Origin: Thiomicrospira pelophila DSM 1534
GTDB taxonomy: Bacteria > Pseudomonadota > Gammaproteobacteria > Thiomicrospirales > Thiomicrospiraceae
Assembly: GCF_000711195.1 (NCBI RefSeq)
Contig: NZ_JOMR01000001.1
Coordinates: forward strand, 682,001-746,000
Length of the DNA stretch: 64,000 nt
Reading direction: 5' to 3'
Shown piece after piece: positions 1-64,000 of the stretch. The position numbers and the translations under genes were made by a program. The notes under the pieces were generated by a model, which searched no databases, was not told where the DNA came from, and saw only the letters and a list, made by a program, of their open reading frames with translations. How positions within the stretch are numbered: the stretch's first letter is position 1; every line of letters begins with the position of its first letter.

Positions 1-270
1 ACCATTATCTACGCAGGCCATGAAAACTACTTTCATTATGCAAATCACTTAGAAGCGGTGTATTGCGTGGCAGGTGAGGGTGAAATTGAAGATTTAGAGA
101 CAGGTGTGACGACACCGATTGAAGATGGAACGCTCTATGCTCTAAATAATCATGATCGCCATCACTTGCGTGCGACTAAGGATATGCGTTTGATTTGTGT
201 GTTTAATCCACCGGTTACCGGCCGTGAAGTACACGATGAAAACGGTGTTTACCCTCTGATCACTGAATAA
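1..270 (+). CDS. ectC: L-ectoine synthase, C-terminal part
   Basis: EctC closes the ring of N-gamma-acetyl-diaminobutyrate to form ectoine, a cytoplasmic compatible solute. The frame is open from base 1 ([20 protein letters not shown]) to the stop at 268-270, so the gene starts outside the window. The visible 89 residues carry the cupin signature of the family: [16 protein letters not shown], then GTLYAL, and the very characteristic [18 protein letters not shown] near the C-terminus. About two thirds of a normal 130-residue EctC is present. ectA and ectB would be expected upstream but cannot be seen. A hairpin follows the stop. Identification is confident on motif content. Confidence 0.93.
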
Positions 271-284
271 TCTGTTCACCATTA

Positions 285-307
285 GGCCTGGTTGTTTTTG
301 CCAGGCC
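285..307 (+). terminator. hairpin after ectC
   Basis: GGCCTGG at 285-291 pairs with CCAGGCC at 301-307 across a 9-nt T-rich loop. The left arm is a degenerate copy (two mismatches) of the repeated palindrome ACCAGGCCTGGT. It starts 15 bp after the ectC stop. No U-tract follows the stem, so it may be an mRNA 3'-end hairpin rather than a strong intrinsic terminator. Confidence 0.45.
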
Positions 308-357
308 GTTCCCCTTATCTGCATTCCTACTCATTCACTTAATCGAACCGAGGTTTT

Positions 358-795
358 ATGAAACTATTGGGGTCGTTTCGTCAATTTAAGCATTGGATAA
401 CCCTAGGGCTTTCTGTTCTACTTGCCGTCATTATTTACTTATGGTGGTTGTTCGTTAGTCCGCTTGGATACAGCGCACAGAGAGTTGATGATTTATCAGA
501 ACAAGCCAGTTATCGAGTATTTGCTTACGGAACCTTAACCAATCCGGTCATTCGTTGGTTGATTATTCATCAACGGGTTGATACTCAGCCAGCCCAGTTG
601 CGTGATTATCACCAGGTAGGGCTAGATGTTCATGTGCGTAAAGGTGCTGTTACAGAAGGGGTAGTGTTTGAAGTAGATGCAAATGCGTTGCGTAAATTGG
701 ATCGTTATGAGCGTGTAGGTGAACGCTACAAGCGTGTAAAAATGAGTTTAACTGATGGCTCTCAAGCTTGGGTTTACCAGCGCTTGGAACCGTAA
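358..795 (+). CDS. membrane-anchored gamma-glutamylcyclotransferase (AIG2)-like protein
   Basis: A 145-residue protein with one N-terminal membrane segment (about residues 12-32, ITLGLSVLLAVIIYLWWLFV) followed by an AIG2/GGCT fold. The fold signature is VFAYGTLTNP near residue 57, then a short core ending in EGVVFEVDANALRKLDRYE. Family members split gamma-glutamyl or related amide bonds with cyclisation; the substrate here is unknown. Start ATG 358 has GAGG at 350-353. It is 18 bp upstream of an amidoligase gene on the same strand, so the two probably form an operon that makes and trims a gamma-amide product. The membrane anchor is unusual for a GGCT. Confidence 0.75.
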   Translation: MKLLGSFRQFKHWITLGLSVLLAVIIYLWWLFVSPLGYSAQRVDDLSEQASYRVFAYGTLTNPVIRWLIIHQRVDTQPAQLRDYHQVGLDVHVRKGAVTEGVVFEVDANALRKLDRYERVGERYKRVKMSLTDGSQAWVYQRLEP

Positions 796-813
796 GTTTA
801 AATAGGAATTAAT

Positions 814-1812
814 ATGTCAACCAAGAGTCCATTAAAACCGCTTGTCTTTACTCATAACTTTGAAGGCAATAAGCGCCGAATTGGTGTCGAAATTGAAATG
901 AGTGGCTTGGGTGTGGATGAGTTGGCTCAGATTGTAGCCAAGCATTTTAATCTAACCGTTAAAACGGATGGTCGTTACGAGCGCCTTTTAAAAGGTGATG
1001 CGGCAGGTGACTGGAAGGTAGAGCTGGATTTTGATTTGTTAAAGCGCTGGGGGCGTCAAGAGAGACTTGGCGATTCTTTTATGGACGAGTTGGATGCTAG
1101 TTTAGAGAAAACTCTAAAAACCCTTTCTGAACAAATTGTGCCATTAGAACTGGTGAGCCCGCCCATTGAGATGGATAGGCTAGTTGAGGTGGAGTCGTTG
1201 GTTGAACAATTAACAAAAGCCGGTGCGGAAGGCACATCTGACCGATGGCGCAATGCGTTTGGCATGCAGTTCAACCCCGAGATGCCGAGTTTAGATTCTC
1301 AGATGATTGTGCGTTTTTTGAAAGCTTTTTTGTGCTTATATGATTGGCTTGAAAAGCGTGCTGATATTAATCTTACGCGTAAGATCACCAGTTATGTCGA
1401 TCCATTTCCTCGTGCTTATGTGCTTAAAGTTATTGCGCCAGATTATTGGCCGAATCAGGATCAATTAATTGATGATTATTTGAGCTATAACCCAACCCGA
1501 AATCGGGCACTTGATATGCTGCCATTGTTTCGCTTTCTTGATGAAAGTCGAGTGCTGGCTATCGCGGATGATGTGTTAATCAAATCACGTCCAACCTTGC
1601 ATTATCGATTACCAGATAGTGAGATAGGACAGCCTAGCTGGGGGATTCACCAGGCCTGGAATGACTGGTTAGAGGTGGAGAAGTTAGTGTTCGACTCGGC
1701 TCGTTTAGATAGGGTGTGTGAAGCTTATCAAATATTTTTAGCTCATCCGATTGAACGGTTTGTTAATAACTGGGATGAGCTAGTGGTGACATTTTTAGCA
1801 GAAGATCGCTAA
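814..1812 (+). CDS. putative amidoligase (COOH-NH2 ligase) family protein
   Basis: A 332-residue soluble protein resembling the amidoligase_2 family of glutamine-synthetase-fold COOH-NH2 ligases. The N-terminal strand RRIGVEIEMSGLGVDEL is the metal/ATP-binding acidic motif of that fold, followed by VELDFD and an ELVSPPIEM strand with further acidic ligands. Family members are predicted to join amino acids or peptides through amide bonds at the cost of ATP. The AIG2-like gene just upstream is a partner repeatedly seen with these ligases. AGGAA precedes ATG 814. One near-copy of the genomic palindrome lies at 1649-1660 and encodes HQAWN. The biochemical product is unknown. Confidence 0.72.
   Translation: MSTKSPLKPLVFTHNFEGNKRRIGVEIEMSGLGVDELAQIVAKHFNLTVKTDGRYERLLKGDAAGDWKVELDFDLLKRWGRQERLGDSFMDELDASLEKTLKTLSEQIVPLELVSPPIEMDRLVEVESLVEQLTKAGAEGTSDRWRNAFGMQFNPEMPSLDSQMIVRFLKAFLCLYDWLEKRADINLTRKITSYVDPFPRAYVLKVIAPDYWPNQDQLIDDYLSYNPTRNRALDMLPLFRFLDESRVLAIADDVLIKSRPTLHYRLPDSEIGQPSWGIHQAWNDWLEVEKLVFDSARLDRVCEAYQIFLAHPIERFVNNWDELVVTFLAEDR
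1649..1660. repeat. palindromic repeat, 1 mismatch (ACCAGGCCTGGA)
   Basis: Variant of ACCAGGCCTGGT with the last base changed, inside the amidoligase gene and read as HQAW. Confidence 0.7.
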
Positions 1813-1823
1813 CCTTAAAGGCG

Positions 1824-2405
1824 TTAACCGCGTTTCAGGTTGTATTCGTAAGTTAAAAACTGCTTTAGGATGTCTGCCTGAACTGGTTTATGCATAACTG
1901 TGATGTCTTTAGGTAGCCTTTCACGATCGATTTCACTAGGTTTTTCGCCCGTCATTACAATAATTGTTGCGGCTTTGGTAGTTTCAAAGTTACGCATTGC
2001 ATGTACCATACTGTAACCGTCCATTTGCGGCATAATGAGATCTGCAAAAATAATTTCTGGCTTGTAGCGTCCAGCATTAATGAGACCTTCGTAACCATCA
2101 TTAGCGGTCAGAACTTTCATTGGGAAGTCCAAGCTTTGGGCCATTGACTTAATCAACTCTTGTGAAATTCGATCATCATCTACAACTAATACTTTTAATA
2201 CCCCATCGTCTTCATTGGCTCTTTCACGGCCATTTTGCATAATGTACTCATCTACAGATGAACGCAATAAACGACGATGACCGCCCGGTGTTTTCCATAT
2301 TTGCAGAACACCTTCATCTGCCAAGCGCTTGATGACTGTTTTGGATACGCCAATCAAGTCGCAAGCTTCGGTGGTTGTGATGTACTTAGAATTAGTTTTT
2401 GCCAT
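1824..2405 (-). CDS. HTH (MerR/excisionase-type) - receiver domain regulator
   Basis: A 193-residue regulator in an unusual order: an N-terminal winged helix of the MerR/excisionase type (residues 8-56, ITTTEACDLIGVSKTVIKRL ... TPGGHRRL) and a C-terminal CheY-like receiver (about 70-190). The receiver has its acidic cluster at D76-D78, the phospho-acceptor D122 in FADLIMPQMDG, the conserved T152 and K173 in HKP, so phosphorylation looks possible. In classical response regulators the receiver comes first. No histidine kinase is adjacent. It ends 11 bp from the convergent amidoligase gene. Target genes are unknown. Confidence 0.82.
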   Translation of the reverse strand: MAKTNSKYITTTEACDLIGVSKTVIKRLADEGVLQIWKTPGGHRRLLRSSVDEYIMQNGRERANEDDGVLKVLVVDDDRISQELIKSMAQSLDFPMKVLTANDGYEGLINAGRYKPEIIFADLIMPQMDGYSMVHAMRNFETTKAATIIVMTGEKPSEIDRERLPKDITVMHKPVQADILKQFLTYEYNLKRG

Positions 2406-2596
2406 GAATCGTCTCGGATAGTTCGAATTGTTACTTTATGAAGTATTGTATCTGCTTTTTTGTAAAAGTGGGCAAAAATTTGAATTTTTAAGGTTTATGA
2501 GTGCATTATAGTGTCTTAACCGTTTTTAAGATGATTAATTCGCGCTTTTTGAGTAATCTAGTACCCTGGTTTAGTTAATTATTAGCCATTTAAAAT

Positions 2597-2956
2597 TTAA
2601 AGTTGTGATTTTTGGTGGCTGTTAATGAAGTTTGAAATGATGCGTTGTTGATGTGAGTTTAATTTATCAAAAGCCAAGCCAATCAAGAACTGGCCTCGAA
2701 CAGGAGTGCTGTGAACAAGCCAAGAATTGAGCTTTAATTCAATAAATTCATCATTAAAAGGCAAGCTAAACTTTACTTCTACAGGGGCGTCGGGGTTTAT
2801 TTTTATGGCGCTGGTTGCGCCCAGTCCAGTCAGGGATAGATTAATCATCGTTATACCTAAACTTAGGTTTTGATGATTTAAGATAATTGGTCTGTGAGTG
2901 GTTATTCGTTTATTATGACGAAGCTCGGTGTTTGAGTTTGAACTTTTATTTGACAT
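2597..2956 (-). CDS. PilZ domain protein
   Basis: A 119-residue single-domain PilZ protein. The c-di-GMP-binding signatures are present: R13xxxR17 and, after a short loop, N39xSxxG44 (NLSLTG), followed by strands ending in FLIGLAFDKL. PilZ domains change conformation on c-di-GMP binding and control motility or surface behaviour. It is divergent from the HMA-parC pair. The 190 bp upstream of the neighbouring HTH-receiver gene separate the two minus-strand genes, so they may be independent units. Its partner is unknown. Confidence 0.85.
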   Translation of the reverse strand: MSNKSSNSNTELRHNKRITTHRPIILNHQNLSLGITMINLSLTGLGATSAIKINPDAPVEVKFSLPFNDEFIELKLNSWLVHSTPVRGQFLIGLAFDKLNSHQQRIISNFINSHQKSQL

Positions 2957-2995
2957 AATGCTCGTTTCTTAATTTACTAGATATAGGTGATTACT

Positions 2996-3274
2996 ATGCA
3001 ACATAGATTGAATGTTGACAATATAAAATGCGGCGGTTGTGCTCATTCTATTGTATCTAAGTTATCGGGTTTGGATGGCGTGACGGATGTCACTGTCGAC
3101 GTTGAGCAGGGGCAAGTTACGTTTTCTTCTAAAAACGAATTAATTGATCAGGTTAAATCAGAGCTTAAGAGTATAGGTTATCCAGTAGCAGGATCATTGG
3201 AAGGTTTGGGTGCGGTCGGGGCTAAAGCCAAATCATTTGTTAGTTGTGCAATCGGTAAAGTGACTAAGGAGTAA
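2996..3274 (+). CDS. heavy-metal-associated (HMA) domain protein, CopZ-like
   Basis: A 92-residue small protein with a ferredoxin-like HMA domain. The metal-binding loop is C12-G-G-C15 in [11 protein letters not shown]; strands such as [15 protein letters not shown] and the terminal IGYPV follow. CopZ-like proteins carry Cu(I) in the cytoplasm. An extra C-terminal tail of about 25 residues contains one further cysteine. I prefer ATG 2996 over an in-frame GTG at 2987, because the GTG overlaps the AGGTG ribosome site. It stops 2 bp before parC, so it is probably cotranscribed with it, without an obvious functional link. No copper ATPase is nearby. Confidence 0.82.
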
Positions 3275-3276
3275 GT

Positions 3277-5505
3277 GTGTCTCAGCAAATCATCAACTAC
3301 GAGGGAGTGGAGCAGCAGAGCGTAGCTCACTTCACAGAGAAGGCTTATCTTGATTACGCGATGTACGTAATTTTAGATCGTGCCTTACCTCATATTGGTG
3401 ATGGCTTAAAGCCGGTTCAACGACGAATTATTTATGCGATGTCTGAGCTAGGATTGAAGGCGACATCGAAATATAAAAAATCAGCTCGTACTGTGGGGGA
3501 TGTGCTGGGTAAATTCCATCCACATGGTGACAGCGCTTGTTATGAAGCCATGGTTCTGATGGCACAGGACTTTTCATTCCGTTATACCTTAGTCGATGGA
3601 CAGGGTAATTGGGGTTCAATTGATGATCCCAAATCGTTTGCGGCTATGCGTTACACCGAATCAAGGCTGTCTAAGTTTGCTCAGTTGTTACTAGATGAAG
3701 TAGGACAAGGTACCGTTGATTGGGTACCTAATTTTGATGGTACGATGAGTGAGCCGCTCGTCTTACCAGCTAGAGTGCCTCATATATTGCTGAATGGCAC
3801 ATCGGGGATTGCAGTTGGTATGGCTACCGATATACCGCCACATAATTTACGTGAAATTGTGGCTGGTTGTATTGCCCTAATTGCAAATCCAAAACTAACC
3901 GATGCGGAATTGTTTGAACTCGTTCCAGGCCCGGATTACCCGAATGAAGCTTTAATTATTACACCAAAAGAAGAATTGGCCCAACTTTACACTACCGGTC
4001 ATGGCTCGGTACGTCAACGTGCTGCGTATGAAGTTGAAGACGATGTTAATGTGGTAGTACATGCGCTGCCTTTTCAAGTATCCGGTGCCAAGGTATTAGA
4101 GCAGATTGCGAATCAAATGCGCGCGAAAAAATTGCCGATGGTGGTAGATTTACGCGATGAGTCAGATCATGAAAATCCGACCCGTTTGGTTATTGAATTG
4201 CGTTCTAAGCGTATTGATGTGCATGCCACGATGCTGCACTTATTTGCCAGTACCGATCTTGAACGTAGTTATCGTGTGAACTTAAATGTGATTGGCTTAA
4301 ATGGTCGTCCGCAAGTTAAAAATTTGCGTGGTTTATTGCTTGAATGGTTGTCTTATAGAGTAGAAACTGTGCGCCGCCGGCTACAGTACCGATTGGATAA
4401 GGTGCTGGATCGTTTGCATATTTTAGATGGTTTATTAATTGCCTTTTTAAACATAGATGAAGTCATTGCGATTATTCGTGAAGAAGATAAGCCTAAACCT
4501 GTATTAATGGCGCGTTTTGGTTTAAGTGATATTCAAGCCGAAGCGATTCTAGAACTTAAGTTACGTCATTTGGCACGTCTAGAAGAAATGAAAATCCGTG
4601 GTGAGCAAGCCGAGCTAGAGGCTGAACGTAAAAAACTTGAACGTATCCTATCCAGTGAAACACGCCTTAATACTCAGGTAAAAAAAGAGCTACTGGCCGA
4701 TGCAGAGCTTTATGGTGATGATCGTCGTTCATCCTTATTGGAGGTGGACGCGGCTCGTGCCATGAGTGAACAAGATTTGTTGCCATCTGAACCCATTACT
4801 GTTGTGTTGTCGGATAATGGTTGGGTCAGAGCGGCAAAAGGACATGATGTGGATGGACGTCAGCTGGCCTATAAATCAGGAGATAGCTTTGCTGGTCAGG
4901 CATTCGGCCAGAGTCGGCAAATGGTGGTGTTTTTTGATTCAACGGGTCGTAGTTACAGTCTGCCTGGACATAGTTTACCTTCCGCTAGAAGTCATGGCGA
5001 ACCGTTAAGTGGTCGTTTGAATTTACCAGCCGGAGGCCGTATAACCCAAGTGATGATGGGTGAGCCAAAGCAGAAAGTTGTACTAGCTTCATCGGCAGGT
5101 TATGGGTTTATAACGAGTTTAGACAATTTAGTATCTAAAAACAAATCAGGTAAAGCGATTTTAAGTTTGCCAGTTAAGTCTGAAGTATTGACACCTTGTG
5201 CAGTGAAGTCGGGTGACTGGATTGTTGTGGTAACGTCTGAGCCGAGACTTTTAGTGTTTGTCTCTGATGAGTTACCTGAGCTCGCTAAGGGTAAGGGTAA
5301 TAAGTTGATACAGCTGGCCAAAGGTGAGCAGGTTATGGCTGTGTTCGCCTGTGAGCCTGGCAGTAAACTAGACTTTGTTGCGGGAGATTATGTTAAAACG
5401 CTAAGCGCAAGCGCAATTGAAGAGGCGTTATCGCAACGAGCTAAACGTGGAGTGGCCTTGCCAAGAACCTTAAAAAAAGTAAATGAGATTCGTGTCGCAC
5501 AATAG
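3277..5505 (+). CDS. parC: DNA topoisomerase IV subunit A
   Basis: ParC is the DNA-breaking subunit of topoisomerase IV, which decatenates daughter chromosomes. The length of 742 residues is typical. The N-terminal part holds [14 protein letters not shown], the quinolone-resistance region [12 protein letters not shown] (S86 and E90 are the usual sensitive residues) and the catalytic Tyr126 in AAMRYTE. The C-terminal beta-pinwheel is shorter and more divergent than in GyrA and lacks a GyrA-box, which supports ParC. The start is GTG 3277, 2 bp after the HMA gene, preceded by AAGGAG. parE is not adjacent. Confidence 0.95.
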
Positions 5506-5564
5506 TCTGGCATAGCAGTTGCTTTGCTTATCGGCAGCAAAAGCAATCAAAATAAAAACGTGCA

Positions 5565-5582
5565 ATCCAAGTTGACTTGGAT
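5565..5582. other. perfect hairpin in the parC-motA gap
   Basis: ATCCAAG at 5565-5571 and CTTGGAT at 5576-5582 form a 7-bp stem with a TTGA loop, 27 bp upstream of the motA start. There is no U-tract. It could be a 5'-leader structure of motAB or an operator; no function can be assigned. Confidence 0.4.
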
Positions 5583-5609
5583 GTGAATTAACTCGGTGAA
5601 TGGTCAAAT

Positions 5610-6452
5610 ATGAGTATTATTGCAAAACCCCTCGGGATCTTAGTTATATTTTTGAGCTTTCTCGGCGGCTTCAAGCTAATGGGTGGCGATCTTGCTGCAA
5701 TTTGGCATCCCTCTGAATTGGTGATTATCTTAGGTGTGGCCTTGGGTGCTTTCATGGTATCTACACCTATGTATATTTGGTTTGATGCGATTAAGAGTAC
5801 AGGGCGAGTATTTGCAGGGGATCGGGTCAATAAGCGTTTATACGCTGAAACGATTGGCCTGCTTGAAGAGTTGGCTAGAACAGCGCGTGCCAGTGGTATG
5901 TTGGCATTGGAGAAGCATGTCGTAAACCCCGGAGTTAGTCCGATATTTAGTCATTATTCCTTGGTAATGAAACATAAGCAGTTGCGTAAATTTATTGTAG
6001 ATAACTTTAGTTATCTACTGCTCAACCCACCGCAAAGCCAGCATTTTGAGGATCATTTACTAGATCAGATTGATGGTATTTATAACTCCATGATGGAGTT
6101 GCCAAAAGCGACCGGAAAAGTAGCCGATTGGTTACCAGGTTTTGGTATCGTGGCCGCCATTATGGGCGTTATTTTGACTATGACTCTACTGGGTGGTGAG
6201 ATGGATGTGGCATTGATCGGTCAGTCTGTTGGGGCGGCTTTAGTCGGGACATTAGCAGGCGTATTCTTCGCATTTGCATTAGTGGCGCCCTTTACTCACG
6301 CATTAGAGGTGATGAATCGACAGGATCGTACACTGCTTGAAATGACAGCGGCTTTTATTGCCGCTTATGCAAATGGGGTTTCACCTAACCTTGCGGTTGA
6401 GGTTGCGCGTCAGCGCATTCCGCCCGAATATGATGTTCCTCGGAATAATTAA
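5610..6452 (+). CDS. motA: flagellar motor stator protein MotA
   Basis: A 280-residue inner-membrane stator subunit. Together with MotB it conducts ions and pushes on FliG. Two N-terminal membrane segments (about 6-24 and 34-52) are followed by the cytoplasmic torque-generating loop. Two more segments surround ADWLPGFGIVAAIMGVILTM and the conserved VGTLAGVFFAFALVAP. The long form, with C-terminal GVSPNLAVEVARQ, matches the E. coli MotA (proton) class rather than the shorter PomA class. Coupling ion is inferred only. It is followed after 27 bp by motB. Confidence 0.93.
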   Translation: MSIIAKPLGILVIFLSFLGGFKLMGGDLAAIWHPSELVIILGVALGAFMVSTPMYIWFDAIKSTGRVFAGDRVNKRLYAETIGLLEELARTARASGMLALEKHVVNPGVSPIFSHYSLVMKHKQLRKFIVDNFSYLLLNPPQSQHFEDHLLDQIDGIYNSMMELPKATGKVADWLPGFGIVAAIMGVILTMTLLGGEMDVALIGQSVGAALVGTLAGVFFAFALVAPFTHALEVMNRQDRTLLEMTAAFIAAYANGVSPNLAVEVARQRIPPEYDVPRNN

Positions 6453-6479
6453 TGAATAATTTAAAGCAGGGAGTTTGAT

Positions 6480-7175
6480 ATGTCTCGTCGTCGCGGTGGC
6501 GGACACGATGATGGTGGCGCTCATGGTGGGTCTTGGAAGATTGCATTAGCCGACTTGATGACGGTGTTAATGGTGTTTTTCTTGGTAATGTGGTTGGTGT
6601 CGGTCGTTGATCCAGGGGATCGTGATGATTTTGTGCAGTCATTGATGGGGGATAAGACTTCGAAAGAAGTGGAACAAGATGCCAGTATCCGTGGTAGCGA
6701 ATTGAATCCATTAGATTTAAAGCCACCAGCCACCACGCTTGAGATTCAGCGGGCAATGAATCAAGTTGATCCGAAAGATATTGAAATTGAAGACACCCCT
6801 GAGTTTACAAAGATTACGCTGAAATCGGATAGTTTTTTTGAAAGTGGGCGAGCCACGATTAACGAAAAAACGCGTCTGCAATTAGAGTTGCTTGGTGAAA
6901 CCTTGGCGGGGCGTGGTCAGGCGATTCGAATTACCGGTTATACCGATAGTGCGCCTATTAATACACTTCAATATCCTTCTAACTGGGAGTTATCAGCTTC
7001 ACGAGCAGCTACGGTAGGTCGAACCTTTATTTATATGGGGGTAGATCGAGAGTTGGTCTCAATTGAAGGCCGTGCGGATAATGATGCTGTTGCACCCAAT
7101 GATACGCCTTATGGGCGCTCATTGAATCGCCGAGTTATTATTATGGTTGATAAGACCGGCAACCTTCTACCTTAA
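6480..7175 (+). CDS. motB: flagellar motor protein MotB
   Basis: A 231-residue stator partner of MotA. A glycine/arginine-rich N-terminus leads into the single membrane helix WKIALADLMTVLMVFFLVMW, in which D25 is the ion-carrying aspartate. A short linker (about residues 45-95) precedes an OmpA-like peptidoglycan-binding domain with ITGYTDSAP, NWELSASRA and SLNRRV. It is shorter than the 300-residue E. coli protein, mainly through a compact linker and C-terminus. The last 9 bases overlap the convergent methyltransferase gene. Confidence 0.93.
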   Translation: MSRRRGGGHDDGGAHGGSWKIALADLMTVLMVFFLVMWLVSVVDPGDRDDFVQSLMGDKTSKEVEQDASIRGSELNPLDLKPPATTLEIQRAMNQVDPKDIEIEDTPEFTKITLKSDSFFESGRATINEKTRLQLELLGETLAGRGQAIRITGYTDSAPINTLQYPSNWELSASRAATVGRTFIYMGVDRELVSIEGRADNDAVAPNDTPYGRSLNRRVIIMVDKTGNLLP

Positions 7176-7775
7176 TGGTTTTGTGTTCGGTTTGATGCCA
7201 ATTAACTGAATTGCTTCACCTAGCCCTGTGTGGCCCGCGCCCTCTATGATTTCTCGTTTGATCTCAGAGGCTAGAAGCCAATCTAGTCCGGTAAGTTCAC
7301 TTTTAACCTGGTTTAAATCCATTAGTAAATTTAAATCTTTTGGCCCACCCGTATCGTGTTCTATTTGTTTTTTACTATAGGCTTCGGCGATAAATAAACC
7401 GTTAGGTTTGAGTGCGGTTACTATTTTTTGGTTTACCAGCTTTCTTAACGAGGGTGGGAGATGGCAAAAAATCGCAATAACTGCATCCCATCTTGATACC
7501 CCCATTTCAAAATCTGCCAGGTCAGCGACAAGTGTTTTAAGGCTAACCCCATTTTTTTTCGCGAGTTGCTTAGCTTTGTTTAACCCCACCTCGGAGGCAT
7601 CCATTGCAGTCACTTGGTGGCCAAGTTTTGCTAAAAAGATGGCGTTTCGTCCTTCACCTTCAGCGATGCAAAGCACTTTACTATTGGGTGAAAGCTGCTC
7701 AGCTGCAGAGCGTAAAAAATCATTTGGTTCCGTACCGTATAAATAATCTTGCCGATTAAACTTTTGATTCCACAT
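7167..7775 (-). CDS. class I SAM-dependent methyltransferase
   Basis: A 202-residue Rossmann methyltransferase. Motif I is VLCIAEGEGRNAIFLAKLG (residues 35-53), with the acidic end of strand 2 at VTAMDAS, then DAVIAIFCHLPPSLR and GLFIAEAYS. The motif I variant AEGEGRN is typical of small tellurite-resistance/TehB-like methyltransferases, but the substrate is unknown. It begins 21 bp after queE on the same strand, so both may share a transcript. Its stop overlaps the end of motB. Confidence 0.78.
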   Translation of the reverse strand: MWNQKFNRQDYLYGTEPNDFLRSAAEQLSPNSKVLCIAEGEGRNAIFLAKLGHQVTAMDASEVGLNKAKQLAKKNGVSLKTLVADLADFEMGVSRWDAVIAIFCHLPPSLRKLVNQKIVTALKPNGLFIAEAYSKKQIEHDTGGPKDLNLLMDLNQVKSELTGLDWLLASEIKREIIEGAGHTGLGEAIQLIGIKPNTKPLR

Positions 7776-7796
7776 AAAATTGTCAACCCCTCTTAT

Positions 7797-8432
7797 TTAA
7801 TCAATATTCATAATTTTATGAGTCTGTAAACTAAGTTTCCATTCTGGATGTTGAAGGCAGAACTTAATCGCAGATTGAAGGTTTTTTGATTGTTGGTCGC
7901 CATCCATGGGTTGTAAATAAAAGTGTTTAAACCCTGTGAGTGGAATTTTGTTTGGCAATAAGTCAACTTGTGGATAAACCAGTTTGAGCTCATCGCCTTC
8001 GGTAAGTATCCAGGGTGCTCCCGCTTTTGGACTGACGCATATCCAGTCTATGCCATCAGGTGGTAGTTTGGTTCCATTTGTTTCAATGGCAATTTCTACC
8101 TGGTGCTGATGCATTTCATTAATCAGCGCTTGATCCACTTGCAACAATGGTTCTCCTCCAGTTAAGACCACAAAAGGGTGTTGTGGGCTAGATGTTGGCC
8201 AGAAGCTTAGTAGGTGCCGGGTTAAGGCTTGCGCATCTTCAAAACGTCCTCCGTTTTGACCGTCTGTACCAACGAAATCGGTGTCACAAAATGAACAAAT
8301 TGCATTATTGCGATCTTGTTCGCGGCCAGTCCATAGGTTGCACTGGCTAAATCGGCAGAAAATAGCCGGTCGACCAGTGTGCACGCCTTCACCTTGAAGG
8401 GAGTAAAATACTTCTTTGATCTGATAACTCAT
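7797..8432 (-). CDS. queE: 7-carboxy-7-deazaguanine synthase (radical SAM)
   Basis: QueE converts 6-carboxy-tetrahydropterin to 7-carboxy-7-deazaguanine in the synthesis of queuosine. The N-terminal YSLQGEGVHTGRPAIFCRFS is diagnostic. The [4Fe-4S] cysteines follow an expanded CX14CX2C pattern (CNLW ... CSFC) instead of CX3CX2C. TGGEPLLQ is the SAM-binding strand, and KAGAPW lies in the substrate region. I start at ATG 8432 (MSYQIKEV) with GGAA upstream; a longer in-frame start at 8492 adds 20 unconserved residues. queA and tgt of the same pathway are at 53.5-55.7 kb. Confidence 0.93.
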   Translation of the reverse strand: MSYQIKEVFYSLQGEGVHTGRPAIFCRFSQCNLWTGREQDRNNAICSFCDTDFVGTDGQNGGRFEDAQALTRHLLSFWPTSSPQHPFVVLTGGEPLLQVDQALINEMHQHQVEIAIETNGTKLPPDGIDWICVSPKAGAPWILTEGDELKLVYPQVDLLPNKIPLTGFKHFYLQPMDGDQQSKNLQSAIKFCLQHPEWKLSLQTHKIMNID

Positions 8433-8477
8433 GTTGTTTCCGCAAGGTTTAGTTCGAATTGGTGATATTTTACTACG

Positions 8478-8503
8478 TTGTAAAAGTTTCAAAATGTTAT
8501 AAT
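8478..8503 (+). promoter_or_regulatory. possible sigma-70 promoter for leuCDB
   Basis: A perfect TATAAT lies at 8498-8503 with TTGTAA at 8478-8483. The spacing is only 14 bp, which is short, so the -35 assignment is doubtful. It sits 76 bp before the leuC start in the gap between divergent queE and leuC. Confidence 0.35.
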
Positions 8504-8578
8504 CGAAAACTATTTTTTAGACTTTAGCTTGCTCGGAATATGTGTACCGCTCAAGTATTAATGGATACGGAAAAACTA

Positions 8579-10006
8579 ATGTCAGCAAAAACGCTCTACG
8601 ATAAGTTGTGGGATGCCCATGTGGTTCGTCAGGAAGAAGACGGCACCGCCCTGATATACATTGATCGGCAGTTATTGCATGAAGTAACCTCGCCTCAAGC
8701 TTTTGAAGGCCTTCGTTTGGCTCAACGCAAGCCTTGGCGAGTTTCAGCGAACTTGGCCACGCCAGACCACAATGTTCCAACTACCGAGTTGGAGGGTGGT
8801 GTATCCAGCATTAAAGACCCTATTTCTCGCATCCAAGTTCAGGCCTTAGGAAGTAATACCAAAGAGTTTGGCATTACGGAATATGGTATGGGTGATGTCC
8901 GTCAAGGTATTGTGCACGTTGTCGGTCCGGAGTCTGGTGCGACTTTGCCTGGTATGACGGTTGTATGCGGTGATTCTCATACCTCAACTCATGGTGCATT
9001 AGGTGCTTTGGCTCATGGTATTGGTACGTCTGAAGTCGAGCATGTACTGGCAACGCAGTGTTTGATTCAAAAGAAAATGAAAAATATGCTGATTAGGGTT
9101 GATGGTAAATTAAAACCCGGTGTCGGTCCAAAAGATGTAGTGTTGGCTATTATTGGTAAGATTGGTACAGCTGGCGGTAATGGTTGTGCGATAGAGTTTG
9201 GTGGCCAGGTTATTCGGGATATGTCGATAGAAGGACGTATGACCGTCTGTAATATGGCTATTGAAGCTGGTGCGAGAGCAGGCTTGGTGGCTGTAGATGA
9301 AAATACAATTAACTATGTTAAGGGTCGTCCTTTCGCTCCTAAAGATGAACATTGGGATGCAGCTGTCGCCTATTGGATGAATTTTAAGTCAGATCCTGAT
9401 GCTGTATTTGATAAGGTGATTGAGCTGGACGGTTCAAGTATTGAGCCGCAGGTAAGCTGGGGAACCTCACCCGAAATGGTGGTTGGTGTGAATGGTATTG
9501 TACCCGATCCGGCTAAAGAGTCTGATCCTGTCAAGGCTGGCGGCATTAAACGAGCACTTGACTACATGGGTTTAAAGCCCAGCATGGCGATTAAAGATAT
9601 TGCAATTGATTATGTGTTTATCGGCTCCTGTACTAATTCACGTATAGAAGACTTACGTGCGGCCGCAAGTGTTGTAAAGGGTCATAAAGTCGCATCAAAT
9701 GTTGAGCAAGCTTTGGTCGTACCAGGCTCTGGTAGGGTTAAGCATCAGGCTGAAGCAGAAGGTTTGGATAAGATTTTTATTGAAGCTGGCTTTGAATGGC
9801 GCAATCCAGGGTGCTCGATGTGTTTAGCGATGAATGCAGACCGTTTGCCTCCACAAAAACATTGCGCATCTACGTCAAATCGTAATTTTGAAGGGCGCCA
9901 AGGAGCGGGTGGACGTACGCATTTGGTAAGTCCGCAAATGGCGGCGGCCGCTGCGGTAGCCGGTCATTTTGTTGATGTACGCGAAATGATGGGGGGATCT
10001 TTATGA
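8579..10006 (+). CDS. leuC: 3-isopropylmalate dehydratase large subunit
   Basis: LeuC with LeuD isomerises 2-isopropylmalate to 3-isopropylmalate in leucine synthesis. From ATG 8579 ([16 protein letters not shown]) the protein has 475 residues, the normal size; an upstream in-frame ATG at 8540 would add 13 unconserved residues. The aconitase-type [4Fe-4S] cysteines are visible in [10 protein letters not shown] and GCSMCLAMN, with [10 protein letters not shown] and the C-terminal [15 protein letters not shown]. It ends in an ATGA overlap with leuD, which implies translational coupling. Confidence 0.96.
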
Positions 10007-10647
10007 GTATGAATCAGTTTACTAAGCTAACTGCCATTGTTGCGCCGCTTGATCGTTCAAATGTTGATACGGATGCCATTATTCCGAAACAGTTTTTGAA
10101 GTCAATTAAGCGTACAGGTTTTGGCCCTAATTTGTTTGATGAGTGGCGCTATCTAGACGTAGGGCAGCCAGGAGAGGATTGTTCTCAGCGTCCGATAAAT
10201 CCAGATTTTGTGTTGAACCAGCCACGCTATAAGGGTGCTAAAGTTTTGTTGGCACGTGAAAACTTTGGATGCGGTTCTAGTCGTGAACATGCGCCTTGGG
10301 CCTTAAAAGATTACGGGTTTGATGTGGTGATTGCGCCAAGCTTTGCCGATATTTTCTTCAACAATTGCTTTAAAAATGGCATTTTGCCCATTCCATTATC
10401 TGAAAAACAAGTGGATGCTTTATTTAAAGCGGTTGAGTCTCAAGAAGGTTACGAATTAACTGTTGATTTAGAAACACAGCAAATTCATACGCCGGCTGGG
10501 GAAGTTATAGTCTTTGAAGTAGATGCATTTAGACGTCATTGTCTGTTAAATGGACTGGATGACATAGGTTTAACTTTAGTGCATGCGGATGATATAAAAG
10601 CATACGAACAAAAAATGCGTAAAGCTACGCCATGGTTGTTCGCATAA
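10003..10647 (+). CDS. leuD: 3-isopropylmalate dehydratase small subunit
   Basis: LeuD is the swivel subunit that completes isopropylmalate isomerase. The 214 residues include the conserved [16 protein letters not shown] near the N-terminus, the substrate loop [15 protein letters not shown] and [16 protein letters not shown]. Its start overlaps the last codon of leuC by 4 bases, so the two subunits should be made in equal amounts. The length is typical for the gammaproteobacterial form. leuB follows after 25 bp. Confidence 0.96.
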
Positions 10648-10672
10648 ATCAAGATTGTTAGGGAAAGGTTAG

Positions 10673-11749
10673 ATGACAAAAAAAGTATTGTTATTACCAG
10701 GTGATGGTATTGGTCCAGAAATCGTAGCAGAAGCGGTCAAGGTTTTAGATGCACTTAAAGCAAATCATGGTTTAGATATTGAAATGGTAAGTGGTTTGAT
10801 TGGGGGCGCCGCTTATGATGCGAGCGGCCACCCGCTAACAGATGAAACCATGCAAATGGCACGTGATGTTGATGCCATTTTGCTTGGAGCTGTAGGTGGC
10901 TATAAGTGGGAGTCGCTTGATATCTCAGTGCGTCCAGAAAAGGGCTTGCTAGGATTGCGTTCAGGATTAAGTTTGTTTGCTAATTTGCGCCCCGCGTTTT
11001 TGTATCCACAGTTAGCGGATGCCTCCACCTTAAAGCCTGAAGTAGTATCCGGGTTAGATATATTGATTGTACGAGAATTAACAGGCGGTATCTACTTTGG
11101 TCAGCCACGTGGCATCCGCACGTTAGAAAATGGTGAACGTCAAGGCTATAACACCTATGTTTATTCTGAATCAGAGATCGTGCGCATCGGTCATGTGGCA
11201 TTTCAAGCGGCGATGAAACGCAATAAAAAAGTATGTTCAGTAGATAAGGCTAACGTACTTGAGGTCACAGAGTTGTGGCGTGAGGTAATGACGGATTTAG
11301 CTAAGCAATACCCAGAGGTGGAGTTGACACATATGTATGTAGATAACGCCGCCATGCAGCTTGTACGGAATCCAAAACAGTTCGACGTGGTTGTAACGGG
11401 TAATATGTTTGGTGATATTTTATCGGATGAAGCCTCAATGTTGACCGGTTCAATTGGTATGTTACCTTCTGCGTCATTAGACGCAAATAATAAAGGTATG
11501 TACGAGCCAAGTCATGGCTCTGCACCGGATATTGCAGGTCAAAACCTAGCCAACCCTTTGGCTACCATCTTGTCTGCAGCCATGATGTTACGCTACAGTT
11601 TGGGGCGTGAGGATTTGGCTCTTAAAATAGAGCAGGCTGTTAGTAAAGTACTCGATCAGGGATTAAGAACAGGAGATATCTATTCAGAAGGCATGAAAAA
11701 AGTATCGACTTCTGAAATGGGGTCTGCTGTCGTTAAGGCTTTAGGATAA
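10673..11749 (+). CDS. leuB: 3-isopropylmalate dehydrogenase
   Basis: LeuB oxidatively decarboxylates 3-isopropylmalate using NAD+. The 358 residues carry the family marks: [13 protein letters not shown] at the N-terminus, [24 protein letters not shown] (substrate binding), VDNAAMQL and [15 protein letters not shown], and the NAD-binding loop [20 protein letters not shown] lies 7 bp before ATG 10673. It closes the leuCDB cluster. The next gene, for an M23 peptidase, starts only 3 bp later and may be on the same message. Confidence 0.96.
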
Positions 11750-11752
11750 CGG

Positions 11753-12709
11753 ATGTCATCTAGACAACATTTTACAATTACGATAACGGATGTACATGGT
11801 GCACGTCATTACTCGTTCAGTCAGTTTATTAAAAAGTTTGTCTGGGTTTTATTGATTGTTTTTTTCTTAGTAGTTACAGGTGGTGCAGGCTCTATCTGGT
11901 GGTTGAATAAAGAGGTTGAAGAAATTCAAACCTTAAAACGCCAAGCGGAAATGTCATTTCTTAGAGCGTTAGATGAACGTCAAAATGAATATTCAAATCT
12001 AGTTGAAGAAAAAGCACAGTTAATTAATGAACTAGAAGAAAAAATTAAGCAGGTTGGCTTCTTAGACCAAACTTTGCAAGGCTTGGAGGAGTTGATTGGT
12101 GTTCAGCCAGAAATGGACTCACCAATAATTGAGCGAGTAAAAATAACGCAGTTAACTACTTTAGAAAAGCAGATTATGTTGGACCATATTCCAAATGGAC
12201 GTCCGGTTGGTGTTTTTAGAGGGGTTACAAGCGGTTATGGTTGGCGAACTCATCCGGTTAGAGGGACACGTGAGTTTCATTATGGTATAGATTATCGTGG
12301 TGAACGTGGCGCACCGGTGTTAGCGACGGCAGATGCAGTTGTTGAGTATTCAGGCTATCATCGAAGTAGTGGCTATGGAAATCTCATCATTTTGAGTCAC
12401 GCTTATGGGTTTAAAACCTTTTATGGCCACTTGAATAGTTTAAATGTGAAAACAGGTCAGTTTATTAATAAGGGTGATTTGATTGGCGCTATTGGTTCGA
12501 CGGGGGTGTCAACGGGCCCACATTTGCACTATGAAGTAAATTTTGTTCAACGAAAATTAAATCCGGCTCCGTTTGTGCAGTGGGGCTTGGAAGATTACGA
12601 TAGTATTTTTGATAAAGTAGAGGGTATACCATGGGGATCTTTAAGTCAGGCGATCAGAAACCAAGTCGAGAAGGTGGAAAAACAATTATTGCTGAGGGAT
12701 GTTCAGTAA
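11753..12709 (+). CDS. M23 (LytM) family cell-wall endopeptidase, membrane anchored
   Basis: A 318-residue protein with a cytoplasmic N-terminus, one membrane helix (about 29-49), a coiled coil (about 52-118) and a C-terminal LytM zinc peptidase (about 150-275). The zinc ligands are visible: H176 and D180 in FHYGIDY and H259 in GPHLHYEV, with SSGYGNLIILSH and FYGHLNSL completing the fold. Such enzymes cut peptidoglycan cross-links in the periplasm. The last 79 bases overlap the start of a bactofilin gene in another frame. M23 peptidases paired with bactofilins shape cells in other bacteria, so a role in local wall remodelling is likely. Confidence 0.88.
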   Translation: MSSRQHFTITITDVHGARHYSFSQFIKKFVWVLLIVFFLVVTGGAGSIWWLNKEVEEIQTLKRQAEMSFLRALDERQNEYSNLVEEKAQLINELEEKIKQVGFLDQTLQGLEELIGVQPEMDSPIIERVKITQLTTLEKQIMLDHIPNGRPVGVFRGVTSGYGWRTHPVRGTREFHYGIDYRGERGAPVLATADAVVEYSGYHRSSGYGNLIILSHAYGFKTFYGHLNSLNVKTGQFINKGDLIGAIGSTGVSTGPHLHYEVNFVQRKLNPAPFVQWGLEDYDSIFDKVEGIPWGSLSQAIRNQVEKVEKQLLLRDVQ

Positions 12710-13107
12710 ACGGTGAAATCGTTGATTTGCAAGGTGCTTTGCATGTTGATGGTCATATCGATGGGATTGTTGAAACCAGTTACGATATTTCAATTGGGCA
12801 AAACGGAAGCCTAAATGGTTTAATCAAGGCACGTTCTATTTTCCTTAGTGGAAAGTTAGAAGGAAAAGTGGCTTGTGAGCGTATAGAAATTTTAGAAACC
12901 GGCAAGTTAGTAGGTGAATTAATTAGTGGTGAGCTAACTATTGAGACTGGCGGTAAGTTTATTGGTCAAAGTCGCGAACTAAGCGAAAGCGGTATTATTG
13001 TAGGTGTTGAAGATGAAAAACCTGCTCAGATTGAAAAGCCTAAATTTGATCAAGAATCTGATTCTAATCATGACGAAGAGTCTGATTTAGAAGAGAAAAA
13101 AGCATAA
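12631..13107 (+). CDS. bactofilin
   Basis: A 158-residue bactofilin (DUF583). It begins MGIFKSG, a common bactofilin start that may aid membrane contact. The core (about 17-118) is a run of short beta-helix turns with recurring hydrophobic positions, for example VNGEIVDLQGALHVDGHIDG and LSGKLEGKVACERIEI. The tail after residue 120 is acidic. Bactofilins polymerise without nucleotide into filaments that position wall enzymes. ATG 12631 with AGAGGG upstream lies inside the M23 gene, giving a 79-bp out-of-frame overlap, so the two genes are physically and probably translationally linked. Confidence 0.88.
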   Translation: MGIFKSGDQKPSREGGKTIIAEGCSVNGEIVDLQGALHVDGHIDGIVETSYDISIGQNGSLNGLIKARSIFLSGKLEGKVACERIEILETGKLVGELISGELTIETGGKFIGQSRELSESGIIVGVEDEKPAQIEKPKFDQESDSNHDEESDLEEKKA

Positions 13108-13142
13108 CTAAAGCGTAAAGCAAAGGATAGGTTGAGTTTCTT

Positions 13143-14162
13143 ATGAGAAAGTTTGATGTCGCAGTAGTAGGGGCCACGGGTGCCGTGGGTGAAACGATTT
13201 TAAAAGTGCTAGAAGAGCGTAATTTCCCTATTGGAAACTTGTACCCGCTCGCAAGCAGTCGCTCTGCAGGCAAAAAAATTGAATTCAAAGGTGAGTGGGT
13301 TGAGGTATTGGACCTAGAAAAATTTGATTTCTCAAAAGCTCAAATAGGTTTGTTTTCACCAGGTGCAAGTGTGTCTGCTATTTATGCACCGAAAGCCGCA
13401 GAAGCTGGATGCGTGGTTGTCGACAATACCTCTCAATTCCGTTATGACGATGAGATACCCCTAGTTGTACCTGAAGTAAATCCAGACGCGATTGCTGGTT
13501 ATAAAAAACGTGGAATTATTGCGAACCCAAACTGCTCAACCATCCAAATGATGGTAGCGCTAAAGCCGATTTATGATGCTGTAGGTATTGAACGTATCAA
13601 TGTCGCCACTTATCAAGCGGTATCTGGAACAGGTAAGGAAGCGATCGAAGAACTGGCTAAACAGACCGCTAATATACTGAATCTTAAACCGGTTGAAATT
13701 GAAGTTTATCCAAAGCAAATTGCGTTTAACTGTATTCCTCAAATTGATGTATTTATGGAAAACGGTTATACCAAAGAAGAAATGAAAATGGTTTGGGAAA
13801 CGAAAAAAATCTTTGGTGACGAGTCCATTAAAGTCAACCCTACTGCGGTACGTGTTCCGGTTTTCTTTGGGCATAGTGAAGCCGTACATATCGAAACAAA
13901 GCAGAAGATTACGGCTCAACAAGCTCGTGAATTATTGCAAAAATCACCAGGCCTGGTGGTTATAGATGAGCATGCAGATGGTGGCTATCCAACCGCTGTA
14001 TCCGATGCGGCCGATACGAACCCAGTGTATGTGGGTCGTATTCGTGAGGATATCACAGTCGAACGTGGTCTGAACCTTTGGGTTGTGGCTGACAATGTAC
14101 GTAAAGGTGCAGCAACCAATACCGTACAGATAGCTGAAGTATTGATTGAAAAATACCTGTAA
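13143..14162 (+). CDS. asd: aspartate-semialdehyde dehydrogenase
   Basis: Asd reduces aspartyl phosphate to aspartate semialdehyde, the branch point to lysine/diaminopimelate, threonine and methionine. The 339 residues contain the NADP loop VVGATGAVGETIL at the N-terminus and the catalytic C131 in NPNCSTIQM. A later conserved segment is RVPVFFGHSEAVHIE. A copy of the genomic palindrome at 13946-13957 encodes SPGLV near residue 270. truA follows after 8 bp. In Pseudomonas-type genomes fimV lies between asd and truA, and it is absent here. Confidence 0.96.
   Translation: MRKFDVAVVGATGAVGETILKVLEERNFPIGNLYPLASSRSAGKKIEFKGEWVEVLDLEKFDFSKAQIGLFSPGASVSAIYAPKAAEAGCVVVDNTSQFRYDDEIPLVVPEVNPDAIAGYKKRGIIANPNCSTIQMMVALKPIYDAVGIERINVATYQAVSGTGKEAIEELAKQTANILNLKPVEIEVYPKQIAFNCIPQIDVFMENGYTKEEMKMVWETKKIFGDESIKVNPTAVRVPVFFGHSEAVHIETKQKITAQQARELLQKSPGLVVIDEHADGGYPTAVSDAADTNPVYVGRIREDITVERGLNLWVVADNVRKGAATNTVQIAEVLIEKYL
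13946..13957. repeat. palindromic repeat ACCAGGCCTGGT (exact)
   Basis: Exact copy inside asd, extended to 14 bp of perfect symmetry (13945-13958). It is read as xCA-CCA-GGC-CTG-GTx, giving PGLV. Confidence 0.9.
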
Positions 14163-14170
14163 TTGTTAAA

Positions 14171-14953
14171 ATGAAATGGGCGTTGGGAGTCGAATACTTA
14201 GGTCAAAACTATTGTGGTTGGCAGCGTCAACGCCATTGTGATTCCGTTCAGTTTTTTGTCGAACAGGCTTTAAGTCGTATTGCCGCTGAGCCGATTGAGG
14301 TTTTTTGTGCTGGTCGTACCGACACAGGTGTGAATGCGATAGGACAAGTCGTTCACTTCGAAACATCGGTTGATCGTCCTGTTAGAGCTTGGTTAGAAGG
14401 TGCTAATACCCATTTACCAGATGATATTCGCATTAGTTGGGTGAAATCGGTTGATAAAGATTTTCATGCTCGCTTTAGTGCATTTGCTCGCCAGTATCGA
14501 TATGTGATCTTTAATCGGCCGGTTCGCAGTGCGGTATTAAGCGGTCGAGTCACTTGGGAGCGTAAGCCTTTAAGTGAAGATCTTATGCACGTAGCGGCTC
14601 AACCACTACTGGGTGAGCAGGATTATTCATCCTTTAGAGCGTCAGAATGCCAGGCCAGTCACGCCCGACGAGAGATACAGTTTGTTGAGGTGACACGTCG
14701 AGGTGATTTTGTGTTTATCGATATAAAAGCGAATGCTTTTTTACATCATATGGTTCGAAATATTGCTGGAACCTTAATGCAAATCGGACGAGCTGAAGCA
14801 CCAGTTGAATGGGTTGCTGATTTATTGGCATTGCAAGACAGAACCAAAGCAACGGCAACGGCACCAGCTACGGGTTTGTACTTTATTAATGCATTCTATC
14901 CACCCGAGTTTTCGATCCCGCAGGCTTCGCTGAATGAGGTTTTATGGCAGTAG
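14171..14953 (+). CDS. truA: tRNA pseudouridine(38-40) synthase
   Basis: TruA makes pseudouridine at positions 38-40 of the tRNA anticodon stem. The 260 residues begin with the usual YLGQNYCGWQRQ. The catalytic aspartate is D51 in CAGRTDTGVNAIGQVVHF, and later family blocks are YRYVIFNRPVRSAVL and NAFLHHMVRNIAGTLMQIG. It lies 8 bp after asd and overlaps trpF by 10 bp, as part of a compact plus-strand block whose order (truA-trpF) is conserved in many gammaproteobacteria. Confidence 0.95.
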   Translation: MKWALGVEYLGQNYCGWQRQRHCDSVQFFVEQALSRIAAEPIEVFCAGRTDTGVNAIGQVVHFETSVDRPVRAWLEGANTHLPDDIRISWVKSVDKDFHARFSAFARQYRYVIFNRPVRSAVLSGRVTWERKPLSEDLMHVAAQPLLGEQDYSSFRASECQASHARREIQFVEVTRRGDFVFIDIKANAFLHHMVRNIAGTLMQIGRAEAPVEWVADLLALQDRTKATATAPATGLYFINAFYPPEFSIPQASLNEVLWQ

Positions 14954-15567
14954 CAAAACGCGTCAGGGTTAAAATATGCGGTATTACACGCCCAGAAGAT
15001 GCAGTAGCCGCAGCAAAAGCAGGGGCGGATGCGATAGGCTTGGTTTTTTACGAACCTAGTCCACGCGCTGTGACAATTGAACAAGCCAAATTAATTATCA
15101 AAAATTTGCCCGCTTTTGTAACCACAACCGCTTTATTTGTAGATGCTGATCCAGTACTGATTAAGCAAGTAATAGATGAAGTGAAGATTGATTTGCTGCA
15201 ATTTCATGGCGAGGAGACGGCCGAATTTTGTCGTCAATTTTCACGTCCTTATATTAAGGCGGTAGCCATGCAGGCTGATACTGATGTAATGCAACTTGCT
15301 GAGATATATAAGGATGCTCGAGCTTTATTGCTAGATACTTACAAGCCTGGTGTCCCTGGCGGGACAGGTGAAGTGTTTAATTGGCAATGGATTCCGAAAT
15401 CTTCGATGAAACCAATCGTTTTAGCGGGCGGTTTAACGCTCGAAAATATTCAACGTGCTTTAGCTATTCCGAATGTGTGGGCCATGGATGTAAGTGGTGG
15501 CGTTGAGTTAGAAAAAGGCATAAAATCCCCCCAAAAAATAACCGACTTTATTCAGGCTACCCTGTAA
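14944..15567 (+). CDS. trpF: phosphoribosylanthranilate isomerase
   Basis: TrpF performs the Amadori rearrangement that turns phosphoribosyl-anthranilate into the linear precursor of indole-glycerol phosphate. The 207-residue TIM barrel begins RVKICGITRPEDAVAAAKAGADAIGLVF, where the cysteine is the catalytic base. Further blocks are LLQFHGEE, LLLDTYKPGVPGGTGEVFNW, and the phosphate-binding LAGGLTLENI and MDVSGGVE. It starts inside the end of truA (10-bp overlap). trpB follows after 25 bp. Confidence 0.95.
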   Translation: MAVAKRVRVKICGITRPEDAVAAAKAGADAIGLVFYEPSPRAVTIEQAKLIIKNLPAFVTTTALFVDADPVLIKQVIDEVKIDLLQFHGEETAEFCRQFSRPYIKAVAMQADTDVMQLAEIYKDARALLLDTYKPGVPGGTGEVFNWQWIPKSSMKPIVLAGGLTLENIQRALAIPNVWAMDVSGGVELEKGIKSPQKITDFIQATL

Positions 15568-15592
15568 AAATTAGATGAAAATGGATGATTAA

Positions 15593-16798
15593 ATGACAAT
15601 TGATTACGCTCAATTTCCTGACGAGAAGGGCCACTTTGGTCCATACGGTGGTGTGTTTGCACCTGAAACTCTGATGGCGCCTTTAGAAGAGCTAAAACTG
15701 CAATACCAGAAAATTAAAAATGATCCTGATTTTTTAGAGCAGTTAAAAGTTGATTATCAGGATTATGTAGGACGCCCTAGCCCGCTTTATTATGCGAAAC
15801 GCTGGAGTGATAGTCTCGGTGGTGCCAAGATTTATTTAAAACGTGAAGATTTGAACCACACGGGTGCTCATAAAATAAACAATACGATTGGTCAGGCCTT
15901 GTTGGCAAAACAGCTAGGTAAAACACGAATTATTGCTGAAACTGGCGCCGGTCAGCATGGTGTGGCGAGTGCAACGGTTGCAGCCCGTCTAGGTTTGGAA
16001 TGCGTGGTTTATATGGGCGCGGATGACGTGGTGCGTCAGGCACCAAATGTTGCTCGTATGAAAATGCTGGGCGCTAAGGTTGTGCCGGTTGAATCGGGTA
16101 CTCGTACACTTAAAGATGCCTTGAACGAGGCTATGCGTGATTGGGTCACCAATGTTGATAATACTTTCTATATTATTGGAACCGTCGCCGGCCCGCATCC
16201 TTATCCAATGATGGTGCGTGACTTTCAGTCTATTATCGGTCGTGAGGCACGCGAGCAAATTCTGCAAAAAGAAGGTAAGTTGCCTGATGCGCTGATCGCT
16301 TGTGTTGGTGGTGGGTCGAATGCGATGGGTTTGTTCCATGCGTTTTTAGCCGATGAGTCAGTAATGATTTACGGTGTTGAAGCGGGTGGGCATGGTTTAG
16401 AGACAGGTCAACATGCGGCTCCTTTGTGTAAAGGGAAACCAGGGGTATTACATGGTAATCGCACCTATTTAATGCAGGATGAAAATGGCCAGATTTCGGG
16501 CACGCATTCAATTTCAGCGGGATTAGATTACCCAGGTGTTGGGCCGGAACTGGCGTGGTTAAAAGACATTGGGCGTGCCGAGTTTGTCGCTGTTACCGAT
16601 GATGAAGCTTTACAAGGCTGGCGAGATTTAACCCGTATGGAAGGCATTATTCCAGCGTTAGAAACCAGTCATGCATTAGCTTATGCTACCAAGCTAGCCC
16701 CTACGATGCGTAGAGATCAGACTATTATCATTAATCTATCAGGACGCGGCGATAAAGACATGAATACCATAGCGAAGATTGAAGGGTTTGATTTCTGA
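15593..16798 (+). CDS. trpB: tryptophan synthase beta chain
   Basis: TrpB joins indole and serine to make tryptophan with PLP. The 401 residues include [16 protein letters not shown], the PLP lysine K94 in [14 protein letters not shown], the phosphate-binding glycine loop [13 protein letters not shown] and [10 protein letters not shown] at the C-terminus. This is the common TrpB1 form that pairs with TrpA. It is separated from trpA by a single base (TGA-G-ATG), which implies coupled translation of the alpha and beta subunits. Confidence 0.97.
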
Positions 16799-16799
16799 G

Positions 16800-17636
16800 A
16801 TGACTAATATAAATAGAATTAACACCCGTTTAGCGCAATTAAAGACGGACAATAAAACGGCCTTAATTCCGTATATAACAGCGGGTGATCCAGAGCCTAA
16901 TGCTACACTTGAATTAATGAAATTAATGGTGGCTGAAGGTGCGGACTTAATTGAACTGGGTGTACCGTTTTCAGATCCGATGGCGGATGGTCCTGTTATC
17001 CAAAAAGCAGTTGAGCGTGCGCTAAAACATAACATGAGTTTAAGACAAGTTTTGTCGATTGTTAAACAGTTTCGAGAAACCGACAATGACACCCCAGTTT
17101 TATTGATGGGTTATTTAAATCCGATTGAAGCGATGGGCTTTGAGTACTTTGCCCAACAAGCGGAGCAAGCTGGTTTAGATGGTGTATTAACGGTGGACAT
17201 GCCGCCTGAAGAAACCGCGGGTTATACGGAATTATTAACCAAACATAATTTAGCACGCGTGTTTTTAGTTTCGCCAACGACGCCTGAATCTAGATTGAAA
17301 GCTGTATCTGAGCAAGGCAGTGGATTTGTTTATTATGTCTCGCTAAAAGGTGTAACCGGTACCGGAAAATTAGACGCAGGCAATGTAAAAACACAGGTGG
17401 AGCTGCTTAAAAAACAGGTTAATTTGCCCGTCGGCATAGGTTTTGGCATTCGGGATTCTGAATCCGCCTATCAAATGGCACAAGTTGGTGAGGCGGTCAT
17501 TATAGGTTCTGCTTTGGTTAACTTGATCGAGCAGCATCAGCAAGAAGGTTTATCAGCAATTAAACAGGCTTTGACTAAACAAATGCGCGTGTTTCGACAT
17601 GCTTTGGATCAAGCCGATAAGGGAGAGATATTGTGA
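16800..17636 (+). CDS. trpA: tryptophan synthase alpha chain
   Basis: TrpA splits indole-3-glycerol phosphate and passes indole to TrpB. From ATG 16800 ([15 protein letters not shown]) it has 278 residues; the in-frame ATG at 16779 lies inside trpB and adds seven unconserved residues. The catalytic residues E52 and D63 are in [16 protein letters not shown]. Phosphate binding is by [11 protein letters not shown] and IGSALV. Its stop overlaps the accD start (GTGA). It completes trpFBA; the other trp genes are not in the window. Confidence 0.96.
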
Positions 17637-18484
17637 GTTGGTTTGAGAAAATTTTACCCAGCATTAAGCAGGTAACAGATCGCAAAAAATCAGTGCCGGA
17701 AGGCTTGTGGATGAAATGTCCAAAGTGTGAAAGTGTGTTGTATCGTTCAGAAGTTGAGCGAAATGACGAAGTGTGCCCTAAGTGTGACCATCACATGCGT
17801 TTGAGTGCACGTAAGCGTTTAAACGCTTTTTTTGATGAAGGGAGCAAAATCACTGAAATTTCGGCAGATGTTTCCCCGGTCGACGCACTTAAATTCCGAG
17901 ACCAGAAAAAATATAAAGATCGTATTGCAGCGGCTCAAAAAGCGACGGGTGAGAAAGACGCCTTGATCACACAGGTCGGCACTATTGATGGGCTAGAAAT
18001 AGTAGCTGCTGCCTTTGAGTTTAAATATATGGGCGGGTCAATGGGTTCAGTTGTGGGCGAGAAATTTGTTCGCGCTGTAAATGAAGCTTTAGCTCGTCGT
18101 TGTCCTCTTGTATGTTTTTCTGCCAGTGGTGGAGCGCGAATGCAAGAAGCGTTGTTCTCATTAATGCAGATGGCGAAAACTAGTGCGGCTTTAGGTCGCT
18201 TACGAGCCCAAGGTTTGCCTTATATTTCTGTTATGACTGATCCAACTATGGGTGGCGTATCGGCCAGTTTTGCGATGTTAGGTGACTTGAATGTTGCTGA
18301 ACCAAAGGCATTGATTGGTTTTGCGGGACCACGTGTTATTGAGCAAACAGTGCGTGAAAAATTACCCGAGGGTTTTCAGCGTAGTGAGTTCTTGTTAGAG
18401 CATGGTGCAATTGACCGAATTATTCATCGCCACCAACTCAATAAAGAGTTGGCATCTATGGCACGGATGTTAATGAATCAATAA
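17633..18484 (+). CDS. accD: acetyl-CoA carboxylase carboxyltransferase subunit beta
   Basis: AccD carries the beta half of the carboxyltransferase that makes malonyl-CoA for fatty acid synthesis. The 283 residues open with a four-cysteine zinc ribbon (C29, C32, C48, C51 in CPKC ... CPKC), which also contacts nucleic acid in E. coli. The crotonase-like core includes [13 protein letters not shown] and [21 protein letters not shown]. The start is GTG 17633, overlapping the trpA stop by 4 bases, with GGGAGA upstream. folC follows, as is usual. Confidence 0.96.
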
Positions 18485-18493
18485 GAGATTGAA

Positions 18494-19774
18494 TTGAATC
18501 TACCAACCATTCGCAGTAGTTTGACTGATTGGTTAGACTGGTTGCTCAAATTGCATGCACAAGAAATCGAACTCGGGTTGGATCGAGTTCGAGAGGTAGC
18601 TAAACAGCTTGATGTATTGACGCCGGCTCCCTTTGTGATTACCGTTGCAGGCACCAACGGTAAGGGCTCTAGCGTCGCGATGCTGGTGGCTATCTTGAAG
18701 GCAGCAGGTTATAAAGTTGGCAGTTATACGTCCCCGCATATTTTGCGTTTTAATGAACGCATTCAATTAAACGCGCAACCTGTTACCGATCAGTCAATTG
18801 TGGCGGCATTTGATGCAATTGAAAAAGCACGTCAGGGCATAAAACTTACATATTTTGAGTTTGCTACTTTAGCCTCTTTGTTTATTTTTAAACAGGCCGA
18901 TATTGATGTAGTCGTGCTTGAAGTCGGATTGGGTGGTCGTTTAGATGCCGTTAATATTGTCGATGCCCAGGCTTGTTTATTAACCGCCATTGATGTGGAT
19001 CATATTGAGTGGTTGGGATCGGATCGTGACAAAATCGGTTTCGAGAAAGCAGGTGTTATGCGACCGAATGGATTGTCGGTATGTTCGGATCCAACCCCCC
19101 CTAAAACGGTGCTCGAACACGCAAAAAATCTAAAGGTTGATTTAAAGTTGTTGGGTCGGGACTATGATTTTGAGTCCAACAACGGAAACTGGCACTTCAA
19201 AACCAAGCATCAATCAATAACTTTGCCAGAACCTAATTTAGCTGGTCAATTTCAACTGCAAAACGCGGCGGGCGTAGTGGCTTTATTAAAGAATCAAGCC
19301 TGTTTAAAAATGGATCAAGCGGCTTTTGAAGGGGGGTTGAAAAAAGTGCAGCATCCTGGCCGCTTACAAACTATTCAAGTAGACCAGCAGGCCTGGTTGT
19401 TTGATGTGGCTCATAATCCACAATCGGTTGATGCTTTAGCCGCACATCTAACATCAGAGTCGGATAAAACTGAATATTTAGTTATTTTTTCAGCCTTATC
19501 TGATAAAGATATTCAGGCGATGACGTCTCAAATAAAATCTTTTGCCAGTCAGTGGCTACTGATTGATTTACACGTTGAACGTTCTGCGCCTTTAGCTCGG
19601 CTTCAAGAGGTGTTAAGATTAGCTGGCGTGGCAGCAGACCATCAGCAGACTTTTAATTCGATGGCTGATGCCGTCATCTATGCACGTCAATCAAAAGAAA
19701 AACGGGTTTTGGTCTATGGTTCTTTTGTTACCGTTTCACAAGCAATGACAGAGTTGACAGAATGGATGAGTTAA
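18494..19774 (+). CDS. folC: dihydrofolate synthase / folylpolyglutamate synthase
   Basis: FolC adds glutamate to dihydropteroate and then further glutamates to folates. The 426-residue Mur-ligase fold has the P-loop VAGTNGKGSSVAML, SYTSPHILRFNERI, VVLEVGLGGRLDAVN and, in the C-terminal domain, HPGRLQ and FDVAHNPQSVDAL. The start is TTG 18494 with AAGAGA upstream. A one-mismatch palindrome copy lies at 19386-19397 (read as QQAWL). The 3' end overlaps dedD by 13 bp. This order (accD-folC-dedD) is conserved in gammaproteobacteria. Confidence 0.95.
   Translation: MNLPTIRSSLTDWLDWLLKLHAQEIELGLDRVREVAKQLDVLTPAPFVITVAGTNGKGSSVAMLVAILKAAGYKVGSYTSPHILRFNERIQLNAQPVTDQSIVAAFDAIEKARQGIKLTYFEFATLASLFIFKQADIDVVVLEVGLGGRLDAVNIVDAQACLLTAIDVDHIEWLGSDRDKIGFEKAGVMRPNGLSVCSDPTPPKTVLEHAKNLKVDLKLLGRDYDFESNNGNWHFKTKHQSITLPEPNLAGQFQLQNAAGVVALLKNQACLKMDQAAFEGGLKKVQHPGRLQTIQVDQQAWLFDVAHNPQSVDALAAHLTSESDKTEYLVIFSALSDKDIQAMTSQIKSFASQWLLIDLHVERSAPLARLQEVLRLAGVAADHQQTFNSMADAVIYARQSKEKRVLVYGSFVTVSQAMTELTEWMS
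19386..19397. repeat. palindromic repeat, 1 mismatch (AGCAGGCCTGGT)
   Basis: One-mismatch copy inside folC, read as QQAWL, the QAW frame also seen in metZ and the FecR gene. Confidence 0.7.
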
Positions 19775-20445
19775 CAAAATATAGAATAACCGGCGCGGTG
19801 ATTTGGCTGGCGTTGTTGATATTATTGGTGCCGAGTTGGTATGCCAATCCAGTTGACTACGAAAAAGCACAGCCTTGGCTATACTCAACGTCAGATAATT
19901 CAATACCTGCGGAAGAAGTCATGCCTGTAAGTTCGCCTAGCCAGTCCAGCGATCCAGCTTCAGAGTATGTTGCAGAAACTAGCAAAACAGGCTCTGATAT
20001 AAAATCCGATCCCCAACCAGTTAAGTCGAATGCTTCAAGTCAAAAACAAACAGATATAACGCCAAAAGATTCCGCACAAACAACGCCATCAATCGAAACG
20101 AGTGTAATAGCTGAGCCTAAGAAGCCGGACGATTCTATTGAACTAGACCAACCTATGTCAACAGAAGAGACGGCCGAAATTAAAGAGCCAGTAATACCTT
20201 CAGAAGACAAGTCTCCAGCTTGGTTGGTGCGTGTGGCTTCTTATAGCTCAATTGAGTCAGCTAATCGAACATTGGGTGTGTTAGAAATGCGTTATAAAGT
20301 TACGATCGGTGACTTTTCTACTAAAACTCAAAAAATTTACTCGGTTCGCGTCGGACCATTTTCGAGCTTTGAAGAGGCCCAAGAAGCTAAAACAGTATTG
20401 GATAAGGAATTGGTTACTAATTCAGTGATTGTTCAAATCCGATAA
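19762..20445 (+). CDS. dedD: SPOR domain cell-division protein, DedD-like
   Basis: A 227-residue bitopic protein: a short cytoplasmic N-terminus, one membrane helix (about 9-26, GAVIWLALLILLVPSW), a long disordered Ser/Pro/Lys/Glu linker (about 40-150) and a C-terminal SPOR domain (about 152-227, AWLVRVASYSSIESA ... YSVRVGPFSSFEEAQEA). SPOR domains bind denuded glycan strands at the division septum. The position after folC and before purF matches dedD in E. coli. The gene cvpA, normally between dedD and purF, is not present. Confidence 0.88.
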   Translation: MDELTKYRITGAVIWLALLILLVPSWYANPVDYEKAQPWLYSTSDNSIPAEEVMPVSSPSQSSDPASEYVAETSKTGSDIKSDPQPVKSNASSQKQTDITPKDSAQTTPSIETSVIAEPKKPDDSIELDQPMSTEETAEIKEPVIPSEDKSPAWLVRVASYSSIESANRTLGVLEMRYKVTIGDFSTKTQKIYSVRVGPFSSFEEAQEAKTVLDKELVTNSVIVQIR

Positions 20446-20538
20446 TGAGTAAAATATTTTAAAACCGTTTTTAGTCAGCTGACTGTTTCGATAGTGGCTG
20501 GAAATTTTGATTTAAATCTAAGATAAGTGAGTAAGTTC

Positions 20539-22062
20539 ATGTGTGGTATTGTCGGAATTGTCTCGGCGAGTGGAGAACCTGTTAATCAAGAGCTATATGA
20601 TGCGCTAACTATTCTGCAGCATCGTGGACAGGATGCGGCGGGGATTGTAACTCATGATAATGGGCGCTTTTTCCAGCGCAAAGATAATGGCTTAGTTAAA
20701 GATGTGTTCCATACCCGTCACATGCGGGATCTGCATGGTTCAACTGGCATAGGTCATGTGCGTTATCCAACCGCTGGGTCATCCTCCAGCTCTGAAGCTC
20801 AACCGTTTTATGTGAACTCGCCGTACGGTATTGTGATGGGTCATAACGGTAACTTAACCAATGCTGAGCAGCTGAGCCAAGAAATTTACCAGCAGGACCA
20901 ACGTCATCTCAATACTAACTCTGACTCGGAAGTATTACTGAATGTATTTGCTCACGAGTTGATGAAGCAGCAGAAGTTGTTTGTCGATCAACATGATATT
21001 TTTAGTGCTATTAAACGTGTCCATAATCGCGTTCGAGGGGGTTATGCGGCGATAGGTTTAATCTCTGGTGTCGGTATGGTAGCTTTCCGTGATCCGTTTG
21101 CGTTGCGACCGGTTATCGTGGGTAAACGTACGAACCCTAAAGGCGGAACAGATTATATTGTGGCCTCAGAAAGCGTCGCTTTGGATGGTTTGGGTTTTAA
21201 ACATTATCGCGACTTGGCCCCCGGCGAAGCGGTTGTTGTCATGGAAAGCGGTGAGATTTATTTTGAGCAGTGTCACGACAACCCTCAGTATTCACCTTGT
21301 ATCTTTGAGTTTGTTTATTTTGCACGTCCAGATTCAATGATTGATGATATTTCAGTTTATAAATCCCGTTTACGTATGGGTGAAAAGTTGGCTGAAAAAA
21401 TTCAACGTATTTGGGGCGATCACGATATTGATGTGGTAATGCCGATTCCGGATACGAGTCGAACGGCTGCATTACAGCTTGCAGAGAAGCTGCGGTTACC
21501 TTACCGTGAAGGCTTTATAAAAAACCGTTATATAGGACGCACGTTTATTATGCCGGGGCAAACCCAACGTAAGAAATCAGTGCGCCAAAAATTGAATGCG
21601 ATTGGTTTAGAGTTTGAAGGTAAAAATGTATTACTAGTAGATGATTCGATTGTGCGTGGTACCACCTCAGGTGAAATTGTGCAAATGGCACGAGAAGCGG
21701 GTGCGAACAAAGTTTATTTTGCTTCCGCCGCACCACCCGTCAGGTACCCCTATGTATATGGTATTGATATGCCATCGGCGAACGAGTTGGTTGCTAATAA
21801 TCGAACGGAAGAAGAAGTGGCGGCATTTATTGGTGCAGACAAACTCATTTACCAAGATCTAACCGATTTAGTAGAAGCGGTTGGTGTTGGTAGTCAGCAG
21901 ATATCTTGTTTTGATACGTCCTGCTTTAGTGGCGAATACGTGACTGGCGATATTACCGAGGAGTATTTGCAAAGTATTGCCAATGCCCGTAACGATGGAG
22001 CCAAAGCGAAACAAAAAAACAATGCCCCAGAAACCATTGGTTTACATAATCAAGGACATTAA
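20539..22062 (+). CDS. purF: amidophosphoribosyltransferase
   Basis: PurF makes phosphoribosylamine from PRPP and glutamine, the first step of purine synthesis. I start at ATG 20539 so that the catalytic cysteine of the glutaminase domain follows directly (MCGIVGIVS); an in-frame GTG at 20527 would bury it. Glutaminase marks are [11 protein letters not shown] and [10 protein letters not shown]. The PRPP loop is [16 protein letters not shown]. At 507 residues it has the E. coli length. It lies 93 bp after dedD, and this gap may hold its own promoter. Confidence 0.96.
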
Positions 22063-22063
22063 A

Positions 22064-23242
22064 TTGGACGAATTTTTGTTAGAAACTTTAGCCATACGTT
22101 CGGGCTACGAACGAACTCATGAACAAGAGAATAGTGAGGCTATTTTTCCAACCTCCAGTTTTGTATATGAGAGTGCCCAGCAAGCAGCCGACCGATTTAG
22201 TGGTGAAGTGCCGGGTAATGTATACTCGCGATTTACCAATCCAACTGTTCGCACATTTGAAAAACGTTTGGCTGCTATGGAAGGCGGTGAGGCGTGTGTT
22301 GCGACGGCTTCTGGTATGGCGGCAATCTTGGCTACTTTTATGGGATTGCTTTCGCATGGTGACCATATCGTTTCATCCAGCAGTATATTTGGTACCACCA
22401 AGGTTTTGTTTACTAAATATCTTGCCAAATTTGGTATTGAGGTTTCGTTTGTACCGCAAACGGATCACCAGGCCTGGTGCTCGGCTATTCAGTCTAATAC
22501 TAAGGCGTTATTTTTAGAAACCCCCTCTAACCCTTTAACCGAAATTGCGGACATCGGTTATTTGGCTGAGCTGTCAAAATCGCATAATGCACTTTTGATA
22601 GTGGATAATTGTTTCTGCACGCCGATTTTGCAACAACCTTTGAAATTGGGTGCGGATATCGTCATTCACTCTGCGACCAAGTTCATCGATGGGCAAGGTC
22701 GATGCTTAGGCGGCGCGGTCATCGGTTCCGAGAAACTGGTGGGTGAAGAAGTTCGGGGTGTAATCAGAACTGCAGGGCCGAGTATGAGTCCGTTTAACGC
22801 ATGGGTTTTCATCAAGGGCTTAGAAACATTACATGTTCGTATGGAAGCGCATTGTTTGCGTGCGCATAAGCTTGCACTTTGGCTAAGTGAACATCCTGCA
22901 GTAGAAAAAGTATTTTATCCAGGCTTAGAGTCGCATCCTCAATATGCTTTGGCTCAACAACAACAAACCGCTGGTGGTGCATTAGTGAGTTTTCGCATCA
23001 AAGGTGGACGAGAGCAGGCCTGGTCAGTAATTGATGCAACCCAGATGCTGTCTATTACGGCCAATTTAGGCGATGTTAAAACCAGCATCACGCATCCAGC
23101 CACAACCACTCATTGCAGAGTGGCGGCTGAAGAACGTTTAGCAACAGGTATTACCGATAACTTGGTCAGAGTGTCGGTTGGTCTTGAGAACTTGGCTGAT
23201 ATTCAAGCCGACTTGCAACGCGGATTAGATCAATTGATTTAA
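22064..23242 (+). CDS. metZ: O-succinylhomoserine sulfhydrylase
   Basis: MetZ makes homocysteine directly from O-succinylhomoserine and sulfide (PLP enzyme of the Cys/Met family). The best start is TTG 22064, just after the purF stop, with AAGGA at 22052-22056; the reading frame stays open further upstream but only inside purF. The 392 residues contain NVYSRFTNPTVRTFEKRLAA, the PLP lysine in HSATKFIDGQGR and VDNCFCTPILQQPLKLGAD, all as in Pseudomonas MetZ. An exact palindrome copy at 22467-22478 encodes HQAWC and a variant at 23013 encodes QAWS. The purF-metZ order is conserved in Pseudomonas. Confidence 0.93.
   Translation: MDEFLLETLAIRSGYERTHEQENSEAIFPTSSFVYESAQQAADRFSGEVPGNVYSRFTNPTVRTFEKRLAAMEGGEACVATASGMAAILATFMGLLSHGDHIVSSSSIFGTTKVLFTKYLAKFGIEVSFVPQTDHQAWCSAIQSNTKALFLETPSNPLTEIADIGYLAELSKSHNALLIVDNCFCTPILQQPLKLGADIVIHSATKFIDGQGRCLGGAVIGSEKLVGEEVRGVIRTAGPSMSPFNAWVFIKGLETLHVRMEAHCLRAHKLALWLSEHPAVEKVFYPGLESHPQYALAQQQQTAGGALVSFRIKGGREQAWSVIDATQMLSITANLGDVKTSITHPATTTHCRVAAEERLATGITDNLVRVSVGLENLADIQADLQRGLDQLI
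22467..22478. repeat. palindromic repeat ACCAGGCCTGGT (exact)
   Basis: Exact copy inside metZ, read as CAC-CAG-GCC-TGG (HQAW). Confidence 0.9.
23013..23024. repeat. palindromic repeat, 1 mismatch (AGCAGGCCTGGT)
   Basis: Second copy inside metZ, one mismatch at position 2, read as EQAWS. Confidence 0.7.
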
Positions 23243-23274
23243 TCCGTTCGAGCTAATAACAGAATTAACAAAAA

Positions 23275-23583
23275 TTATTTAGGTAACACTAATTCAGGGT
23301 TTTTGGCGCGAGCACGATAAATAACAAACATTTTACCTACCGTCTGCACCAGCTTGGCTTTGGAGTGTGAGATTACATAGTCGATAATCGCTTTGCGATC
23401 TTCACGCTCACCCGCGGCCATTTTAACCTTTAGTAATTCATGATGCTCTAGCGACTTGTTTAACTCAGCCATTAAACTGTCTGTGACACCTTGCGAACCA
23501 ATGATGATAACGGGGTTTAGGCCATGTGCAATGCCACGTAAGTATTTTTTTTGATTTGCGGTTAAGGTTGAATCGGTCTTCAT
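23275..23583 (-). CDS. yhbY: ribosome assembly RNA-binding protein (CRM domain)
   Basis: YhbY is a small CRM-domain protein that binds pre-50S particles. The 102 residues begin LTANQKKYLRGIAHGLNPVIIIGSQGVT, the CRM signature, followed by HELLKVKMAAGEREDRKAI and the end strand VQTVGKMFVIYRA. It is divergent from rlmE with 85 bp between them, the same head-to-head arrangement as yhbY and rlmE in E. coli, which supports a shared role in large-subunit maturation. Confidence 0.94.
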   Translation of the reverse strand: MKTDSTLTANQKKYLRGIAHGLNPVIIIGSQGVTDSLMAELNKSLEHHELLKVKMAAGEREDRKAIIDYVISHSKAKLVQTVGKMFVIYRARAKNPELVLPK

Positions 23584-23668
23584 GTTGGTGACTACTCAAA
23601 AGCTAAAAAAGCTATTTTAAATGAAAACAACTTCGTCCGAGAACTAAATCAGCGGGAACCAAACGAAT

Positions 23669-24286
23669 ATGTCCAGATCCAAATCCAGCGCACGCTGGTT
23701 ACAAGAACACTTTGATGACCCATATGTCTTGCAAGCACAAAAAGATGGTTGGCGGTCACGTGCCATTTATAAGCTGCAAGAGTTGGATGAGAAAGACAAA
23801 CTGTTTAAACCAGGCCTGGTGGTTGTCGATCTAGGTGCCGCACCGGGCGGTTGGTCGCAATGGGCGGCGCAGCAAGTTGGCGAGACAGGTCATGTGTTTG
23901 CATTGGATATCTTGCCGGTCGACCCTTATGCGGGTGTTAGCTTTATTCAAGGCGATTTTCGAGAAGATGAGGTTTATCAAAACTTATTGGATGCACTGGG
24001 TGATCGTGAGGTCGATCTCGTTATGTCAGACATGGCGCCGAATATGAGTGGTAATAAGGCGGTTGATATCCCTCGCGCAATGCACCTGGTTGAATTAACT
24101 CTGGAGCTTGCGAGTCAAGTATTGAGAAAAAATGGTACGGTTATTATGAAAGTTTTTCAGGGTGAAGGTTTTGATCAGCTCTTGCAAAACATGCGCGCTG
24201 ACTATATGAAAGTGATTAGCCGAAAACCTAAAGCTTCAAGACCACGCAGCAAAGAAATTTATGTGTTAGGTATGGGTAAGAAATGA
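23669..24286 (+). CDS. rlmE: 23S rRNA (uridine-2'-O-) methyltransferase
   Basis: RlmE (RrmJ/FtsJ) methylates U2552 in the A-loop of 23S rRNA. The 205 residues include [19 protein letters not shown] at the N-terminus, the SAM loop [17 protein letters not shown], the catalytic aspartate in [11 protein letters not shown], the lysine in [13 protein letters not shown] and the terminal glutamate in [12 protein letters not shown]. An exact palindrome copy (23809-23820) encodes KPGLV immediately before motif I. ftsH follows after 154 bp, as in E. coli. Confidence 0.96.
23809..23820. repeat. palindromic repeat ACCAGGCCTGGT (exact)
   Basis: Exact copy inside rlmE, read as PGLV in the same frame as the asd and nuoN copies. 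Confidence 0.9.
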
Positions 24287-24354
24287 CATGTTTTTAAACT
24301 TGATAAATGTTCGTTTTATTTTTATTAGGTCATAATTAAAACTTATTCTTCTTT

Positions 24355-24383
24355 TTGCTCGGGTGTTATCTGCATGGTATGAT
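24355..24383 (+). promoter_or_regulatory. likely sigma-70 promoter of ftsH
   Basis: TTGCTC at 24355-24360 and TATGAT at 24378-24383 with 17-bp spacing, 58 bp before the ftsH start. It is in the AT-rich rlmE-ftsH gap. No clear heat-shock sigma-32 boxes were seen. Confidence 0.5.
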
Positions 24384-24440
24384 TGCTCTATGTGACATTG
24401 TTAAAACACTATGCTTAGCATGGTTTTTAAGGAAAACTAA

Positions 24441-26384
24441 ATGAAAAACGATATGCTAAAAAATCTACTGATCTGGGCTGCGGTAGCCTTAATTTTGATG
24501 TCTGTGTTTAATCACTTCGGGTCATCAAACTATCAGTCCTCCAGCCGTTTAGATTACTCACAGTTTATTGATGAAGTGCGTGATGGCCGAGTCAGTAGCG
24601 TCAATATTGAAGGTTCGACGATTCGTGGCGTGTATTCGTCAGGCGAAGCCTTTACCACTTATAACCCGGGTGATGCTGGCTTGATGGGTGATTTACTTGC
24701 AAATCGTGTAACCGTAAGTTCTCAGCCACCACAAAAACAAAGTTTGTTAATGCAGATTTTCATTTCGTGGTTCCCAATGTTGTTATTGATCGCGATTTGG
24801 ATATTCTTTATGCGCTCAATGGGCGGTGGCATGGGCGGTAAAGGTGGCCCTATGTCGTTTGGTAAAAGCAAAGCGCGCATGTTGTCAGAAGATCAGGTGA
24901 AGGTTAACTTTGATGATGTCGCTGGTGCGGATGAGGCTAAAGAAGAAGTCTCTGAGCTGGTCGATTTTTTACGTGACCCTGAAAAATATCAAAATCTAGG
25001 TGGTCAAATTCCGCGTGGTGTCTTGATGGTGGGTCCGCCTGGCACAGGTAAAACATTGCTAGCTAAAGCGATTGCGGGCGAAGCTAAGGTGCCTTTTTTT
25101 ACGATTTCAGGTTCCGACTTCGTAGAAATGTTTGTCGGTGTCGGGGCGTCACGTGTCCGTGATATGTTTGAGCAAGCAAAGGCGCATGCTCCTTGTATTA
25201 TCTTTATAGATGAAATTGATGCAGTGGGACGTAGTCGTGGAGCCGGTATGGGTGGCGGCAATGACGAACGCGAACAAACGCTAAACCAAATGCTGGTTGA
25301 AATGGATGGTTTTGAAGGCAACGAAGGCGTGATTGTGATTGCCGCCACGAACCGTCCTGATGTTTTGGATCCCGCCTTATTGCGTCCTGGTCGTTTTGAC
25401 CGTCAGGTCACCGTTGGCTTGCCAGATGTGCGTGGGCGTGAACAAATTTTAAAAGTACATATGCGTAAAGTGCCTGTAGCTGATGATGTAAAACCCGCCT
25501 TGATTGCGCGTGGTACGCCTGGCTTTTCAGGTGCCGATTTGGCCAACTTGGTTAATGAAGCGGCCTTGTTTGCTGCGCGTTTAGGCGAAAGAACTGTGAC
25601 TCAAAACCACTTTGAGCGCGCTAAGGATAAAATCCTGATGGGCGTTGAACGTAAGAGTATGGTGATGAGCGAGGCTGAAAAACGCCTAACGGCTTATCAT
25701 GAAGCGGGACACGCCATTATTGGTTATTTAGTACCTGAGCATGATCCAGTATATAAAGTGAGTATTATCCCACGTGGACGTGCATTAGGTGTAACCATGT
25801 ATTTGCCAGAAGAGGACTCTTGGAGTTACAGCAAACGTAAGCTCGAAAGCCAACTTTCAAGTTTATATGGTGGTCGTATTGCCGAAGAAATGACTTTCGG
25901 TCCGGATGCAGTGACGACAGGGGCGAGTAATGATATTGAACGTGCTACCAAGCTGGCGCGTAGCATGGTAACAAAATGGGGTTTGTCTGATAAATTAGGA
26001 CCGTTACTCTATGAAGAAGAAGAGCAAAACTTTTTAGGATCTAGTTCGCGTACCAGTCATGTATCCGATGAAACGGCGAAGTTAATTGATAGTGAAGTGC
26101 GTCGTGTAATTGATGATAATTACAAGCGTTCACAAGATATCTTAACCACACATAAAGATAAACTTGAAATTATGGCGGAAGCTTTAATGCAATACGAAAC
26201 AATTGATGCTGAGCAAATAAAAAACATTATGGAAGGTCGTGAACCCGGCGCACCAAAAGATTGGGGTGAGCCAAGTGCACCGGTTAAGCCAAATGATCCA
26301 GAGGCTAGTGCACCGGAAATGGTATCAGATGATCTGACCGGAGAAGATGAAAAGCCGGCTGGAGCCGAGCCCAAGCTTCATTAA
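24441..26384 (+). CDS. ftsH: ATP-dependent zinc metalloprotease FtsH
   Basis: FtsH is the membrane-bound AAA+ protease for misfolded membrane proteins and regulators. The 647 residues show two membrane helices (about 5-24 and 98-117), the AAA module with Walker A GPPGTGKT, Walker B IIFIDEID and the second region of homology [20 protein letters not shown], and the zinc protease site H420EAGH424. The C-terminal tail is Pro/Glu-rich. The N-terminal periplasmic domain includes [13 protein letters not shown] strong terminator follows the stop. Confidence 0.97.
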
Positions 26385-26400
26385 TTTAGCGTTTAGCTAG

Positions 26401-26458
26401 AGCCCTACTTGTTTTAATGCTGGTTAAGCTAACCCATTAAGTCAACTAGGGCTTTTTT
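26401..26458 (+). terminator. intrinsic terminator after ftsH
   Basis: AGCCCTACTTG (26401-26411) pairs with CAACTAGGGCT (26443-26453), 10 of 11 positions, followed by TTTTTT (26453-26458). The loop holds a second small hairpin. It lies 17 bp after the ftsH stop and directly before folP. Confidence 0.85.
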
Positions 26459-26470
26459 GTGGGTGGTTTT

Positions 26471-27304
26471 ATGAACTTAGTTGATAGTATGCAAGCGGAT
26501 AGTGCTGAGCCGCTTATTATGGGTATTTTGAATGTAACCCCGGATTCGTTTTCCGATGGAGGGCTTTATACACAACAAGATCAGCTGAAATATCGCATTC
26601 AAAGTATGGCAGAGCAAGGCGCACACATCATTGATATCGGTGGTGAATCCACCAGGCCTGGTGCTTTAAGTGTGAGCTTGGAAGAAGAAAAAGACCGTGT
26701 TTTGCCGGCGGTAGAGTTGGTCAAAGAGTATTCGGATTGTTGGGTATCGATTGATACTTATAAAACCGAAGTGATGCGTGAATCACTTGCTTTAGGTGTA
26801 GATATGATTAACGATGTCAATGCACTCCAGTCGGATGGTGCGTTGGCTTTGTTAGCCTCAGTTGATGCCGCAATATGTTTAATGCATAAGCAGGGGCAAC
26901 CAGAAAACATGCAAGCTAAGCCTGTCTATGATGATGTACTTACACAAGTTCATGAGTTTTTAAAAGCAAGAATTGAGGCTTGTCAGCAAGCAGGAATCGA
27001 CAAAAAGAGATTGGTGCTTGATCCAGGTTTTGGTTTTGGTAAAAGCCTTGGGCACAACCAAACCTTATTTAAAAATTTGACAGACTTAACTCTACAAGGT
27101 TTTCCAGTTTTAGTAGGTGTTTCGCGTAAAACTATGATTGGTGAATTGTTGGGTGACGCACCGATTGATAAACGGATGCTTGGCAGTGTTGTCGCGGCGT
27201 TATTGGCGGTGCAACGCGGAGCCAAAATTGTGCGCGTGCATGATGTAGCGGAAACAGCACAGGCACTCAGTCTGGCTAGATCTTTAACGAGCAACTCCTT
27301 GTAA
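26471..27304 (+). CDS. folP: dihydropteroate synthase
   Basis: FolP joins p-aminobenzoate to dihydropterin pyrophosphate and is the sulfonamide target. The signature IMGILNVTPDSFSDGG is near the N-terminus; IDIGGESTRPGA, INDVNALQ, LDPGFGFGKSLGHN and GVSRKTMIGELLG follow. I use ATG 26471 (MNLVDSM); an in-frame GTG at 26459 falls at the end of the ftsH terminator. The length of 277 residues is normal. An exact palindrome copy (26651-26662) encodes the invariant STRPGA pterin loop. glmM follows after 16 bp, as in E. coli. Confidence 0.95.
   Translation: MNLVDSMQADSAEPLIMGILNVTPDSFSDGGLYTQQDQLKYRIQSMAEQGAHIIDIGGESTRPGALSVSLEEEKDRVLPAVELVKEYSDCWVSIDTYKTEVMRESLALGVDMINDVNALQSDGALALLASVDAAICLMHKQGQPENMQAKPVYDDVLTQVHEFLKARIEACQQAGIDKKRLVLDPGFGFGKSLGHNQTLFKNLTDLTLQGFPVLVGVSRKTMIGELLGDAPIDKRMLGSVVAALLAVQRGAKIVRVHDVAETAQALSLARSLTSNSL
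26651..26662. repeat. palindromic repeat ACCAGGCCTGGT (exact)
   Basis: Exact copy in folP, read as ACC-AGG-CCT-GGT (TRPG), a third reading frame compared with the asd and metZ copies. Confidence 0.9.
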
Positions 27305-27320
27305 CGATTGGGATTAAGAG

Positions 27321-28661
27321 ATGAATAAAAAGTACTTTGGAACAGATGGAATACGCTGTCGGGTAGGGCAAGGTTTGATGACGCCCGATCAAGTTCTAAA
27401 ACTAGGTTGGGCAACAGGGCGTGTATTAAAAGCTCGGGGTGCTTCAAAAGTTCTGATCGGAAAGGACACACGAATTTCAGGTTATATGTTCGAGTCAGCC
27501 TTGGAGGCGGGTTTAATTTATGCTGGTGTTGACGTGTTATTGCTGGGTCCGATGCCGACGCCTGCGGTAGCTTATTTAACCCGTACCTTTCACGCCGATA
27601 TTGGTATTGTGATTAGCGCTTCACATAACCCACACTATGACAACGGTATCAAGTTTTTTAATGAGAGCGGTTTAAAAATTTCGGATGAAATGGAGTTGGC
27701 TATCGAAGCAGCATTTGATGAGCCTATGTTAATTGATAGTCAGTTAGACGAATTGGCGGCTTTAGGTCGTGCTCAACGTGTTTCAGATGCGCCCGGACGA
27801 TACATCGAATATTGTAAAAGCACTTACCCTTTGAGTGAAAAGTTAGATGGGCTTCACTTGGTTATTGATTGTGCACATGGCGCGACTTATCATGTGGCCC
27901 CGCACGTGTTTGAAGAGTTAGGTGCAAAAGTAACCACAATGGGTGATAAACCGAATGGTTTAAATATTAATCAAGGTTGTGGTGCCACAGATTTAGCGGC
28001 TCTAATTGAAAAAGTTAAACAAGAAAAAGCGGACTTAGGGATTGCATTAGATGGCGATGGCGATCGCTTAATGATGATTGATAGCTCCGGACGGGTTCTT
28101 GATGGGGATGATCTGCTTTATATTCTGGCTTCACATACTTATGATGAGCAAACAGGTGTAGTTGGTACTTTAATGACTAACTTGGGAATTGAAAACGCCC
28201 TTAAGAAACAAGGTTTGGAGTTTATTCGTGCAAATGTAGGGGATCGCTATGTTATGCAAGAACTCAAACAAAGAGGATGGTTGCTGGGCGCGGAAGGATC
28301 GGGTCATATTTTATGTCTAGATAAGTCTTCAACAGGTGATGGTATTGTGGCTGCGTTACAAGTCTTGAGTGTGATGCAGCTAACGGGCAAAAGTTTATCT
28401 AAGCTACTAGAGGGAGTGGAGAAGTACCCAATGGGCTTAGTAAATGTAAAAGTAGTTAAGCCTTTTGATTTAAATTCTGATATTGAGTTAGTTAAGGCTA
28501 TTGATGCGTTTAATGCTGACTATGCAGGACAGGCGCGTGTATTGATTCGTGCATCCGGTACTGAACCGGTGGTTCGTGTTATGGTTGAAGCTGCAGATCA
28601 AGAAGTGGTTACAAACTACGTAGAAAAGCTGGCCGGGCTGGTAGGGAAAGCGTTTTCATAA
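27321..28661 (+). CDS. glmM: phosphoglucosamine mutase
   Basis: GlmM interconverts glucosamine-6-phosphate and glucosamine-1-phosphate on the way to UDP-GlcNAc, for peptidoglycan and lipopolysaccharide. The 446 residues include KYFGTDGIRCRVG, the phosphoserine S101 in ISASHNPHYDNGIKF, the metal loop ALDGDGDRLMMID, LGAEGSGHI and the phosphate-binding IRASGTEPVVRVM. Gene order folP-glmM is widely conserved. tpiA starts 70 bp downstream. Confidence 0.97.
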   Translation: MNKKYFGTDGIRCRVGQGLMTPDQVLKLGWATGRVLKARGASKVLIGKDTRISGYMFESALEAGLIYAGVDVLLLGPMPTPAVAYLTRTFHADIGIVISASHNPHYDNGIKFFNESGLKISDEMELAIEAAFDEPMLIDSQLDELAALGRAQRVSDAPGRYIEYCKSTYPLSEKLDGLHLVIDCAHGATYHVAPHVFEELGAKVTTMGDKPNGLNINQGCGATDLAALIEKVKQEKADLGIALDGDGDRLMMIDSSGRVLDGDDLLYILASHTYDEQTGVVGTLMTNLGIENALKKQGLEFIRANVGDRYVMQELKQRGWLLGAEGSGHILCLDKSSTGDGIVAALQVLSVMQLTGKSLSKLLEGVEKYPMGLVNVKVVKPFDLNSDIELVKAIDAFNADYAGQARVLIRASGTEPVVRVMVEAADQEVVTNYVEKLAGLVGKAFS

Positions 28662-28730
28662 AATTGTCAATATTGTTTTTTTGGTTCAAAGCCGCTAATA
28701 TTGTCGGACTTTTTGGTTGGAGATAGTCGA

Positions 28731-29501
28731 GTGAGAAGACCGTTTGTTGCAGGAAACTGGAAAATGCATGGCTCAAAAGCCATGATTCAAACATTGTTAG
28801 CCGAGTTGGTTGAGGGTGCGAAGCCTTTAGAATCAGTGGATATGGCTGTGTGCCCTCCCTCTGTTTATATCGATTATGTAAAGCAAGGCTTAGTTGAAAC
28901 TAAGATTTCAGTTGGTGGCCAAAATATGGCTGATGTTGCTGAACAAGGTGCCTTTACAGGTGAAGTAACGGGCGTAATGTTGAAGGATGTTGGCTGCGAT
29001 TACGTGATCGTTGGTCATTCAGAACGTCGTACTTTATACGCTGAAACCGACGAACAGGTCGCCAACAAGGTTTCTATTGCACTGGCTGAAGGTTTAACTC
29101 CTATTTTATGTGTAGGCGAAACCCTAAAAGAGCGCGAGTCCAATGTGACTGAAAAAGTTGTAGGCTCGCAGATGCAAGCCGTTTTAGATAAGGTTGGCGT
29201 TAAAGCTTTTGCTAAAGTAGTCGTGGCTTATGAGCCAGTTTGGGCAATTGGTACCGGTATGACGGCTTCACCACAGCAGGCTCAAGATGTGCATGCTTTT
29301 ATTCGTGGTTTGGTCGCTAAGCAAGATGCAACCATAGCTGAGAGCTTAATTATTCAGTACGGTGGTAGTGTTAAGCCCAATAATGCAAAAGAGTTGTTCT
29401 CTCAGACTGATATTGATGGTGGCCTAATTGGTGGTGCGTCCTTAAATGCAGTTGATTTTTTAGCCATATGTGAAGCAGCAGGTGATGCATGTTCGAAATA
29501 A
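28731..29501 (+). CDS. tpiA: triosephosphate isomerase
   Basis: TpiA interconverts dihydroxyacetone phosphate and glyceraldehyde-3-phosphate. I take GTG 28731 as start ([14 protein letters not shown], with GGAGA upstream), giving 256 residues; the open frame reaches a TTG at 28701 that adds ten unconserved residues. Catalytic marks are K11 in GNWKM, the histidine in IVGHSERR and the glutamate in [13 protein letters not shown]. The phosphate loop is YGGSVKPNN. It overlaps secG by 13 bp. The glmM-tpiA-secG order is common in gammaproteobacteria. Confidence 0.96.
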
Positions 29502-29812
29502 TTCTAGCAATCCATATTGTGATTGCATTTGTGTTAATTGTGCTGGTTTTACTACAGCAGGGTAAGGGGGCTGATGCCGGTGCAAACTTTGGTGGTGGTT
29601 CATCATCACAGTCTGTATTTGGTAGTCGAGGTTCTGCAAACTTCTTATCTAGAACCACGGCGGTTTTAGCAGCCTTATTTTTTATTACCAGCTTATCCCT
29701 GGCTTATATTGCCAGTAAAGAAGTGAAAGGTTATAAGAGTGTGGTGTCGGAACAAGCAGCACCCGCACCTAAAGAAGAAGTAGATACGGATACGCCTGTC
29801 GTTCCAAACTGA
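29489..29812 (+). CDS. secG: protein-export membrane protein SecG
   Basis: SecG is the third subunit of the SecYEG channel. The 107 residues show two membrane helices (about 3-22 and 55-75) around the conserved [34 protein letters not shown]-type loop, of which [11 protein letters not shown] and FGSRGSANF are visible. The tail after residue 80 is hydrophilic and unique. Its start lies within tpiA (13-bp overlap). tRNA-Leu begins 11 bp after the stop, so it is probably processed from the same transcript. Confidence 0.94.
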
Positions 29813-29823
29813 TTTTAATACTA

Positions 29824-29908
29824 GCCGATGTGGTGAAATTGGTAGACACGCTATCTTGAGGGGGTAGTGGCGAAAGCTGTGCCGGTTCGAGTCCGGCCAT
29901 CGGCACCA
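29824..29908 (+). tRNA. tRNA-Leu (anticodon GAG)
   Basis: An 85-nt class II tRNA. The acceptor arms GCCGATG (29824-29830) and CATCGGC (29898-29904) pair, followed by A and an encoded CCA. The anticodon stem CTATC/GGTAG holds the loop TTGAGGG, giving anticodon GAG (Leu, CUC/CUU). A long variable arm and the GGTTCGAGTCC T-arm are present. The secG-tRNA-Leu linkage is conserved in gammaproteobacteria. Confidence 0.96.
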
Positions 29909-29914
29909 TTTTTT

Positions 29915-29938
29915 ATAAGCCGGACTGTTCCGGCTTAT
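29915..29938 (+). terminator. hairpin between tRNA-Leu and nuoA
   Basis: ATAAGCCGGA (29915-29924) pairs perfectly with TCCGGCTTAT (29929-29938) across a CTGT loop. The following sequence TATTAATCC is a weak U-tract. It may end the tpiA-secG-tRNA transcript or partly attenuate read-through into nuo. Confidence 0.55.
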
Positions 29939-29968
29939 TATTAATCCTAGAAGAGGTGGGCATAACCG

Positions 29969-30325
29969 ATGCTAGAAAACTATTTACCTGTACTGGCGTT
30001 TATTGTTTTGGGTGTACTGTTTGGTATCGGTCCACTTGTAATGAGTTTTGTGTTGGCGCCAAACAAGCCTGATTCTGAAAAAAATTCTCCTTATGAGTGT
30101 GGTTTTGAGGCCTTCGAGGACTCTCGCATGAAATTTGATGTGCGTTTTTACTTGGTCGCCATTCTATTCATTATTTTTGACCTCGAAATTGCATTTTTAT
30201 TCCCATGGGCCATCGTGTTAGATGAAATTGGCTTATTTGGCTTACTGTCAATGGCGGTTTTCTTGTCTTTGTTGGTTGTGGGCTTTATTTATGAATGGAA
30301 GAAGGGGGCGCTAGAATGGGAATAG
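29969..30325 (+). CDS. nuoA: NADH-quinone oxidoreductase subunit A
   Basis: NuoA is a small membrane subunit of complex I. The 118 residues hold three helices (about 6-28, 62-82, 88-108). The loop between helices 1 and 2 has the conserved [20 protein letters not shown], containing the cysteine that changes accessibility between active and deactive states. RBS AGAGGTGGG is upstream. It opens the 14-gene nuo operon, and its end overlaps the nuoB start by 10 bp. Confidence 0.96.
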
Positions 30326-30792
30326 AAGGCGTATTGAAAGAGGGAGTAATCACAACTTCTGCAGACAAGTTAATTAACTGGGCGCGTACTGGTTCGATGT
30401 GGCCAATGACATTTGGTTTGGCTTGTTGTGCGGTTGAAATGATGCATGCCGGTGCGGCGCGTTATGACTTAGATCGTTTTGGTATTATCTTTCGCCCTAG
30501 CCCTCGCCAGTCCGATGTCATGATTGTAGCTGGAACTTTGGTTAATAAAATGGCTCCGGCTCTTAGAAAGGTGTATGACCAGATGGCTGAACCGCGCTGG
30601 GTGATCTCAATGGGTTCTTGTGCTAATGGTGGTGGTTATTATCACTATTCTTACTCAGTTGTAAGAGGCTGTGACCGTATCGTTCCAGTAGACGTTTATG
30701 TTCCGGGTTGTCCGCCGACGGCTGAAGCTTTATTGTACGGAATTATCCAGCTCCAAAATAAAATCCGAAGCACTAACACGATCGCTAGATAG
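30316..30792 (+). CDS. nuoB: NADH-quinone oxidoreductase subunit B
   Basis: NuoB holds the terminal iron-sulfur cluster N2 next to the quinone site. From ATG 30316 ([10 protein letters not shown]) there are 158 residues; the in-frame ATG at 30295 lies in nuoA and adds seven residues. The N2 ligands C37 and C38 ([10 protein letters not shown]), C102 ([14 protein letters not shown]) and C132 ([12 protein letters not shown]) are all present. The adjacent pair of cysteines is diagnostic. nuoC follows after 30 bp. Confidence 0.97.
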
Positions 30793-30822
30793 CGTGTTCA
30801 TACTAGGTAACGGAAGAATTCT

Positions 30823-31476
30823 ATGAAACAGTCTGTATTAGATTTACAAGCTCGCGTGAAAGATTTAGTTGGCAATAAATTAGTCAACATGAAAGTTGAG
30901 TTTGACGAGTTAACCATTGAACTTGCACCTGAAGATACTAAGTCATTATTGGTTCGGTTACGTGATGAACTGGGGTTTGAACAACTAGTTGATCTTTGTG
31001 GTGTTGATTATTTAAGTTATGGTTTGGCGAACTGGGAAAGTGCACAAGCAAGTAACTCGGGCTTCAGTCGTGGTGTTTTTGATTTTGATATTGCAAGTGA
31101 TACCGAGGACTTGTACCCAGAGCGCCGTTTTGCTGTGGTTTATCATTTGCTCTCGATTCAAAACAATTTACGTATCCGTGTTAAGACCTACCCTGCAAAT
31201 AGCCAACAACCTATGGTTGAATCGGTTGTAGAGGTTTGGTCATCTGCAAACTGGTTTGAACGTGAAGCATTTGACTTGTTTGGTATTTTATTTAATGGTC
31301 ACCCAGACTTGCGTCGTATCTTGACGGATTACGGTTTTGTTGGGCATCCATTGCGTAAAGATTTTCCACTTGTTGGCCATGTAGAAATGCGTTATGACCC
31401 AGAAAAAGGTCGTGTCGTATACGAGCCAGTAAGTATTGAGAATAGAGTGAATGTACCACGAGTCATTCGCAACTAA
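30823..31476 (+). CDS. nuoC: NADH-quinone oxidoreductase subunit C
   Basis: NuoC is a peripheral-arm subunit (30-kDa type) that packs against NuoD. The 217 residues end with the signature [29 protein letters not shown] and [10 protein letters not shown] preceding strand reads [10 protein letters not shown]. It is a separate gene, not fused to nuoD as in E. coli. It lies 24 bp before nuoD. No cofactor is bound by this subunit in known complexes. Confidence 0.96.
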
Positions 31477-31500
31477 GTTCTGATAAGGATTGAGATAGCT

Positions 31501-32754
31501 ATGCCTGAAATTCGCAACTATACCCTTAACTTTGGTCCACAGCATCCTTCTGCACATGGCGTATTGCGCCTTGTACTAGAGTTGGATGGTGAAACCATTG
31601 TGCGCTCTGATCCCCATATCGGACTGTTGCATCGTGGTACTGAAAAGTTAGCTGAATATAAGCCTTACAACCAATCAATAGGTTATATGGATCGTTTGGA
31701 TTATGTCTCGATGATGTCAAACGAGCATGCCTATGTTATGGCCATTGAAAAAATGCTGGGTGTCGAAGTGCCTGAGCGTGCACAATATATTCGAGTCATG
31801 TTTGACGAAATTACACGTGTTTTAAACCACTTGATGTGGTTGGGCGCGCATGCTTTAGATATCGGTGCGATGACGGTGTTCTTGTATGCTTTTCGCGAAC
31901 GCGAAGACCTGATGGATTGCTATGAAGCGGTGTCGGGTGCCAGAATGCACGCTACTTATTATCGTCCCGGTGGAGTATATCGTGACCTACCTGATACCAT
32001 GGCGAAATACAGTGAATCTGAATGGCATAAGGGTAAAAAACTTGATAAGTTGAACGAAACTCGTGAAGGCTCGTTACTTGATTTTATTGAAGCCTTTACT
32101 GAGCGTTTTCCAGGTTATATTGATGAATATGAAACCTTATTAACGGATAACCGTATTTGGAAACAGCGTACAGTAGATATCGGTATCGTATCGCCTGAGA
32201 GAGCCTTACAGTTAGGCTTTACCGGTCCAATGTTACGTGGCTCAGGGATCGCATGGGATTTACGTAAAACCCAACCATATGAAGTATATGATCGCTTAGA
32301 TTTCGATATTCCGGTTGGCAAAACCGGCGATAGCTATGACCGCTATTTGGTACGAGTTGCCGAAATGCGTGAATCAAACAAAATTATTAAGCAATGTGTG
32401 GATTGGTTAAAGAAAAATCCGGGGCCAGTCATTGCTGACAACCATAAAGTCACGCCGCCTTCTAGAGAAGATGCAAAATCGAATATGGAAGCGCTGATCC
32501 ATCATTTTAAACTCTTTACAGATGGTTTTATTGTGCCGAAAGGTGAAGTATATAGTGCGGTTGAACACCCTAAGGGTGAGTTTGGTATTTACATGGTGTC
32601 GGATGGGGCAAATAAACCATATCGATTGAAAGTAAGAGCACCAGGCTTTCCGCATCTTGCGGCTTTGGATGAAATGGCTAAAGGACACATGATTGCGGAT
32701 GTGGTCGCGATTATCGGTACGCAGGATATTGTATTTGGGGAGATTGATCGATGA
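31501..32754 (+). CDS. nuoD: NADH-quinone oxidoreductase subunit D
   Basis: NuoD (49-kDa type) is derived from a hydrogenase large subunit and forms the quinone pocket with NuoB. The 417 residues include [32 protein letters not shown], the quinone-contacting [17 protein letters not shown] and the C-terminal [30 protein letters not shown]. All hydrogenase nickel ligands are absent, as expected. It overlaps nuoE by 4 bases (ATGA). Confidence 0.97.
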
Positions 32755-33254
32755 GCACGGCTAGTTCAGAGAATAGCAACATCATTCAAGGGGACGTTAA
32801 AACCCGTATTGATCGCTGGTTAGCTCGTTATCCAGACGATCAAAAACAATCAGCCGTGATCGCGGCTTTACGCATTGTTCAAGAAGTAAATGGTGGTCAT
32901 TTAACTCGTGATTTAATGGATCAGGTTGCTAGTTATTTAGAGATGACACCAATCTCTGTTTATGAAGTTGCGACCTTTTATTCTAACTTTGAACATAAAC
33001 CTGTCGGGCGTCATAAGATTTGTTTGTGTACAAATATTTCTTGTATGTTACGCGGCAGTGATGAATTACTTGATTACCTTCAGAAAAAACTCGGTGTCGG
33101 TGTGGGTGAAGTTACGGCCGACGGTAAGTTTTCTATCAAAAAAGTTGAGTGTTTAGGAGCCTGTGGCGGCGCTCCTATGATGCAAGTAGGTAAGGTTTAT
33201 TATGAAGACTTAACCGAAACTCGACTAGATGTCATATTGGATAACTTGGAGTAA
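32751..33254 (+). CDS. nuoE: NADH-quinone oxidoreductase subunit E
   Basis: NuoE carries the [2Fe-2S] cluster N1a next to the FMN site. The 167 residues contain a thioredoxin-like fold with four cysteine ligands: two in [11 protein letters not shown] and two in [15 protein letters not shown]. The N-terminal helical part includes [18 protein letters not shown] and [19 protein letters not shown]. The start overlaps the nuoD stop. nuoF begins 2 bp downstream, indicating tight coupling of the NADH-oxidising module. Confidence 0.96.
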
Positions 33255-33256
33255 TT

Positions 33257-34537
33257 ATGGTTGAACTAAATCTTTGTTGTTATCGCAATAACCATCTAGA
33301 AAACTCTTGGGATATCGACACCTACATTGCACAGGGTGGTTATCAGGTCTGGAAAAAAGTTCTTGCGGGTGATTTAAGCCCGCAAGAAATTATTGATGAA
33401 GTGAAGACCTCTAATTTACGTGGGCGCGGTGGTGCAGGCTTTCCTACAGGCTTGAAATGGAGCTTTATGAACCGTCAAGCACCGGGACCGAAATACATTG
33501 TATGTAACTCAGATGAGAGTGAGCCGGGCACATTTAAAGACCGTGATATTATGCGCTACAACCCGCATCAGCTCATCGAAGGCATGATGATTGCCGGTTA
33601 TGTAATTGGCGCTAATACTGGTTATAACTATATTCGCGGTGAGTTTTGGGAGCCTTACGAGCGCTTTACTGGGGCAGTTATGCAAGCTCGCAAGGCAGGT
33701 TTACTCGGTAAAGATATCTTAGATTCGGGCTTCGACTTCGACCTTCATACACATCAGGGCGCTGGAGCTTATATTTGTGGCGAAGAAACGGCCTTAATAG
33801 AGTCTTTGGAAGGGAAAAAGGGGCAGCCAAGATTTAAGCCACCTTTCCCAGCTAGTTATGGCGTGTACGGTCGTCCTACTACGATCAACAACACGGAAAC
33901 TTTGGCTTCTATTCCGATGATTTTGGCTAAGGGTGGTGATTGGTTTGCCAAGCTGGGTGTGCCGAATGCAGGTGGGACCAAGCTTTTCTCCATGTCAGGT
34001 CATATTGAAAAGCCGGGCAACTTTGAAATCCCGCTTGGTACACCGTTTAAAGATTTACTTGAGTTAGCGGGCGGCGTATGGAAAGGCCGAGAGTTAAAAG
34101 CGGTGATTCCTGGTGGTTCTTCAACCGCCTTATTGCCCGCTGATAAGGCGCTCGCTATGACGATGGATTATGATTCGATTGCTAAAGCAGGTTCATTTCT
34201 TGGTGCTGGCTCGGTCATTATTATGGACGATCAAACCGATATGGTTAAAGCCCTAGAGCGTTTAACTTGGTTTTACTATGATGAATCATGCGGACAATGT
34301 ACGCCATGTCGCGAAGGCACTGGTTGGATGTATCGTGTGGTACATCGTATTCGTCAGGGCAAAGGTCGCCCAGAAGACCTAGAAACATTAAAAGACGTCT
34401 CAGGCAAAATTATGGGACGCGTAATTTGTGGTTTAGGAGATGCAGCGGCGATCCCGGTGACAAGCTTCTTGCAGCATTTTGAACATGAGTTCCGTCATTA
34501 TATTGATCACGGATGCAGTATTTTCGACCGCGCTTAA
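33257..34537 (+). CDS. nuoF: NADH-quinone oxidoreductase subunit F
   Basis: NuoF binds NADH, FMN and the [4Fe-4S] cluster N3. The 426 residues include the NADH/FMN glycine loop [54 protein letters not shown] and the cluster ligands in [16 protein letters not shown], with a fourth cysteine in [12 protein letters not shown]. The length is typical. It is 2 bp after nuoE and 30 bp before nuoG. Confidence 0.97.
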
Positions 34538-34567
34538 ATTTAAGCGTCGAATATTAGGTTAAGAATT

Positions 34568-36679
34568 ATGGTAAAAGTCGAGATAAATGGTCAGGTTGTA
34601 GAGGCGCGTGAAGGAGACATGTTAATTGATGTGGCGGATGGCGCATCGGTATCTATCCCACGCTTTTGCTACCACAAAAAACTTTCTATCGCAGCAAACT
34701 GTCGCATGTGTTTGGTTGAGGTTGAGGGAGCCCCGAAAGCGATTCCGGCATGTGCTACACCTGTGACGGATGGTATGCGTGTCAACACAAAATCCCCCAA
34801 AGCCATTGCCGCTCAAAAATCCGTTATGGAATTTTTGTTAATTAATCATCCTTTGGATTGTCCAATTTGTGATCAGGGTGGTGAGTGTGAGCTTCAAGAT
34901 GTTGCTATGGATTATGGTGATGACGTCTCTCGCTATTCTGAAGCGAAACGAATTGTAGGTGATCGTAATGTTGGCTCTTTAATTCAAACCGACATGACAC
35001 GTTGTATTCACTGCACACGCTGTGTACGTTTCGGTCAAGAAGTCGCGGGTCTAAAAGAATTGGGTGCTACGGGCCGTAGTGAATGGATGGAGATCGGTAC
35101 TTATATAGAAAAATCGATCGACTCAGAGTTGTCTGGCAATATGATTGACTTGTGCCCAGTGGGGGCTTTAACCTCCAAACCCTTCCGTTATAAAGCACGT
35201 GCTTGGGAGTTAATCTCGCATCCGACGATTTCACCGCACGACAGTATTGGTTCGAATATTTTGGTTCATACACGTAATGGTGAAGTAATGCGGGTGGTTC
35301 CGGCCGAAAACGAAGCCATTAACGAAACCTGGATTTCGGACCGAGATCGCTATTCCTACGAAGCTTTAAACTCAGTGGATCGTTTATCCTCACCTATGGT
35401 CAAAAGCGACACAGGCTGGCAGCAAGTTGAGTGGGAATCGGCATTAGAAAAACTGGTTAAAAAATTAAAACCTTATTTAAGTAAACCAGAAGATATTGCG
35501 GTATTGATTTCACCTAATACGACATTAGAAGAACTTTATTTAACCAAAAAGTTATTTAACGCTCTAGGTGTACGTTCAATTGAGTCTCGTTTACGTCAAC
35601 AAGACTTCCGTGGAGATGCTGCTGGGATTAGCACTTCTTTGGGACAGTCTTTTAGTGATGTTGAGAATTTAGACTCGGTCTTCATGGTTGGCTCTTACCT
35701 TCGTAAAGAATTACCGCTCCTAAACAATCGAGTGCGTAAAGCGCACTTAGCGGGCGCCCAAGTTAATACACTTAACCCAGTTGCCTTGGATTACAACTAC
35801 AAGGTCACGAACGAACTAGTCACATCCGATATGGTTGAAGAACTAGCCGCTATTACTAAAGCCGCGATTGAATTAGCTAAGTTGGACAACCAGGCTTGGT
35901 TGTCAGATGTTAAACCATCTGATCAACACAAAGCTGTCGCTGAATCTCTATTAAAAGCCGATAAAGCTTGCGTTATCTTAGGGCTGCGCGCACAGATGGA
36001 TGAAAACTATTCAATCTTAGCTCGCCTAGCAGCTTTATTAGCAAAAGCCACCGGCAGTGTTTTTAGTAATTTGCCAATGTCTGCGAATACACAGGGTGCA
36101 AACTTATTACTATCAGATAATGCAAAGGATAACCTTAACGATTGGTTAGAGAAAGGTAAAAAAGTATTCATTAACTTGGGTGTTGAGCCTGAGCAAGATA
36201 CAGTGCGTGCTTCTGAAGCTTTGAAAGCGATGCAGAATGCAGAGTTAGTTATTAATATCACAGGTTTTGATAGTGTTGCACAGCGTGGTTATGCTGATTT
36301 CATGCTACCGATGGCTTTGTTTGCTGAGAACGCAGGTACTTACATTAATGCTCAAGGTGATTGGCAGAGCTTCAAAATGGTAGCAAATGCCAAAGCGGAA
36401 GCGAAGCCGTTATGGAAGATTCTTCGAGTGCTGGGCAATATGTTTGACCAGGCAGGTTTTGACTACGTCAATACCAATGAGATTTTAACGGAGATTCAGG
36501 CGCTTAATTTAGAAATGATGTCGACTAATTATGAAGACATGCAGATCAGCTTAGTTGATAAATTGACGTCAACTAATGTTGCCGATTTCGTGTCGCCTTA
36601 CTCGGTAGATGCTTTGGTGCGTCGTTCGCCTGCATTGCAAGCAACACCGGATGCGCGCCCAATTGGTCAACCTGAATAA
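34568..36679 (+). CDS. nuoG: NADH-quinone oxidoreductase subunit G
   Basis: NuoG carries iron-sulfur clusters N1b, N4 and N5. The first 220 residues hold them: [15 protein letters not shown] with a later ACATP cysteine (2Fe-2S), [17 protein letters not shown] with its histidine ligand, and [12 protein letters not shown] with a distal [11 protein letters not shown] cysteine. The rest is a degenerate molybdopterin-oxidoreductase domain without molybdenum site. At 703 residues it resembles the alpha/gammaproteobacterial short form rather than the 900-residue E. coli protein. A near-copy of the palindrome (ACCAGGCTTGGT, 35889-35900) is inside. Confidence 0.96.
35889..35900. repeat. palindromic repeat, 1 mismatch (ACCAGGCTTGGT)
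   Basis: One C-to-T change from the consensus, inside nuoG (NQAWL). The change turns CCTGG into CTTGG. Confidence 0.55.
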
Positions 36680-36693
36680 TAAAGGAAAAGTGT

Positions 36694-37755
36694 ATGTTTA
36701 ATGCTTTAGAAAGCTGGCTAAGCGTTTTCTTATGGGATTGGTTGGCTATTATGATCACCTTGGTGATCCAAGTTTTAATTGTTGTGGTCCCCGTTATTTT
36801 GGCGGTGGCTTTTTTAACTCTAGCCGAGCGTAAAGTTATTGGCTTTATGCAGGTCAGAATGGGGCCAAATAGAGTTGGGCCATATGGAATACTGCAACCG
36901 TTTGCAGACGTTATTAAGCTCATCATGAAAGAAGTTATTCGGCCTGCTGAGTCAAATGCTTATCTATTTCTTATTGCTCCGATTTTGGCTTTTGCCCCCG
37001 TGATTGCGGCTTGGGCCGTTATCCCATTTGATGAAGGGGTGGTTGCCTCAGATTTAAATGTGGGCGTGATGTATGTATTAGCCGTGTCTTCAATTGTGGT
37101 TTATGGGGTTATTATTGCCGGCTGGGCTTCAAATTCGAAATATGCTTTTTTAGGCGCATTGCGTGGTTCAGCGCAAAAGGTCTCCTATGAAATTGCAATG
37201 GGTTTTGCACTTGTTACTGTTCTCATGGTCGCTGGTAGCATGAACTTAACCGAAATTGTGCATGGCCAGCAGGGTGGTTTCTGGAACTGGTACTGGATTC
37301 CTTTGTTACCGATGTTTGCTGTTTATTTTATTTCAGGCCTGGCTGAAACCAACCGAGCGCCGTTTGACGTAGTGGAAGGTGAAGCAGAAATCGTCGCTGG
37401 TTTTCATGTTGAATACTCGGGGATCACGTTTGGTATTTTCATGTTAGCTGAATACGCCATGATGATTCTGATCTCATTCATGACGGCGATTATGTTTCTA
37501 GGTGGCTGGTATTCACCATTTGAAGGCATTATTTTGCTTGATCCACTAACATCTTGGGTTCCAGGGTTTGTTTGGTTGTTGTTAAAAGTTGCCTTCTTAC
37601 TCTTCTGTTTCTTGTGGTTCCGTGCGACCTTCCCACGTTATCGTTATGACCAGTTGATGCGTTTGGGCTGGAAGGTATTGATTCCTGTCACCATCGTTTG
37701 GGTATTTGTAGTTGGTTTAATGCATTACTTCAGCATTGGTCCCTGGTTTAATTGA
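36694..37755 (+). CDS. nuoH: NADH-quinone oxidoreductase subunit H
   Basis: NuoH is the membrane subunit that joins the peripheral and membrane arms and forms the quinone-access channel. The 353 residues have about eight helices. Conserved blocks are [24 protein letters not shown]-like ([18 protein letters not shown]), [20 protein letters not shown] and [26 protein letters not shown], whose glutamates line the proton path. It sits 14 bp after nuoG. Confidence 0.96.
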
Positions 37756-37768
37756 GTGAGGTTTGAAC

Positions 37769-38260
37769 ATGGTTGCATTTCTAAAACATCAGGTTAAGAC
37801 CTTTGGTCTCATAGAGTTATTTAAAGGTTTAGCGGTAACGGGTAAGTATTTCTTTAAAAAGAAAATAACGGTTCGATACCCAGAAGAAAAAACACCTATG
37901 TCTCCACGCTTTCGTGGTCATCACGCTTTGCGCCGTTATGCCAACGGTGAAGAGCGTTGTATTGCGTGTAAATTGTGTGAAGCGGTTTGCCCAGCTAACG
38001 CGATCACCATTGAGGCCGAAGAGCGTAGTGATGGTTCGCGTCGTACCACGGTTTATGATATTGACATGTTTAAGTGCATTTACTGTGGTTTTTGCGAAGA
38101 AGCTTGTCCGGTTGATGCCGTGGTAGAAACACGCGTATTTGAATATGCTTTTGACGAACGCGGGCCTCACATCATGACGAAAGATAAGTTGTTAGCATTT
38201 GGTGACAAGCATGAAGCCCAAATTGCAGCTGACCGAGCTGCAGATGCTAAGTACCGTTAA
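37769..38260 (+). CDS. nuoI: NADH-quinone oxidoreductase subunit I
   Basis: NuoI holds two [4Fe-4S] clusters, N6a and N6b, between NuoG and NuoB. From ATG 37769 ([14 protein letters not shown] upstream) it has 163 residues; a TTG at 37763 is in frame but less likely. The two ferredoxin motifs are [16 protein letters not shown] and [34 protein letters not shown] precedes the first. nuoJ follows after 20 bp. Confidence 0.96.
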
Positions 38261-38280
38261 ATCTACAGGAATTCGATTTT

Positions 38281-38919
38281 ATGACTTTTGAGCAACTTAT
38301 ATTTTATGTATTAGCCGGCATTGCGGTGATTGCATCTTTAATGATGATCAGTGTTAACAACCCAGTTAAAGCAGCTTTATGGTTAGTGTTGGCGTTTATT
38401 TCGACGGCAGGGGTGTGGATTACGGCGCAGGCTGAATTTTTAGGCATCGTTTTGATTCTCGTCTATGCAGGCGCAGTGATGGTGTTATTCCTGTTTGTCG
38501 TCATGATGCTGGATATTAACTTGGTTAAATTAAAAGAAGGTTTTACACGTTATTTACCAATTGGTGTGCTGGCATCGGTGGCCATTTTTGCCTTGATGTA
38601 TATGGTGCTCGGGCCAGCACATTTTGGTTTAGAAAAGACGGGCGAGCCTCTTAAATTCTCAGCTGACTATAGTAATACCGCTACGATTGGTTTAGAGCTA
38701 TACACCGTACATGCGTATGCCTTCATTTTAGCCGCCGTGTTATTACTAGTCGGCATTGTGGCCGCGATAGCTTTAACTATACGTCGCAGGTTACCTCACG
38801 AAGTGTTGTACCAAGACATTGATAAGCAAGTCAAGGTACAAGCAAAAGATCGTTTTAAAATGGTCAAGATGAAAGCCACCAAAGAAGAACCTATTAAGAA
38901 ACAAGAGGAGGACGAGTAA
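38281..38919 (+). CDS. nuoJ: NADH-quinone oxidoreductase subunit J
   Basis: NuoJ is a five-helix membrane subunit. The 212 residues include [21 protein letters not shown] and the flexible TM3 region [25 protein letters not shown], the mark of the family. The C-terminus is a long basic tail ([19 protein letters not shown]). Its last base is the first base of nuoK (TAATG), so translation is probably coupled. Confidence 0.95.
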
Positions 38920-39224
38920 TGGTTGCACTGTCTGATTATCTGGTGTTTAGTGCCATACTTTTCACTCTGAGCATGGCTGGGATATTTCTTAACCGAAAAA
39001 ATGTGATTATTTTATTGATGTCAATTGAGTTGATGTTGCTCGCGGTTAATACAAATTTGGTTGCTTTCTCTTATTTTTTAAATGATACGGCGGGGCAAAT
39101 TTTCGTTTTCTTTATTCTAACTGTCGCGGCCGCCGAAGCCGCGATCGGGTTAGCTATCATCGTATTGGTGTTTCGTAACCGAAACAGTATTAACGTTGAT
39201 GATCTTGGTTCACTGAAGGGGTAA
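38919..39224 (+). CDS. nuoK: NADH-quinone oxidoreductase subunit K
   Basis: NuoK is the small MrpC-like antiporter-type subunit with three helices. The 101 residues carry the two key glutamates in [15 protein letters not shown] and [17 protein letters not shown], both needed for proton translocation. It shares one base with the nuoJ stop and ends 6 bp before nuoL. GAGGAGG immediately upstream is a strong ribosome site. Confidence 0.96.
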
Positions 39225-39230
39225 GACTAG

Positions 39231-41210
39231 ATGGAAATGTTGCATTTTATTCTTACCGTTATACTGCTATCGCCGCTCTTTGGTGCGATCGCCGCGGGTT
39301 TGTTTGGTCGTAGAATAGGCCGTCGAGGCGCGCACAGCGTGACTATCTTAAGTGTGGCTGTTTCGACGGTGCTATCTGCCTATGTGTTCCTTGAGTACAT
39401 CTTTAATGGAGCTGAAGTCTACAATGCCGCGCTCTATACTTGGATGGTCAGTGATGGCATTCGTTTTGAAATAGGATTTTTGATTGATAGTTTAACGGCG
39501 ACTATGATGTTGGTGGTCACCTTTGTATCTTTAATGGTTCATATTTATACCATTGGCTATATGGATCACGATGAAGATTACGACCATAGCAACCCTTATT
39601 ATCAGCGTTTCTTTAGCTATCTGTCGTTGTTTACTTTTTCAATGTTATCGCTGGTTATGGCCAATAACTTTCTTCAATTGTTCTTTGGTTGGGAAGCAGT
39701 AGGTTTGGTTTCTTACTTGTTGATTGGTTTCTATATGAAGCGTGAGTCGGCAATCGTTGCGAATTTGAAAGCCTTTTTAGTTAACCGCGTGGGTGATTTC
39801 GGCTTTATCTTGGGTATCGCGATGGTGTTTGTGTATTTCAATACACTCGACTATCAAGAATTCTTTGATCGTTTAGCTGAGCACGAACATACCATGATGA
39901 GTTTCATTCCAGGGGTTGAGTGGTCTGTGATTACCGTCATGGTGATTCTATTATTCATTGGTGCGATGGGTAAATCAGCACAGATGCCATTGCATGTTTG
40001 GCTACCAGAGTCTATGGAAGGTCCAACGCCTATTTCAGCATTGATTCACGCCGCTACAATGGTTACCGCTGGTATCTTCATGGTCGCCCGTTTATCACCG
40101 GCTTATGAAATGTCAGAAGCCGCGCTTGCCTTCATTTTAGTCGTGGGCGCCTTAACCGCATTCATGATGGGCTTATTAGGCATTATTCAGAATGATATTA
40201 AGCGTGTAGTCGCCTACTCAACCCTTTCGCAATTAGGCTACATGACAGCCGCACTAGGTGCGTCTGCTTACGCAGCAAGTATGTTTCATGTACTCACGCA
40301 TGCATTCTTTAAAGCTTTACTGTTCCTCGCAGCGGGCTCAGTGATTATTGCAATGCACCATATTCAAGATATTCGTCAAATGGGCGGCTTGAAAAAACAC
40401 ATGCCAGTGACATATTGGGCACTGCTGTTAGGCTCACTAGCATTGATAGGTTTCCCAGGCTTTTCAGGCTTCTTTTCTAAAGACAGCATTCTATTGGCAG
40501 TTAATCAGACCGACTCTTGGGGATCGAGTTTTGCCTATACATTATTGTTGATGGGCGTGTTTGTGACGGCTTTCTATAGCTTTAGAATGTTCTTCTTAGT
40601 GTTCCATGGCGAAGAAAGTGATTATGTGAAATCACATAAAATTCATGAATCACCCAAAGTCGTGACGATTCCATTAATTTTGCTGGCGATTCCATCGGTT
40701 GTATTGGGCTTGTTCATGATTCAGCCTGTGTTGTCAGGTAACTATTTTTCAGATGCGATTACGGTGCTACCGTCGCATGATGTTCTAGCGAATATCTATG
40801 CAACCCAGTTTGATAACGTTTTAGGATTTATTATTCATGGCTTTATGACTTTGCCAGTTTGGTTAGCACTTGCTGGTGTGGCTTTGGCATGGCTGTTCTA
40901 CATGAAGCGACCTGATATTCCAGTTTGGATTCAGGGTAAATGTACGCGAGCAAATTATGTGCTTGAACATGCCTATGGATTTGATCGCTTAAATGACATT
41001 GTGTTTGTAAAAGGTTCGATCCGCTTGGGTCAATTCTTCTGGCGCTCTATCGATATGCGTGTCATTGATACAGGTATGGTTAATGGTACGGTACGTCGCG
41101 TATCAGATATGGCGACCATGTTCAGAGAGTCACAAACTGGTTATATGTACCATTATGCTTTTGTCATGATCTTTGGTCTTTTAGGCTTATTGATCTGGGC
41201 ACTTTGGTAA
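39231..41210 (+). CDS. nuoL: NADH-quinone oxidoreductase subunit L
   Basis: NuoL is the distal proton-pumping subunit with 16 helices and a long lateral helix. The 659 residues contain FFGWEAVGLVSYLLIGF with its key glutamate, GAMGKSAQMPLHVWLPESMEGPTPISALIHAATMV, KRVVAYSTLSQLGYM and HAFFKALLFLAAGSVI. The C-terminal region carries the lateral-helix extension. It is homologous to NuoM and NuoN but has the L-specific start ILLSPLFGAIAAGLFGRR. Confidence 0.96.
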   Translation: MEMLHFILTVILLSPLFGAIAAGLFGRRIGRRGAHSVTILSVAVSTVLSAYVFLEYIFNGAEVYNAALYTWMVSDGIRFEIGFLIDSLTATMMLVVTFVSLMVHIYTIGYMDHDEDYDHSNPYYQRFFSYLSLFTFSMLSLVMANNFLQLFFGWEAVGLVSYLLIGFYMKRESAIVANLKAFLVNRVGDFGFILGIAMVFVYFNTLDYQEFFDRLAEHEHTMMSFIPGVEWSVITVMVILLFIGAMGKSAQMPLHVWLPESMEGPTPISALIHAATMVTAGIFMVARLSPAYEMSEAALAFILVVGALTAFMMGLLGIIQNDIKRVVAYSTLSQLGYMTAALGASAYAASMFHVLTHAFFKALLFLAAGSVIIAMHHIQDIRQMGGLKKHMPVTYWALLLGSLALIGFPGFSGFFSKDSILLAVNQTDSWGSSFAYTLLLMGVFVTAFYSFRMFFLVFHGEESDYVKSHKIHESPKVVTIPLILLAIPSVVLGLFMIQPVLSGNYFSDAITVLPSHDVLANIYATQFDNVLGFIIHGFMTLPVWLALAGVALAWLFYMKRPDIPVWIQGKCTRANYVLEHAYGFDRLNDIVFVKGSIRLGQFFWRSIDMRVIDTGMVNGTVRRVSDMATMFRESQTGYMYHYAFVMIFGLLGLLIWALW

Positions 41211-41242
41211 TTAAAGAATAATAAGAAAAGGAAAACGATTTC

Positions 41243-42757
41243 ATGTCTTTAGGCTATCCGATTCTCAGTACCCTTATTTGGTTACCGATCATTGCGGGTT
41301 TGATTGTATTGTTTGCAGGTCGCAATAACCCAGAGTTTGCCAAATGGTTTTCTTTGGGTGCGGCTGTATTAACTTTCCTACTGTCTTTGCCGCTTTACGT
41401 GGCGTTTGACACCACTACCTCAGCGATGCAATTTGTTGAGCGTGCAAGTTGGATTCCGCAATACAATATCGAGTACTTCTTGGGTGTTGACGGTTTATCT
41501 ATGCCGTTAGTGTTATTAACCACCTTTACCCAGGTATTAGTAATCGCCTCAGCCTGGACAGTGATTAAAGACCGTGTAGAACAATACATGGGCGCATTCA
41601 TGATCATGCAAGGTCTAATGATTGGTGTATTTGTAGCGCTAGATTCGATCTTGTTTTATGTGTTTTGGGAAGCCTTGCTGATTCCGATGTTTATCGTAAT
41701 TGGTAAGTGGGGTGGGCCAAAACGTGTATATGCGACCTTAAAATTCTTCCTCTATACCTTCATGGGCTCGGTGTTCATGTTGGTGGCTTTCTTATACATG
41801 TATTTCCAATCAGGCAGTTTCTCAATCCTCGATTTCCACGCGATGCCGATTGGTATGACCGCGCAAATTTTGATTTTCTTGGCTTTCTTAATTGCGTTTG
41901 CGGTCAAAATCCCCATGTTCCCGGTACACACCTGGTTGCCGGATGCGCACGTTGAAGCGCCCACTGCAGGTTCGGTTGTACTAGCCGCGATCATGTTGAA
42001 GATGGGTGGGTATGGTTTTGTTCGTTTTAGTTTACCAATTACGCCAGATGCATCCATGACATTGGATTGGCTGATTATTGCCTTATCCCTGATTGCAATT
42101 GTGTACATTGCGTTCGTAGCCTTGATTCAGAGCGATATGAAAAAACTGGTGGCTTATTCATCAATCGCGCACATGGGTTTCGTTACATTAGGCTTGTTCT
42201 TGGTGTACAGCATTGTTAGCAAAACCGGTGACGTTCAAGGTGCAGCCTTGGGTATGGAAGGTGCGATGGTTCAAATGATCTCGCACGGCTTTATATCGGG
42301 TGCGATGTTCTTGGCAATTGGTGTGTTGTATGACCGTATGCATACGCGTGAAATTGGCGCTTATGGCGGGGTAGTTAACAGCATGCCATGGTTTGGCTTC
42401 TTTGCGGTTTTATTTGCTATGGCTAACGCGGGACTGCCGGGTACTTCAGGCTTCGTCGGTGAGTTTATGGTTATTTTAAGCTCGTTTAAAGCCAATGTAT
42501 GGTTCGGCGTATTAGCCGCCACAACCTTGATTGTTGGCGCGGCTTACACTTTATGGATGATTAAGCGCGTGATTTTCGGATCCGTTGCAAACGAAGAAGT
42601 CGCCAAATTGCAGGATCTAAATCGTCGAGAATTCGCGATTATGGCTACCTTGGCGTTTGTCATTATTTTGCTGGGTGTATGGCCAAATCCGCTGTTAGAA
42701 GTGATGCACAGCTCGGTTGATAATTTATTAATCCAAGCAACCACATCAAAACTGTAA
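41243..42757 (+). CDS. nuoM: NADH-quinone oxidoreductase subunit M
   Basis: NuoM is the second antiporter-like proton-pumping subunit. The 504 residues have about 14 helices. Family blocks are YNIEYFLGVDGLSMPLVLLTTF, FYVFWEALLIPMFIVIGKWGG (key glutamate), KIPMFPVHTWLPDAHVEAPTAGSVVLAAIMLKMGGYG-type (WLPDAHVEAPTAGSVVLA) and KKLVAYSSIAHMGFV. A shine sequence AAGGAAAACG lies before ATG 41243. nuoN follows after 25 bp. Confidence 0.96.
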   Translation: MSLGYPILSTLIWLPIIAGLIVLFAGRNNPEFAKWFSLGAAVLTFLLSLPLYVAFDTTTSAMQFVERASWIPQYNIEYFLGVDGLSMPLVLLTTFTQVLVIASAWTVIKDRVEQYMGAFMIMQGLMIGVFVALDSILFYVFWEALLIPMFIVIGKWGGPKRVYATLKFFLYTFMGSVFMLVAFLYMYFQSGSFSILDFHAMPIGMTAQILIFLAFLIAFAVKIPMFPVHTWLPDAHVEAPTAGSVVLAAIMLKMGGYGFVRFSLPITPDASMTLDWLIIALSLIAIVYIAFVALIQSDMKKLVAYSSIAHMGFVTLGLFLVYSIVSKTGDVQGAALGMEGAMVQMISHGFISGAMFLAIGVLYDRMHTREIGAYGGVVNSMPWFGFFAVLFAMANAGLPGTSGFVGEFMVILSSFKANVWFGVLAATTLIVGAAYTLWMIKRVIFGSVANEEVAKLQDLNRREFAIMATLAFVIILLGVWPNPLLEVMHSSVDNLLIQATTSKL

Positions 42758-42782
42758 CTATGAGACTAGGTGAGTCAAAACT

Positions 42783-44225
42783 ATGAATTTTGTTATTCCA
42801 GATTTTATGCCAGCCATTCCAGAGATTGTGCTATTAACGCTGGCGTCGTTTATTCTCATTGCGGACACGATGTGGTCTAAGCGATTTGTTAATGCTACTT
42901 ACTATGCCACGCAGTTCACTTTGTTTTTAGTGGGCATCCTAATTTTGATTAGTTTTACCACCGCTCCGGTGGTGACCTTTGATCAAAGCTTTGTGCGCGA
43001 TGCGTTTGCGGATGTATTGAAGATATTTATTGTCATTGTTTCTTTAGGCGTGTTCTTGTTCTCAAGAGAGTACTTAAAGCAAAATGATTTTTACAAAGGT
43101 GAGTTCTTTACGCTTGGCTTATTTGCCATTTTGGGTATGTTTGTCATGGTGTCGGCTTATAACTTTATTACGTTATTTGTTGGCTTAGAGATTATGTCAC
43201 TAGCCATGTACGCGATGATTGCGATGCAGCGTGATTCAAGCAAAGCTACTGAAGCCGCCATCAAGTATTTTGTGTTGGGTGCACTGGCTACCGGTCTTTT
43301 ACTATACGGCCTATCGATGATTTATGGCGCAACGGGCAGCTTAACCATTCCAGAAGTAAAATCAATCGTTGAGTCCGGTAAAGCCGACTCTGTCGTATTA
43401 GCCTTTGGGGTTGTGTTTATTGTGATCGGCCTGGGCTTTAAATTGGGCGCGGTTCCTTTTCATATGTGGGTGCCAGATGTTTATCATGGCTCGCCAACGG
43501 CCGTAACACTCTTTATTGGTGCGGCTCCAAAAATTGCCGCCTTTGCAATCGTTTATCGCTTGTTAGTTGATGGTGTACCAGGCCTGGTACTTGATTGGCA
43601 GCCATTGTTGATTATTATGGCTGTGTTGTCGATGGTCGTGGGTACGGTGATTGCGATTGCCCAAACCAACTTTAAACGACTACTGGCTTATTCTGGTATT
43701 GCTCATATTGGGTTTTTGCTACTGGGCTTTATTGCGGCTACGCCAGAAGGTTATTCAGCGGCAATGTTTTATGTATTAGTTTATGCATTAACCAGTGTCG
43801 CAGCGTTTGGTATGATTATCACTCTGGCTCGTACAGGTTTTGAATTTGATGAAATTAAGGACTTTAAAGGTCTAAATCAGCGCAACCCATGGTTAGCCGC
43901 TATGATGCTTATTATTATGTTCTCGATGGCCGGTATTCCACCATTTATTGGCTTCTACGCTAAAGTAGTGGTGTTACAAGAAGTTATTACCGCCGGTTTC
44001 GTATGGCTGGCTATTGTTGGTGTGGTTACGGCCGTTGCGGGTGCCTTCTACTACTTAAGAGTTGTAAAGGTTATGTACTTTGATAGTTCACCAGTTGACG
44101 GCGAATTAAAGGCCACCACAAAAGAAATGGCTGCCGGCGTAAGTGTGTTCTCGCTTGCATTGCTAGTATTAGGTTTAATGCCAGCATGGTTAATGAGCGT
44201 CGCTTATAACAGTTTGCTTGCTTAA
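42783..44225 (+). CDS. nuoN: NADH-quinone oxidoreductase subunit N
   Basis: NuoN is the proximal antiporter-like subunit. The 480 residues include LFVGLEIMSLAMYAMIAMQRDSSKATEAAIKYF with the key glutamate, FKLGAVPFHMWVPDVYHGSPTAVTLFIGAAPK and KRLLAYSGIAHIGFLLLGF. An exact palindrome copy (43577-43588) encodes VPGLV in a periplasmic loop and is extended to 16 bp of symmetry. It closes the nuo operon and is followed by a GC-rich hairpin. Confidence 0.96.
   Translation: MNFVIPDFMPAIPEIVLLTLASFILIADTMWSKRFVNATYYATQFTLFLVGILILISFTTAPVVTFDQSFVRDAFADVLKIFIVIVSLGVFLFSREYLKQNDFYKGEFFTLGLFAILGMFVMVSAYNFITLFVGLEIMSLAMYAMIAMQRDSSKATEAAIKYFVLGALATGLLLYGLSMIYGATGSLTIPEVKSIVESGKADSVVLAFGVVFIVIGLGFKLGAVPFHMWVPDVYHGSPTAVTLFIGAAPKIAAFAIVYRLLVDGVPGLVLDWQPLLIIMAVLSMVVGTVIAIAQTNFKRLLAYSGIAHIGFLLLGFIAATPEGYSAAMFYVLVYALTSVAAFGMIITLARTGFEFDEIKDFKGLNQRNPWLAAMMLIIMFSMAGIPPFIGFYAKVVVLQEVITAGFVWLAIVGVVTAVAGAFYYLRVVKVMYFDSSPVDGELKATTKEMAAGVSVFSLALLVLGLMPAWLMSVAYNSLLA
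43577..43588. repeat. palindromic repeat ACCAGGCCTGGT (exact)
   Basis: Exact copy inside nuoN. The flanks extend the symmetry to GTACCAGGCCTGGTAC (43575-43590). Read as PGLV. Confidence 0.9.
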
Positions 44226-44250
44226 TAGTCTAAGGCTCCAAATGTTTTAA

Positions 44251-44278
44251 AAGAGGGCGCCATATGGCGCCTTATTTG
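44251..44278 (+). terminator. hairpin after nuoN
   Basis: GGCGCC (44256-44261) and GGCGCC (44266-44271) pair around ATAT, followed by TTATTTGT. It lies 30 bp after the nuoN stop and 27 bp before the DUF2818 gene. Possibly a partial terminator. Confidence 0.6.
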
Positions 44279-44297
44279 TATTAAGAGGAAATAGAAA

Positions 44298-44621
44298 ATG
44301 AGTGTTGATCAAGCAGTATGGATATTGTTGTTTTTAGCCATTGTATTGGCTAATGTACCCTGGATACTATCGAATAGGTTATTTGTCCTTGTAGCTCTGT
44401 CGAAGCCTAAGGCGCTTTGGCTGAACTTAATTGAATGGCTAACTTATTTAGTCGTTGTTGGTTTGATTGGCATTTGGTTGGAATACAAGACTATGGGCAA
44501 TATAGAACCCCAGCAATGGGAGTTTTATGTGATCAATCTGTTCATGTTTACAATCTTTTCATTTCCAGGTTTTATTTATCGATATAACTTGAAAATGTAC
44601 CTAGATAAAGCCAAGAAATAA
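44298..44621 (+). CDS. DUF2818 membrane protein
   Basis: A 107-residue membrane protein of the DUF2818 family, known from its place directly after nuoN in beta- and gammaproteobacteria. Three helices are likely (about 6-26, 44-65, 80-98). Conserved marks include NVPWILSNRLF near residue 20 and INLFMFTIFSFPGFIYRYNL at the C-terminus. Function unknown; the constant link to complex I suggests an assembly or accessory role, which is inference. RBS AAGAGGAAA precedes ATG 44298. Confidence 0.82.
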   Translation: MSVDQAVWILLFLAIVLANVPWILSNRLFVLVALSKPKALWLNLIEWLTYLVVVGLIGIWLEYKTMGNIEPQQWEFYVINLFMFTIFSFPGFIYRYNLKMYLDKAKK

Positions 44622-44648
44622 TCATTAGAAATTAAACCAAATAAAGGC

Positions 44649-44676
44649 TTGTATTCTGGTTCTCAGACAGTATAAT
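44649..44676 (+). promoter_or_regulatory. sigma-70 promoter of initiator tRNA
   Basis: TTGTAT (44649-44654) and consensus TATAAT (44671-44676) with 16-bp spacing; the tRNA begins 16 bp after the -10 box. GCGC-like discriminator bases (ACGCAC) follow. Confidence 0.75.
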
Positions 44677-44691
44677 ACGCACATCAATTAA

Positions 44692-44768
<77 letters not shown>

Positions 44769-44773
44769 ATAAT

Positions 44774-44823
44774 AAAAGCCTGATTTTTCAATGAGTTACA
44801 GCTCTTGAGAATCGGGCTTTTTT
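44774..44823 (+). terminator. intrinsic terminator after tRNA-fMet
   Basis: AGCCTGATT (44777-44785) pairs with AATCGGGCT (44810-44818), one G-T pair, followed by TTTTTT. The stem is bracketed by AAAA and TTTT, so it could work on both strands. Confidence 0.85.
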
Positions 44824-44825
44824 AT

Positions 44826-44951
44826 TGTCCAAATTTCACCACTGTGGGGGAAATTGTGGGATTTTCTATGGTTATTTATACGTATTTTAATTGATCGATA
44901 AGGCGATGAAACTAGCTAGGTTAGTTTTGAGGTATGAGAGATCGTCTTTTA
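44826..44951. other. non-coding stretch without recognisable feature
   Basis: Between the tRNA terminator and the hairpin of the convergent PilZ gene I see no gene and no repeat. The G-rich element at about 44845-44863 (CACTGTGGGGGAAATTGTGGG) directly downstream of a tRNA was considered as an attachment site, but there is no integrase or duplicated tRNA end. Confidence 0.5.
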
Positions 44952-44978
44952 GCAAGCACCAGGCCAGGTGGTGCTTGC
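44952..44978 (-). terminator. palindrome-type hairpin after the PilZ gene
   Basis: GCAAGCACCA (44952-44961) pairs perfectly with TGGTGCTTGC (44969-44978) around a GGCCAGG loop. This is a rearranged relative of ACCAGGCCTGGT with extra bases in the centre. It lies 13 bp downstream of the minus-strand PilZ gene stop. Confidence 0.6.
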
Positions 44979-44990
44979 ATATGCTTCGTT

Positions 44991-45578
44991 TTAACCTCTA
45001 GCGAAGGGGGCGTCAGATTCTTCGCGCTTTTTATTGGCCATTTCAATCTCTTTGGTTTGGATGAAGTAGACAATTTTACGACGATCATCTTCGGTAATAT
45101 CTTCAAACTCGAGAGCAACCTGGTTTACGTTGCCTTTTAGTGAAATTTTAACGATATTGCATCGAACTAAAATAGGATGCTCTTCTGGTAAGGGTTTTAG
45201 CAGTAAATCAACTTTATCGTCTTTACTAATTTTCTCTGGCACGTCAAAGGCTAAGCCACCCGCGCTGATATTCACCATTCTTTGGGGAATGCTGTGGGTC
45301 AATTGGTCTTGATCCATTGTTTGCAGAAAGAAATTCACCTTGCTGTTAATGGCCGTTAAAACGGCAGATAAAATGGTGCTTTTCGTGCCAATTTGGCTAA
45401 TCAGTTCATTTATCTGCTCATCTAGCTCACCCAAATTTTCCATAAAATACTTTTCTATGTAATTAGCGTCCGGGTTTGCAGGCAGCGGGTTTTGTTCTGC
45501 TTCTTTACTTGGAATGATGCGATAGCTGCATGGCAACATGGCATCAATTCGAAAAAAGGAACGTTGTTCTTTAGACAT
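44991..45578 (-). CDS. PilZ domain protein next to flgN-flgM
   Basis: A 195-residue protein with an N-terminal helical segment (about 35-95, ENLGELDEQINELISQIGTKSTILSAVLTAIN) and a C-terminal PilZ domain (about 95-180) with NISAGGLAFDVP (NxSxxG motif) and VALEFEDITEDDRRKIVYFI. The N-terminal part starts FFRIDAMLPCSYRI, as in the extended PilZ proteins. It lies in the flagellar cluster behind a good sigma-54 promoter, so it is likely a c-di-GMP-dependent effector acting on the flagellum. The classical RxxxR part of the motif is not obvious, so c-di-GMP binding is uncertain. Confidence 0.78.
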   Translation of the reverse strand: MSKEQRSFFRIDAMLPCSYRIIPSKEAEQNPLPANPDANYIEKYFMENLGELDEQINELISQIGTKSTILSAVLTAINSKVNFFLQTMDQDQLTHSIPQRMVNISAGGLAFDVPEKISKDDKVDLLLKPLPEEHPILVRCNIVKISLKGNVNQVALEFEDITEDDRRKIVYFIQTKEIEMANKKREESDAPFARG

Positions 45579-45644
45579 TTTGAATCCCTTGTAAGGCTTT
45601 ATATTGTTATTCTAGTACAAAATATACTCTGTTATAAAACTTTG

Positions 45645-45660
45645 AGCAATTAGTGTGCCT
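45645..45660 (-). promoter_or_regulatory. sigma-54 promoter of the PilZ gene
   Basis: Read on the minus strand: AGGCAC-ACTAA-TTGCT. The GG and GC dinucleotides are exactly 12 bp apart (-24/-12). It overlaps the flgN stop codon and lies about 67 bp before the PilZ gene start. Confidence 0.7.
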
Positions 45661-46138
45661 AAGCTTTACCGAGAGAAGCTTTGCTATTGCTTGAGTGCTT
45701 TTTCACACCGCTTGCATTGTAAAGGCTGACAGGGGTGGCGGGGTTGTCAGTAAATAAATTGGTGAGTTGTGCGTTGATATTGTCCAAGGCTTGGATCGTA
45801 GTGCCATTGCGTATATTTAAGTTACGACAAGCTTCGGCTATTTCTACTATTTTAATTAAGTTTTGCTGTGTTATCTGAGGGAATTTTTGTAGCTCAATAT
45901 GTTTCGATAGTTCATTTAAATTGGATGGCAGGTCAAATTGGCTTTCAATTTGTTGAACCAAATTATTTATCTGTTCTGATTGGGTTTGTTTTCTGGGTAA
46001 CAAGTCAACGAGGCTGTTGAGGTCATGTTTTTTTAGAAGTTGAGCTTCATTTTCTAGAATGGATTGGAAGGCTGTTAAGTTTTCAAACAGTTCATTTAAA
46101 TGGAGGGTAAGGTCATGTGGATGAACTGTTTGTGGCAT
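45659..46138 (-). CDS. flgN: flagellar export chaperone FlgN
   Basis: FlgN is the cytoplasmic chaperone of the hook-associated proteins FlgK and FlgL. The 159-residue protein is almost all helical, starting with HDLTLHLNELFENLTAFQSILENEAQLLKKHDLNSLVDLLPRKQ-type heptads (for example LNELFENLTAFQSILENEA). The C-terminus NASGVKKHSSNSKASLGKA is disordered, where FlgK/L bind. Sequence conservation in the family is low; assignment rests mainly on position 24 bp after flgM and on the helical pattern. Confidence 0.85.
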   Translation of the reverse strand: MPQTVHPHDLTLHLNELFENLTAFQSILENEAQLLKKHDLNSLVDLLPRKQTQSEQINNLVQQIESQFDLPSNLNELSKHIELQKFPQITQQNLIKIVEIAEACRNLNIRNGTTIQALDNINAQLTNLFTDNPATPVSLYNASGVKKHSSNSKASLGKA

Positions 46139-46162
46139 GATAAAGCTTTACCTTAGGAAAGT

Positions 46163-46477
46163 TTAAGCCTTGGCAAAAAGCATTTCCGTTTTAATGAGCT
46201 TGTCGGCTATTTTTGCCGCATCAACTTTGTAAGTGCCGTCAGAGATGGCTTGCTTAAGTTCAGCAATGCGAGATTCGTTGCTTACATTAGCGGCGGCAGC
46301 ACGTTTTTCAAGTTCACGTAATTGTGCCGACATAGATGTAAGTGTTACACGATCTGTTTGTGGTTTTTCGGTGTTTTCTGCCGTAGAACCTTGTCCAGGC
46401 GTCGCTTTTTCTTGTGTTTTGTAGGTCTCGTTAGCTCTTGAGTTAGCTAAGTTGTTCTGTATGTTCTTGATATCCAT
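46163..46477 (-). CDS. flgM: anti-sigma-28 factor FlgM
   Basis: FlgM binds the flagellar sigma factor FliA and is exported when the hook is complete. The 104 residues have the usual disordered N-terminal half and the FliA-binding C-terminal helices: DRVTLTSMSAQLRELEKR, then IAELKQAISDGTYKVDAAKIADKLI. It is preceded by a sigma-28 promoter and followed by flgN, the standard autoregulated arrangement. Confidence 0.93.
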   Translation of the reverse strand: MDIKNIQNNLANSRANETYKTQEKATPGQGSTAENTEKPQTDRVTLTSMSAQLRELEKRAAAANVSNESRIAELKQAISDGTYKVDAAKIADKLIKTEMLFAKA

Positions 46478-46537
46478 GATTTTACCCTCATGATTTTAAA
46501 CGCTATTGTAGCAGTATTACTGTCGCTCTTGAAATAG

Positions 46538-46564
46538 ATAACGGCAAGAAATTAAGAAACTTTA
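46538..46564 (-). promoter_or_regulatory. sigma-28 (FliA) promoter of flgM
   Basis: On the minus strand TAAAGTTT (46557-46564), an 11-bp spacer, and GCCGTTAT (46538-46545). This matches the FliA consensus TAAAGTTT-N11-GCCGATAA at 14 of 16 positions. It lies 61 bp before the flgM start. Confidence 0.85.
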
Positions 46565-46591
46565 ATTTATTTTTCAAATAAATTTATAACG

Positions 46592-47299
46592 TTATGGAAT
46601 TTCTACGGTCTTTGGAGCAATTACTATGCCGGTTACGGTAATATCAGAATTTATATTTTTTACTTTGACTTGGTCCTGTTGCATACCATCTTCTAGCGCA
46701 ATGCCGGTGGTTTTGATTTCAACCCCGCCAACACGGGTAACGAGCGTCACTTCTTCTTTCTCGACCACCCAGTAAGGAATGTCGAGCATTTGTAGGGTTA
46801 ATACGCGGTTGGCTGGGATTGCCCGCTTGGCGCGCATACCGATGACATTATTAAGCGATTGCAAAGATCCGCGACGTATTTCATTTAAAGGTGTTAGTGT
46901 CAATTCGACATCGTCTTTGTTAATAACGGCTTGACGTAAGATTCCTTGAGTGGAAACAATGGCGGGTATTTTGCCATCTATATTGACTGAGACAAATACA
47001 CGCCAAGAAGGTTGGGTGCAATTGACACTGACGGTTAAGCGACCATGAATTTGACTTGGATCACGTTGACTTAATTCGAGTGGCATTGAACATTGCGGAA
47101 GGGTAAGTGTTGAGGGTAAGCTTCTTACATCAATCTGGGCTTCATGTATTTGTTGGTCTATGTTTTGCTTTACTTGTTCGTAAACCAGTTCATGAATTTC
47201 TTCTAAGGACTGATTTTGCGACATAGTCAGCCCGCCCCATAGTAATGAGAGGCCGCTGATCAATCCAATAAAAAGGGATTTCGATATTGTATGGCGCAT
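46592..47299 (-). CDS. flgA: flagellar P-ring assembly chaperone FlgA
   Basis: FlgA is a periplasmic chaperone for the P ring. The N-terminus is a signal peptide (from ATG 47299: MRHTISKSLFIGLISGLSLLW); an upstream in-frame ATG at 47317 adds six residues and cannot be excluded, as neither has a good ribosome site. The mature part has the SAF domain with LRQAVINKDDVELTLTPLNEIRRG, GMRAKRAIPANRVLTLQML and VTLVTRVGGVEIKTTGIALEDG. It is divergent from cheV. Confidence 0.9.
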   Translation of the reverse strand: MRHTISKSLFIGLISGLSLLWGGLTMSQNQSLEEIHELVYEQVKQNIDQQIHEAQIDVRSLPSTLTLPQCSMPLELSQRDPSQIHGRLTVSVNCTQPSWRVFVSVNIDGKIPAIVSTQGILRQAVINKDDVELTLTPLNEIRRGSLQSLNNVIGMRAKRAIPANRVLTLQMLDIPYWVVEKEEVTLVTRVGGVEIKTTGIALEDGMQQDQVKVKNINSDITVTGIVIAPKTVEIP

Positions 47300-47421
47300 A
47301 AAAATAATAGGTAACATAGTCTAGTGTGGGATTAAGTTCTACACTTTTGAATGGATTCTAAGGTATATTGTTCCGATAGTTCGGATTGGAATGGAACATT
47401 GTAATATAAGGTGGCTTTGAG

Positions 47422-48390
47422 ATGTCGAATTTTCTAAAGAGTGTTGATCAACGTACCTCGTTGGCAGGTATGAATCGCATGGAATTGTTATTGTTTAATA
47501 TCCAGGGTAAACAGCTCTTCGGCATCAATGTTTTTAAAGTTCGTGAAGTTATTCGTACGCCTGATATTTCTCCCGTACCCAAGTCCGACCCGCGTGTTGT
47601 GGGGGTGTCGGACATTCGTGGCCAAACCATGCCGATGATTGATTTGGCACAAGCCTTGGATTTACCACCAATACCGCGTGACAAATTGGCGGATACCTTA
47701 ACTATCGTTACCGAGTTTAATAGTTCTGTTCAAGGTTTTTTGGTTGAAGACGTCGACCGAATTGTACATTTGCGCTGGGAGGACATTTTACCACCGCCCG
47801 AGTCTTTGCATCACGTTAACTATTTGACCGGTATTACGCGCGCTAAGGGCGTGATTGTCGAGATTGTAGATGTGGAGAAGGTGTTAGCCGAGGTTTCTGG
47901 TATGCCGGGTGTTATGTCGGAGGAGTTTGTCGAGCATAATATAGGTAAAACGCAAGGTCATGGTTATTTTGTATTGGGTGCGGATGATTCAACCGTGGCC
48001 AGAACGCAGCTAAAGAGTGTGTTAGATAAGCTGGGTATTAAGCATGTAATTGTTAACAATGGTCGAAAAGCACTCGATTTTTTGAAAAAATGGGCTGATG
48101 AGGCTGACGAAGGGGTGGCTAATCCAGTTAGTGAAAGAGTGTTAATGGTTATTTCGGATATTGAAATGCCTGAGATGGATGGCTACACCTTAACCACCAG
48201 TATTCGTAAAGATGATCGTTTGAAGGACTTGTATGTGATTTTAAACTCGTCTTTAAGTGGGGGCTTCAACGATAAGCTAACTGAAAAAGTCGGCGCGAAT
48301 AAGTTTTTGTCTAAGTGGCACTCAGAAGAACTGGCAAGAGAGATTGTCAAACGTATTGATGAAGTGGAATCGGTAAATGCGACTGAGTAA
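47422..48390 (+). CDS. cheV: chemotaxis coupling protein CheV
   Basis: CheV is a CheW-receiver fusion that couples chemoreceptors to CheA and adapts through phosphorylation. The CheW domain (about 18-165) has LLFNIQGKQLFGINVFKVREVIRTP and RGQTMPMIDLAQAL. The receiver (about 180-315) has the phospho-acceptor D246 in VISDIEMPEMDGYTL and the lysine in ANKFLSKW. The 322 residues are typical. Placement upstream of flgT and flgB matches the Vibrio/Pseudomonas flagellar clusters, though cheR is not between them. Confidence 0.94.
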   Translation: MSNFLKSVDQRTSLAGMNRMELLLFNIQGKQLFGINVFKVREVIRTPDISPVPKSDPRVVGVSDIRGQTMPMIDLAQALDLPPIPRDKLADTLTIVTEFNSSVQGFLVEDVDRIVHLRWEDILPPPESLHHVNYLTGITRAKGVIVEIVDVEKVLAEVSGMPGVMSEEFVEHNIGKTQGHGYFVLGADDSTVARTQLKSVLDKLGIKHVIVNNGRKALDFLKKWADEADEGVANPVSERVLMVISDIEMPEMDGYTLTTSIRKDDRLKDLYVILNSSLSGGFNDKLTEKVGANKFLSKWHSEELAREIVKRIDEVESVNATE

Positions 48391-49603
48391 TATAGTATCT
48401 TTAAGCTTTACCCGCATAAACCTGAGCGGGTTTGTAACCTTAGCTTTTTATCTGATGATAGCCACTTCGGCTCAAGCCAATAATTGCGTGGCCGTTACCG
48501 GTGTAGCCTCTATGGATGGTGTTGACCGTGCTTATGCTCGCCAGATGGCGATTCGTAATGGCCTAGAATTGGCCAGTATGCAAAATAATTTACATATCTC
48601 GGCGCGTTCAGACGCTGAAAACTTTCAGCTGAAAAATCAAGCCAGTCGTTTTACCACTCGCAGTAAAATTCAGCGCTTTGGTATTATGGATGAATATGCA
48701 GACGAAGAGCTTAAACAGTATGAAGTTGAGTTGAATGTATGTTTAACCGAAGACCCGAGCACCTGCGGTCATTCATTTGGAACGCATTATCAAAATCGTG
48801 TGGTGATTGCGCCGACTGTGATTGAAAATAGTCGCGAAGCCAATGATATTTCAAATTTAATTACCGGTTATCAAAATGAATTATTCCGTCGTTTAAAAGA
48901 GTCGGGTTACAACAACTTAGATTTAATTGACTATGCTCAGTCCATACAGCCTGGTAATTTGGTGACACCTAATTTAGAACCAGACGTGTTGCGCCCAATT
49001 CAGGACCAAACGGGTGGGCAGTTTTTGTTGATGTCGGTGGTGCGTTCAGCCGCTTCGCAAAGTGAAAACAAGGGGTTCATGGATGGAGTACGTAACTTTT
49101 ATGGTTACGATTCTAAAAAGAACCGACGTTATGTTGAGATTGATTGGTATTTAGTTGATTTAAACAAACACCGTATTGTTAAGCAGCAGCGTGAAGGTTT
49201 TGAAGTTCGTGGCGATGTGCGCGTTGGGCGTGACCGACCATTTGGTACCGCAGCATTTTTTAAAACTGATACAGGGCAAGCTTTCAATGCGATTTTAAAT
49301 CAACAAACGGAGCGCCTCTACAATCATTTAAATTGCGAATTGTTGGAAACCGAGATTATTGATGTGCGAAACGGTGAATATGTACTGTTTTTATCTGAAG
49401 AATCCGGTGTGCAGGTCGGTGATCAGTTATCAATATATCAAAGAACCGGCAACCCGGTGCGCTATCAAGGGCGCAACTTAGGTATGGATGAAACGCCTTC
49501 AGGCTTTTTAAAAATTACACGGATTATGCCCAAATTCGCCGTGGGTGAATTGGTGGCCCAGAATGGCCGTGTTCAAATTGGTGATGTTGTTCGGTCCTGG
49601 TAG
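48377..49603 (+). CDS. flgT: flagellar assembly protein FlgT (H-ring)
   Basis: FlgT is an outer-membrane-proximal protein that builds the H ring around the LP ring in Vibrio. The 408 residues begin with a signal peptide (cleavage after SAQA, about residue 34). The N-domain has CVAVTGVASMDGVDRAYARQMAIRNGLELA, the middle domain VVIAPTVIENSREANDISNLI, and the C-terminal domain VLFLSEESGVQVGDQLSIYQ and VRIGDVVRSW-like ends. The start overlaps cheV by 14 bp. flgO and flgP, frequent companions, are absent. Confidence 0.82.
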   Translation: MRLSNIVSLSFTRINLSGFVTLAFYLMIATSAQANNCVAVTGVASMDGVDRAYARQMAIRNGLELASMQNNLHISARSDAENFQLKNQASRFTTRSKIQRFGIMDEYADEELKQYEVELNVCLTEDPSTCGHSFGTHYQNRVVIAPTVIENSREANDISNLITGYQNELFRRLKESGYNNLDLIDYAQSIQPGNLVTPNLEPDVLRPIQDQTGGQFLLMSVVRSAASQSENKGFMDGVRNFYGYDSKKNRRYVEIDWYLVDLNKHRIVKQQREGFEVRGDVRVGRDRPFGTAAFFKTDTGQAFNAILNQQTERLYNHLNCELLETEIIDVRNGEYVLFLSEESGVQVGDQLSIYQRTGNPVRYQGRNLGMDETPSGFLKITRIMPKFAVGELVAQNGRVQIGDVVRSW

Positions 49604-49632
49604 GGTTTCCTTTCACCCTATTTCAAATTAGC

Positions 49633-49672
49633 GTTAAAGCCCAACCACCAGGCCTGGTGATTGAGCTTTAAC
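49633..49672. repeat. 40-bp imperfect palindrome with ACCAGGCCTGGT core, after flgT
   Basis: The exact core is at 49647-49658. Flanks GTTAAAGC ... GCTTTAAC extend symmetry to 20 bp per arm with two mismatches. It starts 30 bp after the flgT stop and could form an mRNA 3'-end hairpin; there is no clean U-tract. Confidence 0.85.
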
Positions 49673-49730
49673 GGCTTCAAGATTCATTTCTTTAATTAAA
49701 AACTCTTTCTTTTTTATTTTTATTGTCAGG

Positions 49731-49747
49731 TTGGCACTCAGATTGCT
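49731..49747 (+). promoter_or_regulatory. sigma-54 promoter of flgBCDE
   Basis: TTGGCAC-TCAGA-TTGCT: GG at 49733-49734 and GC at 49745-49746, exactly the -24/-12 spacing. It lies 36 bp before the flgB start, so transcription would begin near 49758. Confidence 0.87.
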
Positions 49748-49782
49748 TTTATCTTTTCACAGGTAAAACAAGGAAGGTTTCC

Positions 49783-50184
49783 ATGTCTAATTCAATATTT
49801 GGTATTCACGAACAAGCGCTTCATGTGCGCAAGGATCGATCCGAAGTATTGGCGAATAACTTGGCCAATGCGGACACGCCTAATTTTAAAGCGCGTGATA
49901 TTGATTTTCGTAAAGCCATTCATGAAGCTCAAGGCATGGAAGATCGCCGTTTTAAGCCGGATATGCAGCGTACTAATTCTCGTCACTTGGAAGGTTTTGC
50001 CGAAATGACGACCTCTGACCATTTGCGTTATCGCATGCCGACCCAGCCATCGTTAGACGGCAATACAGTGGAAACTCACATTGAGAAGGCAAAATTTGCC
50101 GAAAATGCAATGCAATATCAAGCTACTCTCGAATTTATCGATAGTCGTATTAAAGGAATCAGCGGCGCGCTGAAAGGTCAATAA
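49783..50184 (+). CDS. flgB: flagellar basal-body rod protein FlgB
   Basis: FlgB is a proximal rod subunit exported by the flagellar type III apparatus. From ATG 49783 (MSNSIFGIHEQAL, with AAGGAAGG upstream) there are 133 residues; an in-frame start at 49723 overlaps the sigma-54 promoter and is rejected. The rod/hook signature LANNLANADTPNFKARDIDF lies near residue 25, and the C-terminal KFAENAMQYQATLEFIDSRIKGI completes the coiled D0 domain. Confidence 0.95.
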   Translation: MSNSIFGIHEQALHVRKDRSEVLANNLANADTPNFKARDIDFRKAIHEAQGMEDRRFKPDMQRTNSRHLEGFAEMTTSDHLRYRMPTQPSLDGNTVETHIEKAKFAENAMQYQATLEFIDSRIKGISGALKGQ

Positions 50185-50186
50185 TT

Positions 50187-50597
50187 ATGTCATTGTTTAA
50201 TATTCTAGATATTTCCGGTACTGGCATGCACACCCAAACGGTGCGCTTAAACACGGTGGCCTCGAATATGGCGAACGTTGACAGTATCAGTTCCAATGCC
50301 GATGAAACCTACCGCTCTAAACAGCCCGTGTTTCAGACTATTTTGGATCAACGTACCGGTGAGCCAAAAGGCGGCGTCAGAATTAAAGAAATTGTTGAAA
50401 GTCAGGCGCCGTTGAAGATGGAATATGATCCAAACCACCCGATGGCGAACGAGGAAGGTTATATTTACCGCCCTAATGTCAACGTGGTGGAAGAAATGGC
50501 CAACATGATGTCGGCTTCAAAAACATATGAAACCAATGTTGAAGTATTAAATACTTCAAAACAACTTTTACTGCGCACCATTCAATTGGGCAAATAG
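50187..50597 (+). CDS. flgC: flagellar basal-body rod protein FlgC
   Basis: FlgC is a proximal rod subunit. The 136 residues include SLFNILDISGTGMHTQTVRLNTVASNMANVDS at the N-terminus and NVNVVEEMANMMSASKTYETNVEVLNTSKQLLLRTIQLGK at the C-terminus, the D0 coiled coil of rod proteins (for example VVEEMANMMSASKTYETN). It starts 2 bp after flgB. flgD follows after 10 bp. Confidence 0.95.
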   Translation: MSLFNILDISGTGMHTQTVRLNTVASNMANVDSISSNADETYRSKQPVFQTILDQRTGEPKGGVRIKEIVESQAPLKMEYDPNHPMANEEGYIYRPNVNVVEEMANMMSASKTYETNVEVLNTSKQLLLRTIQLGK

Positions 50598-50607
50598 GAC
50601 GTAGATT

Positions 50608-51288
50608 ATGAGCACTATTCCAAGTAGTACAGACTTTGTCGAGTCAATGCAAAATAAATCAACCTCGGCTAGCCAATTTGCTCCGCAAGAACAGATGGGG
50701 CAGCAGGATTTTTTAATGCTGTTGAGTACGCAAATGATGAACCAGGATCCTACTAAGCCGATGGATCCGAGTAGTTTTGTAACCGATTTAACCCAGATGA
50801 GTCAGCTCGAAGCGACTCAGCAGTTAAATAAGTCTGTGACCTCTATGACCGCTGGCTTCCAGAATATGCAAGTGATGCAAGCTGCAAGCCTGGTAGGGCG
50901 TGCAGTTGTGGCTGAGGGTGATGCGTTTAATCATAGTGATGAATACGAAAGCCACTTCCGTTTGGATACAGACGAACCATTGTCGGATGTCAAAATTGTA
51001 ATTAGCAATGAAGATGGCGTAGTTCGTGAAATGGAAGCCATGGGTACATTGAATACAGGTGAAACTTCAGTGAAGTGGGATGGCCTGAATGATGATGGTG
51101 GCCCAGCGGCAAGTGGAACCTATGACATCACAGCTTATGGTTATGATGAAGAAGGCAATATTAAAGGAATTAAAACGGTCGTTTCGACCAGCGTCTACAG
51201 TGTCGCTATTAATGCTGATGGTTCGTTAAAGCTAACCTTATCAACGGGTGAAAAAGTTGATATGGATGCTGTGCGAGAAATCGGTTAA
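50608..51288 (+). CDS. flgD: flagellar hook assembly protein FlgD
   Basis: FlgD is the hook cap that guides FlgE polymerisation and is discarded later. The 226 residues show the N-terminal FlgD signature MGQQDFLMLLSTQMMNQDPTKPMDPSSFVTDLTQMSQLEATQQ in parts (QDFLMLLSTQMMNQDPTKP), a central FlgD-Tudor domain and the FlgD Ig-like segment VKWDGLNDDGGPAASGTYDI. flgE follows after 20 bp with AGAAGGAG upstream. Confidence 0.95.
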   Translation: MSTIPSSTDFVESMQNKSTSASQFAPQEQMGQQDFLMLLSTQMMNQDPTKPMDPSSFVTDLTQMSQLEATQQLNKSVTSMTAGFQNMQVMQAASLVGRAVVAEGDAFNHSDEYESHFRLDTDEPLSDVKIVISNEDGVVREMEAMGTLNTGETSVKWDGLNDDGGPAASGTYDITAYGYDEEGNIKGIKTVVSTSVYSVAINADGSLKLTLSTGEKVDMDAVREIG

Positions 51289-51308
51289 GACTTGAGAAGG
51301 AGTAAATC

Positions 51309-53303
51309 ATGTCTGCATATGATCTAAATGCTTTAAGTGGAATAAACGCGTCTTCGCAAGGCTTAGGCGTTATCTCAAACAACTTGGCCAACTCACAAAC
51401 CATCGGTTTTAAAAGTGGTCGTGCTGAATTTGCCGATATGTTTTCAGGCGCACAAAAATCACCCGGTAACGGGGTGCGGGTTGAAGCCATTACGCAGAGT
51501 TTTGAGCAGGGTACGATTACCGCCACCGGTCGTGAAATGGACTTGGCGTTGGATGGTGAGGGTTTCTTTATTCTTAATGACCAAACCGGTAAATACGGTA
51601 ATGTGTATACCCGAAATGGTTCATTTAAGTTGGATAAAGAAGGCTTTATGACCGACCAAGCTGGCAATAAGGTGCAAGGTTATACGCTAAATGAAGCCTT
51701 ATCAAAAGAGTTGAACCCGGTGTTTAATACGACCTTATCGTCGATCAATTTGATGGAATTGAACAAAACACCACGCGCTACCGACGAAATGACTTATGAC
51801 ATTAACTTGGATGGTCAAGAAAAATACAATGTTGACCCATTTGATGTTAACCCAACCGCCACCGTAGGCTCAACAGATAACTTGTTGAAGTTAACTAAGC
51901 CAGAAGAGCCGGGCGTGGGTCCATTTGGGGGCTTCCCTGATTTTTCAACCCAAAAAACTATCCATGATACTTTAGGTGGTGAACACCGTTTAACCTCTAA
52001 TTTCTATAAGCGCGATGTGGTTGAAGCGGTAGTGGGTTTGTCACGCTTTCAAGAAGCTTACAATGATTACTCAAATGCCTTGGTGAACTTAAATAATCAG
52101 ATTGATGACCTTGCGGCCAAAATTGATGCCGACCCAGCGTCTTATAATTATATAGGCCCTGCATTATCAGCATTAACCCCCACCGGCTTTCGAAATGAGA
52201 TAGATAACGCGGCCAACTGGGATTTAGTAGCCGATCCTAACGCACAAACAGCGGTGCAGGACCTGATTGATCCATTTGAAACAGCACTAGAGACAACATT
52301 TGCCGACTTTCAAACTAGAATATCTGATGACTTCACTAATGAAGGGTTAGGTAATAATACTGTGTTGTCTGCACTTGCAACTGATGCTTATACGCTGGCT
52401 GAAGATGAAGCGACAACTTATGCGGAGTACCAGTACGAGCTCGACGGTGATAACGGCGTAACTTACGACGGTCGTAAAACCGCGGATCTAAATGATTTAG
52501 GTGAAAAGTATACCAGTTGGATTGTGCAGTATACCGTAGAAGATTATGACGAAGACACGGGTGAGTGGACTACAAGTGGTCATCGTTATGATCAAACAAA
52601 TGGTGTAGAGACCAATGAAGCCGGTGTGATTTTCGAGTTGCGTTTCGATACGAACGGCAACCTATTACAAACGCGTCAACCAGCGGACCGTACAGATCCT
52701 AAAGGTGAGAATTTGGCCGCAGACATGGATCCTACCTCTCGTGAGTTGAGTCCGGCTGATTGGGTTGAAGTTTCAGGCCGTAAAGGTAAGTTGGACTGGG
52801 TTATTGACAGCCCTAAAACTGGTGCCACCGACCCACTGGGTGCGGAGGATCCGACGACTTTGCAGTTAGCGATTGATGTTGATTTTTCTGACATGACTAT
52901 GTATTCCGGTGATTACACGCTACGTGGTGTGACACAGAACGGTTATCGTATCGGTGATTTGGTGGGGCTAACTACCGGCCGTGATGGTGTGATCGAGGCG
53001 CGTTATTCAAACGGTCGTTCTATTCCGGTGGCCCAGTTAGCGGTGGCGAACTTTAATGACTTAAACGCCCTCGAAAAACTCGGTGGTCAGACCTATGCTG
53101 AATCGTTTGGATCTGGTGCGGCGATGATCGGTATGGCTCAGTCGGGCGGTATGGGTACCATTAATGCGGGTTCACTTGAATATTCAAACGTGGATACGGC
53201 AGGTGAGTTGGTGAAAATGATCCAAACCCAGCGTACTTACCAAGCTAGTGCCCAGGTATTGTCTACCTCGCAGCAGCTAACGCAGACTATTTTACAGCTG
53301 TAA
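51309..53303 (+). CDS. flgE: flagellar hook protein FlgE, enlarged
   Basis: FlgE forms the flexible hook. The conserved ends are present: ALSGINASSQGLGVISNNLANSQTIGFKSGRAEF at residues 6-39 (shown in parts) and VDTAGELVKMIQTQRTYQAS near the C-terminus. At 664 residues it is far longer than the 400-residue Salmonella protein. The extra length lies in the middle (about residues 145-520), is acidic, has no cysteine and is strongly divergent, which fits added outer domains (D2/D3 and more). A terminator follows, so the operon ends here without flgF-L. Confidence 0.93.
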   Translation: MSAYDLNALSGINASSQGLGVISNNLANSQTIGFKSGRAEFADMFSGAQKSPGNGVRVEAITQSFEQGTITATGREMDLALDGEGFFILNDQTGKYGNVYTRNGSFKLDKEGFMTDQAGNKVQGYTLNEALSKELNPVFNTTLSSINLMELNKTPRATDEMTYDINLDGQEKYNVDPFDVNPTATVGSTDNLLKLTKPEEPGVGPFGGFPDFSTQKTIHDTLGGEHRLTSNFYKRDVVEAVVGLSRFQEAYNDYSNALVNLNNQIDDLAAKIDADPASYNYIGPALSALTPTGFRNEIDNAANWDLVADPNAQTAVQDLIDPFETALETTFADFQTRISDDFTNEGLGNNTVLSALATDAYTLAEDEATTYAEYQYELDGDNGVTYDGRKTADLNDLGEKYTSWIVQYTVEDYDEDTGEWTTSGHRYDQTNGVETNEAGVIFELRFDTNGNLLQTRQPADRTDPKGENLAADMDPTSRELSPADWVEVSGRKGKLDWVIDSPKTGATDPLGAEDPTTLQLAIDVDFSDMTMYSGDYTLRGVTQNGYRIGDLVGLTTGRDGVIEARYSNGRSIPVAQLAVANFNDLNALEKLGGQTYAESFGSGAAMIGMAQSGGMGTINAGSLEYSNVDTAGELVKMIQTQRTYQASAQVLSTSQQLTQTILQL

Positions 53304-53328
53304 GCTTTTATATTCGTTTTCTGGTCTT

Positions 53329-53352
53329 GCCGGCTTTATGCCGGCTTTTTTA
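53329..53352 (+). terminator. intrinsic terminator after flgE
   Basis: GCCGGC (53329-53334) pairs with GCCGGC (53340-53345) across TTTAT, followed by TTTTTTATT. It lies 26 bp after the flgE stop. Confidence 0.85.
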
Positions 53353-53395
53353 TTGGTTTGGCAAAAGTTGCCGAGTCGGTTGATATTTGGTGAGT

Positions 53396-53407
53396 ACCAG
53401 GCCTGGT
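53396..53407. repeat. palindromic repeat ACCAGGCCTGGT (exact)
   Basis: Exact intergenic copy, 93 bp after flgE, downstream of the flgE terminator and upstream of queA. Confidence 0.9.
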
Positions 53408-53497
53408 GCTTAGCTTTTGATGGTTTTCTAAATTGGTGCGTGACCTTTTACCTTAAATCAGCGAAAATACACGCTTTTTAGACTTGAGGCTGGTTAG

Positions 53498-54523
53498 TTG
53501 AAACGCCAAGATTTTTACTTTGATTTACCGGAAAGCTTAATTGCGCAGCAACCGGCCGCGCAAAGACGCGATAGCCGTCTGCTGGTTTTACAGCCCGATC
53601 GTCTTGAAGACAAGCAGTTTAGCGATATTCTGGACTATATTCAGCCGCATGACTTGCTAGTGTTTAATAATACGCGCGTAATTCCGGCGCGTTTATTTGG
53701 CGAAAAAGCGACGGGCGGTAAAGTTGAGGTGCTTATTGAACGTATCTTGGATCATAATCACGCGTTATGTCATATTCGTTCCAGCAAATCTCCTAAAACT
53801 GGCGCCAGGCTCACCATGGAGCAAGCTTTTGAGATTGAAGTCGTCGGGCGCCAAGGCGCATTATTTGAAGTCTTGTTTGATGCACAGAAAACGCCACTAG
53901 AGTGGCTAGAAACTTACGGTCATATGCCCTTGCCTCCCTACATTGAGCGAGCGGACCAACAGGAAGATAAAGAACGTTATCAAACCGTTTACAGCACCAG
54001 GCCTGGTGCTGTAGCCGCGCCAACGGCTGGCTTACATTTTGATCAGGCGATGTTAGACGCAATCCAAGCGAAAGGGGCGGAGTTGGGTTTTGTCACCCTG
54101 CATGTTGGAGCCGGCACCTTTAAACCCGTACAGGTCGATAATATTGCCGAACATGTCATGCATTCGGAGTGGATTGAGGTATCACCAGGTTTGGTGGAGC
54201 AGGTGAATCAAACGCGCGCAAAAGGCGGGCGCGTGATTGCGGTGGGAACCACCAGTGTGCGTTGTTTAGAGTCAGCGTCTAACCAAGGATCGTTGCAAGC
54301 TTATAGCGGCGAAACGGATATTTATATTACACCCGGTTATGAATTTAAACAGGTTGATGTACTGTTAACCAACTTCCATCTGCCAGAATCAACCTTGATT
54401 ATGTTGGTGAGTGCTTTAGCCGGCTACGAAAAAACCATGGCGGCTTATCGACACGCTGTAGCGCAGCAATATCGTTTTTTCAGTTATGGTGACGCCATGC
54501 TGGTGTTTAAGAAAACCGATTAA
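53498..54523 (+). CDS. queA: S-adenosylmethionine:tRNA ribosyltransferase-isomerase
   Basis: QueA transfers the ribosyl part of SAM to preQ1 in tRNA, giving epoxyqueuosine. The start is TTG 53498 ([25 protein letters not shown] upstream), matching family N-termini. Blocks include [37 protein letters not shown] and [11 protein letters not shown]. The 341 residues are normal. An exact palindrome copy, extended to 22 bp of perfect symmetry (53991-54012), encodes STRPGAV just before the active-site strand. Paired with tgt downstream. Confidence 0.96.
53991..54012. repeat. 22-bp perfect palindrome with ACCAGGCCTGGT core
   Basis: The core at 53996-54007 is inside queA (codons ACC-AGG-CCT-GGT). The flanks ACAGC and GCTGT extend it to 11 bp per arm without mismatch, the longest perfect copy in the window. 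Confidence 0.92.
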
Positions 54524-54556
54524 GCCAAAACAATACAATCCGGATGCTTAACGGCT

Positions 54557-54576
54557 AACCACCAGGCCTGGTGGTT
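54557..54576. repeat. 20-bp perfect palindrome between queA and tgt
   Basis: AACCACCAGGCCTGGTGGTT, core 54561-54572. It lies 34 bp after the queA stop and 18 bp before the tgt start. No U-tract. Confidence 0.92.
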
Positions 54577-54582
54577 CAATAA

Positions 54583-55707
<1,125 letters not shown>

Positions 55708-55726
55708 GTTTTATTCAACCAAAACC

Positions 55727-55738
55727 ACCAGGCCTGCT
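55727..55738. repeat. palindromic repeat, 1 mismatch (ACCAGGCCTGCT)
   Basis: Intergenic copy 20 bp after the tgt stop with one changed base in the right arm; preceded by AACC. Confidence 0.75.
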
Positions 55739-55812
55739 GAAAAAAGCTGATTTTTAGGTCGGCTTATGCCAAAATACCGCGACACATTTTTTTAAATACA
55801 TGGAGTAGGAAT

Positions 55813-56187
55813 ATGAGCTTTTTTATTAGCGATGCAATGGCTGAAGGTGCAGCCGCTTCTGGTGGTGCTGGATGGGAAGGATTGATTCCTCTAATCTTAC
55901 TATTTGTAATTTTCTACTTTTTGCTAATCCGCCCACAGCAGAAAAAAGTAAAAGAACACCGCAAGTTAGTGAGCGAACTGTCTAAGGGTGACGAAATTAT
56001 TACTTACGGCGGTATGGGTGGCAAAATTCGTGATTTAGATGAAGCGTTTTGTGATCTAGAAATCGCTAACAATGTAGTGGTAAAAGTAGACCGTCAAAAC
56101 ATCGCCCGCCTATTGCCAAAAGGCACGCTAAAAGGCACGGCAAACAACGATAAGAAGGATCAAGCTGAAGCGGATAGCGAAGCTTAA
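55813..56187 (+). CDS. yajC: preprotein translocase subunit YajC
   Basis: YajC is a small single-pass protein of the SecDF-YajC complex. The 124 residues have a short N-terminus, one membrane helix (about 23-42, LIPLILLFVIFYFLLIRPQQ) and the conserved RPQQKKVKEHRKLVSELSKGDEIITYGGMGGKI. The C-terminus is an acidic tail rich in Asp, Lys and Glu. RBS GGAGTAGGA. A strong terminator separates it from secD, so part of the message may end here. Confidence 0.95.
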   Translation: MSFFISDAMAEGAAASGGAGWEGLIPLILLFVIFYFLLIRPQQKKVKEHRKLVSELSKGDEIITYGGMGGKIRDLDEAFCDLEIANNVVVKVDRQNIARLLPKGTLKGTANNDKKDQAEADSEA

Positions 56188-56198
56188 TCAGTCAAGTC

Positions 56199-56224
56199 AA
56201 AAAAGGGGCTAAGGCCCCTTTTTT
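56199..56224 (+). terminator. intrinsic terminator after yajC
   Basis: AAAAGGGGC (56201-56209) pairs with GCCCCTTTT (56214-56222) across TAAG, with further T residues to 56224. It is symmetrical A/T-flanked and lies 13 bp after the yajC stop. Confidence 0.88.
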
Positions 56225-56268
56225 AATGATGAAACAAAATTCTAGCGGCCATTGAAAAGGCAAATCAT

Positions 56269-58152
56269 ATGTTTGAATCTCAACGTAATATTATTAATAA
56301 TCGCTTTCCGGCATGGAAATACCTTCTACTGATTACGGTCGTGGTTTTAGGCTTAACCTACTCCATGCCGAACTTGTTTGGTGATGATCCGGCGGTTCAG
56401 GTTTCTCCGATACAGGCGGGTCAGTTTGATCAAAACACCACGCAGGCTATTGAAACACGCTTGACTGAATCAGGCCTGGTGCCGAAAACCTTGGAGTTTG
56501 ATGGCAATCAGTATCTGCTGCGTTTTAGTGATGTCGAAGCCCAGTTGCAAGCCAACGATGTATTACGTGAGTTATTCGAGCGTCAAGCCGTGGTCGCATT
56601 AAATTTAGCGCCTGCGACGCCTACTTGGTTACGGTCGTTAGGTGGTCAGCCGATGTATTTGGGTCTCGACTTGCGTGGGGGGGTTCACTTCTTAATGGAC
56701 GTCGACATGGATGCGGCCGTGGAAGGCGCGTATCGCCGTTACGATGATGAAATTCGTAACCTTTTGCGCAAAGCACGAGTGCGTTATCAATCGGTTGATT
56801 ATCAAGATGAAACGCTTCGAGTGGTTTTCCGAGGTGCGGATGCGCGCGATCAAGGTTTAGTCGAACTAGAAAACGAATACGCCAACGAAATGCAAATCCT
56901 ATCGGTTGATGAAAACGAACAGGCGAGCGTTTCATTGCGATTGTCGGACAGTGTCATTACTGAAACCAAAAAGTTCGCGCTTCAGCAAAACATTACCACC
57001 TTGCGTAACCGTATTAATGAGTTAGGTGTGGCGGAACCAGTGATTCAGCAACAAGGTGAGCGCCGTATTGTGGTGCAGTTACCTGGTGTGCAAGACACCG
57101 CGCGCGCCAAAGAAATTTTGGGTGCAACCGCGACCTTGGAGTTTCGCTTAGTTGATGAACGTGGCGATGCCGAACGTGCGCAACGTACCGGTGTCGCACC
57201 AGGTCAGTCGCAACTTTATCAGTTCCGTGATGGTCGTCCGATTTTATTGCAACGCAGTGTGATCGTTACCGGTGATAGCGTCATTAACGCTCAATCGGGT
57301 ATTGATGCCCAAGCCGGGTCAGCCCAGGTGAGTGTTACCTTAGACGGAGCCGGTGGCCGTCGTATGTTAGATACCACACGTGACAATATTGGTAATCGTA
57401 TGGCGGTGGTGTTTATTGAAAGCCGAGTAGATACGGTTGAAGAAAATGGTGAGATGGTTAAAAAACGTGTCGTCACGCGCGATGTTATTAACGCGGCGGT
57501 GATTCGTGATCAGTTCGCTAATCGTTTCCAGATTACCGGTTTAGATAGCCCACAAGAAGCCCAAAATTTAGCGTTATTATTACGCGCTGGTGCGTTAGCC
57601 GCGCCAATGGAAATTGTAGAAGAGCGTACGGTTGGTCCAAGTTTGGGCCAGGACAATATAGACCAAGGTCTAATGTCGGTTGTGGTCGGCTTTATTCTGG
57701 TACTGATTCTAATGGCATGGCGTTATAAAACCTTTGGCATGATTGCAAACATGGCTCTAGTTTTAAACTTAGTGTTAATTGTGGCCGTACTGTCGCTAAT
57801 GCAAGCTACCTTAACTTTGCCTGGGATTGCTGGGATTGTATTGACAGTCGGTATGGCGGTAGATGCGAACGTATTGATTTTTGAACGGATACGAGAAGAG
57901 CTTAAAAATGGCTCAATTCAAGCCGCGATACACTCCGGTTACGAAAAAGCCTTTATTACCATTGCGGATGCCAACATTACCACCTTGTTGGCGGCGATTG
58001 TATTATTTAGTTTTGGTACCGGACCGATCAAAGGTTTTGCGATTACGCTAACGATCGGCATCATAACCTCAATGTTTACGGCCATCTTAGGAACACGTGC
58101 GATTGTAAATTGGATTTACGGTAACAAACGTGTTTCGAAACTGTCTATTTAG
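56269..58152 (+). CDS. secD: protein translocase subunit SecD
   Basis: SecD with SecF uses the proton gradient to pull exported proteins through the periplasmic side. The 627 residues start with one membrane helix (about 19-37), a large periplasmic region containing YLGLDLRGGVHFLMDVDMD and RNRINELGVAEPVIQQQGERRIVVQLPG, and end with five helices including GMAVDANVLIFERIREELK and the conserved aspartate there. A one-mismatch palindrome copy (56469-56480) encodes SGLVP. secF follows after 10 bp. Confidence 0.96.
   Translation: MFESQRNIINNRFPAWKYLLLITVVVLGLTYSMPNLFGDDPAVQVSPIQAGQFDQNTTQAIETRLTESGLVPKTLEFDGNQYLLRFSDVEAQLQANDVLRELFERQAVVALNLAPATPTWLRSLGGQPMYLGLDLRGGVHFLMDVDMDAAVEGAYRRYDDEIRNLLRKARVRYQSVDYQDETLRVVFRGADARDQGLVELENEYANEMQILSVDENEQASVSLRLSDSVITETKKFALQQNITTLRNRINELGVAEPVIQQQGERRIVVQLPGVQDTARAKEILGATATLEFRLVDERGDAERAQRTGVAPGQSQLYQFRDGRPILLQRSVIVTGDSVINAQSGIDAQAGSAQVSVTLDGAGGRRMLDTTRDNIGNRMAVVFIESRVDTVEENGEMVKKRVVTRDVINAAVIRDQFANRFQITGLDSPQEAQNLALLLRAGALAAPMEIVEERTVGPSLGQDNIDQGLMSVVVGFILVLILMAWRYKTFGMIANMALVLNLVLIVAVLSLMQATLTLPGIAGIVLTVGMAVDANVLIFERIREELKNGSIQAAIHSGYEKAFITIADANITTLLAAIVLFSFGTGPIKGFAITLTIGIITSMFTAILGTRAIVNWIYGNKRVSKLSI
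56469..56480. repeat. palindromic repeat, 1 mismatch (ATCAGGCCTGGT)
   Basis: One-mismatch copy inside secD, read as SGLV, the same frame as the asd, rlmE and nuoN copies. Confidence 0.7.
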
Positions 58153-58161
58153 GAGGTCAAC

Positions 58162-59175
58162 ATGACACAAGAACAAACAAAGACCCAGACTTCCGTTGAT
58201 CTAGGCAAAATCAACTTTATGAAAGTTCGTACACCAGCGATGATTTTATCTTTGGTGTTGTTAGTTGCTTCACTCGCTGGGTTATGGGTGAAAGGTCTCA
58301 ACCTAGGGGTAGACTTTACCGGTGGAACCATTATTGAGTTGTCTTATCCAAATGGTGCCGAGTTGAATATTTTGCGAGACCAGCTGGTTGAAGCCGGTTA
58401 CGAACAAGCTCAAGTGCAACATTTTGGCTCATCACGTGAAGTGTTGATTCGTATTGCACCGCGTGAAGATATGGCTTCAGCGACTTTAAGTAACGAAGTG
58501 ATGGCGAGCTTAAGAGCCGCGAGTGATGAAACGATTGAATTACGTCGAGTCGAATTTGTCGGCCCACAAGTTGGCGAAGAGCTGACTTCGGATGGCGCGC
58601 TGGCGGTTTTGTATGCCTTAATTGGTATTTTAATTTACGTGGCGTTGCGTTTTGAGTTCCGTTTTTCATTAGGCGCGATAGCCGCCTTAGTGCATGACGT
58701 GGTGATTACGGTAGGCGTGTTTGCCTGGACGCAAATTCAATTTGACTTGACCGTATTAGCCGCCTTACTGGCGATTATTGGTTACTCACTGAACGATACT
58801 ATCGTGGTGTTTGACCGTGTACGCGAAAACTTTCGTATGATTCGTGAAGGGTCGCCATCCGAAGTTACAAATAAAGCTCTAAACGACATGCTGTCGCGTA
58901 CCTTGATGACCTCCTTAACAACCTTAATGGTACTAGTGGCGCTGTTTTTCTTAGGTGGAGAAATTATTCATGGATTTGCCACTGCGTTAATCATTGGTGT
59001 CGTGGTGGGGACATACTCATCGGTTTATGTAGCGAGCAATGTCGCTTTAATGTTAGGCGTTTCAAAGCAAGACTTGATGCCACCGGTTAAAGCGGATGAT
59101 GATTCCGACGAAAAAGAAGATGAATTGCAGCGCGCATTTTTAGAAGCCGAAGCCAAGCGTAAGTTGCAAGACTAA
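58162..59175 (+). CDS. secF: protein translocase subunit SecF
   Basis: SecF is the six-helix partner of SecD. The 337 residues include INFMKVRTPAMILSLVLLV as the first helix, GLNLGVDFTGGTIIEL at the start of the periplasmic domain and the signature SLNDTIVVFDRVRENFRMIREGSPSEVTNKALNDMLSRTL (shown in part) after helix 4. A C-terminal acidic tail follows. RBS TAGGAGG before ATG 58162. prfC starts 28 bp later. Confidence 0.96.
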   Translation: MTQEQTKTQTSVDLGKINFMKVRTPAMILSLVLLVASLAGLWVKGLNLGVDFTGGTIIELSYPNGAELNILRDQLVEAGYEQAQVQHFGSSREVLIRIAPREDMASATLSNEVMASLRAASDETIELRRVEFVGPQVGEELTSDGALAVLYALIGILIYVALRFEFRFSLGAIAALVHDVVITVGVFAWTQIQFDLTVLAALLAIIGYSLNDTIVVFDRVRENFRMIREGSPSEVTNKALNDMLSRTLMTSLTTLMVLVALFFLGGEIIHGFATALIIGVVVGTYSSVYVASNVALMLGVSKQDLMPPVKADDDSDEKEDELQRAFLEAEAKRKLQD

Positions 59176-59203
59176 ATGAGTATTAAGTGAGTAAAGAGAT
59201 TCG

Positions 59204-60778
59204 ATGTCGTTAATTTTAGAAAAAACCAAACGCCGCACCTTTGCGATTATTTCGCATCCCGACGCCGGTAAAACTACCGTTACTGAAAAGTTATTGCTTT
59301 ATGGTGGTGCCATTCAGATGGCGGGCGCGGTTAAAAGTCGAAAAACAGACCGAGGCGCGACGTCCGACTGGATGAAAATGGAGCAGGAGCGTGGTATTTC
59401 GGTGGCCTCATCGGTGATGCAGTTCCCTTATATAGATGTGATGATGAACCTGCTCGACACACCGGGTCACGAGGATTTTTCGGAAGACACCTATCGTGTA
59501 TTAACGGCGGTGGATTCCGCCTTAATGGTAATCGACGTCGCGAAAGGGGTGGAAGATCGTACTATTAAATTGATGGAAGTTTGCCGTTTGCGTGATACGC
59601 CGATTTTGACCTTTATTAACAAGATGGACCGTGAAGGTAAAGAACCGATTGAGTTGTTGGATGAAGTCGAAGACATTCTCAAAATCCAATGCGCCCCTAT
59701 GACCTGGCCGATTGGTATGGGTAAACGTTTTAAGGGTATTTATCATCTTTATAATGATACGGTGCGCCTGTTTGCCCAAGCGGATGGTCAGCGTGCTGGA
59801 GCGGGTGAGTTGTTGGAAGGCTTGGATAATCCGCGTTTAGATGAAGTCCTGGGCAGTCAAGCACAAGAGTTGCGTGATGAAATTGAATTGGTGCGTGGTG
59901 CAAGTCATGAATTTGATTTGGACGCTTTTTTAAGCGGAAAACTCACGCCGGTATTTTTTGGTTCAGCGGTTAATAACTTTGGTTTACAAGAATTGCTTGA
60001 TGGGTTTGCCATGTATGCACCACCGCCAAAAGGTCGCGAAACCGAAACGCGTTTTGTGGATGCGGCTGAAGAAAAAATGACTGGTTTTGTGTTTAAAATT
60101 CAAGCCAATATGGACCCGGCTCACCGCGACCGGGTTGCGTTTATGCGGATTGTCTCAGGCAAGTATGAGGCCGGTAAAAAGCTCAAACATGTGCGCATCG
60201 GCAAAGACGTCAAAATCTCTAAAGCCATTACTTTTTTAGCTAATAAGCGTGAGCAAGCTGAAGTCGCTTATCCAGGCGATATTATTGGTTTGCACAACCA
60301 CGGAACAATCAAAATTGGTGATACCTTTACCGAGGGTGAAGACCTTAAATTTACCGGAATCCCAAACTTTGCGCCGGAGTTATTCCGTCGTGCACAGTTG
60401 AAAGATCCGATGAAAATGAAAGCCTTGCAAAAAGGGTTAACACAGCTTTCAGAAGAGGGCGCGACCCAACTTTACCGACCTATCAACAACAATGACCTAA
60501 TTTTAGGCGCAGTTGGGGTGTTGCAGTTTGAAGTGGTAGCGCAACGTCTAGCCGATGAATACAAAGTGGCCTGTCAGTTTGAACCGGTAAGTGTTGCAAC
60601 GGCTCGCTGGGTGCTGGGTGATAAGGCCGAAATTTCAAAGTTTCTCGATAAAGTCACCGATAACGTAGCGTATGATGCTGCAGACCAACTGGTTTACATT
60701 GCGCCCACAAGAGTGAATTTACAATTAACCGAAGAACGTTGGCCGAATTTAAAGTTCACGGCAACCCGTGAACATTAG
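59204..60778 (+). CDS. prfC: peptide chain release factor 3
   Basis: RF3 is a GTPase that releases RF1/RF2 from ribosomes after termination. The 524 residues carry the P-loop [21 protein letters not shown], switch region [31 protein letters not shown] and [11 protein letters not shown], then domain 2 and the RF3-specific C-terminal domain with EGATQLYRP and [15 protein letters not shown] terminator built on the palindrome motif follows the stop. Linkage to secDF is not universal. Confidence 0.96.
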
Positions 60779-60815
60779 ATAAGATTAAAACTCAGTTATC
60801 GGCTAAGCGTAGCTA

Positions 60816-60853
60816 ACGACAAAGCCACCAGGTCTGGTGGCTTTGTCGTTTTT
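60816..60853 (+). terminator. strong terminator after prfC built on the palindrome
   Basis: ACGACAAAGCCACCAG (60816-60831) pairs perfectly over 16 bp with CTGGTGGCTTTGTCGT (60834-60849), followed by a T run to 60853. The centre is ACCAGGTCTGGT (60827-60838), a one-mismatch copy of the genomic palindrome. It lies 38 bp after the prfC stop. Confidence 0.92.
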
Positions 60854-61001
60854 GAAGGCTTTATCTCAAGTCTTAGTTTTTGTAGATAAAAATTACGATT
60901 AAGGTGTTAGTAAATTCTAATGTGTTGTAATTTAGACGTTTTTTGGATTTATGTTTGGTAAGATTTACCTAATCACTACTTTTATGACAAGGGGATAGCT
61001 C

Positions 61002-62459
61002 ATGTTTAAGCGTCCAAACCCTCTATTCTTGTTTATTTTGATCCTATTTTTTAGTCACCAGGCCTGGTCGTCGGTGGGTACGATTGTGCTGGCTACTGGC
61101 GAGGTTGAAATTCAACGTGCGGATCAGTTAATCGAAGCAAAAACCGGATCGTCTATTTTTGAGCAAGACAAAATTCTCACGCGCGACAACGCGCGTGCTC
61201 AGCTACGCTTTAGTGATAACACCGTGATTACGCTTGGACGTAACACCGAATTCGGTGTTGAGACGTTTTTAAATGAAGGCTCTAACCAAGCTGAAGCCAA
61301 ATTCAATATCGCCAAAGGCACGTTTAAGGCGATCACTGGCCAAATCGGTAAAGCCGCCCCTGATAAATTTAAAGTCAAAACCCGTACCGCTACCATCGGG
61401 ATTCGTGGCACGATCTTTAGCGGTCGCGTTACACCTGAGCGAGAAATGATTGCGACGCTTAGCGGCCTTATTTATGTTATTGAAGATCAAACCGGTTTGA
61501 GTGTTGAAGTACCAGCCGGTCAATTTACCAATATTATGCCAGGCCAACCGCCTGAGCCGCCTAAACCTTTGACGACTCAAGAGTTGCAACACATGAACGA
61601 AGAAGGTGAAAGTGGCCAAACAGAAGGCGGGTCTGGTGAAGGTTCAGAAAACCAAGCGGGTACAAATGACGAAACTCAAGAACTTGAAAATTCGGACGAT
61701 TTAGCCGATCAAAACGACTCTATAAATAATGATCAACAGAATGTGGATACCCGTCTTGTCGATCAAGCATTGAATGCTCAAATTGAACAAGAAATCGATA
61801 GTCAGCTATCGTCAAGTTCGAGTTTGTCAGTAGTAGGGTGGAAGGTCCCATCTTATTTATCTGATTATTTTATACAGGATCCTTGTATCGATTGTCAGGG
61901 CGAGCCTGTCCAAGATGACCTCTACTTAGGTTATACGTTTGAAGTTTCACAAACTGATTTACTCGGAACCTTTGATGATAACGTGGGCTGGGGTACTTGG
62001 GAGCAGGATGGCATGTTTGGTTACTGGGTGGGTGGCACCGAAGCTAGCGCTGCAGCCGATCATATTGACTCTTTGATTCAGCAAGGGGGCTCATATTCTT
62101 ATGCAGGCCACCTTTTAGGTGAGGTTCTCGTTAATGAATCGGTTGAAGACATTAGCGCTAGTAGCTTAGGCTTGGAGTTTAACTTTGCTACAGGTGCCAT
62201 TAATGGGCATGTTTCGTTTAGTTCAGCGAGTACGGATTGGAATATGATGATTGATTCAGGTTATGTTGAATCTGGTGGATTTAGTGTGAGTACATCGGGT
62301 GATGTTAATCAAGAATCTGCGTTTGCTTACGGTTATATGGACGGCAAATTCTTTGGTAAAGAAGCTAATTCAGTAGGTGGGATTTTTAGTTTTGGAACTG
62401 AGGGGCAGTCGTTGGATTACTATGAAGCCAATGGTGTCTTTAAGGCGGTTAAGCCGTGA
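61002..62459 (+). CDS. secreted FecR-domain protein with C-terminal TbpB-like barrel
   Basis: A 485-residue exported protein. A signal peptide (1-23, FLFILILFFSHQAWS) lacks a lipobox. A FecR domain (about 25-180) follows, with VGTIVLATGEVEIQ, LRFSDNTVITLGRNTEFGVE and TRTATIGIRGTIFSG. Residues 185-262 are a disordered Glu/Gln/Asn-rich linker. The C-terminal domain (about 280-485) has a CX2C pair (C295, C298), WGTWEQDGMFGYWVGGT and the ending GKFFGKEANSVGGIFSFG from residue 448, which resembles the transferrin-binding-protein-like barrel. It overlaps the next gene by 4 bases. An exact palindrome copy lies in the signal peptide. Not an anti-sigma factor: there is no membrane helix or sigma gene. 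Confidence 0.72.
   Translation: MFKRPNPLFLFILILFFSHQAWSSVGTIVLATGEVEIQRADQLIEAKTGSSIFEQDKILTRDNARAQLRFSDNTVITLGRNTEFGVETFLNEGSNQAEAKFNIAKGTFKAITGQIGKAAPDKFKVKTRTATIGIRGTIFSGRVTPEREMIATLSGLIYVIEDQTGLSVEVPAGQFTNIMPGQPPEPPKPLTTQELQHMNEEGESGQTEGGSGEGSENQAGTNDETQELENSDDLADQNDSINNDQQNVDTRLVDQALNAQIEQEIDSQLSSSSSLSVVGWKVPSYLSDYFIQDPCIDCQGEPVQDDLYLGYTFEVSQTDLLGTFDDNVGWGTWEQDGMFGYWVGGTEASAAADHIDSLIQQGGSYSYAGHLLGEVLVNESVEDISASSLGLEFNFATGAINGHVSFSSASTDWNMMIDSGYVESGGFSVSTSGDVNQESAFAYGYMDGKFFGKEANSVGGIFSFGTEGQSLDYYEANGVFKAVKP
61057..61068. repeat. palindromic repeat ACCAGGCCTGGT (exact)
   Basis: Exact copy inside the signal-peptide codons of the FecR gene, read as HQAWS. Confidence 0.9.
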
Positions 62460-63814
62460 TTAAGTTTTTCATTCAATCATTTGTGGTTTTAAATCTTTGC
62501 GGCTTTCCGTTATATGTCTCTAGTAGCGAACAAGATACTAATTCGCAAACTCAAGCTGCCTTAAAAACCGATTTTGAAACAGCAAAGTCCTTGTTCGATC
62601 ATGGGCAGTTTAATCAAGCTTATGTGGCATTTGAGGGCTTATTAAATCGAGCACCATCCAATGCTTTGGTTAATTTTTATTTTGCGATGAGCGCGGCCGC
62701 TTTAAAGCGAACAGATCAAGCCATTGCCGCATTTGATCGGGTGTTAATGCTGAACCCGCAAAGTGTGCGCACGCGTTTAGAGTTGGCGAAACTTTATTTT
62801 GAAATGGGTGAGTATGCATTGGCACATGCCGAGTTGGATAGGGCGTTGAGCACCAACTTACCAGATAAGGTACGTCAAAATGTGATCGATTTTAAAGCGC
62901 GTATTGATAAGCAACAATCCAAACATTCTCATGCTACCACACTGGTTTTTACCTTAGGTTATGATTCTAATGTGAACAACGATATTGGTGCAGGTAATAA
63001 CTTTGCATTGGACGGTTTTGGTGGCTTAGAACTGTCGGGCAATGCCGAAGCCGAAGATTATGGGTTTGGTCAAACGCTGGTTTACAATCACGGCTATGAT
63101 TTAGGCGAGCGTGGAGCTTGGACGCTTAATAGTCAGTTTGTCGGGTTTAATCGCCTTAATAAGGATTATTCACAAAATAATGTGACATATTTTGGTGCTC
63201 TGACGGCTCCCAGTTATCAACATGATATTTATAAAGTAGCGTTTCCACTTGAGGTGGATCGAGTGTTTGTGGATGGCGAAGACTATCTTTCTAATGCTTC
63301 GTTAGGGGCGAGTTTAGAGCAACTCCTGTCCGCCAATCAAACCTTAGCGGCGGCTTATAAATTACGTTCGATGCAGTATGATGGCGACAATGCAGTTCGA
63401 GATGCTTGGTCGAATATCTATTCAATGAGTTATCGACATGCGATTGGTGAAAAGCCGTTGGTGTTAGCCGCAAATTTTAGCTATGAAAATCGTCAACAAG
63501 CAAAAAATGCGGCTTCGGATCCGGCTTCTTTAACCGAAAAAATATTCAAGTTAAACGTCAACAAAGTATTAAGCGCACGCTGGCGTTTAATGGCTGGAGC
63601 TTCGTTTACCAATACTGACTATCAACAAGAAACTGCCTTGTTTGCAAATAAACGCTCTGACCGAATTACCCGTTTTGACTTGGGCGGCCAGTATCAGCTT
63701 AACCGTGTTTCTCTGGTGAGTGCGAATCTAAGTCAGGCTTTCCACAAATCAAACCAAGGCCCTTACGAGTTTAATAAAACCCAGGCCAATCTAAATTACA
63801 TTTACCGGTTTTAG
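62456..63814 (+). CDS. TPR plus outer-membrane beta-barrel protein (DUF560/Slam-like)
   Basis: A 452-residue exported protein. A signal peptide covers about 1-24. TPR-like helices follow (about 38-150, for example FETAKSLFDHGQFNQAYVAF and AALKRTDQAIAAFDRVLMLNPQSVRTRLELAKLYF). The C-terminal 290 residues form an amphipathic beta barrel that opens with GYDSNVN (168-174) and ends with aromatic IYRF, the typical outer-membrane insertion signal. This architecture matches the surface lipoprotein assembly modulator (Slam, DUF560) family. Its start overlaps the FecR gene stop (4 bases), so the two probably work together: exporter and cargo. The function is inference. Confidence 0.7.
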   Translation: MIKFFIQSFVVLNLCGFPLYVSSSEQDTNSQTQAALKTDFETAKSLFDHGQFNQAYVAFEGLLNRAPSNALVNFYFAMSAAALKRTDQAIAAFDRVLMLNPQSVRTRLELAKLYFEMGEYALAHAELDRALSTNLPDKVRQNVIDFKARIDKQQSKHSHATTLVFTLGYDSNVNNDIGAGNNFALDGFGGLELSGNAEAEDYGFGQTLVYNHGYDLGERGAWTLNSQFVGFNRLNKDYSQNNVTYFGALTAPSYQHDIYKVAFPLEVDRVFVDGEDYLSNASLGASLEQLLSANQTLAAAYKLRSMQYDGDNAVRDAWSNIYSMSYRHAIGEKPLVLAANFSYENRQQAKNAASDPASLTEKIFKLNVNKVLSARWRLMAGASFTNTDYQQETALFANKRSDRITRFDLGGQYQLNRVSLVSANLSQAFHKSNQGPYEFNKTQANLNYIYRF

Positions 63815-63816
63815 AT

Positions 63817-64000
63817 ATGACCAGGGTCATTATCCAAGTTGTTTTGACCTTGAGTGTGTTACTGGCGAGTTTATACATCACGCTTTATGCTCCTCACCTG
63901 CAAGAACCCTTCGAATTAAAAATCAAAGATCAAATGATGATCTGGCGTGGCGAATTGCCAGCTGATCCGGCGATTGTGATTATTGATATTGATGAACAGA
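63817..64000 (+). CDS. CHASE2 domain sensor protein, N-terminal part
   Basis: The frame runs from ATG 63817 to the end of the window: MTRVIIQVVLTLSVLLASLY, a membrane helix, then HLQEPFELKIKDQMMIWRGE and PADPAIVIIDIDEQ. The D-x-(K/R)-x-R-like start of the extracytoplasmic CHASE2 domain and the VIIDIDE strand are its typical marks. Such proteins usually end in an adenylate cyclase, kinase or GGDEF domain, which is outside the window. It begins 3 bp after the TPR-barrel gene, so all three genes form one operon. Confidence 0.75.
   Translation, partial: MTRVIIQVVLTLSVLLASLYITLYAPHLQEPFELKIKDQMMIWRGELPADPAIVIIDIDEQ

Follow-up and report, generated by a model that had tools for sequence, protein, structure and literature searches.

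To our knowledge, the type XI secretion system (T11SS) has been encountered almost exclusively in nutrient capture, adhesion and immune evasion by animal-associated bacteria. Slam, the DUF560 (PF04575) protein of this system, which serves pathogens in placing proteins on their surface, has been published as a TPR domain followed by a 14-stranded barrel (PMC5449769). Neither FecR nor CHASE2 is mentioned in the T11SS papers PMC8406197 and PMC12282271. LysM-FecR proteins encoded beside CHASE2 kinases have already been described and were predicted to be periplasmic, and the input of the CHASE2 domain is given there as unknown (PMC5192318). A search of the openly licensed literature returned no description of a T11SS-type pair coupled to a CHASE2 cyclase, in keeping with the initial annotation, to which the combination had appeared not to be well described; we regard the coupling as new and infer its link to signalling.

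The locus considered here lies in the sulfur-oxidising bacterium Thiomicrospira pelophila DSM 1534, at the end of a 64,000-nucleotide stretch of contig NZ_JOMR01000001.1, the whole of which is referred to as the window. The window stops inside a run of four same-strand genes encoding, in order, a FecR-barrel protein, a TPR-barrel protein, a CHASE2 cyclase and an MBL-GAF-HD-GYP protein, with secD, secF and prfC upstream of the FecR gene and Cache and EAL genes downstream of the MBL-GAF-HD-GYP gene. A hairpin-T element read from the sequence as an intrinsic terminator (ACGACAAAGCCACCAG..CTGGTGGCTTTGTCGTTTTT; 60816-60853, forward strand) follows prfC and forms the operon's upstream border, so that the four genes look like a unit of their own. 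The first gene (61002-62459) overlaps the second (62456-63814), which has a GTG start, by 4 bp (GTGA), and the third begins at 63817 after a gap of 2 bp; the three reading frames and the overlap had been recognized correctly in the initial annotation, and its 3-bp spacing has to be amended. Only 61 of the 717 residues of the CHASE2 protein are encoded within the window (63817-64000, forward strand), the gene running on to G000:C1:747970 (L002:9971), and the fourth gene follows 9 bp downstream of it, outside the window (L002:9981-12368). No Rfam element was found.

The first gene (forward strand) encodes a cargo-type protein of 485 aa. Its signal peptide and FecR domain are followed by a low-complexity linker of acidic character and by a C-terminal handle with an eight-stranded barrel. 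By inspection, its hydrophobic N-terminus (residues 1-23) ends in AWSS and no cysteine occurs before residue 295, indicating a Sec-type (SPI) signal that lacks a lipobox cysteine and hence a secreted, non-lipidated product. T11SS cargo carries either an SPI or a lipoprotein (SPII) signal peptide and is encoded adjoining a DUF560 gene, a position that the FecR gene occupies through its 4-bp overlap and that is kept in relatives. The FecR domain (residues 24-178; 61071-61535, forward strand), beta-rich in the model, scores 53.4 bits in Pfam against a cut-off of 24, and its NCBIfam matches include the FecR-type leptospiral proteins LipL45, Lsa33 and Lsa19. At 61074-61343 the head also weakly matches the NCBIfam model of the LapA retention module (NF033682, E 6e-4), which likewise sits at the N-terminus of secreted proteins and retains them in the periplasm. 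The linker (residues 179-317; 61536-61952, forward strand) is mostly disordered in the model (pLDDT<50 at 199-276 and 288-323) and contains, just ahead of the handle, a CxxC (C295, C298; 61884-61895) that is present in the three closest Thiomicrospira copies and absent from the other aligned copies.

Several lines of evidence relate the C-terminal domain (residues 318-483; 61953-62450, forward strand) to the handle and eight-stranded barrel of TbpB and fHbp. Searched alone, residues 268-485 scored 26.5 bits against Pfam TbpB_B_D (cut-off 26) and matched NCBIfam NF041636 (slam_lipo, 'Slam-dependent surface lipoprotein') at E 6e-9, under that model's own cut-off; among 45 homologous C-terminal domains, TbpB_B_D was detected in 23, FHBP_C in 6 and slam_lipo in 28. 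In the AlphaFold model the domain, at a pLDDT of about 84, consists of a three-stranded handle, a helix and a barrel of eight strands (364-483); the entire protein reaches 61, its linker being disordered. All nine Foldseek matches in the PDB at E<0.001 were TbpB, NHBA or HpuA, which are T11SS-cargo-type proteins, and HphA and fHbp came next. VIA-align gave a Z of 15.4 for TbpB (rmsd 2.8, 168 residues) and 14.8 for NHBA (3.0, 148), with OmpX equalling the cargo-type matches when the barrel alone is considered. Profile comparison with barrels encoded beside canonical Slams yielded 96.7% (E 3e-10), against 0.2% for the reversed control. The secreted FecR protein with a TbpB-like C-terminal domain proposed initially is thus borne out by domain searches, structure prediction and controlled profile comparison, and the eight strands on which that proposal was to be judged are predicted; the TbpB-like GKFFGKEANSVGGIF is likewise present, at residues 448-462 rather than at the very end where it had been placed, as 23 residues follow it.

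The product of the second gene (62456-63814, forward strand; 452 aa) is an outer-membrane protein of T11SS/DUF560 type with a signal peptide, a TPR domain (residues 30-153; 62543-62914, forward strand) and a barrel ending in F (residues 157-451; 62924-63808, forward strand). AlphaFold modelled the TPR domain and 14 barrel strands at an overall pLDDT of 82.6, giving the N-terminal TPR and 14-stranded C-terminal barrel of Slam (PMC5449769), with GYDSNVN at residue 168. A Pfam search of the protein for DUF560 (PF04575) returned nothing, its divergence being too great for a direct match, and the relationship was therefore tested through intermediates and profile comparison. Sister proteins of the same family pass PF04575 over the full barrel (best 39 bits, cut-off 22), while hhalign aligned the subgroup barrel end to end with 16 canonical Slams (99.4%, E 2.9e-21, 291 columns) and the single barrel sequence from the window with the same set at 95.9% (E 5.2e-9). 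Controls with BcsC (0.7%) and with reversed alignments were non-significant, the latter weighing more because the BcsC alignment holds a few off-target ORFs. Structure searches returned porin-type barrels (CymA, OmpG), BcsC and TPR proteins, with no Slam entry among the matches listed, which says nothing against membership. The barrel tree largely separates canonical Slams from FecR-linked barrels, and the group containing the window's barrel (21 rows, 100/98) is entirely FecR-linked. The early assignment of this protein as a TPR plus DUF560-type barrel with GYDSNVN has accordingly survived the profile check to which its DUF560 relationship was exposed. Judged by homology and predicted structure, proteins 1 and 2 are a divergent T11SS-type exporter-cargo pair, for which export is the predicted function.

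The third gene had been annotated as a CHASE2 sensor, and over its full length the 717-aa inner-membrane product does carry CHASE2 (E 6e-64); it is more than a sensor, since the domain search also identified a class III cyclase domain (Guanylate_cyc, E 2e-24). Alignment to CyaC and CyaB places FFSDIRGFT, DKFIGDA and SDYTVIGDPVNLASR, and shows that both metal-binding Asp residues, the CyaC-type substrate Lys (DKFIGDA), the Thr (DYTVIGD) and the Asn-Arg pair of VNLASR are kept. The functional roles of these positions are established, and the combination of two metal Asp, a substrate Lys with Thr/Asp, and an Asn-Arg pair for the transition state is that of class III adenylate cyclases. The fourth gene encodes a putative cAMP-phosphodiesterase/GAF/HD-GYP protein, since its metallo-beta-lactamase domain matches the class II enzymes of that kind (PDEase_II) and is accompanied by GAF and HD-GYP domains; by inspection, the HD-GYP motifs (HDIGK, HHEKINGKGYP) and HAHLDH appear intact. 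Four cNMP-binding proteins are encoded in the genome. Just past the operon, on the other strand, lie a double-Cache gene (L002:12425-14434) and an EAL gene (14498-15685), so that, with the HD-GYP domain, c-di-GMP genes surround a cAMP operon.

Recurrence was assessed by searching 369 gammaproteobacterial genomes with the barrel protein alone (E<1e-15). Positive genomes numbered 45, from 37 genera, which is an upper bound because some of the matches are TPR-only; the family also occurs in Campylobacterota. Neighbourhoods were counted in 38 regions in which both TPR and barrel were confirmed. A FecR gene lies no more than two genes from the barrel gene in 31 of these, FecR and a cargo-type barrel are fused in one protein in 21, and a CHASE2 cyclase occurs within about 7 kb in 10; chance adjacency to FecR or to a CHASE2 cyclase was put at <1% each under rough assumed gene densities. 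The neighbourhood survey proposed in the initial annotation therefore reveals a recurrent module. The four-gene order is common to Thiomicrospira, Hydrogenovibrio halophilus (two Piscirickettsiaceae genera) and Sulfurospirillum-type Campylobacterota MAGs (L040-L045), and other relatives have the barrel gene followed by FecR, at times as tandem pairs, or a convergent or divergent cyclase gene. A fixed FecR-CTD-OMP-CHASE2 unit was consequently rejected, gene order being variable and the cyclase gene convergent or divergent at several loci.

CHASE2 was present in 19 of 21 barrel-bearing genomes compared with 61 of 121 without the barrel (Fisher p 6e-4), an association to which shared lifestyle could contribute. 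For roughly three-quarters of the surveyed barrel-FecR pairs, no CHASE2 cyclase lies closer than about 7 kb, which makes the signalling link optional. The converse rule, that a CHASE2 cyclase implies a FecR neighbour, was also discarded, as FecR occurs in the region of only 4 of the 19 top-scoring CHASE2 cyclase loci. Two tandem barrel-FecR pairs precede one CHASE2 cyclase at L156 and L157 (G008, G014) and L154 (G029), which suggests paralogous specificities. At one locus (L110:8202-12206) a FecR protein of 1334 aa carries the cargo-type barrel four times in tandem, and a second FecR-barrel gene follows. Members of the same barrel family also stand beside secreted non-FecR proteins with cargo-type C-termini (L158:8214-11065, L159:8132-9277, and also L023 and L037), and these partners share a conserved N-terminal GWGIWCG.DTYLSQQEPTAAGP-like motif.

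Seven barrel-linked proteins carry a LysM-like domain on the N-terminal side of FecR, with calls at 30.3 bits in Pfam for L126, near the cut-off for L104 and L107, and by our own model for L135, L123 and L119. Predicted LysM-FecR-TbpB-barrel fusions are located at L126:8398-10623, L104:8279-10324 and L107:8341-10386, and in L135 (two genes), L123 and L119. LysM binds peptidoglycan, so at least the LysM-bearing heads should stay periplasmic, and these relatives speak for a FecR head located in the periplasm more than for one fully exposed at the surface. Reasoning from them, the FecR head is probably periplasmic, with the C-terminal barrel engaging or crossing the outer membrane. LysM is absent from protein 1 of the window, and the C-terminal domains of the LysM-bearing proteins connect to the window type only via an intermediate group. 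The FecR head is the best-conserved part of the protein (mean identity over eight operons 49.7%, versus 32.0% for the barrel domain), which inverts the pattern of known T11SS cargo, whose heads are variable. The same excess of FecR over barrel conservation is seen in pairs with and without CHASE2 nearby; it is thus no argument for CHASE2 contact, and its use as a sign of such contact was dropped.

We tentatively propose, as a reading that falls just short of probable, that a second-messenger circuit has incorporated a divergent type XI exporter and its cargo, forming an envelope-spanning relay to cAMP. The TPR-barrel protein would recognize the C-terminal barrel of the cargo and carry it to the outer membrane or through it. 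The FecR head would meanwhile stay periplasmic on its long disordered linker, with the LysM-like domain holding peptidoglycan in some relatives. The head would then touch the periplasmic CHASE2 domain, and events at the barrel on the surface, or failed barrel export, would alter cAMP synthesis. A narrower version, in which the exporter threads a tethered protein whose (LysM-)FecR head remains periplasmic, whose TbpB-type barrel is the surface sensor and whose head drives the CHASE2 adenylate cyclase, is possible and no stronger than that; it would mean that a secretion system has been turned into a surface-to-cAMP relay. Known T11SS cargo is exported whole, which counts against the relay.

Whole export is the substance of the alternative that fares best, which we consider somewhat doubtful: ordinary soluble T11SS export would deliver the entire FecR-barrel protein to the surface or medium, FecR serving as an adhesin or binding head and the cyclase operon merely regulating expression. 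Soluble T11SS-1B cargo has the same kind of Sec signal, lacking a lipobox; this agrees with such export, as do the variable N-terminal effector and C-terminal targeting barrel of known cargo and the fact that the head matches, among other NCBIfam entries, the FecR-type leptospiral proteins LipL45, Lsa33 and Lsa19. Such export sits poorly with the LysM-like domain ahead of FecR in several relatives, with a head whose strong conservation is the opposite of that of known cargo, and with the recurrence of FecR beside CHASE2 proteins even where barrels are lacking. FecR domains act as periplasmic relay modules in FecA-FecR systems, and this, together with the operon shared with a CHASE2 cyclase and a phosphodiesterase and the LysM-bearing relatives, speaks for a periplasmic envelope monitor, in which the C-terminal barrel would dock on the TPR/barrel of protein 2 in the periplasm with no export and outer-membrane protein loading would free or hold FecR, setting CHASE2 activity in a FecA-FecR or RcsF-type manner. 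We think this unlikely, as both partners show the architecture of an export pair and the pairing of the same barrel family with non-FecR cargo-like proteins (L158, L159) points to transport. As a last reading, unrelated genes with similar-looking folds would lie together by chance. It could draw on the missing direct DUF560 match of protein 2 and on the high structure-search scores that eight-stranded barrels like OmpX also obtain, but is highly improbable given an operon conserved across two phyla, FecR near the barrel in 31 of 38 surveyed loci, and profile comparisons with negative controls.

A divergent T11SS branch is here joined by a signalling head, and often by a cyclase as well, which suggests an undescribed route by which the outer surface could report to the inside of the cell. 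If the preferred reading of an envelope-spanning relay is true, it would extend T11SS to signal transduction, provide a handle on what CHASE2 domains respond to, and explain many unannotated FecR genes.

Among described systems, FecIRA iron-citrate signalling resembles the locus in its FecR domain and in the principle of a relay from outer to inner membrane, but FecR is here a secreted head and not a membrane-spanning anti-sigma factor. The four-gene run and its flanks contain no ECF sigma factor and no TonB-dependent receptor, and FecIRA-type regulation, or membership in a FecR/FecA/FecI system, was rejected for want of an adjoining sigma factor and TonB receptor. The mtxA-CHASE2 adenylate cyclase locus of magnetotactic bacteria likewise has the gene for a secreted protein directly before a CHASE2 cyclase, although MtxA has TPR/Ig-like domains and neither FecR nor a barrel pair was described (PMC4439547). 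In the Burkholderia BiofilmReg operon and PA4035-type pairs of LysM-FecR protein and CHASE2 histidine kinase, a secreted FecR-family protein is encoded beside a CHASE2 sensor, with the LysM-FecR head seen in some of the barrel-linked relatives, whereas no TbpB-type barrel or TPR-barrel outer-membrane protein was reported and a histidine kinase takes the place of the cyclase as output (PMC5192318). The soluble TbpBBD cargo of T11SS-1B (haemophilin, HrpC and HphA, the last among the Foldseek matches of the C-terminal domain) resembles protein 1 in its Sec signal without lipobox and its single C-terminal barrel, and differs in its small haem-binding head, in place of which protein 1 has a FecR head of 155 residues with a long linker of acidic character. 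The Slam/type XI systems (DUF560, PF04575) with TbpB-type cargo share with the locus the TPR and 14-stranded outer-membrane protein adjoining a secreted protein with a handle and an eight-stranded C-terminal barrel; in contrast to them, the window's barrel family falls outside the clade of canonical Slams, the cargo head is FecR, at times LysM-FecR, and the operon is without TonB receptor or iron genes and couples the pair to a CHASE2 cyclase.
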